A stretch of DNA of 40,371 nt from Planctomycetota bacterium (lineage in GTDB: Bacteria; Planctomycetota; Planctomycetia; Gemmatales; Gemmataceae), in assembly GCA_021809185.1 (NCBI GenBank), contig JAKBAI010000018.1, forward strand, positions 1 to 40,371, in the 5' to 3' direction. Below, piece by piece: positions 1 to 40,371 of this stretch. The notes under the pieces were generated by a model. That model made no database searches and was not told where the DNA came from. It saw only the letters and a list, made by a program, of their open reading frames with translations. The position numbers and the translations under genes were made by a program. The number at the start of each line of letters is the position of its first letter. Positions within the stretch are counted from its first letter, which is position 1.

Positions 1-1456
1 TTTGACCATGAACATCGGTTAAACGGAAATCTCGACCAGCGTATCGGAAGGTAAATTTCTCATGATCAAAGCCCATCAGATAAAGAATGGTAGCGTGAAG
101 ATCATGGATCGATAATTTCTTTTCAGCTGCGGCAAAGCCAAATTCATCGGTTGCTCCATAGACTGTTCCGCCTTTAACGCCACCCCCCGCTAGCCACATA
201 CTGAAACCGTGGTGATTATGGTCTCGACCGTTGATTTTGCCTGCATTCGAGCCAGGAGTTGGCATTTCTACCGTGGGGGTTCGACCAAATTCCCCACCCC
301 AGATCACCAGGGTATCTTCGAGAAGCCCGAGCCGTTTCAAATCGGCTAATAACGCACCTATGGCTTGATCACACTGTTTGGCCAATCGGCGGTGATTCTG
401 TTCCAAATCGTCGTGATTATCCCAAGGTTGACCTTGGCCGTGCCAAACCTGGACAAAGCGAACCCCTCTCTCGATCAAACGCCGGGCAATCAATATTTGT
501 CTAGCCTGTGTTCCTGGACCATAGGCTTGCAATATAGATTGTGGTTCTTTGCTTACATCAAATGCCTCGGCAGCTTCTTGCTGCATCCGGAATGCTAATT
601 CGAAGGATTCGATGCGGGCATCCAACATTGCATCGTTTGGCCGGGAGGCCTTATGCTGCTGATTCAATTTCATCAACAAATCGAGCTGTTTACGTTGATC
701 GCTTCGCGTTACTTTCGTAGGTCGAATATTTTCGATCAATTTTTCTATATCGGTATGCCGGGTATCGATATAGGTTCCCTGAAAGACACCCGGTAGAAAA
801 GCGGCTTGCCAATTTTGGGTTTCCTGAATCGGATACCCACCAGGGCACATCGCTATAAATCCAGGAAGATTTAGATTCTCGGTTCCCAGACCATAGGTCA
901 ACCAGCTTCCTAAACTGGGGCGAACTAAACGGGATTCTCCACAGTTCATCAGCATAAGAGAAGGTTCGTGATTCGGTACCTCGGCATGGACCGATCGCAA
1001 AACGCAAATATCGTCGATATGTTTGGCCGTATTGGCAAAAATTTCCGAAACCTCGATCCCAGATTTCCCATATTTTTGAAACTTATATGGGGAGGGGAAT
1101 GCCGCCCCTGTCTTACGCTCGGTCGGCAAATTTGGCCGTGGTAAAGCCTTTCCCGCATACTTCGCCAAAAGTGGTTTGGGGTCAAATGTATCTACGTGGG
1201 ATGGTCCCCCATTCATAAATAGATGGATTACTCGTTTCGCTTTCGGTGCAAAATGCGGTTTTTTGGAGCTTAACGGATTCAACGAAATGCCAGGATTTCT
1301 ATTCCCTGAGTTCCCCGTGGAATCATTTGCTTTCAGATAACATTCCAATAACCCTTCTTGCTGTAATACCGCAGCTAACCCCAGAGAAGCTAATCCCATC
1401 CCGGATCGTTGGAGTAAATCCCGGCGACTCATCGATTTTAGTAAATCTGCTAGCAT
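1..1456 (-). CDS. DUF1501 domain protein, Tat-exported, 3' part outside window
   Basis: Reading the minus strand from ATG at 1456 gives an open frame to the window edge (485 codons, no stop), so the C-terminus is missing. The N-terminus carries a twin-arginine signal (SRRDLLQ at residues 10-16) followed by a hydrophobic stretch (GLASLGLAAVL). Further on are the typical DUF1501 segments HLFMNGGPSHVDTFDPK, LPGFIAMCPGG, ERGVRFVQVWHG and VIWGGEFGRTP. DUF1501 proteins are exported sulfatase/phosphatase-fold proteins that are highly expanded in Planctomycetota and usually lie next to a DUF1549/DUF1553 cytochrome-like gene. No such partner lies on the 5' side here, so it would have to be beyond the left edge. 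The start is supported by the Tat signal lying at the very N-terminus; the ribosome site (AAGGGTT about 4 bases upstream) is modest. The biochemical function of the family is unproven. Confidence 0.9.
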   Translation of the reverse strand, partial: MLADLLKSMSRRDLLQRSGMGLASLGLAAVLQQEGLLECYLKANDSTGNSGNRNPGISLNPLSSKKPHFAPKAKRVIHLFMNGGPSHVDTFDPKPLLAKYAGKALPRPNLPTERKTGAAFPSPYKFQKYGKSGIEVSEIFANTAKHIDDICVLRSVHAEVPNHEPSLMLMNCGESRLVRPSLGSWLTYGLGTENLNLPGFIAMCPGGYPIQETQNWQAAFLPGVFQGTYIDTRHTDIEKLIENIRPTKVTRSDQRKQLDLLMKLNQQHKASRPNDAMLDARIESFELAFRMQQEAAEAFDVSKEPQSILQAYGPGTQARQILIARRLIERGVRFVQVWHGQGQPWDNHDDLEQNHRRLAKQCDQAIGALLADLKRLGLLEDTLVIWGGEFGRTPTVEMPTPGSNAGKINGRDHNHHGFSMWLAGGGVKGGTVYGATDEFGFAAAEKKLSIHDLHATILYLMGFDHEKFTFRYAGRDFRLTDVHGQ

Positions 1457-1600
1457 AATTAACCCTTGATATTCCAATTATCTTATAATTATTATCTGAA
1501 TTATTATTAATGCCAATCGCTTTTACAAACGGCCATGAGATCCAACAATGAAGATTGTTCTAAAATCTTTGATAGATCCAATTTCAATAGGTTTGTATCA

Positions 1601-1684
1601 TTTTGAAGGCACTTTGAAACGATTTATTGCTGGCAATTCGAATTTTGAAGGCACTTTGAGACGATTTATTGCTGGCAATTCGAA
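1601..1684. repeat. 42-bp tandem duplication
   Basis: Two adjacent 42-base copies (1601-1642 and 1643-1684) begin TTTTGAAGGCACTTTGA and end TGCTGGCAATTCGAA. They differ at one base (GAAAC versus GAGAC), so the duplication is recent or conserved. No coding frame runs through it. Confidence 0.9.
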
Positions 1685-2027
1685 CTTAAAAAATCATTTT
1701 CGGTAGGAGAGTTATTGGTTTTCAACGACTTCATACAATTATAACTCTTATAGTATTCTACATCTCAAATCTAGAAATTCCAAGCTGATCACCTGAATTT
1801 TAATGAAAATGAAATCTTAAATGAATATCGATTTAGCTTTGATAGAAATTATTTGAAATTCCCGATCGTTTCGAGGTTGGATGCAGTTAACGGGGCAGAT
1901 TAAAACTATTAATGTAATCGGTTTACTAGAAGCAAGTTTCAATTGAATCTGCTAAAAAAGGGAAAAAGGTTTAAAGAAGGAAAAACATTCTCCACGAACC
2001 GTTCAAGGTTCAAAAAGCTTGATGAAA

Positions 2028-2113
2028 GGAGAGTAAAGGGATGATGAATGGAGGAAGGCAAACTCATAGTCTAAATCCTTCTGATACTCAACTCATACTT
2101 CCCTTTTACTCTC
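2028..2113. repeat. Inverted repeat downstream of aminotransferase gene
   Basis: GGAGAGTAAAGGGA (2028-2041) pairs with TCCCTTTTACTCTC (2100-2113) across a 58-base loop, with one extra base in the A/T run. It lies about 150 bases beyond the aminotransferase stop codon and could shape the 3' end of that transcript. The loop is long and there is no clear T tract, so a terminator role is only a guess. Confidence 0.35.
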
Positions 2114-2200
2114 TTCCTTGTTGCTTTCTGGTATGAGGCTTCAAACGCAGAACAGGCTAAGCCACTCTAGTTTGGCTTGCACCTAACCAAATTCTCCTAA

Positions 2201-2272
2201 CTGCCTACTGCCATCTGCCTACTTTCCTTGCCATCTGCCTACTTTCCCCCGCCTACTGCCTACTGTCTACTG
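2201..2272. repeat. CTGCCTACT-type short tandem repeats
   Basis: The stretch is built from variants of CTGCCTACTG, including CCATCTGCCTACTTTCC twice with a 20-base period (2211 and 2231). It runs into the last codons of the aminotransferase gene. Low-complexity repeats of this kind arise by slippage. Confidence 0.75.
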
Positions 2273-3406
2273 TTTCCCTGCAATCACTTTCTGAAAAGCG
2301 GCAACACCTGCTCCACTGGTGAGGGGAAAGCCAGAATCAGTTAATACCAATTCAAGAGCGGAAATGGCGCCAATAACATCAAACGGGTCACACCATCCCA
2401 TATGGGACAATCGCCATATTTTCCCTTTGAGATTATCTTGACCATTGGCCAGCTTGTAACCGTAATTCTTTTCCATTTTGCTTAAAACAGCATTGCCATC
2501 GATCCCTGCGGGAACAGTAATAACCGTTAAAGCATTGCTAGGGCGTTCAGCAAAAAGCGACAATCCCATTGCCTGGATAGCAGCTCGAGTTGCTTTGCCT
2601 AATAAGAGATGGCGTGCCCATACCTTTTCTATCCCTTCGGCTTTGATTTTAGCTAGACTAATCCGTTGGGCTTTGATCAGTGTATTGGCGGGAGTGAACG
2701 GGGTATCGGGTTCATTCAATTTCGCTTTGTATCGTTTCAAATCAAAATAAAAGGAACGATTCGCGGGGGTTTCCATGCGCTGCCAAGCTTTCTCGCTTGC
2801 TGTAACAAAGGCTAGTCCTGGCGGCATCATTAATGCTTTTTGGGAACCGGTTACACACAGATCGATTTTCCAATCATCGGTTCGGCATTCCATAGCACCT
2901 AGACCACTAATTGCATCCACCGCGAGAAGCGCAGGGGTTGCCGCAACCAATTTTCCATAACTTTCAATATCTAGAGCGACACCGGTTGAAGTTTCGTTCA
3001 AAGTAGTAAATACCGCAACCGTATCCGGATGTTCTTTCAGTGCTTTTTCGAGCTGCTCCGGCGGAATAGCTTTCCCATATTCGGCATCGATCGAAATTAA
3101 ATTCGTGCCAAATGCTTTCAGGATCCCTCTCCAGCGTTCCCCCCAGCGACCGGCACATAGCAAAATCGCCTTTTGACCAGGAGCTATCGTATTGCTCACG
3201 CATGCTTCCATGCCACCCGTGCCAGATGCTGTCAACACTAGAACCGGATTTTTAGTCTGGAACACATATTGCAGATTTTCCATTACTTCCGTTAAAATCT
3301 GCCGCTGTTCTGCTGTGCGATGATAGGTTACGGGACGCGCCAATTCCAAGAGGGTCTCTTCGGGAACTGGTGTTGGCCCTGGGGTAAATAATCTCTGTTT
3401 AATCAT
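2267..3406 (-). CDS. Class V PLP-dependent alanine/serine-glyoxylate aminotransferase
   Basis: This 379-residue protein has the usual length for the alanine-glyoxylate/serine-glyoxylate aminotransferase family. It opens with KQRLFTPGPTPVPEE, the typical N-terminal signature. SGTGGMEA (61-68) is the phosphate-cup segment, D164 in LLAVDAISGLG contacts the pyridine nitrogen of PLP, and K190 in TGSQKALMMPPG is the Schiff-base lysine. The family transfers an amino group from alanine, serine or a purine-derived amino acid to glyoxylate or pyruvate in the cytoplasm; substrate cannot be read from sequence. An AAAGAAAG stretch upstream serves as a weak ribosome site. It stands alone, with large gaps on both sides. 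The phosphoglycerate dehydrogenase that would make it part of serine synthesis is not in the window. Confidence 0.93.
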   Translation of the reverse strand: MIKQRLFTPGPTPVPEETLLELARPVTYHRTAEQRQILTEVMENLQYVFQTKNPVLVLTASGTGGMEACVSNTIAPGQKAILLCAGRWGERWRGILKAFGTNLISIDAEYGKAIPPEQLEKALKEHPDTVAVFTTLNETSTGVALDIESYGKLVAATPALLAVDAISGLGAMECRTDDWKIDLCVTGSQKALMMPPGLAFVTASEKAWQRMETPANRSFYFDLKRYKAKLNEPDTPFTPANTLIKAQRISLAKIKAEGIEKVWARHLLLGKATRAAIQAMGLSLFAERPSNALTVITVPAGIDGNAVLSKMEKNYGYKLANGQDNLKGKIWRLSHMGWCDPFDVIGAISALELVLTDSGFPLTSGAGVAAFQKVIAGKQ

Positions 3407-4574
3407 TTTCTTTCTTTCATCTCTATAGATTTATACTTATCATTCTTATTCTATTGAAAACAGATCGGGCGATAAGTACCAGCTCACGGGAAAGACTCGC
3501 ATTATCCTGCCTCAAAATCTTTTATACATTTAAAGAGACAAGCTCACCTAGTGAAAGTGATTTTTCATGTCATTTCAGTTGAAAATCCTGAAAAATAAAG
3601 ACCACCCGATCCAAAACTCACGTTAGGGATTTTTTGACTTCTAGATTTGATTAATCAAATGTTTGGATTCGCGAGTAATACGATTATCGTTATCGAGTCA
3701 ACTTAGACTTTTGCTGATTTTTCACCCACTATGGCGACTATTTAGGCTCTTTCGATGAATTCGAAGTTTCTGCTGGTTGGTGGTTATTTGTTCAAATTAT
3801 TCGCTTGAGAGATTCTTCGATATCTCTTCGTTGGTTGCCCTTGGAACGCTAGCTTAATCATATCCTGAAAGTAAGCGATTAATTCGAACCAATTCTCTCG
3901 AATCCAATCAAGATCTCGGTGAGTTAAAAACTTTATTTGTGTTGTGCGGAGCAGGACGAATCTTTAGGTCGGTTCACGTTGTCTAAGAAGTAGCCAAACG
4001 GCATGGAGACTCGGAGGGGGTTATAACTCTACATTCGTTTTGCCATTCGTCTTGGTATTCTATTGGGTGTACAGATCCCCTTTATCATGAACAGATAGGA
4101 ACTCTCGTTTTCAAAAACAAAAACATTCAAGATCGGAATCTCGGTTTCAAGGGTTTTGACTGATCCCCTGAACGGTAAAATGAAGTTTCCAAATTAGGGT
4201 TCGCTGAGGCGATTGCTTAGATGAAGGAAAGAGATGAAGAGAAAGAGATTCTCTCTAAAGCTTTCTGTTTTATTACTTAACCATTTATCTTCATAAGCTT
4301 ATCTTTAGAGAAGCAAAGAGTGAATTCATTTTATATTTGATTGGAATTAGAGCGGAATTCAGCGAATTCCGTAATCTAGGAAATTCTAGCTGGTTATAAT
4401 ATCTACAGCAATTAGGGATAGATATATCGATTATATCGAATATAGAATAGCTTTTTTAGATATTTTTTCGAGAATATAGTCAAGAAGATGCGCGGTGTGC
4501 AAACTACAATTGTAAAATCTACATGTATGGTAATAAAAATAATTGATATAAATCTAATTTCTAGGGAGAATCTC
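3407..4574. other. Long non-coding gap upstream of secreted repeat protein
   Basis: About 1.17 kb without a convincing gene, lying between a gene leaving to the left and one leaving to the right, so it should hold both promoters. A TATAAT at 4395-4400, preceded by TGGT, is a candidate -10 element for the + strand gene, but no good -35 lies at the right distance. A perfect 19-bp palindrome (4353-4371) sits just upstream of it. An in-frame upstream start for the next gene (4488) exists but lacks a ribosome site. Confidence 0.5.
4353..4371. promoter_or_regulatory. Perfect 19-bp palindrome, possible operator
   Basis: CGGAATTC-AGC-GAATTCCG is a perfect inverted repeat with a 3-base centre. It lies 23 bases upstream of a TATAAT at 4395-4400 and about 200 bases before the secreted protein start. 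Such spacing fits a dimeric repressor or activator site, but no regulator is identified and the promoter itself is uncertain. Confidence 0.4.
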
Positions 4575-5534
4575 ATGAAACAGATAACAGGTATATTCGC
4601 ATTAAGTGTGTTCGCCTGTTTATTCGGAGGAACCGCAACCGTATCTGCTGCCTGGAATAATGTATTCCAAACCTGTTGCAATAGCTGCCAACCGCGACCT
4701 TCGACCTCTTACTATTTTGCCCCAACCCCATCGGCGTGCCCATCGATTTCGTATCGTCAGCGCTGCTACTATCAACCTGTTACCACCTATAAAGCACAAA
4801 CGGTAATGGAACCGGTTACCTCTTATCGCACCTCTTATTATTGGGAACCGGTAACTTCGTATCGCTATACCAGTTATTATGATCCCTGTACTGGGTGCTG
4901 CCAGCAGGTTGCAACTCCAAGAACATCGTATAGACTGCGTTCTCAATGCAATGCAGTTCAATCCTATGTGCAACGAACTCAGATGGTACCTGTGCAAGAA
5001 ATGCGGCAATCATACTATTGGGAACCGGTTATTTCCTATTCTGCACCAACTTGTTCCCCTTGTTCCCCTACTGCTGCAAGTTCACCATCGATCGCGGAGA
5101 CGCAATCTCCGCCATTGAATAACGGTGGAAGGAAGATGCCAAGTATCGACGAATCGACGGGCGGAGACAATGCCGATAATTTACCCAAACAGAATATCCC
5201 TGGCACCTCTTTGCGATCTTATCCACCACCTCGCAACAAAACGCCGCGGTTAGAACGCACTGCTTCGAATTCTTCAACAGGTCATTTGCAAGGCTCCGTG
5301 GTACTTTCAGATCGAATTTCACCAAGTGAAAATGTCAAAGTGATCTTTGTCAATGCTTCTCGACAAAATGAGCAAAAGGTCATTCAAACAAACTGGTCTG
5401 GCCAATTTTCAACCAGCTTACCTAGTGGAGATTGGTTGATGTATTTAGCGAGTAATCAAGGAAAACCGAAGTATCATAGCAAATTGAGCGTCCGTCCCAG
5501 CGACAATCGACTGGTAACGATCGTTCAACGCTAA
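4575..5534 (+). CDS. Secreted Tyr/Pro/Cys-rich repeat protein with C-terminal beta-sandwich-like domain
   Basis: The 319-residue protein starts with a Sec signal peptide (MKQITGIFALSVFACLFGGT) with likely cleavage after TVSA. A Cys-rich start (CCNSCQPRP) leads into repeats of the form SYYWEPVTSYR, seen three times with variants such as RCYYQPVTTYK. A Ser/Pro/Asn-rich linker follows. The last 85 residues (from LQGSVVLSD) look like a carboxypeptidase-regulatory or transthyretin-like fold. The start at 4575 is chosen because AGGGAGA lies 5 bases upstream and the signal peptide begins there; a frame-open start at 4488 has neither. Proteins with this repeat type are common in Planctomycetota and are probably part of the cell surface. 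The role of the repeat is unknown. A strong terminator follows directly. Confidence 0.85.
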   Translation: MKQITGIFALSVFACLFGGTATVSAAWNNVFQTCCNSCQPRPSTSYYFAPTPSACPSISYRQRCYYQPVTTYKAQTVMEPVTSYRTSYYWEPVTSYRYTSYYDPCTGCCQQVATPRTSYRLRSQCNAVQSYVQRTQMVPVQEMRQSYYWEPVISYSAPTCSPCSPTAASSPSIAETQSPPLNNGGRKMPSIDESTGGDNADNLPKQNIPGTSLRSYPPPRNKTPRLERTASNSSTGHLQGSVVLSDRISPSENVKVIFVNASRQNEQKVIQTNWSGQFSTSLPSGDWLMYLASNQGKPKYHSKLSVRPSDNRLVTIVQR

Positions 5535-5562
5535 TGAAGTTTCACACGGATTAAATTTTGTC

Positions 5563-5594
5563 AAGGGATTGGATCTCATGGGATCCAATCCCTT
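5563..5594 (+). terminator. Rho-independent terminator of the secreted repeat protein gene
   Basis: AAGGGATTGGATC (5563-5575) pairs perfectly with GATCCAATCCCTT (5582-5594) around a 6-base loop. It is followed by TCTTTGTTTATTT and lies 28 bases after the stop codon. Confidence 0.9.
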
Positions 5595-5914
5595 TCTTTG
5601 TTTATTTGTATTAAATATTGAGTAATCTTTTACTGGAGATTACTACTTTTGACACGATTGAATAGAATAGTAGAGGGCTTGATCCATGCTATCGAAGCGA
5701 AAGAGCGGAATCTCTGATTCACTCGAAATGCTGTTTCATTCCTAAGAGAAACAAGAAACAAAGGAAGAAGAGAAACAAAGGAAGCCGAGAATAGAAGGAA
5801 CGCGAGAATAGAAGGAAGATGAGAGTCAAAGCGATCCCAATTAAGTAGTATTGGATTTCTGGACTAGAGCTAGTTCCAGCGAATCGAATTTTGGATTAGA
5901 GAACGGACCACTTC
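5595..5914. other. Non-coding leader of the response regulator gene
   Basis: This 320-base gap holds purine-rich tandem repeats (5744-5825) and the promoter region of the downstream regulator. No gene is seen and no promoter can be named with confidence. Confidence 0.5.
5744..5825. repeat. Purine-rich imperfect tandem repeats
   Basis: Variants of AAGAGAAACAAAGGAAG repeat from 5744, then GAGAATAGAAGGAA occurs twice (from about 5787 and 5803), ending in GATGAGAG. The array lies 90 bases before the start of the sigma-54 activator gene and would be purine-rich in its mRNA leader. Confidence 0.7.
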
Positions 5915-7396
5915 ATGATTGCCGGCAAAATGTTGATCATTGATGACGAAGAAGCGATTACGTGGTCGTTATGCAAATTTTTTGAACGATTGAACTATCA
6001 AATCCAGATCGCCTCTTCTGTTGAAAAAGCCTATTCTTTATTGAAACAAGATTGCCCCGATGTCATCATCTTAGATATTCGCTTACCGGGTCAAGATGGT
6101 TTATCCGCTTTGAAGACCCTTTCCGCAATGGCCAAATTTGCTCCCATTATTCTCATAACCGCGCATGGCAATTTATCAACTGCCGTTCAGGCAATAACGG
6201 ATGGGGCTTTTGATTACTTAGCAAAACCGTTTGATTTACAAGAGATTCGAGATTGTGTCACCCGCGCGCTTCAATTTCGACAAAAGACGACAGGAACAAT
6301 CTTAGAAATAGCCAAGGAAAAACCGGCCGAAGCAGTTGCGGAAATGATCGGCAAGTCGTTACCGATGCAAAATGTCTATAAGCGAATTGCCCTGGTAGCG
6401 CCGCATGATGCCTCGGTTTTGATAACCGGGGAAAGTGGCACGGGGAAAGAATTAGTCGCTCGGGCGATTCATCGCTATAGCTTGCGGAAAGATCAGGTCT
6501 TTTTGCCGGTTCATGTCGCATCTCTCAATCCTAATCTGGTTGAAAGTGAGCTGTTTGGTCATGCCAAAGGATCGTTCACCAATGCGACTCAAGAAAAAGA
6601 GGGGTTATTAGTCCTAGCGAATAAGGGGACTCTATTTCTCGATGAACTAGCCGATATTCCGTTAGCGGTTCAAGCAAAATTATTGAGGGTATTGGAACAT
6701 CAAGAGGTATTGCCCGTGGGGAGCAATCAACCTCGTAAAATAGATGTCCGAATCCTCGCGGCGACTCATCAGGATTTGCATGCACAAATAAGCCAAGGGA
6801 ATTTCCGGCACGATCTTTTTTATCGGCTGAATGTCTTCGAAGTGCACTTGCCGCCACTTCGCGACCGATTTGACGATTTGCCTCTATTAGCCGAAACATT
6901 TTTGAAACGATTACCGAACTCCAATCAGATTTTTTTGCCAAGCGAAACATTGAGTTATCTTGCTGGACGAAGTTGGCCAGGGAACGTGCGGCAATTTCGA
7001 AATGCCATTGAGCATGCAGCGATCATCGCTCGCCATGGGCCACTATTACCCGAACATTTCCCTCAACCGCTGGTGGATTCTTCAGAAAACATCGCTCCAG
7101 AAGTTCGCTTTGAAGAACTTTTCCGAAGCTGGGTTCAGCAAAAGTTGCATCAGCTCGTAGAAAAAAGAGGGGCAGATAAAACCACCGATGAGAAGAAATC
7201 TGGAAATCTTTACGATCAAACTTTGGCCCTTCTCGAGCCTATTTTACTCGATGAGGTGCTGAAGCATACGCACCAACAGCGTATTTCGGCTGCGCGGATC
7301 CTCGGTCTCGCCCGCGCGACTTTGCGCAAATGGATAAGCCGATATCGCCCTCAAGATCCGCTTCCCGAAGAAGAACCTAGTGAATCGGGGGAATGA
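5915..7396 (+). CDS. NtrC-family sigma-54-dependent response regulator
   Basis: The 493-residue protein has three parts. A receiver domain (about 6-120) has acidic residues D10, D11 and E12, phospho-acceptor D54, T82 and K104. An AAA+ sigma-54 activator domain follows (about 145-385) with Walker A GESGTGKE (172-179), Walker B FLDE (241-244) and the arginine-finger segment FRHDLFYRLNVF. A Fis-type helix-turn-helix sits at 445-477 (RISAARILGLARATLRKWI). Phosphorylation should allow it to open promoters with sigma-54 RNA polymerase. The loop that touches sigma-54, normally GAFTGA, reads GSFTNA (219-224), which is unusual. No histidine kinase is adjacent, so it is an orphan regulator here. The ribosome site is poor; an internal ATG at residue 6 is an alternative start that still keeps the acidic triad. 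Confidence 0.93.
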   Translation: MIAGKMLIIDDEEAITWSLCKFFERLNYQIQIASSVEKAYSLLKQDCPDVIILDIRLPGQDGLSALKTLSAMAKFAPIILITAHGNLSTAVQAITDGAFDYLAKPFDLQEIRDCVTRALQFRQKTTGTILEIAKEKPAEAVAEMIGKSLPMQNVYKRIALVAPHDASVLITGESGTGKELVARAIHRYSLRKDQVFLPVHVASLNPNLVESELFGHAKGSFTNATQEKEGLLVLANKGTLFLDELADIPLAVQAKLLRVLEHQEVLPVGSNQPRKIDVRILAATHQDLHAQISQGNFRHDLFYRLNVFEVHLPPLRDRFDDLPLLAETFLKRLPNSNQIFLPSETLSYLAGRSWPGNVRQFRNAIEHAAIIARHGPLLPEHFPQPLVDSSENIAPEVRFEELFRSWVQQKLHQLVEKRGADKTTDEKKSGNLYDQTLALLEPILLDEVLKHTHQQRISAARILGLARATLRKWISRYRPQDPLPEEEPSESGE

Positions 7397-7457
7397 AATC
7401 GAGCTATTCGGAAAATCGCAACAATCAAGAACGAAAAATACCTTTCAGCGAATCGAA

Positions 7458-7480
7458 AACTCGAAAGATCGTTTCGAGTT
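7458..7480 (+). terminator. Stem-loop after response regulator gene
   Basis: AACTCGAAA and TTTCGAGTT form a perfect 9-bp stem with loop GATCG, 62 bases after the regulator stop codon. It is not followed by a T run, so it may be a weak or factor-assisted terminator. Confidence 0.45.
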
Positions 7481-7729
7481 ATCAATAATCTCATTGACTA
7501 CTGAGCTAGATCAACTCTTCCATCAATGGACCATCGTATACTGCTCGGAGTTTTTTAGAAGCGTATCGATTTTTTTGGATTTTACTTGAGCCTGAGTTAG
7601 AGAAACAATTATTTGTATGTAACCTTCCTCAGCGAGGGGGATGAAAACGATATGCGTTCATACCGCTCTAATGGAAACAGATAAAAATTTTGATAATTGT
7701 GAATAAATCTGAGACGATCAATACTAAAC

Positions 7730-7745
7730 GAGCAAGGCTTTGCTC
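7730..7745 (-). terminator. Small hairpin after fabH
   Basis: GAGCAA and TTGCTC form a 6-bp stem with a 4-base loop, about 58 bases beyond the fabH stop on the minus strand. The sequence after it in that direction is GTTTAGTATT, only modestly T-rich. Confidence 0.35.
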
Positions 7746-7802
7746 AATAATTTGCTAGATCTTATGATTTCTGGGCGAGAATGAATTTTGATTCTTCAAG
7801 GA

Positions 7803-8951
7803 CTAAACAGAAACTAAAGCAGATCCCCAGGTGAGTCCACCGCCGAAAGCGACCAGTAAAATTGTCGAACCGGGTAAAATTCGTTTCAATCGCAGTGCTT
7901 CATCAAGTGCGATCGGGACAGATGCGGCGGAGGTGTTCGCATACGATTTGAGGTTAAGAATCACTTTCTCGGTTGGGAACCCACTCATCTCCAAAGCCAT
8001 ATTGATGATTCGAATGTTTACTTGATGGGGTACCAGATAATCGATCGTTAATCCTAATCGCTCGGCGTCTTTAATTCCTTGAGCCAATAACTCGGTCAGT
8101 TTGTTGACCGCAAACTTAAAAACCTCTCGACCATTCATTTCAACAAATCCAGGGATTCCCGCATGAGGGGAGTTCGGACCCCGAAAATCTCCTGCCAGAT
8201 TGGGAACTCGAATCAAATGGCTTTTAGATCCATCAGAGAATAAATGAAATTGATGGATTCCCAGCAAATTCGGATCGGCTGATCCGGTGTTCCATTCTTC
8301 GTTGGCTTCTCTGGAATTACTGTTCGATTTCATCGAACGAAGATCCAATTTATTTTCTGGGCGATGTGCCGATAATACGATAGCACCTGCTCCGTCCCCA
8401 AATAAAATACAGGTATTACGGTCTTTAAAGTCGATAATGCGAGACATGACCTCGACACCAACTACCAGAACATTTTGCGCACCACCCGCTAAAATAGTTT
8501 GCGTTCCTAAAAACATGCTGTACAAGAAACCGGTACAAGCTGCCGAAATATCCATGGAAGGGATTGTCCGGCATTTCAATTCATGCTGAAGTACGTTTCC
8601 GATGGTTGGAGTTGTTGTTTCCGGAGAGATAGTTGCAACTAAAATCAAGTCGAGTTCTTCTGCATCGATTTGTGCAGATTGTAAAGCGCGTTTGGATGCT
8701 TCCAGCGCAAGAGTGTTACTCGTCTCCTCATTACCGATAAATCGTCGTTCGCTGAATCCCGTGCGGGAAGAAATCCATTCATCGGAGGTATCGAGAGTTG
8801 CTGAAAAATCGTCATTATGGACTAAATGGCTAGGTAAGGAGCTTCCTGTGCCCTGAACAACAACGCGAGGAAGTCGATTTAATCGATTGGCCACAATGGA
8901 TCCGGATGGCTCTCGTAAATGAAACATGTTCATATAACTTTCACCATCCAT
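7803..8951 (-). CDS. fabH: 3-oxoacyl-ACP synthase III (KAS III)
   Basis: FabH condenses acetyl-CoA with malonyl-ACP to start fatty acid synthesis in the cytoplasm. The catalytic triad is visible: C139 in ISAACTGFLY, H309 in LVPHQVNIRI and N339 in SYANTSAASVP. DTSDEWISSRTGFSERR (54-70) and FGDGAGAIVL (184-193) are typical family segments. At 382 residues it is longer than the usual 310-330. The extra length is an N-terminal tail of about 28 residues and an insertion around 197-268. Starts at 8933 (residue 7) and 8927 (residue 9) are possible; the first has GGTGAAAG upstream, whereas 8951 has no clear ribosome site. It is isolated from other fab genes, so it could be a paralogue serving a specialised lipid rather than the housekeeping copy. 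Confidence 0.92.
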   Translation of the reverse strand: MDGESYMNMFHLREPSGSIVANRLNRLPRVVVQGTGSSLPSHLVHNDDFSATLDTSDEWISSRTGFSERRFIGNEETSNTLALEASKRALQSAQIDAEELDLILVATISPETTTPTIGNVLQHELKCRTIPSMDISAACTGFLYSMFLGTQTILAGGAQNVLVVGVEVMSRIIDFKDRNTCILFGDGAGAIVLSAHRPENKLDLRSMKSNSNSREANEEWNTGSADPNLLGIHQFHLFSDGSKSHLIRVPNLAGDFRGPNSPHAGIPGFVEMNGREVFKFAVNKLTELLAQGIKDAERLGLTIDYLVPHQVNIRIINMALEMSGFPTEKVILNLKSYANTSAASVPIALDEALRLKRILPGSTILLVAFGGGLTWGSALVSV

Positions 8952-9989
8952 TTCGCTGCAATTTTCTCAAATAGATTTGCAGGTATTTTCATCGAAGTAT
9001 CCGATCTATTACCTATCAGATTTTCTAAATTCGCCATTTTTATTTCAGAGAATTTGTTGGTTTGATTTTTTTTCATGTTGCGTTTTCCATTCGTTTCGAT
9101 CAATTCAAACCTCGATTAAGAAATCGGTTGAGTCATTTTATTCACTTTTGCTATAAAGTTTAGCTTTCTAATCCCGGGGTTGTGTTGCTTCTAAATATCG
9201 AGAAAAATCGACTGATCTGTAAAATCAAATCTTCTCATTCGACTAAGTCCATAAGGTTCACTAATAATCTAATACTCATATATTCTAGCAATGTTTCAAA
9301 TGTTTATTTCCTTTACCAAATTAAAACCTAATAATCCAAAAAAGTCGCCATCTCTATTTCCTCATGGGCAGGAAATGATGGAAAAAGAATGGTTTAATCG
9401 GTTCAATCTTTCGATTGTGGTATTAGGAATATTCCTGCTGAAGTCATTATTATTCAAATATAAGCATCATCTTTATGACTTAGAAAATCATTTAAAGTAA
9501 ATCAACAATCAATTAATCAATCATCCGTAGGAATGAAATCAATATCGGATATATTTATATCAAATCATAAATCTAATTGATATATCAACCTGTATTGCCT
9601 AATCGACACTCGTTAGAAAGCCCGATAATCGCTTTTCCCTATAACCCCACAAATTTTTCTCCTATGGATGCAACCCAAATCAATTAAATGGATTACCCTG
9701 TTTAAAAAATTTGTCAATGGGGATTTGGGCATAACTGATGGGATAAAGAAGTTTGATATATTATTAGCGTCAATCAATCTTATATTATAACGAATATAAA
9801 AATGTTTTTCGCTGTATTTTGGATGAATTTCCGATTTTTTTTTAATCTGTTGACAATCAATTCTTGCTGTCTAGAAAAAAGGAAGTAAAAAAAATATGAC
9901 TTTGTACTATCAAAGTTGATGACTTTTCCTATAAATTTGGCAAATGGGGAGAGTTATCTGCAATTATTCTTTAGAAAGGGTCGTTTATC
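8952..9989. other. Long AT-rich gap upstream of fabH and the small membrane protein gene
   Basis: About 1 kb with no well supported gene. It must hold the promoters of fabH (-) and of the 30-residue membrane protein (+). TTGACA at 9850-9855 with TAGAAA at 9872-9877 (16-base spacing) is a weak promoter candidate for the latter. A 69-codon frame at 9291-9500 contains one hydrophobic stretch but has no ribosome site and AT-driven composition, so it is not called. The motif AAATTTG-CAA-TGGGGA appears in two variants near 9707 and 9932. Confidence 0.5.
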
Positions 9990-10082
9990 ATGTCACTGGG
10001 TTATTTTGCTTTGATGGGTGTTCTTTTACTCGGGATGGTTGGTTTATTAATTTATTTGCGAACTCGCCAACAGGACGAATAA
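9990..10082 (+). CDS. 30-residue single-pass membrane protein
   Basis: ATG at 9990 is preceded by GAAAGGG at a suitable distance (about 9 bases), and the frame ends at TAA 10080-10082. The peptide begins MSLGYFALMGVLLLGMVG and ends LLIYLRTRQQDE. It is almost entirely one transmembrane helix, followed by a basic and polar tail, which predicts the C-terminus in the cytoplasm. Small proteins of this design often act as accessory subunits of membrane enzymes or transporters (KdpF and CydX are known examples), but no similarity to a named one can be claimed. It stands alone with more than 400 bases of non-coding DNA on each side. The strong ribosome site and clean hydrophobic pattern are the reasons for calling it. 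Confidence 0.6.
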   Translation: MSLGYFALMGVLLLGMVGLLIYLRTRQQDE

Positions 10083-10504
10083 TTCCAACTTTTTGAAGAG
10101 ATTATCAGAAGGTATGATTGTAGGGAAAAATCTGGAAAACGAATTGTTTGGGAGAAAAATATCTCGCTATTGAATTGGACTCCCTTGATAAATTTTTAAC
10201 ACTGTTCTATCTTCACATTTATTTTCTCTCAATTATATCTCTGATTATTTTTAAGGGATTGCGATAATCCATTAAGAGTAATCAATAAGAGTGATTCATA
10301 ATCCGCAAATTTAAATATCATTCCTCATTTTAGAGAACAGAAAAAATCAATATCCCGTGCTTTAAGTCGGATTCTCTCAGTGGATATTCAGTGCTTCGAT
10401 CAACAAAAAGAGCAAATCTAAAGGTGAAATAAGCTCAATTCTAACCAATTAGAAATCGTAGAATTGAGCAAGATAAAAATAGTTCAAAGCAACCACCAAG
10501 GCAA
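10083..10504. other. AT-rich gap after the small membrane protein gene
   Basis: These 422 bases contain no gene. The only clear structure is the hairpin at 10433-10469 that probably ends the htrA transcript. Confidence 0.55.
10433..10469 (-). terminator. Probable terminator of the htrA-like gene
   Basis: GCTCAATTCTA (10433-10443) pairs perfectly over 11 bases with TAGAATTGAGC (10459-10469), with a 15-base loop. On the minus strand it lies 36 bases after the protease stop and is followed by TTATTTCACCTTTAG. Confidence 0.55.
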
Positions 10505-11647
10505 TTAATGGCCAGTTTTAAGCCGATTTTTTTCTGTTACCCAATCTCCCACTTCGGCCTGAACCAACTCTCGATGTTTCTCTCGCCAGATCGATAATTT
10601 GATTTTTTGGCCTGGAGGTAAGGTGCTGATAAGATTAATAAGATGATTTTCATTCCGAACGTGGATACCATCGATCGTTAAAATAACGTCGTTTGATCTT
10701 AAACCGGCTCGCGCAGCGGGGGTACCAGGATAGATTGATTCAATTCGCGCCCCTTCTGCTCGTTCCAATCCCAATTTAATCGCATCTGCTGGTTCCATCA
10801 CATTCGCGAGCTGAACACCCAAATATCCGCGTAGAACAACCCCTTTATCCAATAATTGCCGAGTGATTCTTTTGATTAAATTAATAGGAATACTGAAGGA
10901 AACTCCGCTGTTTGTTTCGTTATAAGTTGCTATTGCTGTATTAATTCCAACTAATTCCCCTTGGAGATTGACAAGAGGACCGCCGCTTGATCCGGGGTTA
11001 ATCGCTGCATCGGTTTGTAAAAATTCTTTTATTCGAATGGTGCTTCCTAAAGAAACTTGCCCTCGTTCCCGAGCGCTAATAATCCCATGAGTTACCGTTT
11101 GATTAAATCCAAAAGGGGAGCCAAACGCCAACACCCATTGGCCCACTCGAATTCGATCGCTATCACCAAACTCCGCACAAGGGAGATCGTTCGCTTTTAA
11201 TTGAAGTAAAGCAATATCGGATTCTGGATCGGCGAGCACGGAGACAGGTTTCATTAAGCGATTGTCGGCCAAATGAATCACAATCTGTTCAGCACTAGCC
11301 CCGGTGATCACGTGATTATTGGTAATAACCAAGTTACCAGAAATACCTGGCCAGCGGATGATGACCCCCGAACCAGATTCTTCAACGGTCTTCGTTTTTC
11401 CCGTTGTTGAATTCGTTGATGGTTTTATGGCTTGGATAGCAACAACCGCAGGACTAACCTTGCGAATCACTTGTTCATATCGTTGGCTCAAAGGGTCGGA
11501 GCCTGATGGATTAGCTGTATTTTGATTATCGGAGGAATCGATCTGAGCGATTGCTTGATTATTTGAATGTTGTAAGAATGTTCCGGCCATTCCTCCCAAA
11601 AAGGCAAAGCTACCCAGAATGACAAACTGTAGGATACGAATCTTCAT
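10505..11647 (-). CDS. Membrane-anchored HtrA/Deg serine protease with PDZ domain
   Basis: Read from 11647 the protein has 380 residues: an N-terminal membrane anchor (about 5-23, ILQFVILGSFAFLGGMAG), a trypsin-like domain and one PDZ domain (about 270-365). The catalytic triad is present: H112 in VITNNHVITG, D144 in DPESDIALLQL and S221 in NPGSSGGPLVN. HtrA proteases degrade misfolded proteins in the cell envelope; a single PDZ and an N-terminal anchor match the DegS or short HtrA type. The frame is open to 11785, but the extra 46 residues are basic and unlike any signal. The start at 11647 places the anchor at the N-terminus, with AAAGAGAA upstream. It is divergent from rtcA, with a 445-base shared upstream region. 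Confidence 0.92.
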   Translation of the reverse strand: MKIRILQFVILGSFAFLGGMAGTFLQHSNNQAIAQIDSSDNQNTANPSGSDPLSQRYEQVIRKVSPAVVAIQAIKPSTNSTTGKTKTVEESGSGVIIRWPGISGNLVITNNHVITGASAEQIVIHLADNRLMKPVSVLADPESDIALLQLKANDLPCAEFGDSDRIRVGQWVLAFGSPFGFNQTVTHGIISARERGQVSLGSTIRIKEFLQTDAAINPGSSGGPLVNLQGELVGINTAIATYNETNSGVSFSIPINLIKRITRQLLDKGVVLRGYLGVQLANVMEPADAIKLGLERAEGARIESIYPGTPAARAGLRSNDVILTIDGIHVRNENHLINLISTLPPGQKIKLSIWREKHRELVQAEVGDWVTEKNRLKTGH

Positions 11648-12092
11648 CGATTTTCTCTTTACACAGGTTACTCTGGCTTCTTGCCACTTATTGTTAAATG
11701 GTATCGTACCCATCATTACAATTCTTACCCCTAGTTTATTCATGCGGATTCTAACGAGGATCAATCTTTTCGCTAAAAAATCCAAAGATATTGAATCTCT
11801 TGATAGTAAATGCGTTATTTTTTGCGCAACTTATTCAATTGACAAATTGGGTTAGCTGATTTTTTCTATATTGATTGTGAGAGAGAACGGTTCAAGATAA
11901 TAGGAGGAAATAGAATATTAAAGCCTGTTCATTTCTTGGAGACCAAAATCATCGCTAGGTTTTAAGTAGTTTCAAAGTTCATTACCCCTGAACCTCATGG
12001 GATTGATAAAGCTCTTTTGGATGATTATTTATAATTTCTATGCCGAAAAGTGTATATGAATTCGATTAATTCAGATTGATGTCGAGAAACCA
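11648..12092. other. Divergent upstream region of htrA-like gene and rtcA
   Basis: These 445 bases separate two divergent genes and should carry both promoters. No clear -35/-10 pair, operator or small gene stands out. The 138 bases next to the protease gene are also open in its frame. Confidence 0.5.
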
Positions 12093-13223
12093 ATGATTAT
12101 TATTGATGGGAGTGTTGGTGAAGGGGGCGGGCAGATTTTGCGAACTGCTCTGACGTTATCCTTAATTACCCAGAAACCGTTTCAGCTCACTAAGATCCGA
12201 TATAACCGACCGAAGCCAGGGTTGCAGCCCGCCCACCTCATGGCAGTCCAAGCTGCTGCAAAGATTGCTTCGATCGATGAAAGAAAGGCGAAATTAGGGG
12301 CAACCGAATTGGAATTTTTCCCCCAATCGGTTCAACGGGGGAAGTATCATTTTCGGATTAACACCGCTGGTTCAACATCGCTTGTTTTGCAAACAATCTA
12401 TTTGCCCTTGCTCTTGAATTCCCCTAAGGATAGCAAACAAACTCAAATCCCAGAGAAGCAAGGAAATGAAAGGGAACCGCACCTCGGCGATTTTGAAGCG
12501 AATGAATTGACTTCCAGTGAGATTGTCATCGAGGGGGGAACGCATGTTCCTTTCAGTCCCGTCTTTGATTATTTGGCTACTACTTGGAACAGTTATCTAA
12601 TGAGGATGGGGATTTCGATCGATTTAGCGTTAGAGCGATACTGGTTTTACCCGCGTGGTAACGGCAAAATTAAAGCGATTATCCCTCCAGTTTCGAAAAT
12701 ACTGCCGATCTGGGATCATCACGATTCTGAGCAAGCAAAAGTAGTCTATTCTGCAAAATTAACTGCGCTGCATAATCACCGTTCGAAATCGGATGTTAAA
12801 AAAACAGTTGAATCTTGCCAACATGATTTGCATCAGCTGAGAATCCGTTCCAGTTTGGATATGGTTGAGATCGAGGATGGTCCAGTTCTTGTTTTAATGC
12901 TAGAACTGCGAAGAGTAGATGTAGAGCGATCGACCCCCATTTTATTTAGCAAAATCGCGGATAAGAACAAACCGTTGAATATTTTACCTGCTGCATTGAT
13001 AAAAGAGGTTCATGCTTTCGTGAACTCTGGAGCGGCGGTGGATGAACACTCGGCAGATCAGATCATTTTGCCGTTGATGTTTGCCTCTGGACCATCACGA
13101 TTCTTTGTTAGTAAAATTAGTCAACATCTTCTTACCAATATCGAAATCATTGGAAAATTTATAGATAGGAGAATTCAGGTTCAAGGAGAATTGGACCAGC
13201 AGGGGGAAATTCAAATCGAATAA
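12093..13223 (+). CDS. rtcA: RNA 3'-terminal phosphate cyclase
   Basis: RtcA uses ATP to convert an RNA 3'-phosphate to a 2',3'-cyclic phosphate through a covalent histidine-AMP intermediate. The 376-residue protein shows the family N-terminus IIDGSVGEGGGQILRTALTL, the RPGL-like segment NRPKPGLQPAHLM, and IEGGTHVPFSPVFDYL (146-161). The C-terminal motif DEHSADQIILPLMFA carries the expected nucleophile H319. A family-atypical insertion of about 30 charged residues (109-142) lengthens it relative to the usual 340 or so. The usual partner, RNA ligase RtcB, and the RtcR activator are not nearby, although a sigma-54 activator of another class lies 5 kb upstream. The ribosome site (GAGAAA) is weak. 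The next gene begins 155 bases downstream, so co-transcription with the radical SAM gene is possible. Confidence 0.94.
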   Translation: MIIIDGSVGEGGGQILRTALTLSLITQKPFQLTKIRYNRPKPGLQPAHLMAVQAAAKIASIDERKAKLGATELEFFPQSVQRGKYHFRINTAGSTSLVLQTIYLPLLLNSPKDSKQTQIPEKQGNEREPHLGDFEANELTSSEIVIEGGTHVPFSPVFDYLATTWNSYLMRMGISIDLALERYWFYPRGNGKIKAIIPPVSKILPIWDHHDSEQAKVVYSAKLTALHNHRSKSDVKKTVESCQHDLHQLRIRSSLDMVEIEDGPVLVLMLELRRVDVERSTPILFSKIADKNKPLNILPAALIKEVHAFVNSGAAVDEHSADQIILPLMFASGPSRFFVSKISQHLLTNIEIIGKFIDRRIQVQGELDQQGEIQIE

Positions 13224-13378
13224 TCGCGTGGTCGATCTGGGTATTTCCAAGCAATTTTATTCTTATTCCGATCTTATTCCGATGTTTGAACCTCTCTCCC
13301 CTTTTTAGGAAATATAATTCTGATAAAATAGAGTAAGCAAAGAATTCGGAATATGAGTCTGGACGTAAGAGTAAGTTG

Positions 13379-14035
13379 ATGCAAGACGATTTGGATAAGA
13401 TAACTACTCGGATTTCGCAAACGGTTTCTTGTACGGAAGCAGAGGGACCAGGAAATCGTTATGCGCTGTGGTTTCAGGGATGCCCGCTGCGCTGCCCGAG
13501 CTGTTGCAATCCCGAATACCTTTCCTTTCAAGGGGGAGTATTGCGCTCGGTCAGCGAGATTTTACAAGAAATTTTGGAGATAAATTCAGCGAATAAGTTA
13601 ACGGAAAAGTTAACTATTGAGGGCATTACTTTGTTGGGTGGGGAGCCGTTTGCTCACTCCCAATTTGCGGCTCATTTAGCTAGAGAGGTCCAACAGCATC
13701 AGTTGAGCGTTATGGTCTTTACTGGGTATACACGACAGCAGCTCGAGGAACAGAAAGATTTCTGGGTAGATCTCCTCCTAACCCATACCGATATCCTGGT
13801 CGATGGTCCTTATTTACGCGATTATCCAGATACCCAACGGCGATGGATCGGCTCAACCAATCAGCAGATCCATTTCTTGACTGATCGATATGCTCCCGAT
13901 GATCCTTGTTGGCAAAAGCGGAATACTTTGGAGATTCGTCTATCCGCAGAAGGTCAACTTGTCGTCAACGGTTTTCCTGATCCAAATTTAAGTTCACTTT
14001 GGCGCGGGAAATTCGAGGGGAAAATCAAAAAATAA
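13379..14035 (+). CDS. Radical SAM protein of the NrdG / pyruvate-formate-lyase activase type
   Basis: The 218-residue protein has the radical SAM cluster motif CX3CX2C as C35-P-L-R-C39-P-S-C42, the SAM-binding GGEP segment (87-90) and a C-terminal RRWIGSTNQQIHFL stretch resembling the tail of anaerobic ribonucleotide reductase activases. Length fits that group. Family members make a glycyl radical on a partner enzyme or, in related groups, modify peptides. No class III ribonucleotide reductase or glycyl-radical enzyme is next to it. Instead it heads the run of + strand genes around a soluble FtsH-like protease, so the partner may be in that cassette; that link is inference. A TTG at 13376 is also in frame, but ATG at 13379 is the more likely start. 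Confidence 0.87.
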   Translation: MQDDLDKITTRISQTVSCTEAEGPGNRYALWFQGCPLRCPSCCNPEYLSFQGGVLRSVSEILQEILEINSANKLTEKLTIEGITLLGGEPFAHSQFAAHLAREVQQHQLSVMVFTGYTRQQLEEQKDFWVDLLLTHTDILVDGPYLRDYPDTQRRWIGSTNQQIHFLTDRYAPDDPCWQKRNTLEIRLSAEGQLVVNGFPDPNLSSLWRGKFEGKIKK

Positions 14036-14058
14036 TAGTAGAACAAATATATTCTCCT

Positions 14059-14072
14059 GTAAATCGATTTAC
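14059..14072. promoter_or_regulatory. Perfect 14-bp palindrome
   Basis: GTAAATCGATTTAC is self-complementary with no spacer. It lies 24 bases after the radical SAM gene and 80 bases before the next start. It could be an operator, but a palindrome of this size in AT-rich DNA is weak evidence. Confidence 0.25.
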
Positions 14073-14151
14073 CAAAGCGCTTGCTAGCGAATTATGAGCG
14101 ACTTGCCAGCAATTGAACTAAAAGGTTATATCTTGAGGGAACGGGGCAGAG

Positions 14152-15246
14152 ATGATGAACGAAACCGATGATTCTTTGCAATTACCCATCGTATCCATTT
14201 TTGAAGCGAATCTTCTAAATCTAACACAGGGTTATCTAGGCAATCCCAAAGTCTTATTTGAGGAGATCAAGGAGATCATCAATAAGAAATGCCCTAGCCC
14301 TTCTTGTTTAACCGCAACAGCGGTTCAGCTTTTGCAAAATAGTCTACGAGTGGGGATTCTGCACCGTTTGATGATCAATGGCAACGGCTGGCAAGAGCAG
14401 CGATTCTTATCGAATGGGAAACCAAAAACAGGTCGCCTTTGGACCCGTCACGATCTGAAAACGGTACCGTTGCAATTCTCCAAAGCGGTGTTGGAGTTCT
14501 TGATCTGGAATGTCGCCTATGCGCCAAACGATATTGGGAATACCCTTAAAATAACTGCTGGGGAGCTTTTACCCGCGGATTGTCTCTTTTTTTATCTCGT
14601 TTATTCACGTTGTCGCACGGATCTGGAACTCCGGGGGCATTATCTAAAAAGTTCTTTGTTTCGAGATAATCCCATTATTCAATTAAATTTCCCTGCGGAT
14701 GTCAGTAATAGTAATAATAAAAATAACCTCGTGAAATTTTCGAAATGCCATGGGGATATCTGGATGTTGATCTGGGAAGGGCTGCAATCGGAATTGAAAA
14801 CGAATCGCTTAGCGATTGAAGAGAAAAAAGGGCAAATCGAGTCCTGGGATGAACAATTTAATAATGGCAGTTGGGATAGTCGAATCCTTACCAATTGGCT
14901 AAACGCCTTAAAAGATTGGAAACGCTTTGATTTGAGCCGGTTTCTTCTTCAAGTTTTAGAACAGTTATTGTGCCAACAAGATGTTGGACTCTCTTTTTGG
15001 ATCGGAAGTTTGAAGAGTAAAGAAGGGCCGCGAATGGATCGACGTTTGGAAACCCATCGAAAAGCATTAGCTTTGTTACAAACCGAATCGATTTTCGCGG
15101 ATTGGATTGATTGGGCAAGAAGTACCAATTTTTTAGACGATGATTATGATCTAGCTCGGTTTTGGCTTACCGAGTGGGAGCATTTTCAAGGCGACGAAAT
15201 TCTTCGAAAATGCCGCAGAATTCTCCATGAAGTTGAACCTGTCTAG
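14152..15246 (+). CDS. Unknown 364-residue protein of the FtsH-like cassette
   Basis: No catalytic motif, signal peptide or membrane segment can be recognised. The protein is mixed alpha-helical and rich in Trp and Leu (DIWMLIWEGLQSEL, WLNALKDWKRFDLSRFLLQ, FADWIDWARSTNF). A central low-complexity stretch, SNSNNKNN, is near residue 185. Two Met codons lie together at 14152 and 14155; GGGGCAGAG precedes them. It starts 116 bases after the radical SAM gene on the same strand. From memory it resembles one of the uncharacterised accessory families annotated as FtsH ternary system domains, but I cannot verify which. A role as an adaptor or structural subunit is only a guess. Confidence 0.75.
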   Translation: MMNETDDSLQLPIVSIFEANLLNLTQGYLGNPKVLFEEIKEIINKKCPSPSCLTATAVQLLQNSLRVGILHRLMINGNGWQEQRFLSNGKPKTGRLWTRHDLKTVPLQFSKAVLEFLIWNVAYAPNDIGNTLKITAGELLPADCLFFYLVYSRCRTDLELRGHYLKSSLFRDNPIIQLNFPADVSNSNNKNNLVKFSKCHGDIWMLIWEGLQSELKTNRLAIEEKKGQIESWDEQFNNGSWDSRILTNWLNALKDWKRFDLSRFLLQVLEQLLCQQDVGLSFWIGSLKSKEGPRMDRRLETHRKALALLQTESIFADWIDWARSTNFLDDDYDLARFWLTEWEHFQGDEILRKCRRILHEVEPV

Positions 15247-15791
15247 ATTTTGGTATCAATTGTTTAGTAATTATTTTCTCCCCTGAATTATAGCCAAGGC
15301 TTACAATGAATCCTATTCAACATGGAACTGGATTTCGAGGTTAGAGCTTCAAACTAAGGTTATATAAATGTTTATCCGCATTATTGGGTATCTCTTTTTC
15401 AAGAATTAGAGCACGAGTTAATCCTGAGCTATTTGGGAGCAAAATTAAAATTAATATGGAAGCTCTTAGAGATTCTACTAAAATATATATTAATTCCTTG
15501 ATCAATTTTCTTAGAGAGAGTGCTTAAAGATTAAGTTCTTAATGTTTGAATTTTACAGGCAATATAAGGCAAGATAAGGGAAGCTAAGACAGGGAAAGCT
15601 AAGACAGGGAAAGCTAAGACAGGAATATAATCGTTTACGTTGCTGAATTATTCTAATGAAAACACTTATGAAAACACTTTTGAAAAATCTGACTCTATAA
15701 TTTAGAGTTGAAACGATCAGGAAAAGTTGCAAACAAAAATTTCGGGAAGAATCGTTAATGAATCCTTACTGAATTTTTGAAGGAGTTGAGT
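15247..15791. other. Non-coding gap inside the FtsH-like cassette
   Basis: A 545-base AT-rich gap with a 15-bp tandem array (15577-15620) and a short ATGAAAACACTT-type repeat near 15656-15681. It separates the 364-residue protein from the coiled-coil protein and may contain a second promoter for the downstream genes. No promoter is convincingly visible. Confidence 0.5.
15577..15620. repeat. 15-bp tandem array (three copies)
   Basis: AGGGAAAGCTAAGAC occurs twice exactly (15591-15605, 15606-15620), preceded by a 14-base copy lacking one A (15577-15590). It lies about 170 bases before the coiled-coil protein gene. Confidence 0.9.
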
Positions 15792-16370
15792 ATGTCACGC
15801 GCATATCGCATTCAGATTACCGAATCATTGAACCAGACGGTTTCTAGTCAAGATTCCATCTGTACCGACTTAGAATTGTTGGGCATTCTGCCCCAGGAAG
15901 AGATGAGTGAGCTATTACGTTTAGAATTGGAAAAGCGTGGATTCGAGCAATCCAATGATTCTGGGAGTTTGGTTCGGAACAATAACGATGGCACGATTAT
16001 TGAAATCGATCCTTGTGAAGGGACCGTAACCATTCGTTCCGAATCATCAAAAGCGGTCTCTCTGGAAACTTCGAAGAGTCAGATAGGGTATGACGATCTT
16101 GGCCCTTTCAAGAAAGAAATTGAAGAAAAACTGCGTAAAGAAGCGCAAACAAAATTGAAAAATGAATTGAAAGAAGAAGAAAATCAGTTGCAGAAAGAGG
16201 CTACCGATCAGCTGGAGAAATCGCTGGGCGATCTTAAACAGGAACTGAATCAGATTGTGAATCGGGTTACAGCAGAAGCACTGAAGAAGAAAGCGGCGCA
16301 GCTCGGCAGTATTAAAGAGATGACCGAAGATCCTCAAGCGGGTACTTTGACAATTAAACTGGAACTCTAA
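15792..16370 (+). CDS. Coiled-coil accessory protein of the FtsH-like cassette
   Basis: The 192-residue protein begins MSRAYRIQITESLNQTV, continues with a small alpha/beta domain (about 1-95, including TIIEIDPCEGTVTIRSES) and then a long charged coiled coil (about 105-165, rich in KEIEEKLRKEAQTKLKNEL-type heptads). It ends in a strand-like tail, DPQAGTLTIKLEL. From memory, this N-terminus matches an accessory family found beside soluble FtsH-like proteases in Planctomycetota and named among the FtsH ternary system domains. ATG at 15792 is chosen because AGGAG lies 6 bases upstream; an in-frame TTG at 15777 has none. A perfect 11-bp hairpin covers the stop codon. It could be a substrate or oligomeric scaffold for the protease; nothing in the sequence decides this. 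Confidence 0.82.
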   Translation: MSRAYRIQITESLNQTVSSQDSICTDLELLGILPQEEMSELLRLELEKRGFEQSNDSGSLVRNNNDGTIIEIDPCEGTVTIRSESSKAVSLETSKSQIGYDDLGPFKKEIEEKLRKEAQTKLKNELKEEENQLQKEATDQLEKSLGDLKQELNQIVNRVTAEALKKKAAQLGSIKEMTEDPQAGTLTIKLEL

Positions 16371-16394
16371 GACAATCGAGCTAGATTGTCTTAG
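16367..16394 (+). other. Hairpin over the stop codon of the coiled-coil gene
   Basis: CTAAGACAATC (16367-16377) pairs perfectly with GATTGTCTTAG (16384-16394) around GAGCTA. The left arm contains the TAA stop codon. No T run follows, so it is more likely an RNA-stability or processing element, or a partial attenuator, than a full terminator before the protease gene. Confidence 0.55.
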
Positions 16395-16530
16395 CTGATG
16401 AAACGAATCAGGAATCCATATTTCTAGTTAAATATTCCCCTTGATAGCTGTTTGCCGAGAAGCTCTCTTATTTGATTTGAAGCAATTCAGTAAAGTAGGG
16501 GGCTTTTATGAAGTATTGGAAAAATGTTCA

Positions 16531-16586
16531 CAAAGCGAGAATAACAAAGCGAGAATAACAAAGCGAGAATAACAAAATGAGAATAT
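16531..16586. repeat. 14-bp tandem array before the protease gene
   Basis: CAAAGCGAGAATAA is repeated three times exactly from 16531 to 16572, then a degenerate copy (CAAAATGAGAATA) follows. The degenerate copy supplies the ATG of the short leader frame at 16577. Confidence 0.9.
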
Positions 16587-16645
16587 TAGTGATTACGGAA
16601 CGGGAAAGGGAGATTCTCGATCAGGCGAGAACGAAGCGGGCATGA
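16577..16645 (+). CDS. Possible 22-codon leader peptide overlapping the protease start
   Basis: ATG at 16577 opens a frame (MRILVITEREREILDQARTK, then RA) that ends at TGA 16643-16645. Its stop overlaps the protease start as ATGA, the classic arrangement for translational coupling. The protease ATG has only a poor ribosome site of its own, which makes coupling attractive. The leader's own start is in the last, degenerate copy of the 14-bp array, with GAGAA upstream. The peptide is highly charged. The frame may be chance; only the overlap and the weak downstream ribosome site argue for it. Confidence 0.4.
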   Translation: MRILVITEREREILDQARTKRA

Positions 16646-18795
16646 AGACTACGATTTCAGAGAAAGAACTACCAATCGATATTGCTTTGCGGGAAGCGAT
16701 CGAAATCGCCTACCCGAAAGAGTTGACAGAAGTAGTGAACAAACTTCGCCAGGGAATTCCTTGTCTAGTCGAATGTGAAAAATCGATGGCCGGCTATGCC
16801 TATATCAATTTCAGAAATCGCTTAAAAGCGGCGAAATTGGATTGTATTTACATCGATGGCCGGGCAAGGCAAAACGATCGGAACCCCCAAGATAAGAATG
16901 TCGCCCAAGATCCCCTTTCGGCGATGGGTGGGTTGATCGGAACTATGATCGGTCAAATTCGCGATGCGGTGCGCGGTGGGGCAACCGAACATCGAGTACT
17001 GGTTCTCCCCCACCTCGATTTACTTACCTCTTCTACAAGCGGATTAACAGGAGAATCTCGGGAAGTGATTGCACTTCTCTATGAAAATCCAGAACTGATC
17101 TGGCTTGGATTTAAAGATCCCTCTTTCCCTTTACCGGAAGTGATCGAAAATCTATTCGGTCACCGGGTCAAGATGCTGGGGATCCCCCGCGATCGTTTGC
17201 CATATTTAATTACACAAAAAGAGGCCAAGAAATTTGGTAAAACGTTCAACCCGTTTATCCTCTATAAATATATTTCGGGGGTGAATGCGGTACGGTTGCG
17301 CCGATTGCTTTCTACCTTGGAGGGGGAAGATTATCCGAGCGATTTGAAACATATTTACGCTCAAATTCGCCAGAGTACTCTCAATACTTCTCTGGATATT
17401 CCTGAAGTCGATCTCGATACCGATATCGGTGGTTATGAAAAAGTAAAGAAACAGTTACGCCAAGAAATTCTAGATATTTTAAGCAAACGGGATCAATGCA
17501 ATAATGAGGACCAGATTCGCCGATTCGAAGATCTGATCCCGCGCGGGATGATTTTTTGGGGACCACCCGGAACGGGTAAAACCTATTTTGCCAAAGCAAT
17601 GGCTACCGCGCTCGGGGCTGCGATTACTATTGTATCTGGACCAGAATTGAAAAGTAAATGGGTGGGGGAATCAGAAGAAAATCTCCGGCAAGTTTTCTAT
17701 CGTGCTCGGCAAGCAGCCCCTGCTATTATCGTCTTTGATGAGTTGGATTCGTTCGCAACTTCTCGCGGTACCTATCACGGTTCTGGGGTCGAACACTCCA
17801 TGGTCAATCAGCTTTTGACCGAAATGGACGGTTTTCATAAAGATGAATTAGTGTTCATTATTGGAACAACCAATTATGTAGAATCGTTAGATGCAGCGCT
17901 CCTGCGGCCAGGCCGATTCGAATTTCATATCGAAATCCCTTACCCCGATGAAAAAGATCGCCTGGAAATTTTGAAAATCTATAATGAAAAATTGAATCTG
18001 AAAATCCCTCCGAAAGTTCTCGATTATGCCGTAAAACGCACCGGAGATCCTGTCGATGATGGCAGTGGTGGCTTTTTCAGCGGTGATCATCTCTATGCCC
18101 TATGCCGATCGCTGGCCCGAATTCGATTGCGTTCGAATCGTAGTGACGAAACGACCATCGAAGATATTGAAAAAGCCTTTACCGAATACGATGAAAAATT
18201 GGTTCTGACTGGAAAAGAGGAACTACTGCTCTCGACCCACGAAGCAGGGCATTTTATCTGTGCGCTGCACTGCCCGTTGCATCCTCCCCCAGAACGAATT
18301 ACCATTCAGAGTGAACGATCTTGGGCTCCTGCTTATGTCCGCTTTCAACAAGATGAGAGCCGGCGCTTAGGAATGACTAAAAATCAGATGATGGACGATC
18401 TCTGTGTTCTTCTGGGTGGGATTGAAGCAGAACGACATTTTCTAAAAGATATTTCTACAGGTGCGGGCGGCAGCGATCTTTATAGAGCAACGGTTCTTGC
18501 CCATATGATTGTAGAAGTCTATGGCATGGATGACGTAATCGGTCTGCGCCAATTTCGTTCCCCGCGCGATGGAAAACGAATGGATGGGGTTTCCCCGCAG
18601 TGGCAAGAAAAACTAGATTCCAGTGTTTCTCAGTTGATTCGATCTAGCCAAGAACGAGCTGCGCAAATTCTCCAAAAACACGAATCTGAATTCCGTGCAC
18701 TGCGAGATCTTCTCATTAAAGAAAAAAATCTAGATATACAATCGATTAAAGATATGGGCATTATGCCGAAATCCAAGGGTAAAAATGATCAATGA
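16642..18795 (+). CDS. Soluble FtsH-like AAA+ / M41 zinc metalloprotease
   Basis: The 717-residue protein has no membrane segment, unlike housekeeping FtsH. Residues 20-200 look like a degenerate NTPase domain similar to the N-terminus of Ycf46-type ATPases. The AAA+ domain has Walker A GPPGTGKT (307-314), Walker B IIVFDELD (362-369) and arginine fingers in LRPGRF (R422, R425). The pore loop reads KWVGESEEN (339-347), as in Cdc48-type ATPases rather than the FtsH FVG. The M41 peptidase domain has the zinc motif HEAGH (533-537) and third ligand D612 in GAGGSDLYRAT. The enzyme should unfold and degrade cytosolic substrates. It is the centre of a cassette of small accessory proteins. The start overlaps a leader frame; its ribosome site is poor. 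Confidence 0.92.
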   Translation: MKTTISEKELPIDIALREAIEIAYPKELTEVVNKLRQGIPCLVECEKSMAGYAYINFRNRLKAAKLDCIYIDGRARQNDRNPQDKNVAQDPLSAMGGLIGTMIGQIRDAVRGGATEHRVLVLPHLDLLTSSTSGLTGESREVIALLYENPELIWLGFKDPSFPLPEVIENLFGHRVKMLGIPRDRLPYLITQKEAKKFGKTFNPFILYKYISGVNAVRLRRLLSTLEGEDYPSDLKHIYAQIRQSTLNTSLDIPEVDLDTDIGGYEKVKKQLRQEILDILSKRDQCNNEDQIRRFEDLIPRGMIFWGPPGTGKTYFAKAMATALGAAITIVSGPELKSKWVGESEENLRQVFYRARQAAPAIIVFDELDSFATSRGTYHGSGVEHSMVNQLLTEMDGFHKDELVFIIGTTNYVESLDAALLRPGRFEFHIEIPYPDEKDRLEILKIYNEKLNLKIPPKVLDYAVKRTGDPVDDGSGGFFSGDHLYALCRSLARIRLRSNRSDETTIEDIEKAFTEYDEKLVLTGKEELLLSTHEAGHFICALHCPLHPPPERITIQSERSWAPAYVRFQQDESRRLGMTKNQMMDDLCVLLGGIEAERHFLKDISTGAGGSDLYRATVLAHMIVEVYGMDDVIGLRQFRSPRDGKRMDGVSPQWQEKLDSSVSQLIRSSQERAAQILQKHESEFRALRDLLIKEKNLDIQSIKDMGIMPKSKGKNDQ

Positions 18796-18932
18796 ATCGA
18801 GTGTGGTAGATCTATAGTGTTAAACAAGATCTCGAAATCTATAAAGAATCGATTTTGTCTAATAGAATAAATAAAATTTCTCGAGGCTGAACTTATCCGT
18901 TTAGTATTGTTACAAGAGGAGCACAAAAATTC

Positions 18933-19181
18933 ATGGCCGAGCTGACCATTTCGCTCAGACCTGATCCAGAAACAGGAAAAAGCGATATCATCATCAAGCT
19001 AGAAGAAGATCAATCTTCTTTACCGCAAGAACACGAACAAGCGCACCGGGAAGCCGTCGAACGTTTGCTTGGTAAAAATAATATCGGTAAGGTGATTATC
19101 CAGCGCGAAAGCGAGGGGGAACCGATCTTTGTTCCGAAAGCAAATGAACCGACCGCGAAGCCTCTAGCGCAAAATAATTGA
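18933..19181 (+). CDS. 82-residue accessory protein of the FtsH-like cassette
   Basis: The protein begins MAELTISLRPDPETGKSDI, continues with an acidic segment, then EHEQAHREAVERLL and a short strand, KVIIQRE, and ends in a polar tail. It is a small alpha/beta protein with no catalytic motif. AGGAG lies about 13 bases upstream of the ATG. It follows the protease by 137 bases on the same strand. From memory, proteins with this opening (LxxRPDPxTGK) are conserved beside soluble FtsH-like proteases in Planctomycetota and are listed among FtsH ternary system domains. Its size suggests an adaptor, a tag or a protein modifier; the last idea is speculative, since it lacks a C-terminal Gly-Gly. Confidence 0.8.
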   Translation: MAELTISLRPDPETGKSDIIIKLEEDQSSLPQEHEQAHREAVERLLGKNNIGKVIIQRESEGEPIFVPKANEPTAKPLAQNN

Positions 19182-19560
19182 GGGATCAGGAAAGTCGAAT
19201 TCTCGAAGTTAACCTGATGAAAATATGATCCGTTATTGAAGTATCGAAAGAGGATGATTAAGCACGTAGTACCGAATTGAATGCGAAGAATCTGATGAGA
19301 ACGAATCTGCAAATCTTTCTTGTTCATACCGCCGATATTCGAAGATCGTACCAAGATTCATTCTGATATTTTAGATATGCTAGCAAGATATGCCAGCAAG
19401 AAGCATGCAATTTATTAGGGAGTCGATTTGATCTGGGGATGGGTCGAATAAGATTTACTGAATTGGCTTCGAATTCAATTTTAAATTCGCTGCAAAATAT
19501 TCTCCGAAAGCAGGGATAAGCCGAAGAAAAGTTCCCAAGGAACAAAGGTTATATATCGTA
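19182..19560. other. Non-coding gap before the 1240-residue gene
   Basis: A 379-base AT-rich gap on the transcribed strand of the cassette. No repeat array, terminator or extra gene was found. A weak AAAGG ribosome site lies near its end, about 12 bases before the next start. Confidence 0.5.
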
Positions 19561-22500
19561 ATGAGCACAGATGTGAGCACACTTGATTTCAAGGATCTCG
19601 ATCAGTTGAAATTCGCCCTTGCTTCAGGAACGATCCCTGAAAAAGTTCAGCAGCGATCCGCAGCGGTAACTTACTTCAAGTCGGGGCAGATCCGAGTCGA
19701 TTGTAACGAAAATTGGGACAAAAAAACGATTAAGTCTCTCGAATCGCTGGGGGTAACTTTTCGATACGACCAGAATAGCACGAATCTCGATGCCAAGCTA
19801 ACCGAAGGACAGCTAACCGAGGGGCAGAAAGATCGTGAAATCGATCGAATGACAACCGTAATTTGCTGGCCGCAAATCATCCCTCTGCTTCCTCATTCCT
19901 ATTCGAGTGAACCAGCAAATAATGAAGCAATCCTCTTTTATCTCGATGCAGAGGATTTATCTGAATTCGTTCGAGAGATATTGCGGTTGGGCAACGATCG
20001 GCAAAGTTATTACTTTTTATCCAATACCGATAAGCATGGAACAAAAGTCTTATTGAAAGTGATCTCACCCCCTTATTATAGCTTATTAAGAGCCATCGAT
20101 CAATTACCTTTTCCTTCGGGCGGAACGGTCACGGCATTTCGCGAACAGATCCCCCATTTATGGGTGCAATGGGGTTACCAATATCCCTACGGGGAATCGC
20201 TGGAGATAGCCAAAAACCAGATGATTCTGCTTTCCGCACCGAGCGCTTGGTATCCTGATTGGTATCCTATCGACAAGCCAGTTTTTGAAGATATTTATCA
20301 GATATTGGCATTGCACATTGCCGCACAGGAGACTCCTACTCATGTGCAGGATCCAGAAAAAATCGATGTGCCACTACGATTGATCGCGGCCAATGCCAAT
20401 GACCAAGCTCAAATGTGGCTTATTACTGGGGCAGAAGCAGAAACCACTTTTGATCATTTTGTTCGAGATTGCCAAGAACAGATTTTAGATAAATTTAACT
20501 TTGTGCTGTTCAAAAATAAGGAGAACATCAGCGAAATTTTACTGCTGTACCGGCAGTCCCAGGATCGGACTCCAGAACTAATCTTCCCCGATATGATCCC
20601 TTATCGAATCTATAGCAAAATTTCTAACCTATTTGTTCCCTGCAATCAGCGAATTCAACCACAACTTCGGCGCGATTTTCTGCGCTCCTTGCTAGTTCAA
20701 GATGAATCAAAAATCGTCTTTCTATTGCCGTTAGAAGATGGGAACTTTATACCGCGGTCGGTTTCAGAAAAAGCGTTCCGCCCACTACGCGATTGGATTC
20801 ATTATGTTGTTCAAAAAGATGCCGATTCCATAACCCCTTGGCTAAGCTCTTTCCAGTTTGAATTTGATGAATTCATTTGCAAAGACAAGTCCACGAAAGA
20901 GAATCGCACCGATAACCAAAAAAAATCGAAATCTGGGAATTCGAACCGGGAATCTTCTCGAGATAGCTCCGTGCTAAATGATCTCGATGATCTGGTTCCT
21001 GACCAAGATCCAAAAAAGACAAAGATTGCCGGGATTCGGAAAAAGAAACAATCGAATGAGAATTTTACTCCTCAAAAACATGAAATAAATGACGAGGCGA
21101 ACGCTCGTTTGCAATTAGATAAATTGGAGAGAGAGTTTATGGAGTTACCGGGCCAGCTCGATGCCCCCGGTCGCATAAATCTGTGGGAGCCGATTGGATC
21201 CCTTTATGCCGTTCTTAAAAATCGGGAAAGTGCCGCTATTTGCTTTATCAATGCTCTGTGGCATCACCGGGACATTCCGAAAGATTTACTGTTGCGCTGG
21301 TGCCGTTCGGAAAGCCCACAAGAAGGAGATAAAGAAGGAGATAAAGAGAGAGATAATATAACCGCAGCGGAAGTCGACGAGATCTTAAAAACCGATAATC
21401 CTACGACGAGGCAACTCCGGTGTCTCGTAATTTACGTTATGCTCTGTTATTTGGATAGAACGAGATATGCGGAGGTCCGCGAACGCTTAACTGCTCTCAT
21501 GGAGCAAATACAAAAGAATGAAAAACTTATTCCGATTCGAATTGTCTGGTTCTTTTGGTATTATCTAAGCAAGTTCAATAAAGACCCCCTGTTATTGGTG
21601 CGCAGTAGAGATCGGTTACTGTACCAATTGATGGAGGAGGGGTTGAATGTCAGTCTAGATCTACCGATCTTTTTACGCTTTAATTTTAATGACAATACCC
21701 GTTCCCAAAGTCGTCTCTCTAGTCTGTTCGAGTATCTGCGGACTACCGAAGTCGAAGTGATTCAATGGATTACTCAGAAAGAGAAATCTCTTGATCCTGA
21801 TCGATTTCTGTCTCATCATATCGATATTGGTTTGGCCAAATTGACGTTCGCTTATGCTTTTGCCAAACTTCAAGATCATCATACCGCCAAAGCGCATCTC
21901 AGCGAAATCACAAAACTCTGGTTCGACTCGAACCAGGTGAACGAGATCGATTCCAAAGAAGTAACCGATTTCAAAGAGTTTGTCTTTCAACTTTACCAGA
22001 ATCGGATTGAGAAAACGCTTAAAAATGAGTCGGGTAACTCCCCAATCGACCAGACCGTTTTAGAGTTAGAGACGTTGCTCTCAGATAATGTCAAATATAG
22101 CTGTAATCGCTTGCGCGCGATTTCGCTGATTATCGAACCGATGGATCGCTTCGATCCATACCGATCGATCCGTAGCGGGACGGAATCGAAAATTTTACCC
22201 CTTCTTTCCAAGATTACCGAGTTACCTAATTTGAAGGGGGAATCTTTATACAATCAGATCATTCATTTGAAGAAAAAGATCGATCAAGAAAGTAATATAT
22301 TCCAGGAATCGTGGTTTCTTAGTTACGCATTACCCCTCTCCGTTCGGTTGAGCGACTTGGAGGTCAAAGGCAAGAATAAGGTACTAGAGGGAAAGCTTAC
22401 GTATTTGTTACTGGATCAATCAATCAATCTCATTACGAAACTAAACTACTATGTAGATCCTTCGACAATCGACTCGATTGCTTTATTGATCGATCGCAGT

Positions 22501-23283
22501 ATTCTAGTTGCTGGTCATCTGAATCGTTCGGATTTGATCGAAAAAATGATCCACATTTTATTTAACATGCTGGAAAAATTTCCAATAGCGAAAGCGATTC
22601 AACTCATCAATCAAATGGCGTCCACTTGTGTTCGTATCTTACAAAAATTCGGCATGATCGATCTATTGGATACGATTTTAACTTATTTCCACGATATTTT
22701 ATTCGACAGAAAACCATCGAGTCCATCGATTACCCCTGCGAATCGCGAAGAGAGGAGAGAAAAAGCCAAAAGAGATAAGGAAAACCTGGAAAGTAACAGC
22801 GATCGTTTGCTAGAAGTTTTGCGAAAAAAACATGCTCTGATCTGGTACGATTTTGTAACCGCTCTTCTTCATCTTGCGAGTGGTTGGTCCTATCTGGGCC
22901 AAGCAAACAAAGCCGATCCGTATATCGAAGAAGCGACGAAACTGATTTTTGATACTGATAGTTTAAGGAAATCAAATAAGTATCCGGAATACACCAAACT
23001 ATGCTGTGTTTATCTCCAGGCTTTAACTAAAAGCGGTAAGCAAAGCCATCAAGAGATGATCAAATCGGTATTTGCTCATTTACCAAACCTCTATCGACCG
23101 TTTACCGAGAGCCGATTTTATGGTCGAAATTATGTCATGGTGATCGAAGCTGCTATTCTCTCGCTTGTTTCCGATGAGAGTGTTCAGGGGGTTGCAACTC
23201 TACGCTGGCGCGATGAAGATGAATTCCTATACCGCAAACGATTGCACTACGATGTTCAGCTCGCAGTTGAATCGGCGGAGTAA
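19561..23283 (+). CDS. 1240-residue large protein of the FtsH-like cassette
   Basis: No named catalytic motif is seen. Residues 1-440 form a probably globular region with conserved-looking segments such as IPHLWVQWGYQYPYGESL, CNQRIQPQLRRDFLRSLL and EKAFRPLRDWIHYVV. Residues 440-515 are a charged, low-complexity linker. Residues 515-1240 are alpha-helical with the rhythm of tetratricopeptide-like repeats. It contains two slippage-type duplications in coding sequence: LTEGQLTEGQ (80-89) and a Glu-Gly-Asp-Lys repeat near 590. No signal peptide or membrane segment is present, so it is cytosolic like the protease. From memory, the N-terminal region matches a large accessory family of FtsH ternary systems. 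A sensor or substrate-recruiting scaffold would fit the helical repeats but is inference. Confidence 0.82.
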   Translation: MSTDVSTLDFKDLDQLKFALASGTIPEKVQQRSAAVTYFKSGQIRVDCNENWDKKTIKSLESLGVTFRYDQNSTNLDAKLTEGQLTEGQKDREIDRMTTVICWPQIIPLLPHSYSSEPANNEAILFYLDAEDLSEFVREILRLGNDRQSYYFLSNTDKHGTKVLLKVISPPYYSLLRAIDQLPFPSGGTVTAFREQIPHLWVQWGYQYPYGESLEIAKNQMILLSAPSAWYPDWYPIDKPVFEDIYQILALHIAAQETPTHVQDPEKIDVPLRLIAANANDQAQMWLITGAEAETTFDHFVRDCQEQILDKFNFVLFKNKENISEILLLYRQSQDRTPELIFPDMIPYRIYSKISNLFVPCNQRIQPQLRRDFLRSLLVQDESKIVFLLPLEDGNFIPRSVSEKAFRPLRDWIHYVVQKDADSITPWLSSFQFEFDEFICKDKSTKENRTDNQKKSKSGNSNRESSRDSSVLNDLDDLVPDQDPKKTKIAGIRKKKQSNENFTPQKHEINDEANARLQLDKLEREFMELPGQLDAPGRINLWEPIGSLYAVLKNRESAAICFINALWHHRDIPKDLLLRWCRSESPQEGDKEGDKERDNITAAEVDEILKTDNPTTRQLRCLVIYVMLCYLDRTRYAEVRERLTALMEQIQKNEKLIPIRIVWFFWYYLSKFNKDPLLLVRSRDRLLYQLMEEGLNVSLDLPIFLRFNFNDNTRSQSRLSSLFEYLRTTEVEVIQWITQKEKSLDPDRFLSHHIDIGLAKLTFAYAFAKLQDHHTAKAHLSEITKLWFDSNQVNEIDSKEVTDFKEFVFQLYQNRIEKTLKNESGNSPIDQTVLELETLLSDNVKYSCNRLRAISLIIEPMDRFDPYRSIRSGTESKILPLLSKITELPNLKGESLYNQIIHLKKKIDQESNIFQESWFLSYALPLSVRLSDLEVKGKNKVLEGKLTYLLLDQSINLITKLNYYVDPSTIDSIALLIDRSILVAGHLNRSDLIEKMIHILFNMLEKFPIAKAIQLINQMASTCVRILQKFGMIDLLDTILTYFHDILFDRKPSSPSITPANREERREKAKRDKENLESNSDRLLEVLRKKHALIWYDFVTALLHLASGWSYLGQANKADPYIEEATKLIFDTDSLRKSNKYPEYTKLCCVYLQALTKSGKQSHQEMIKSVFAHLPNLYRPFTESRFYGRNYVMVIEAAILSLVSDESVQGVATLRWRDEDEFLYRKRLHYDVQLAVESAE

Positions 23284-23454
23284 TTAGAGCTGGAGTAAGT
23301 AGACCTATTGTAGATCTTGGATGAACCGATGATCACCTATCGAATTCCGAGATCGATGTTCAGATAGCCTTGAAGGAGAATTATCTCTTAGGTATCAAAG
23401 TGTTGTTGTCTAAGGGGAGTTGATTTGAAATTAGATTGACTTGAAATTAAAATA

Positions 23455-23472
23455 GGGGGCGCTTACGCCCCC
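23455..23472 (-). terminator. Terminator of the pyruvate dehydrogenase gene cluster
   Basis: GGGGGCG (23455-23461) and CGCCCCC (23466-23472) form a perfect GC-rich 7-bp stem with loop CTTA. On the minus strand the stem is followed by TATTTTAATTTC, the proper order for a rho-independent terminator 30 bases after the lpd stop. It may also stop readthrough from the 1240-residue gene on the + strand. Confidence 0.85.
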
Positions 23473-23501
23473 GCTTGCTTTATGATTTCGATTAGTTCTC
23501 G

Positions 23502-24938
23502 TTACCGTTTTGCTGATTTCGGTTTGAAGATATGAGTTGCACCGCCGAGAGCTAGTTCCGAAGCTTCCATGATTGTTTCGGATAGGGTTGGATGGGGATG
23601 AATGGTTTCCGCGAGATCGCGTGCAACCGCACCTACTTCCATCGCCAAAACTCCTTCGGCAATCATTTCGCCTGCATTGACTCCAACAATCCCAACGCCC
23701 AAGATTCGCCCACTTTGAGGATCGAACATAATCTTCGTTTTCCCTTCGTTTCGAGCCAGTGTGGTAGCACGGCCAGAAGCGGCCCAGGGGAAATCCATAC
23801 GATCAAATGGGACGTTTTGCTCTTTGAGTTCACGTTCGGTCGCCCCGCACCAAGCTAATTCCGGATCTGTAAAGACGACAGCGGGAATAGCGCGGGGGGA
23901 GAATTCACTCGGTTCGCCGAGGATTGTTTCCACGGCAACTTTGGCTTCTGCTGTCGCTTTATGAGCCAGTCCCGGTTCCCCCGAAACATCTCCAATGGCT
24001 AGAATATGGGGAACTTGAGTACGTCTTTGCAGATCGACAGGGATAAAACCCCGTTCGTTGACGGTGATCCCCACTGCTTCCAAGCCCAATCCGTTACTAT
24101 TTGGCCGGCGACCTACGGAGATCAAAACTCGATCAAACAGGGAAGAAGCTGGGACATCTTTCCCTTCTAAGTTCGCTAGGATTCCATCCGCTTGCGGAGT
24201 CAACGATGCGACTTTGGTATTTAGATAAATCGCTTCGAACCGTTTTCGTAATCGATCTTCTAAAGGTTTGACTAGATCGCGGTCTGCGAGCGGTAGCAGC
24301 CCATCCAGCAATTCCACCACGACGATTTTTGTCCCCAATGCAGCATAGACGGTGCCAATTTCTAAGCCGATATAGCCCCCGCCGATAATCAGCATCCGTT
24401 TGGGGACATCGGGCAGAAGCAGGGCACCGGTCGAGTCCATAATCCGTGGATCGTTGAGCATAAATGGGCGTGGCATTACCGGAGAAGAACCGGTTGCTAT
24501 AATCGCGTTCTGAAAGCGGATCCGTTTGGGTGTATCCCCTTCGACAACTGGTTCGACTCGAACCGTATGCGGATCTTCGAAGATCGCTTTCCCGCGAATG
24601 GTTTCAACACCCCTAGCTCGTGCGAGCTGTTGAATACCCCCAGTTAATTTCCCCACTACTTTTTGCTGCACGAATTGCCGCAGTTCGTCGAGATTGATTA
24701 CCGGATCGCTAAATTTTACCCCCATATGACTTGCTTCGCGTGTCTCTTCGATTAGCTTCGCGATGTGCAATAGGGCTTTCGAAGGTATACAGCCTCGGTT
24801 CAAGCAAACGCCACCTAACCGTGGATCCATGTCGACCAGTACCGAGGAGATGCCATGATCTGCTGCGGCAAAAGCTGCGGGATAACCTCCAGGACCACCA
24901 CCAATTACTAATAAGGGAGTTTCTTTAATATCTGCCAT
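23502..24938 (-). CDS. lpdA: Dihydrolipoyl dehydrogenase (E3)
   Basis: E3 reoxidises the dihydrolipoyl groups of E2 with FAD and passes electrons to NAD+. The 478-residue length is typical. The FAD-binding GGGPGGY motif (13-19), the redox disulfide C45/C50 in GGVCLNRGCIPSKALL, the NAD-binding GGGYIGLEIG, the second FAD motif LAIGDVSGEPGLAHKA and the catalytic HPHPTLSE (H449 with E454) are all present. It is the third gene after aceE and aceF in transcription order, 300 bases after aceF. A GC-rich terminator lies just downstream. It probably serves the pyruvate complex, and perhaps also 2-oxoglutarate dehydrogenase and glycine cleavage if no other E3 exists in the genome. Confidence 0.96.
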   Translation of the reverse strand: MADIKETPLLVIGGGPGGYPAAFAAADHGISSVLVDMDPRLGGVCLNRGCIPSKALLHIAKLIEETREASHMGVKFSDPVINLDELRQFVQQKVVGKLTGGIQQLARARGVETIRGKAIFEDPHTVRVEPVVEGDTPKRIRFQNAIIATGSSPVMPRPFMLNDPRIMDSTGALLLPDVPKRMLIIGGGYIGLEIGTVYAALGTKIVVVELLDGLLPLADRDLVKPLEDRLRKRFEAIYLNTKVASLTPQADGILANLEGKDVPASSLFDRVLISVGRRPNSNGLGLEAVGITVNERGFIPVDLQRRTQVPHILAIGDVSGEPGLAHKATAEAKVAVETILGEPSEFSPRAIPAVVFTDPELAWCGATERELKEQNVPFDRMDFPWAASGRATTLARNEGKTKIMFDPQSGRILGVGIVGVNAGEMIAEGVLAMEVGAVARDLAETIHPHPTLSETIMEASELALGGATHIFKPKSAKR

Positions 24939-25238
24939 TCATTGCTTCTCTTTCTTTTGATTTTAGATCGTTAAGATCTTCGCCTACACTTCGAATTTTC
25001 ATCGATTGGTTCTATTTTTGATCCTTTTATTCTAGTTTCCGTATTTCTGCTAAGTTTTGCTTATATTATCCGTGTGCTCGAAGCGTTTCTAAATTCTTTC
25101 GTTTCTTGCTGTATCAATCTTTGTTAAGGTTGCGTTAAAAATAGAGTGACCTGTCCTAGCGCCAAATAAGTGTTGGTTCGAAAACCGGGTTTATGTTGTG
25201 GGCGGATGGAAAGCAAATGATCGATTGAATATCATTCG
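24939..25238. other. aceF-lpdA spacer
   Basis: A 300-base AT-rich spacer on the minus strand between E2 and E3 genes. The only clear structure is the long hairpin at its aceF end (25206-25250). No promoter is convincing. Confidence 0.45.
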
Positions 25239-25250
25239 TTAGCTTTCCAT
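25206..25250 (-). other. Nested hairpin covering the aceF stop codon
   Basis: ATGGAAAGC (25206-25214) pairs with GCTTTCCAT (25242-25250), and inside it AATGAT (25216-25221) pairs with ATCATT (25231-25236). The aceF stop codon (25239-25241) lies within the structure. In the minus direction it is not followed by a T run, which argues for an mRNA stability or processing element rather than a terminator. Confidence 0.5.
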
Positions 25251-27011
25251 TAATAAGCGCAGAGGGTCAGAAAAGAGCTGCACCAATCGATTGGTAAAGC
25301 GTGCACCATCGGCTCCATCGATAATCCGATGATCATAGGTAAGAGAGATAGGCAGCATCAATCGAGGTTCGACTTTCCCTTCTCGAATCGCAGGTTGGAA
25401 GGACGATCGCGATAGACCTAAAATAGCGACTTCAGGATAATTGATAATGGGGGTAAAAGCGGTGCCGCCAATCCCGCCCAGATTGGTGATGGTGAAGGTT
25501 CCGCCGCGCATTTCATCGATGGTCAATTTCCCTTGGCGAGCTTTTTCCGCGAAATCAGTAATCGATTTGGCCAGCTCACGGATACTTTTCTTATCGGCAT
25601 CGCGAACCACAGGCACAACTAGTCCCCGCTCGGTATCAACCGCAATACCAATATGATAGTACTGTTTATAGATAACCTTGCCATTGGCTGCGTCATAAGC
25701 GGTATTGAAGTTAGGGAAATCTTTAAGCGCGGCAACCACTGCTTTAATGGCAAGGACCGTCATGGTAATTTTGGGCGATCCTTTGGGCAATCCTTCGGCA
25801 ATCCGTTTTCGCCCCGCTTCGAGTTCCGTAATATCGGCCTGATCGAATTGAGTTACCATCGGGGCAACCGTCCAAGCTAGGGTTAGATTACGAGCGACTG
25901 CTTGGCGCAAATTCGAAGCCTCTTTAATTTCGACCGGCCCCCATTTAGAAAAGTCGGGTAAGCTAGGAACGGGGGTAGATGTCGTGGTAGAAAATGTGCT
26001 AGAAGTGGTGCTCGAAGGGCTAGCCGGTGTTGCTGGGCTAGTCATACGATTGCGTATGTAATTTTTAACGTCATCGACGGTTACACGGCCACCGCGAGCG
26101 CTACCCATCACGTCCGCAAGGTCGACGCCCATTTCGCGCGCATATCTCCGCGTGGCAGGGCCTGCGGGTACCAGAATATTTGCTGCGGAATCTTTCGCTC
26201 GGCTTTTTGCCGAGTTCGGTGCAGAAACGTTAATTGCGGTATTGCTTAGAGTATTACTAGTTCGAGCCAGTTCGGGTAGTCGAGTATTCGCTAAGCTAGG
26301 ATCAGAATCAGCGCTGCGATCGGCAGTGCTGCTATTGGGGAGAACTGCTGCGGGTTGAATACTAGTAGGATTACTAGGAGAGCTGATCGTTGAAGTCTTG
26401 TTTGCGGAAGTTGAAGAAGAAACACGGATTTTACCGATGATCGAACCGATCAATATTTTTTGACCGACCTGAACGTTAATCGACTCTACTTTCCCTGCAA
26501 CCGAACAGGGTACTGGCATCGCTGCTTTATCGGTTTCTAAGCTGAGAAATTCTTGATCTACGGTAACTTCAGTCCCAACTTGTACCGCAATACTCACCAC
26601 CGTACCGGAGTTGATACCTTCGCCCAATTCGGGAAGTAAAATATCTTGAAGTGCCGAAGTTTCAACCGTGGTTGGGGCCGGAGTATTAACGGCAACATTA
26701 TTAGGAACAGGTGCTGGCATCGAATGGTTGTTGCTAGGTTGAATAGGAGCTGACCCCGAACTTGATGCCGAAGCTGATCCTGAAGTCTGATAGCGGACAA
26801 TAATAGTGCCGAGAAGAATTTTCTGGCCGGTTTTAACGCAAATTTCTCCAACAATCCCCTCTTCTGGAGCAGGAACCGGCATTGTAGATTTATCGGTCTC
26901 GACTTCAATCAAGGTTTGGCCGGAACTCACCTTCTCCCCAACTTGAACACAAATTCGAACAACGGTTGCAGCGGTGACCCCCTCGGCTAACTCGGGTAAT
27001 TCAATATCCAT
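25239..27011 (-). CDS. aceF: Pyruvate dehydrogenase E2, dihydrolipoamide acetyltransferase
   Basis: E2 carries lipoyl arms and transfers the acetyl group to CoA. The 590-residue protein has two lipoyl domains, with lipoyl lysines K41 (VETDKSTMP) and K162 (LETDKAAMP). These are followed by a Ser/Ala/Pro/Thr-rich flexible linker, an E1/E3-binding domain (about 281-321, ATRRYAREMGVDLADV) and the catalytic core ending in YDHRIIDGADG, with H561 and D565 as active-site residues. Two lipoyl domains is one fewer than in E. coli, and the linkers are long. AAGGA lies 6-7 bases before the start. It lies between aceE and lpd on the same strand, with 471 bases separating it from aceE. The order matches gammaproteobacterial pdh clusters, without an adjacent pdhR. 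Confidence 0.96.
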   Translation of the reverse strand: MDIELPELAEGVTAATVVRICVQVGEKVSSGQTLIEVETDKSTMPVPAPEEGIVGEICVKTGQKILLGTIIVRYQTSGSASASSSGSAPIQPSNNHSMPAPVPNNVAVNTPAPTTVETSALQDILLPELGEGINSGTVVSIAVQVGTEVTVDQEFLSLETDKAAMPVPCSVAGKVESINVQVGQKILIGSIIGKIRVSSSTSANKTSTISSPSNPTSIQPAAVLPNSSTADRSADSDPSLANTRLPELARTSNTLSNTAINVSAPNSAKSRAKDSAANILVPAGPATRRYAREMGVDLADVMGSARGGRVTVDDVKNYIRNRMTSPATPASPSSTTSSTFSTTTSTPVPSLPDFSKWGPVEIKEASNLRQAVARNLTLAWTVAPMVTQFDQADITELEAGRKRIAEGLPKGSPKITMTVLAIKAVVAALKDFPNFNTAYDAANGKVIYKQYYHIGIAVDTERGLVVPVVRDADKKSIRELAKSITDFAEKARQGKLTIDEMRGGTFTITNLGGIGGTAFTPIINYPEVAILGLSRSSFQPAIREGKVEPRLMLPISLTYDHRIIDGADGARFTNRLVQLFSDPLRLLMES

Positions 27012-27219
27012 GCGGATTCCTTTTTGCTCAAAAATACTCTTCTTCTAGTTTGATGCACTTATATCTTTTTTGATTCTTTTTGGTCTTCTTTATGCTCTTC
27101 TTCATCCAGTAAATTTGTTGTTACTGAATCAGATTATAGTCCGATTATCGTTGTCGTAACAGGACTGGGATTTCATTCGAGCTTGCTCAGAGCTTGGCTA
27201 TATTTCCAAAAGTTCATTT

Positions 27220-27275
27220 GTCTATATCTTTAGTCTATATTCTTTAGTCTATATTCTTTAGTCTATATTTTTAGG
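27220..27275. repeat. 14-bp tandem array between aceE and aceF
   Basis: GTCTATATTCTTTA occurs twice exactly (27233-27246, 27247-27260), flanked by a 13-base copy before (27220) and a degenerate copy after (27261). It lies in the middle of the aceE-aceF spacer. Confidence 0.88.
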
Positions 27276-27445
27276 CGATATTTTTAGAACATTCAACTAC
27301 TAGAAAAAGACCTGCCGATGATTCTGGATCATCGAGATATTGACTATCGTTCCTGTTTGAAGGTTATTAGTCAATTTAGAGCAGGTATTTTCCTTCAGAT
27401 GGTCCAAGCTATATTTTTCTCGATGATAAAGTATTTTGGTTACGA

Positions 27446-27470
27446 ATTCCGCCTGACGACATAGCGGAAT
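27446..27470 (-). terminator. Small hairpin after aceE
   Basis: ATTCCGC and GCGGAAT form a 7-bp stem with an 11-base loop, 13 bases after the aceE stop on the minus strand. The following bases are TCGTAACCAAAATACTTT, so termination would be partial at best. Confidence 0.35.
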
Positions 27471-27482
27471 CGATTACCCTAT

Positions 27483-30371
27483 TTAGACTTTCCAGGGGTG
27501 TGGCCGATCAGGATTTATTCCTAGATCATGAATCGCTTTTTGGATGACTGCCTCAGAAACTTTCTTTTCTTTAGCTAATCCGGTGAGGGCGGCAACCACG
27601 ATCGATTCGGCATCCACTTCAAAGAATCGGCGTAGTTCTTTACGTGTTTCGCTTCGGCCGAACCCATCCGTTCCGAGAGCGAGTAGACGGCCATTGAGAT
27701 AAGGGGCAATCGTTTCGGGAACGGCACGCATATAGTCACTGCTGGCGATAATGGGTCCACGTGTTTGTCCCAAAATAATATCCAGATAGTTTAATTGGGG
27801 TGTTTCCGTAGGGTGCAAACGGTTGTGGCGTTCAATCTCAATCGCGTTCAGTCGAAGCTGTTGATAGCTCGTGGCACTAAATACGGTTGAAGTGACCTGA
27901 TATTTTTCGGCAAGGATTTTCTGAGCACGCAAAACTTCGTTGAGAATGACCCCGCTACCAATAAGCTGAACTTCTAAATCCCCGCTGCCCGCCTTGACCG
28001 TTTTCAGAGAATAGAGACCGCGGAGAATGCCATCGCGAACATCCTCTTTTGGCATGGCCGGCATTTCATAGGCTTCGTTATAGATGGTTAAATAATAGAA
28101 GCAATCATGATTATCGACATACATCTGATGGATACCATCCTCGATGATCACCGCCAATTCATAGGCGAAGGCCGGATCGTAAACACGGCAGGTAGGGATA
28201 CTCATCGCCACCAGAGGACTGTGACCATCTTCATGTTGCAATCCTTCGCCGTTAATGGTAGTTCGGCCCGCGGTAGCGCCCAGCAAAAACCCGCGGCAGC
28301 GACTATCCGCAGCGGCCCAGATCAGATCACCGACACGCTGGAAACCGAACATAGCGTAATAGACATAGAACGGTATGGTGTTGACTCCGTAAGTACTGTA
28401 AGCGGTACCTGCCGCGATAAAGGTCGACATGCTCCCCGCTTCGTTGATCCCTTCCTGGAAAATCTGACCCTGAGAATCTTCGCGGTATTCGGTCTGAGTC
28501 CCTTTATCAACCGGGACATACTTTTGACCAACACTGGAATAGATCCCGAATTGCTTGTACATGGGCGGCATACCGAAGGTCTGCCCTTCATCGGGAACGA
28601 TCGGTACCAGCAATTTGCCGATATGTGGATCTTTGCACAATTGGGTCATCAGCGTAACCCAAGCGAGTGTGGTCGATTGCGGTTTCCCTTGAACTGTCCC
28701 CATGTAAAGAGATTCGAAGAGGCGGTGGTCCGGGGGTTGGCACGGGACAAAATGGGTAGAGCGCATCGGCTGATAGCCGCCGAGGGATTGGCGCCGTTCA
28801 TGGAGATATCGGCCCTCCGGACTATCACTCGGCGGGCGGTAAAATGGACAATCCCCAACTTGGGCGTCGGGGATTGGAATCTGGAAGCGATCACGGAACT
28901 CTTTTAAACCTAATAACTCTTGCATCTTCGCTGCTTCTTCGGGGGCGATATTAGGATCGACTCCGACTCGAGCGACTATCTTCTTCTGCTGGTGGGCGGT
29001 ATTGGCCCCTTCACCGCCAATCCCTTCCATCCCGTATCCTTTGACCGTCTTGGCTAAGATGACCGTCGGTCGATCTTTGCTGGCAACCGCAGTGGCATAG
29101 GCGTTATACACCTTCACGGGATCGTGGCCCCCGCGCGCTAATTTGGCAATCTGCTCATCCGAGAGATGCTGGACCAGCGCTTTTAGTTCCGGGCTATTAA
29201 AGAAATGTTCCCGGATAAATGCCCCGCGCCGACGATCGATTTCTTTGGTCGGAACCGGAACCGATGTTCGTCTTTCTTCCGGTTTCAACATGCTCCGACC
29301 GACATAGTCTTGATACTCCCCATCGACTACTTCCATCATCCGTTTCGAGAGGAGATGATTCTTATCCGCAGCTAATAAATCGTCCCACGAACTGCCCCAG
29401 ATCACTTTGATAACGTTCCAGTTGGCCCCGCGGAAGATCCCTTCTAACTCCTGGATGATTTTGCCATTACCACGCACCGGACCATCTAGCCTTTGCAGAT
29501 TACAGTTGATTACCCAGATCAAGTTATTCAGTTTTTCTCGGCCAGCCAAAGAGATGCAACCCAAGCTTTCTGGTTCATCGCATTCGCCATCCCCCAAAAA
29601 GGCCCAGATGCGACTATCGGCTTGTTGCGGAATAGCATTGCGGTTATGCAGATAGCGGTGATAGCGGGCTTGGTAGATCGACATGATCGGCCCTAACCCC
29701 ATACTTACCGTAGGATATTGCCAGAAATTCGGCATGAGCCACGGGTGCGGATAACTGCTCAACCCCCCACCCGGTTGTAGTTCTTGGCGAAAATTGCTTA
29801 ATTGATTTTCCGTCAACCGCTCTTCGACATAGGCCCGAGCATACATCCCCGGACTGGCATGCCCTTGAAAATACACAATATCCCCAGGGTGACTATCGGT
29901 TCTACCGCGAAAAAAATGATTGAAACCTACTTCGTATAATGTCGCTGCCGAAGCATAGGTTGCGATGTGGCCGCCTACGTTCGTGGTGCGATTGGCCCGA
30001 TGGACCATGGCCATGGCATTCCAACGAATCGCGCTTTTGATCTTCCTTTCTAACTCTCGATCCCCCGGATACGCGAGCTGATCCTGAACCGGTATCGTAT
30101 TGACATACGGAGTATGAATATCGTTCTTGGCAATCTTTATTCCCGCACTCTCCGCTTGATTCAACAGCGATTCCAGAATGTATTGCGCTCGTTCTGGTCC
30201 CTGGAAGCGGAGTACTGCCGCAAGAGACTCCAGCCATTCTTGGGTTTCACTAGGATCGGTATCTCCAGAAGTTGCTGGCATTATCTTCCCATTATTGGTT
30301 CCTGAATTAGATAATGGATTGGCTGATGAATTAGATAATGGCACGGTTCCACTTTTCGCTGCTGCGAGCAT
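27483..30371 (-). CDS. aceE: Pyruvate dehydrogenase E1, homodimeric type
   Basis: E1 decarboxylates pyruvate with thiamine diphosphate and acetylates the lipoyl arm of E2. At 962 residues this is the single-chain homodimeric form rather than the alpha/beta form. Family segments include TTNVGGHIATYASAATLYEVG, HASPGMYARAY, the ThDP motif beginning FLGDGECDEPESLG and reaching NCNLQRLDGPVRGNG, and GEGLQHEDGHSPL. The N-terminal 30 residues are a Ser/Asn-rich low-complexity tail with a small internal duplication (NPLSNSG-like). AGGGAG lies 8 bases upstream of the ATG at 30371, supporting this start over M31. It is the first gene of the cluster aceE-aceF-lpd, behind a long leader region. Confidence 0.96.
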   Translation of the reverse strand: MLAAAKSGTVPLSNSSANPLSNSGTNNGKIMPATSGDTDPSETQEWLESLAAVLRFQGPERAQYILESLLNQAESAGIKIAKNDIHTPYVNTIPVQDQLAYPGDRELERKIKSAIRWNAMAMVHRANRTTNVGGHIATYASAATLYEVGFNHFFRGRTDSHPGDIVYFQGHASPGMYARAYVEERLTENQLSNFRQELQPGGGLSSYPHPWLMPNFWQYPTVSMGLGPIMSIYQARYHRYLHNRNAIPQQADSRIWAFLGDGECDEPESLGCISLAGREKLNNLIWVINCNLQRLDGPVRGNGKIIQELEGIFRGANWNVIKVIWGSSWDDLLAADKNHLLSKRMMEVVDGEYQDYVGRSMLKPEERRTSVPVPTKEIDRRRGAFIREHFFNSPELKALVQHLSDEQIAKLARGGHDPVKVYNAYATAVASKDRPTVILAKTVKGYGMEGIGGEGANTAHQQKKIVARVGVDPNIAPEEAAKMQELLGLKEFRDRFQIPIPDAQVGDCPFYRPPSDSPEGRYLHERRQSLGGYQPMRSTHFVPCQPPDHRLFESLYMGTVQGKPQSTTLAWVTLMTQLCKDPHIGKLLVPIVPDEGQTFGMPPMYKQFGIYSSVGQKYVPVDKGTQTEYREDSQGQIFQEGINEAGSMSTFIAAGTAYSTYGVNTIPFYVYYAMFGFQRVGDLIWAAADSRCRGFLLGATAGRTTINGEGLQHEDGHSPLVAMSIPTCRVYDPAFAYELAVIIEDGIHQMYVDNHDCFYYLTIYNEAYEMPAMPKEDVRDGILRGLYSLKTVKAGSGDLEVQLIGSGVILNEVLRAQKILAEKYQVTSTVFSATSYQQLRLNAIEIERHNRLHPTETPQLNYLDIILGQTRGPIIASSDYMRAVPETIAPYLNGRLLALGTDGFGRSETRKELRRFFEVDAESIVVAALTGLAKEKKVSEAVIQKAIHDLGINPDRPHPWKV

Positions 30372-31445
30372 CGTTCATACTCCCTGGAAAAGTTCAAGAA
30401 ATGTTGATTTATCAACTAATCGTTTGAAGATTCTCAGATCAACTAATCTGATTCCTCTTCTTGCTTTACGATTTCCTTCAACTTTTCGATTATTGCTAGT
30501 TATATCTCTTCTCTTGGCTCTTTTGGTTATTTTGGCTCTTATTAGATATTTTCTTCAAATAATCCTTACTTTTTCCTCTTACTTTTCCTCTTACTTTATC
30601 CGCTTATTTTATCTTGTTACTTTTTCCTTTAACGCGGTTTTATCTCGGTACCGCTTTTCGCTTGCGGGTTATTCTTCAGCTTATTTATCAGCATTTTTTT
30701 CTGGGCGAGCATTTTTAATGGTTTGTTTCAGCTCATTTGATTCTGATTATCTATTTTCGTGATTTTAATTTTTTAGCTCTAGGTTGATCTTCCATTTTGT
30801 TAAAGGCGGGCTAGAATCGTGGTCTTTCCATAACTATTTTATGAAAACATTCATCGAAATATCTTACCCGAAACAGATTCGGACTGATGATATTTTTTAG
30901 AATATTCGCAACTAACGCCTCTAATCTCTTCGCATATCATTTCTGAAAATTTTGTCGTTCCTAATAATCCTGTTTTATGGAATATTCTTAACTTATGAAA
31001 TCCTTTTACCAGATACTTTTCAGGGTAGGAGAAAGATTTTTGAAATAAACGATCTTCATCCTATCAAAAAACGATCTTCTAAATCTACGATTGAATCCAG
31101 CGCATCTACTATCAAGATACGGATTAAGGCATGATTGTCCACCAAGAAAGGAACCCCGCTTTGGAATCCCTTTAGAGATAAAAGATGATACGATTCGCCC
31201 ATGGAAAAGAGCCATTTTTTGAATTAGACTTGATCAAAAAATCAACTCAAAGCCCAAAAAAACAGCGATTTTTACCATTCGAGATCGAAATTTCCGGTCA
31301 TACGAACCGGCAATCCAGTAAAATTGCTTCTTTGATCATGTAAGGTAATGGCCAAACGAATTAAAAATCTTAAAATGGTCACGAATAAGAATTGATCAAT
31401 GGAGTCAATTCATCGATTTGCAAAAACTCATTTGGATTAATAATT
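30372..31445. other. Divergent upstream region of aceE and the 6-phosphogluconate dehydrogenase gene
   Basis: About 1.07 kb between two divergent genes. Next to aceE it is strongly pyrimidine-rich on the + strand (purine-rich in the aceE transcript), with a 12-bp tandem repeat (30574-30597) and TTGGCTCTT twice (near 30513 and 30531). ATCAACTAATC occurs twice (30411 and 30438), the second copy inside a small hairpin (TCAGAT-CAACTA-ATCTGA, 30434-30451), which could be a regulator site for the pdh genes. The + strand frame through this area is hydrophobic only because of the T-richness. Confidence 0.45.
30574..30597. repeat. 12-bp tandem repeat in the aceE leader
   Basis: TCCTCTTACTTT occurs twice in tandem (30574-30585, 30586-30597), with a degenerate copy before it. 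In the aceE transcript this reads AAAGTAAGAGGA, a purine-rich leader. Confidence 0.75.
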
Positions 31446-32903
31446 ATGGAAGCACAAGGGGATATCGCGCTTATCGGGTTAGCTGTAATGGGTCAAAATT
31501 TCATTTTGAATATGAATGACCACGGGTTTACGGTAGTTGCCTTTAATCGAACCGTTTCGAAAGTGGACGAGTTCTTAAGTAAAGAAGCCAAGGGGACTAA
31601 GGTAATCGGCGCGCACTCGATTGCAGAGATGTGCAAATTATTAAAACGTCCGCGCCGGATCATGATGCTCGTCAAGGCGGGGCACGCGGTTGATGAGATG
31701 ATTCAGGAAATTATCCCCTATCTAGAACCGGGGGATATTCTGATCGATGGTGGAAATTCCCTGTATCAGGATACCAATCGGCGCGTAAAAGAAATAACAG
31801 AAAAAGGGTTTGTCTTCGTTGGATCTGGTATTTCGGGGGGGGAAGAAGGGGCACGACATGGTCCCAGTCTAATGCCGGGGGGCAATCCTGCCGCATGGCC
31901 GCATATCAAGAATATTTTCCAGAGTTCCGCTGCTAAGGTCGAAGGGGGCATCCCGTGTTGTGATTGGGTTGGTGAAGGCGGGGCTGGGCATTATGTAAAG
32001 ATGGTCCATAACGGAATCGAATACGGCGATATGCAGCTCATTTGCGAAGCCTATCATCTGATGAGAACTGGTCTTGGTCTCTCTGCCGATGAAATATCGG
32101 CTATCTTCAAAGAGTGGAATCGCGGCGTTCTCGACTCTTATCTGATTGAAATCACTAGCAATATTCTCGCCTTCAAAGATACCGATGGTACCCCATTGGT
32201 CGATCATATTTTAGATGCCGCTGGTCAAAAAGGGACCGGTAAATGGACGGTCGAAGACTCCATGGATCTGGGAATCCCGATTACTCTAATCGCCGAAGCG
32301 GTTTACGCTCGCTGTGTCTCTTCTCTGAAGTCGGAACGGGTGATTGCCGCTAAAGCTTTGGGGGGCGGTACCATGAAGATCAACACCTCTGATAAGAAAA
32401 AATTTATTCAATCGATTCACGATGCTCTTTATGCTTCGAAAATGATTAGCTACGCACAGGGCTATATGCAACTCCGAGCTGCTGCAAAGAATAACAATTG
32501 GAATCTCAATTATGGGGGAATCGCTTTGATGTGGCGTGGCGGATGTATTATCCGTAGCCAATTTTTGGGTAAAATCAAAGAAGCATTCGATAAAAATCCT
32601 GAATTGAGTAATCTCATTTTAGATCCTTACTTTAAAGATCAAATCACAAAATCTCAGGCAGGCTGGCGCGAAACGGTCGCCGCTGCGGTTCAGGCCGGTA
32701 TTCCCGTTCCTGCGTTCAGTACCGCTCTATCGTTCTTCGATTCATACCGCTGTGAATCTCTACCGGCCAATCTGTTGCAAGCTCAACGGGATTACTTCGG
32801 GGCACATACTTACGAGCGAACCGATCGGCCTCGCGGCGAATTCCATCATACCAACTGGACGGGACACGGGGGCACAACCGCAAGTAGCACCTATAACGTG
32901 TAG
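31446..32903 (+). CDS. gnd: 6-phosphogluconate dehydrogenase, decarboxylating
   Basis: The enzyme oxidises 6-phosphogluconate to ribulose 5-phosphate and CO2 with NADP+ in the pentose phosphate pathway. From ATG at 31446 the protein has 485 residues, normal for the long form. The dinucleotide motif GLAVMGQN (11-18), IDGGNSLYQDTNRR (100-113), the substrate segment SGISGGEEGARHGPS with SGG at 130-132, K185 and N189 in YVKMVHNGIEYGD, and the C-terminal RDYFGAHTYERTDRPRG are all present. An in-frame TTG at 31392 would add 18 residues without family similarity. The ribosome site is weak. It is transcribed away from aceE. Downstream the DNA changes character at a set of inverted repeats bordering a GC-richer island. 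Confidence 0.96.
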   Translation: MEAQGDIALIGLAVMGQNFILNMNDHGFTVVAFNRTVSKVDEFLSKEAKGTKVIGAHSIAEMCKLLKRPRRIMMLVKAGHAVDEMIQEIIPYLEPGDILIDGGNSLYQDTNRRVKEITEKGFVFVGSGISGGEEGARHGPSLMPGGNPAAWPHIKNIFQSSAAKVEGGIPCCDWVGEGGAGHYVKMVHNGIEYGDMQLICEAYHLMRTGLGLSADEISAIFKEWNRGVLDSYLIEITSNILAFKDTDGTPLVDHILDAAGQKGTGKWTVEDSMDLGIPITLIAEAVYARCVSSLKSERVIAAKALGGGTMKINTSDKKKFIQSIHDALYASKMISYAQGYMQLRAAAKNNNWNLNYGGIALMWRGGCIIRSQFLGKIKEAFDKNPELSNLILDPYFKDQITKSQAGWRETVAAAVQAGIPVPAFSTALSFFDSYRCESLPANLLQAQRDYFGAHTYERTDRPRGEFHHTNWTGHGGTTASSTYNV

Positions 32904-32931
32904 TAAAAGTAGAAGCTAATAGTAGCTGATA

Positions 32932-32951
32932 GTGGCTATATTACTAGCCAC
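32932..32951 (+). terminator. Small hairpin after gnd
   Basis: GTGGCTA (32932-32938) and TAGCCAC (32945-32951) form a perfect 7-bp stem with loop TATTAC, 28 bases after the gnd stop. No T run follows, so termination is uncertain. Confidence 0.4.
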
Positions 32952-33082
32952 AAAGAAAGCTCCGTTGAACGATGTAGTAGATAGATACTAGTTAAGCGAT
33001 TAGAAGCTAACTAGTATCTGCTGTTATTTACATCGTGTAATAGGAGCTTTTCGTAAATACAAAGAAAGCTAAGTTGAACGAT
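32950..33082. repeat. 24-bp direct repeats around a nested inverted repeat
   Basis: ACAAAGAAAGCT-GTTGAACGAT occurs at 32950-32973 and 33059-33082, differing only at two central bases (CC versus AA). The second copy ends one base before the GIY-YIG start. Between and partly inside them lie three nested complementary arm pairs: 32955-32963 with 33043-33052, 32970-32976 with 33029-33035, and 32983-32994 with 33008-33019 (the last is AGATACTAGTTA with TAACTAGTATCT, perfect). The outer right arm can also pair with the second direct repeat (GAAAGCT at 33064-33070), so two folds exclude each other. It could be a MITE-like remnant, an island junction, or an RNA switch before the nuclease gene. Confidence 0.75.
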
Positions 33083-33083
33083 A

Positions 33084-33941
33084 ATGGCTAATCCACATGC
33101 GAAGACGCTGCAAATCTTCCTGCCTACGGGTGAGCCTAGGGGAATCCGGATCGCTGAACTGACGACGCGCATCGTCCAGGCAGTGCTAATTCCACGCAGC
33201 GACCTTTCTACTGCGAAGACTCGCCCTGAACTCGATCACCTCTCGGTTTACTTCTTATTCGGAGACTCCGAAGAAGCTGCCAAACCCATTGTCTATGTCG
33301 GCCAAACCGAAGATGTACGAAAGAGAATCGATTCTCACAATAGCAACAAGGATTTCTGGCAGACTGCCATTCTGGTGATTTCCAAGACGAATAGCTTCAC
33401 GCAAGCGCACATTCGATACCTGGAATGGTATGGCATCAAGAAGGCCCAGGAAATCGGTCGGTACACTCTCAACAACGAACAGATTCCGTCTAAGCCATTC
33501 GTGCCAGAGCCGATGGAAGCCGATCTCCTCGATGCCTTCGACACACTCACAACACTCCTGGCAACGCTAGGCTACCCGGTATTCGAGCCGATCTTTAAGA
33601 ACAACGCTGCCGAGCAGTTTTTCCTAAAGGGCAAAGATACCGAAGCGGTTGGTGAGCTAGTCGAGGATGGTTTCGTCGTCCGAGCGGGAGCCATCGCCCG
33701 GATAGAGGTTGTTCCTTCGGCTCTTGACAAAGTTCCAGCAATCCGGAAAAAGTTATCGGACAGTGGCATTCTCGTAATGGAAGATGGTCAGCTGCGGTTC
33801 ACTCAGGATTATCTCTTCAACACTCCGAGCGGTGCCGCAACTACCATCTTAGGTCGGTCCTCAAACGGCTGGGTCGACTGGAAGAACAAGGACGGAAAGA
33901 CACTCGACGAGGTCAAGCGTGCCCAAGATATAGGGGAATAA
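33084..33941 (+). CDS. GIY-YIG nuclease with C-terminal DUF4357-like domain
   Basis: The 285-residue protein has a central GIY-YIG fold: SVYFLFG (54-60) in the GIY position, YVG (71-73) in the YIG position, catalytic-type R79 in QTEDVRKRI, and E114 in RYLEWYGI as the metal ligand. The C-terminus (about 245-281, GRSSNGWVDWKNKDGKTLDE) matches the DUF4357 module that often follows such nucleases. It should cut DNA, but the target is unknown; proteins of this design occur near restriction systems. The ribosome site is poor, and the start lies directly after a 24-bp repeat. A small frameshifted gene begins 6 bases after its stop and is probably in the same transcript. Confidence 0.87.
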   Translation: MANPHAKTLQIFLPTGEPRGIRIAELTTRIVQAVLIPRSDLSTAKTRPELDHLSVYFLFGDSEEAAKPIVYVGQTEDVRKRIDSHNSNKDFWQTAILVISKTNSFTQAHIRYLEWYGIKKAQEIGRYTLNNEQIPSKPFVPEPMEADLLDAFDTLTTLLATLGYPVFEPIFKNNAAEQFFLKGKDTEAVGELVEDGFVVRAGAIARIEVVPSALDKVPAIRKKLSDSGILVMEDGQLRFTQDYLFNTPSGAATTILGRSSNGWVDWKNKDGKTLDEVKRAQDIGE

Positions 33942-33946
33942 AGTCA

Positions 33947-34158
33947 ATGAAAACTCCTACGGATGCTTCCGTTCTCCACGAGTTTGGTACTGCTGCCAAC
34001 AAGGCTTATGTCGAAGCTCGTAAATTGCAAGAAGAGCTAGGAAATCTCCGGATGAGATCGAACTATTCAAACAAGCTGTTGAAAAATTTCGTTCCGCTCG
34101 TGAGTATTTAAGACTATTTGTAGAATCAGTAGCCTCAAATGAGGAAGACAGGAGCTAA
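33947..34158 (+). pseudogene. Frameshifted small helical protein gene
   Basis: ATG at 33947, with GGGGA upstream inside the nuclease gene, reads MKTPTDASVLHEFGTAANKA and on through VEARKLQEELGN, then degenerates and stops at 34111. One frame over, from about 34045, the DNA reads PDEIELFKQAVEKFRSAREY and on to ESVASNEEDRS, with a stop at 34156-34158. The two parts join into one charged, alpha-helical protein of about 70 residues if a single base is restored near 34042-34050. No slippery heptamer for programmed frameshifting is evident. It may be a true pseudogene, a sequencing error, or two small genes. The family is not recognised; size and position suggest an accessory to the nuclease. Confidence 0.55.
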
Positions 34159-34254
34159 GCTGAGGTATTTACTGCATCCTATCACTATGCGGAGCATGAC
34201 TGCCTATATAAAATGGTTATCTTAGAAGATGATCAAACAGGGTGGGTAAGCTGA
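34159..34254 (+). other. Open remnant between decayed genes
   Basis: After the stop at 34156-34158 the same frame stays open to TGA at 34252-34254 and reads AEVFTASYHYAEHDCLYKMV then ILEDDQTGWVS. There is no start codon near its beginning. It looks like coding sequence that has lost its context, but no family is recognised. Confidence 0.3.
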
Positions 34255-34272
34255 AAGAAAAAGGGGAATAGT

Positions 34273-34445
34273 CAGCTCAAGCTTGACCTGGTGAAGGCCC
34301 CGGACTACTGCATCAAATACGTAATCGTCAACGAACGGTGACAGATCAAGGAAGACAATCACGGCCCGAGTTCTACCGCCTACTCGGTTGCTGGATGCTC
34401 AATTGTAGGGCGAGGAAGAAGCGGTTGGAGCTGTTGACACGGTAG
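34273..34445 (+). pseudogene. Decayed YgjP-like (M48/DUF45) metallohydrolase fragment
   Basis: One frame reads QLKLDLVKAPDYCIKYVIVN then ER and a stop at 34339-34341, continuing QIKEDNHGP. A shift near 34368 gives FYRLLGCWMLNCRARKKRLE then LLTR and a stop at 34443-34445. This follows the C-terminal pattern of YgjP-family metal-dependent hydrolases, which have a segment like APxxCIDYVIVHELCHL, then NHxPxFYRLL and RKxxLE. The zinc motif HELCH is destroyed here (NER-stop-Q). Such genes often accompany type I restriction systems, so this may be the relic of a former restriction locus. Everything upstream of residue-level recognition is lost. Confidence 0.6.
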
Positions 34446-34489
34446 AGACAACACCCACGACTGCGATATAAAATCAGGGAATAACCACC

Positions 34490-37400
34490 ATGGTAATCAA
34501 CTGGGCAAACCTCCGCGTGAGGGTCGATTCAATGCAAGACGCGTTCGAGGAGCTCTGTTGCCAGCTCGCTGCCGGTGAATCGCCAGCTGAGGGGGCACGG
34601 TTCATCCGAAAAGGCACGCCCGATGCTGGTGTAGAGTGTTTCTGGATATTACCCAACGGCGATGAGCACGCTTGGCAGGCGAAGTACTTCCTGTCCACTC
34701 CGAACGCACACCAATGGAAACAGGTCGATGATTCGGTTAAAACTGCTCTGAAGCAACACCCACGAATAACGAAGTACATTATCTGCATGCCGTTCGATCG
34801 ACCCGACGCCAGAGTGACCGGGCACAAGTCATCCTTAGACAGATGGGACGAGCGAGTGGCGAAGTGGAAGAAGTTGGCTAGGGCTAAGGACAAAAATCGA
34901 TCGGTCGAGTTCGAATTCTGGGGCAACCACGAATTGACCAAGCTACTAAGCCTCAAGAAGAACCGTGGGCGATTCTGGTTCTGGTTTGAGAGCGAGGAGT
35001 TTACCCAAGAGTGGTTTTCTAACAAGCTTGAGGAGTCGATTGCGAACGCTGGGGATCGCTACACTCCGGAATTGAACGTTGAATTACCTATCTCGAAATC
35101 ATTCGAGGCCTTGGGCCGCACGCCGGAATTTCACAAACGGGTGGGAGATCTGTATCAATCGATGCGAGAGGAAGTCAGCAGGCTCTCTCGCGAAGCCATC
35201 CGCAACGAGATCACTACCATTAAAAAATCCCTGCAAGAGCTGCCAGATATTGTCTTCGATAAAATCTCTGCAAAGATCGATCACATTCAAAACGAAATGC
35301 GAGGGAGTGTAGAAGTTGTATTCAATCTCCTCGATAACGTTCTGCTACCACTCGATGTCGATACGTACACATCCGTTCGACCGATCCCCTGGAACCAACT
35401 CGAAGACCTGTTGCAGAAGATTCTCAAGCAGATCAATAACTTGAGAGACACTGTGCAGCGGATGGCCAGCGAGCATAGTTTGGCCAAGCAACAGAAAAGC
35501 GGTGAGCTAGACGAATACCACCGAATGATCCTCTTACCCTTTATGAATCGCATCGACTATGCCGAGCGCGCCTCCTCGGATCTTCTCAAGTTCTGCAGCG
35601 TCGAAGAAGCGATGCTCGCTAATCAACCCGGGTTGTTGCTTGTTGGCGAAGCTGGACAGGGTAAGACACATCTACTGTGTGACGTTGCCTCCCGCGATTT
35701 GAAGGCAGGTTGGCCCAGACTGTTGTTTCACGGCTCACATTTCAGGGATGCCGACCCGTTTTCGCAGATCATTTCGCTTCTTGGGTTGAACTGTACAACA
35801 GCCGAGTTTCTGGGTGCTCTCGAAGCCGCTGGCCAAGACTACAATTCCCGCGTCCTGATCTTGATCGATGCCCTCAACGAGGGCGAAGGTCGAAGCTTGT
35901 GGGAAAAGCATCTCGCGGGCATGCTCCCTCAAATATACCAACACCCATGGCTTGGGATCGCATTGAGCGTCCGCGACTACTATTACGAAAATATGGTAAT
36001 CCCGAAAAAACTCGTGTCCGAGCAGCGTTTGACTCGGGTGATCCACAATGGGTTCCAAGAGCAAGAGCACAAAGCGGTCCAACGGTTCTTCTCTTACTTT
36101 AAAATCCAAGCCACTGGCCCGCTTCTCGTCCCTGAGTTCTCAAACCCTCTGTATCTGATGCTATACTGCAAGACAGTGAACCCGAAGCGGAAGGAGTTCA
36201 CTCAGATGCCGCCTGGCATCCGGGGCATCACCGCGTTGCTAAACGCATTCCTCGATGCCGTTAACGATCGGCTTTCGGAAAAGGGCTTCGACCCAAAAGA
36301 TAACTTGGGCCATAAAGCTGCGGATGAGATCGCGGCCCTTATAGCCGAATCAGGGAACTACAATCTGCCAAGGGCGCAGGTTAAGACTAAACTGAACCAA
36401 CTGTGCCCGACCCCACCCAACGAGTACCCTCGCAGCTTGTTATGCAAACTCGTTGCCGAGGATTTATTCTCCGAAAGCCGCTTGCCCATCGGCAGCGAAG
36501 TCCAGGAAGTCGTTCACTTCACTTACGAGCGGTTTGCCGATCATCTACTTGCGACGCACTATCTGGATAAGAATAAAGACTCCCTCAAAAAGGCATTCGG
36601 ACCTCGGACCTCGCTAGGGAAGATGCTTCGCGGGAAAGCGGAATCGTCGGAGTACGCTGGCCTGAAAGAAGCCCTCTCAATTCAACTTCCCGAACGGTTC
36701 AAACTGGAGTTGGTCGACCTAGTTCCCGAACTGAAGCAGCAAGAGTCGACTCAGTTGGCGTTCCTTCGTAGCTTGGTTTGGAGAGACGCGAGTTCCTTTC
36801 CTAAGGCAATGTTCGAGTACCTTGACTCGCTCAGAAAGTTCCCTCACCTCCAAGCTGAGGTTCTCAATTCACTACTGGCCGTTGCTCCTATACCGAACCA
36901 CCCGCTCAACGCGGACTATCTGCACGAACATCTGCTTAAAAGCCCAATGCCCGAGCGGGATTCGTGGTGGTCGGTTTTTATCTCAAGGGATGGGGAGAAG
37001 AACCGTGCAGTGAATCGTCTGATAGACTGGGCCTGGGAGGACACGGACAAGTCCGCTGTCAGCGAAGAGGTGGTCCTCCTAACAGGTATCCCTCTCACGT
37101 GGTTTCTGTCCTCGATGAGCCCCATCGTGCGGGACCGAGCAACGAAAGCCCTTGTTCGTCTGTTCGACAATCGGCTACTGGTGCTCACCAAACTCATTCA
37201 CCGTTTTCGGGAAGTAAACGATCCATACGTAAGTGAACGACTTGTCGCGGTTGCCTACGGGTGTGCGTTGCGTGCTAGCAAGATCGCCGGTTTGAAGGAG
37301 TTGGCCGAAATGGTGGCTGATGTGGTGTTCGGCAAAAACGGCTTCCAGCCGAACCTGCTCACCCGTGATTACGGCCGGGGCGTGATCGACGTCGCTCGCC

Positions 37401-39163
37401 ACTGCAAGGCAGTATTACCTAACGCACATCCGAAAGCCTACCCGCCGTATGGCAGTAAGTGCCCGGAGCTGCGAATATCTTCGACCAAGAAGAACCAGAA
37501 AAAAGGGAAGCATCGAGTGGTAGACCCAGAGAAGGAGCAGTCAAGAAAGATAATCCATTTGTTGGCCACTGACCGACACTATTCCAAGTTCGGCAAAAGA
37601 TACGTAATAGGCCACTATCCCTTCAACGAATGGACAAAAGTTCATGTTAAAAAAAGTACACCTAAAACTTCAAATGCTCCGTATGAGGAGTTCCTGAGCC
37701 ACCTCTCGCAACGGCAGAGGAAGTTATTCGACATCTATATAGATGCGTTCCAGGAAGCAGAAGACATCCGTCAGCTATCGCTCGAAGAGAGAGCAGCCCA
37801 AGGGCAAGACTGCACAGACCAGCAAATTGAAGAGATGGTGCATACAGCGGAAGCTGATTTCCTGCAGAGCTTGCACGGGAAGGAAAACTTGCTCAAAAAG
37901 TTCCAGGAGTTCATCAAGCCCTATGTGGAGCATCCAATGAGGTATAAAGAGGGCACTCCGATCGACATTGATGAGGCCACACGATGGCTGGTCCAACGGG
38001 TGCTGGAATTCGGCTGGACTCATGAGCGATTTGGCTGGTTCGACGATGACATTATTGGGATTGACCCCACTCACGACCTGATAGGGCCATCAAAACCGTC
38101 ATTTTCAGACCCGACCGGGGAAAAGTATCTGTGGATTGCCTATCGAGAGCTGTTGGCCAGGCTCGCCGACAACTACCACGTTAGAAAAAGGCATGGCACC
38201 AAACAGGAACTGCTGGTGGTTTGCCGTGGATTTTGGGATCTTGAGTCCGGTAGTCGCGATGACGTTGACCCATCGGTTGTCATCCGGAGTACTAAGAACG
38301 AGAATTCTGCAGATGGTCACAGTCTCTGCTGGTGGTCTCCGGTTGCAGTTACCGACTGGCAGAGGGAGTTAGATGATGCTACCTGGATCGAGTCGAAAGA
38401 TGATCTGCCATGTCCGAAGGCGATGCTTTCCGTCTCTCGCCAGGATCGCTCGGACAGTTGGTACGTCCTCGATACTGATGTCGTCTGGATGCAACCATCC
38501 AGCCTTGGGTGCAAAAACTACGATTTGCCCCGACGCAGACTTTGGTACCAACTCCGAAGTTATCTGGTGAAGAAGAACCAAGCTGATTCTTTCTTCCGAG
38601 GGGCCAAGCGTCAGCTCTTAAAAAACTCCTGGATGCCCAACCCTTTTGTAGTACGGGACGTGGCCCATGGCGAATTCTACTGGTCACCCGAGTACAAGGC
38701 GTGGAAGTCTAAAGAGGGGACTGAGTGGCAGGAGGTCGGTCTCAAAGATATGTCGTATGAGGTTTTATTGACGGCCATTGCATACAGCCAAGAATCCCAA
38801 GGGGCCGATCGCTCTCTTGACGACAGTTTACTATTTAGCATCCCAACCCAAGAGTTGGTGGAAGGGATGGCTCTGCGGTGGAGCGGTGTCGAAGGCACAT
38901 TCATCGACCAACAAGGCAAGTTAGCTGCCTTCGACCCGTCGATTGATGAGAGCGGCCCCTCGGCACTCTTGGTGCGTGCAGACCTGTTGAAAAAGTACTT
39001 GAACGACAACGGGCTTGAGCTGTTTTGGATGCTGAGGGGGGAGAAGAATCTCCCCGGAGGTCGGAGCCGTTCAGCTGCTCCAGGACGCCTTGAGATCGAA
39101 GGGGTATATCGCCTTACTCCCAAAGGAATTGTCGGTAGTCGAATTGCTGAGTATCGAAAGTAA
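34490..39163 (+). CDS. Avs-like defence protein: PD-(D/E)XK nuclease fused to STAND/NACHT NTPase
   Basis: The 1557-residue protein begins with a restriction-endonuclease-like domain (about 1-170): FEELCCQLA (19-27), GTPDAGVEC with D45 and E49, and WQAKYF with Q63 and K65 form a PD-(D/E)XK site. A helical region leads to a STAND/NACHT NTPase with Walker A GEAGQGKTH (386-394) and Walker B LILIDALNEG (456-465, D460), then SVRD (R495). The remaining thousand residues are helical-repeat-like, with a C-terminal part of no recognised fold. Nuclease, STAND NTPase and long sensor is the design of Avs proteins, which detect phage proteins and then cut DNA. I infer that role. AGGGA precedes the ATG. It is the last gene of the GC-rich island. 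Confidence 0.85.
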   Translation: MVINWANLRVRVDSMQDAFEELCCQLAAGESPAEGARFIRKGTPDAGVECFWILPNGDEHAWQAKYFLSTPNAHQWKQVDDSVKTALKQHPRITKYIICMPFDRPDARVTGHKSSLDRWDERVAKWKKLARAKDKNRSVEFEFWGNHELTKLLSLKKNRGRFWFWFESEEFTQEWFSNKLEESIANAGDRYTPELNVELPISKSFEALGRTPEFHKRVGDLYQSMREEVSRLSREAIRNEITTIKKSLQELPDIVFDKISAKIDHIQNEMRGSVEVVFNLLDNVLLPLDVDTYTSVRPIPWNQLEDLLQKILKQINNLRDTVQRMASEHSLAKQQKSGELDEYHRMILLPFMNRIDYAERASSDLLKFCSVEEAMLANQPGLLLVGEAGQGKTHLLCDVASRDLKAGWPRLLFHGSHFRDADPFSQIISLLGLNCTTAEFLGALEAAGQDYNSRVLILIDALNEGEGRSLWEKHLAGMLPQIYQHPWLGIALSVRDYYYENMVIPKKLVSEQRLTRVIHNGFQEQEHKAVQRFFSYFKIQATGPLLVPEFSNPLYLMLYCKTVNPKRKEFTQMPPGIRGITALLNAFLDAVNDRLSEKGFDPKDNLGHKAADEIAALIAESGNYNLPRAQVKTKLNQLCPTPPNEYPRSLLCKLVAEDLFSESRLPIGSEVQEVVHFTYERFADHLLATHYLDKNKDSLKKAFGPRTSLGKMLRGKAESSEYAGLKEALSIQLPERFKLELVDLVPELKQQESTQLAFLRSLVWRDASSFPKAMFEYLDSLRKFPHLQAEVLNSLLAVAPIPNHPLNADYLHEHLLKSPMPERDSWWSVFISRDGEKNRAVNRLIDWAWEDTDKSAVSEEVVLLTGIPLTWFLSSMSPIVRDRATKALVRLFDNRLLVLTKLIHRFREVNDPYVSERLVAVAYGCALRASKIAGLKELAEMVADVVFGKNGFQPNLLTRDYGRGVIDVARHCKAVLPNAHPKAYPPYGSKCPELRISSTKKNQKKGKHRVVDPEKEQSRKIIHLLATDRHYSKFGKRYVIGHYPFNEWTKVHVKKSTPKTSNAPYEEFLSHLSQRQRKLFDIYIDAFQEAEDIRQLSLEERAAQGQDCTDQQIEEMVHTAEADFLQSLHGKENLLKKFQEFIKPYVEHPMRYKEGTPIDIDEATRWLVQRVLEFGWTHERFGWFDDDIIGIDPTHDLIGPSKPSFSDPTGEKYLWIAYRELLARLADNYHVRKRHGTKQELLVVCRGFWDLESGSRDDVDPSVVIRSTKNENSADGHSLCWWSPVAVTDWQRELDDATWIESKDDLPCPKAMLSVSRQDRSDSWYVLDTDVVWMQPSSLGCKNYDLPRRRLWYQLRSYLVKKNQADSFFRGAKRQLLKNSWMPNPFVVRDVAHGEFYWSPEYKAWKSKEGTEWQEVGLKDMSYEVLLTAIAYSQESQGADRSLDDSLLFSIPTQELVEGMALRWSGVEGTFIDQQGKLAAFDPSIDESGPSALLVRADLLKKYLNDNGLELFWMLRGEKNLPGGRSRSAAPGRLEIEGVYRLTPKGIVGSRIAEYRK

Positions 39164-39364
39164 ACAGAAGCAGGGGGTTGACACCCCCTGCTCGCCTTGC
39201 CAACGAACACCATAAAACGACTTGAACCCTGAATCGACTCTCCCCGAAAACAGAACCAGGGGGTTGACACCCCCCCGGCTCGCCTTGCCAACGAACACCG
39301 TAAAATGACTTAATCCCTGTTTCGTCTCTCCCCGAAAACAGAATCAGGGGGTTGACACCCCCTG
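39164..39364. repeat. 86-88 bp tandem repeat carrying hairpins
   Basis: Units begin ACAGAA at 39164, 39250 and 39338 (two full units and a partial third). Each opens with a hairpin of the form CAGGGGGT-TGAC-ACCCCCTG (39171-39190, about 39257-39279 with extra Cs, and 39345-39364). A shared stretch, CTCGCCTTGCCAACGAACAC, and a run ending CTCTCCCCGAAAAC follow in full units. The hairpins sit between two converging genes. The first can end the Avs-like transcript; the third is followed on the minus strand by ATTCTGTTTTC and can end the beta-propeller transcript. It looks like a dispersed repeat family. Confidence 0.9.
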
Positions 39365-39389
39365 ATTTTACTTCAAACTATCCGCGGGG

Positions 39390-40371
39390 TTATTGTTTTT
39401 TGTAGCCAATGGCGTACAGTTTTTTGAAACCATGGAGGATCATTTGTCCATTGGCAAAAGCGGGAGACGCGGTAAAATCATCGTTAAGGCGGTTCTCCGC
39501 TAAGCGTTCGAACTCTTTGCCAGGTTTAACTACCGTAATGGTACCATCGCGGCACGTCAAGAAGATTTTCCCATCGGCGAGGACGGGGGAAGCGCGATAG
39601 CGCCCTCCATGAGTGCGTTGATCGTAATAGAGCTGGCCTGTCTTCGCATCTAAACAGAGAAGATTGCCATTTTCTTTACAGAGATAAACCAGGCCATTAT
39701 AAAGCAATGGGCAGGGGACATCCGGGGTGCCGTGTGCTATACGCCATTTTTCGAATTTGGAACCGATCCCAATCTTACCACGTGCCGAAGGATCGAGAGC
39801 AACAACAGGGCCGTTTTTCGCGGTGGGGATGATAATGAGTTCGCTAGTAGCCAGAGGGGTTGAGACAAAACGCAGAGTGGGATTGTAACCTTTTTTGGGG
39901 TTCAAATCGCCAACGCGCCAGAGTTCTTTACCATCTTTCAAATCGTGGCCAATGGCATAATCGTTGCCATGGCTAATGAGAACAGCATCTTTGCCGTTTT
40001 GCCAGATCATCGCCGAAGCATAAGAGTGTTCGCATTCGGCCCGGCCATCACTTGTTCGTTCGACTTTCCAGATCTGCTTCCCGGTATTCTTTTCGAGAGC
40101 GATAACATGCGCTCCGCCCGTATAAAGCAATTGCAGATAGAGGCCATCCTGGTATAAGATCGGAGTCGAGTGCATACCGAACTGGATATTGAATTTCCCA
40201 TAGCGTTTCTGGGTATTGAATTGCCAAACTTTCTTGCCATCGAGAGTAAAACAGCCCAGCTCGCCATTGCCGACAAATGCGTAGACATGTTTTCCATCGG
40301 TGCTACAAGTGGCCGAAGCGGCGTTCCCTTCATCTTGGCGTACTTTGCCGATAACGGTTTGACCCGTCGTT
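39390..40371 (-). CDS. PQQ-like beta-propeller repeat protein, 5' part outside window
   Basis: The frame is open from the right edge to TAA at 39390-39392; the N-terminus is beyond the window, so the ATG at 40175 is internal. About 326 residues are visible. They show repeated blades of the PQQ/BamB type: DGKHVYAFVGNGELGCFTLD, GGAHVIALEKNTGKQIWKVE, LVYLCKENGNLLCLDAKTGQ and KIFLTCRDGTITVVKPGKE. The blade pattern is an alternating strand with A/G-x-D-x-x-T-G-K-x-x-W turns. Such proteins are abundant in Planctomycetota, usually exported, and mostly of unknown function. PQQ binding itself is not implied. It converges on the Avs-like gene, with hairpin repeats between them. Confidence 0.9.
   Translation of the reverse strand, partial: TTGQTVIGKVRQDEGNAASATCSTDGKHVYAFVGNGELGCFTLDGKKVWQFNTQKRYGKFNIQFGMHSTPILYQDGLYLQLLYTGGAHVIALEKNTGKQIWKVERTSDGRAECEHSYASAMIWQNGKDAVLISHGNDYAIGHDLKDGKELWRVGDLNPKKGYNPTLRFVSTPLATSELIIIPTAKNGPVVALDPSARGKIGIGSKFEKWRIAHGTPDVPCPLLYNGLVYLCKENGNLLCLDAKTGQLYYDQRTHGGRYRASPVLADGKIFLTCRDGTITVVKPGKEFERLAENRLNDDFTASPAFANGQMILHGFKKLYAIGYKKQ

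Follow-up and report, generated by a model that had tools for sequence, protein, structure and literature searches.

The window analysed here is the whole 40,371-nt stretch of contig JAKBAI010000018.1 from a Planctomycetota bacterium (Gemmataceae). ORF calling identified six consecutive plus-strand ORFs at 13376–23283, in agreement with the first-pass annotation, which had described six plus-strand genes in a row; the start it gave to the radical SAM gene, 13379, coincides with an ATG. The extent it assigned to the cassette, 13379–23283, holds for these six genes but misses rtcA (12093–13223), the upstream member of the conserved neighbourhood. The features are as follows:

12093–13223, plus strand: rtcA, RNA 3'-terminal phosphate cyclase, 376 aa (PF01137, E 8.8e-64), first gene of the conserved Gemmataceae neighbourhood
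13125–13127, plus strand: nucleophile His345 of RtcA (alignment with E. coli RtcA His309)
13379–14035, plus strand (ORF from 13376; ATG at 13379): radical SAM protein, NrdG/activase type (Fer4_12, 8.1e-30; Radical_SAM, 2.8e-7), syntenic in relatives
from 13481, plus strand: CPLRCPSC cluster motif of the radical SAM protein
14152–15246, plus strand: fvmX6 protein, 364 aa (PF20004, 1.2e-64; 14-member family alignment)
15792–16370, plus strand: fvmX5 protein, within a 197-aa ORF (15777–16370) whose conserved start, MSRAYRI, falls at ATG 15792 (PF20003, 7.4e-60; alignment)
16642–18795, plus strand: soluble double-AAA FtsH-type metalloprotease, 717 aa (AAA, 4.4e-42; Peptidase_M41, 2.3e-28; motifs)
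16642–17397, plus strand: inactive N-terminal AAA domain of FtsH, residues 1–252 (AlphaFold2 model, PDB matches; conserved in 16 relatives)
17560–17583, plus strand: Walker A motif GPPGTGKT of the second (active) AAA domain (motif)
18238–18252, plus strand: HEAGH zinc site of the M41 domain (motif; HExGH in 90 of 91 relatives)
18933–19181, plus strand: fvmX3-analog protein, 82 aa (PF20002, 2.3e-21; conserved small gene in 17 loci)
19561–23283, plus strand: fvmX7 protein, 1240 aa, with the fvmX7 domain (residues 6–417) and a predicted helical-repeat C-terminal part (PF20005, 2.4e-57; model of the L060 homologue)
23455–23472, either strand: bidirectional terminator-like hairpin with 7 G-C pairs (consensus match only), separating the cassette from the convergent lipoamide dehydrogenase gene

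The transcription unit likely starts with rtcA, one gene before the radical SAM gene. No hairpin of similar strength to the one at 23455–23472 was found in the intergenic gaps of the cassette. Gene junctions across the family are short or overlapping as in operons, the medians lying between about 2 and 60 bp; those in the window are long (116 to 530 bp), and because gaps reach 530 bp a single transcript is not certain here. Further along the window, some 11 kb after the cassette, a 1557-residue protein (34490–39163, plus strand) matches the PADLOC Avs2 model at 1418.7 bits and is preceded by a GIY-YIG/DUF4357 protein (33084–33941, plus strand) with a PDC-S14 match of 1.1e-106. The G+C content of the Avs2 region is 0.51 versus 0.43, and judged by these matches the two genes likely form an anti-phage locus.

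The central gene of the cassette encodes an AAA+/M41 protease with GPPGTGKT at residues 307–314, DE at 366–367 and HEAGH at 533–537. The second AAA domain retains intact Walker motifs and the arginine finger, and its pore motif, KWVGE, is p97-like. In the M41 domain, HEAGH is accompanied by an invariant aspartate; D612 is the likely third zinc ligand. The only one of the 91 family members that departs from HExGH is a truncated gene. No membrane span was found, the best 19-residue Kyte-Doolittle mean being 1.29, compared with 2.74 in the membrane FtsH of the same genome, which bears out the earlier description of a membrane-free protease with an intact zinc site.

The first 252 residues of this protein contain no Walker motifs and carry ECEKSMA and VLPHLDLL at the expected A and B sites. 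An AlphaFold2 model of this domain reached a mean pLDDT of 87, and all 50 of the 50 PDB matches listed for it are AAA+ proteins (best E 9.9e-5, Rix7). Comparison of the two AAA domains by sequence profile was colinear at the Walker B position and not significant; the N-terminal domain is therefore assigned as AAA because its structure model matches AAA+ proteins. A dead and an active AAA domain in tandem is the defining trait of the FtsH-ternary protease family, and according to the model this trait is present here.

Two better-known protein types resemble the cassette protease. Housekeeping membrane FtsH has the AAA and M41 domains with HEAGH in common with it; unlike that enzyme, the cassette protein is soluble, carries the extra dead AAA domain, and has a second AAA domain closest in sequence to p97/VCP. 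Its identification as a housekeeping membrane FtsH was rejected on a score of 259.6 bits against an equivalog cut-off of 600 bits and on the lack of a hydrophobic span, and the same genome encodes two ordinary FtsH genes separately. Cdc48/p97 (VCP) shares the double AAA architecture and the KWVGESE pore motif and, among solved structures, supplies the best matches to the AAA region. In contrast to p97, the cassette protein has a dead first AAA domain and a fused M41 domain, and a p97 N domain was not found in it.

Pfam assigns four of the five non-FtsH proteins to the families fvmX6, fvmX5, fvmX3-analog and fvmX7 (E 1e-21 to 1e-64), far above the curated cut-offs. These families were built to cover the FtsH ternary systems that Kaur et al. 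described in 2020 (PMC7159879), and the HMM comparison of all five proteins that the first-pass annotation had proposed is thereby answered for four of them. Its placement of the small proteins in FtsH-ternary accessory families also stands, with fvmX5 at 7.4e-60 and the fvmX3-analog at 2.3e-21. Its description of two large proteins without known folds has to be replaced: X6 matches fvmX6, and X7 consists of an initial fvmX7 domain and a predicted alpha-solenoid. In a model of the L060 homologue of X7 (pLDDT 82), the N-terminal part is alpha/beta and gives way to helical repeats over about 670 residues, a shape that would suit a scaffold or an arm that binds clients. A recognisable known fold for X7 was rejected, as Foldseek returned no PDB hit at E <= 0.001 and only weak helical-repeat matches. 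Relatives of X7 were absent from the PLSDB plasmids. In a 392-genome sample of the phylum, the fvmX6 cut-off was passed by the genome itself and one weak hit only.

The middle part of the fvmX5 protein is a coiled coil. A derivation of X5, FtsH and X3a from the Ycf46-DUF1257-DUF2997 module was considered and rejected, and is retained as no more than a lead: X5 against DUF1257 gave an hhalign probability of 2% (P 0.024) and no Pfam DUF1257 hit at E up to 10; profile comparison of the FtsH N-terminal domain with the Ycf46-like N-terminal domain was likewise not significant. Planctomycete DUF1257 genes (L067, L069, L070, L200, L202, L204, L205) adjoin genes for Ycf46-like ATPases in which the first of the two AAA domains is degenerate. 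This layout appears parallel to X5-FtsH-X3a, with homology unsupported by profile comparison.

The remaining protein is the radical SAM enzyme. Its best NCBIfam match is NrdG (E 9.9e-26), the activase of anaerobic ribonucleotide reductase, and the gene might be read as an ordinary nrdG that lies here by accident. This is very improbable: the match scores 90.5 bits against a curated cut-off of 126.1, an NrdD partner was not found in the genome (an assembly with about 5% unassembled), and the gene accompanies the cassette in both Planctomycetota and Myxococcota. A role as activase of a glycyl-radical partner within the cassette was also rejected, the RVxGY motif not being conserved in the partner proteins. 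With NrdG rejected and the glycyl-radical motif not conserved, modification of a protein or peptide, the role suggested by Kaur et al. (PMC7159879), is the most likely activity of the enzyme. The one small, conserved protein that could be the modified peptide or effector is the X3-analog.

Neighbourhood conservation was assessed by scanning about 85,000 species genomes with the N-terminal part of FtsH, which gave 118 relatives, and by examining the best 80 (L091–L170). Apart from two or three doubtful labels, these best 80 of 118 are labelled as Planctomycetota and Myxococcota; Zavarzinella formosa and a Gemmata sp. are among the relatives. The order rSAM-X6-X5-FtsH-X3a-X7 recurs in both phyla, so the conservation looked for by the first-pass annotation across Planctomycetota extends further than this phylum, and because it is conserved in relatives the order is far beyond chance. 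In Myxococcota, all eight genes of rSAM-X6-X5-FtsH-X3a-X7-MoxR-ivWA occur in one row, with both MoxR and ivWA inside the fetched stretch at 13 of 26 loci. Where enough sequence was available, MoxR came next after X7 at 11 of 13 myxobacterial loci, compared with 7 of 15 in Planctomycetota. MoxR, vWA and FtsH also share one neighbourhood in the genome G437 (L041).

Several variants of this arrangement were observed. Many Gemmataceae cassettes carry a second, diverged tandem X7 (L042, L043, L046, L048, L059, L061, L091–L093, L097, L101, L102, L106), and the window contains the first type only. At L098, L107, L131, L133, L137 and L138, FtsH is found with X5/X6 or alone, with no recognised X7 downstream, and at L134 X7 lies on the opposite strand. 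Planctomycete loci without a downstream X7 are possibly further variants with other partners. Two loci have unexpected taxonomic labels: L106 (JAIXLE010000185.1, labelled Bacteroidales) holds a Gemmataceae-type cassette and L151 (BNCN01000003.1, labelled Comamonas) a myxobacterial-type one. In both cases a wrong label or contamination of the assembly is likelier than transfer.

No MoxR or vWA protein is encoded within the 40,371-nt window, as the first-pass annotation had correctly stated; both genes are present at unlinked loci of the same genome. The ivWA protein, a divergent vWA with a helical N-terminal part, lies on contig C54 (L071:3570-5195; PF19997, 4.8e-44; PF19996, 4.8e-10), and its aligned vWA region has no MIDAS motif. 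The cognate MoxR (G000:C314:30063-31049) matches cassette-linked MoxR proteins at E 3.2e-181. FtsH, MoxR and ivWA are thus on three separate contigs.

Among 59 genomes of relatives, X7 occurs in 27, ivWA in 28 (the 27 with X7, plus G416) and the cognate MoxR in 26. The contig of G416 stops after rtcA-rSAM-X6-X5-ftsH, and because it ends past ftsH, X7 may simply be unassembled in this genome. Joint presence is strong across the 59 genomes for X7 and ivWA (27 shared, Fisher P 6e-16) and for X7 and MoxR (P 3e-13), and within the 37 family genomes (3e-8 and 2e-6, respectively), all four values being uncorrected for shared ancestry. The cassette itself is present in 26 of the 37 family genomes (27 counting the truncated cassette of G416) and absent in 10, among them several nearly complete genomes. 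In pairwise distance, FtsH is correlated with MoxR (r 0.88, P 4e-4, 12 genomes) and with ivWA (r 0.81, P 5e-4, 9 genomes), most of these pairs being unlinked. X7, ivWA and MoxR are retained or lost jointly and constitute a dispersed ternary system.

By family membership, these features confirm that the cassette belongs to the simpler subtype of the FtsH ternary systems (Kaur, Burroughs, Iyer, Aravind 2020, eLife 9:e52696; PMC7159879). The window provides the double FtsH-type AAA protein with an inactive first and an active second domain, the accessory proteins fvmX5, X6, X7 and X3-analog, and the radical SAM protein; the divergent vWA with a helical N-terminal part and the cognate MoxR are supplied elsewhere in the genome. 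Unlike the published systems, the core is spread here over three loci instead of one neighbourhood, RtcA leads the neighbourhood, and the window contains no peptide-processing peptidase. Membership is retained despite the split loci because co-location is how the group was found and not a feature of the machine. RavA-ViaA and other MoxR-vWA chaperone pairs have in common with it a MoxR ATPase and a vWA protein as a likely remodelling step; unlike them, the vWA protein here lacks a MIDAS in its aligned region and is coupled to a protease cassette. Literature searches found no experimental work on FtsH ternary systems, which are known from comparative genomics.

A further feature of the Gemmataceae loci is rtcA, whose product carries the nucleophilic histidine expected from the E. 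coli enzyme. The gene lies directly upstream of the cassette on the same strand at 28 fetched loci, corresponding to about 25 genomes (the two collections share at least three contigs), with mostly operon-like spacing of -77 to +152 bp. It precedes the radical SAM gene at 17 of 26 planctomycete loci with enough upstream sequence, versus 0 of 19 myxobacterial ones. RtcA-linked and MoxR-linked cassettes are not mutually exclusive subtypes, as L136 carries both. Upstream of rtcA, eight loci have a porphobilinogen synthase gene (ALAD, 3.7e-145; e.g. L106:1854-2888). The Rtc RNA repair operon (rtcBA with RtcR) likewise encodes RtcA with the conserved histidine; unlike in that operon, RtcB and RtcR are not beside rtcA here, where the neighbours are FtsH ternary genes, and RtcB is found on contig C214. 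Kaur et al. 2020 (PMC7159879) do not name RtcA anywhere in their text; with that paper as the basis of comparison, priority is not certain.

A functional link between RtcA and the cassette is only suggested, because RtcA does not follow the system from genome to genome: its association with X7 was not significant (P 0.07 overall; 0.71 inside the family). We give even odds to the alternative that RtcA is a neighbour fixed early in Gemmataceae and functionally unlinked. Besides the missing association, myxobacterial cassettes have no RtcA, and in 9 of 18 X7-positive genomes of the family and relatives with RtcA the two genes are apart or their linkage is not demonstrated. Against mere inheritance of gene order, the linkage is kept in about 25 genomes with mostly short or overlapping spacing, although the genes beyond rtcA are mostly unshared among loci. 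In G421 (L073, G421:C210), moreover, RtcA adjoins the unlinked cognate MoxR as a divergent neighbour instead. Published studies of E. coli and Salmonella connect RtcA and RtcB with damage to RNA, with damaged tRNAs and with antibiotics that target the ribosome, which makes RNA damage a candidate trigger. A Gemmataceae machine that responds to RNA damage, in which RtcA would act on or report broken RNA ends and the complex would degrade damaged or invader-bound protein partners, is a speculative reading that we consider rather unlikely.

We propose, with a probability of roughly 0.6, that the cassette is the protease module of a simpler-subtype FtsH ternary system in dispersed form, carrying out MoxR/vWA-coupled, regulated ATP-dependent proteolysis. 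The double-AAA FtsH would form a soluble hexamer in which the dead first AAA ring serves as a docking platform, the second ring, with its KWVGE pore motif, unfolds the client, and the M41 chamber cleaves it. Selection of clients or control of the ring may fall to X3a, X5, X6 and X7, with the helical repeats of X7 acting as its arm. In a second step, also driven by ATP, the client complex would be remodelled or delivered by MoxR and the vWA protein that lacks a MIDAS, both produced from the two other loci. The radical SAM enzyme could modify a component or a client, and in Gemmataceae, where RtcA is encoded alongside, RtcA may link the module to the damage or repair of RNA ends.

Two readings of the biological role of such a module deserve weight. 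The first is stress or protein quality control, in which the soluble protease would dismantle a cytosolic complex and not act on invaders, with MoxR-vWA as a disassembly chaperone in a RavA-ViaA-like logic. This is quite plausible, at somewhat short of even odds: gene content is constant, the protease co-diverges with the unlinked core, and the linkage to RtcA, an RNA-upkeep enzyme, is in keeping with it. The distribution is patchy, however, with the system missing from those 10 family genomes, and on this account it is not essential housekeeping. The second reading, a possible one that we hold a little more tentatively, is an inducible anti-invader conflict system that stays off until an invader is sensed and whose effector is the protease complex with a modified peptide. 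Kaur et al. proposed a conflict role for all MoxR-vWA ternary systems (PMC7159879), and the window itself holds the strong Avs2 gene. Yet the cassette has no variable effector gene, its content is constant across genera, its core genes co-diverge, its frequency in the family resembles that of a stable chromosomal trait, and no PADLOC defence model names its proteins. Given constant content and no variable effector, stress or quality control fits at least as well as conflict. That the cassette is a decaying remnant after loss of its MoxR-vWA core, as the window without these genes and some long gaps might suggest, is highly improbable, since every ORF is full length with intact motifs and both core genes are intact elsewhere in the genome.

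The protease module of a dispersed FtsH ternary system, as proposed here, is accessible to study because the constant gene set also occurs in growable species such as Zavarzinella formosa and Myxococcus xanthus. Joint presence and absence indicates that MoxR, vWA and FtsH form one set, also where their genes lie apart. A dispersed core with joint retention and the linkage of RtcA in the planctomycete neighbourhood are new here, with the reservation on priority given above. RtcA offers a lead to a specific trigger, broken RNA; if this is true, the signal that these protease complexes answer can be tested directly. Should the RNA-damage reading hold, RNA end repair and regulated proteolysis would be parts of one pathway in Gemmataceae.
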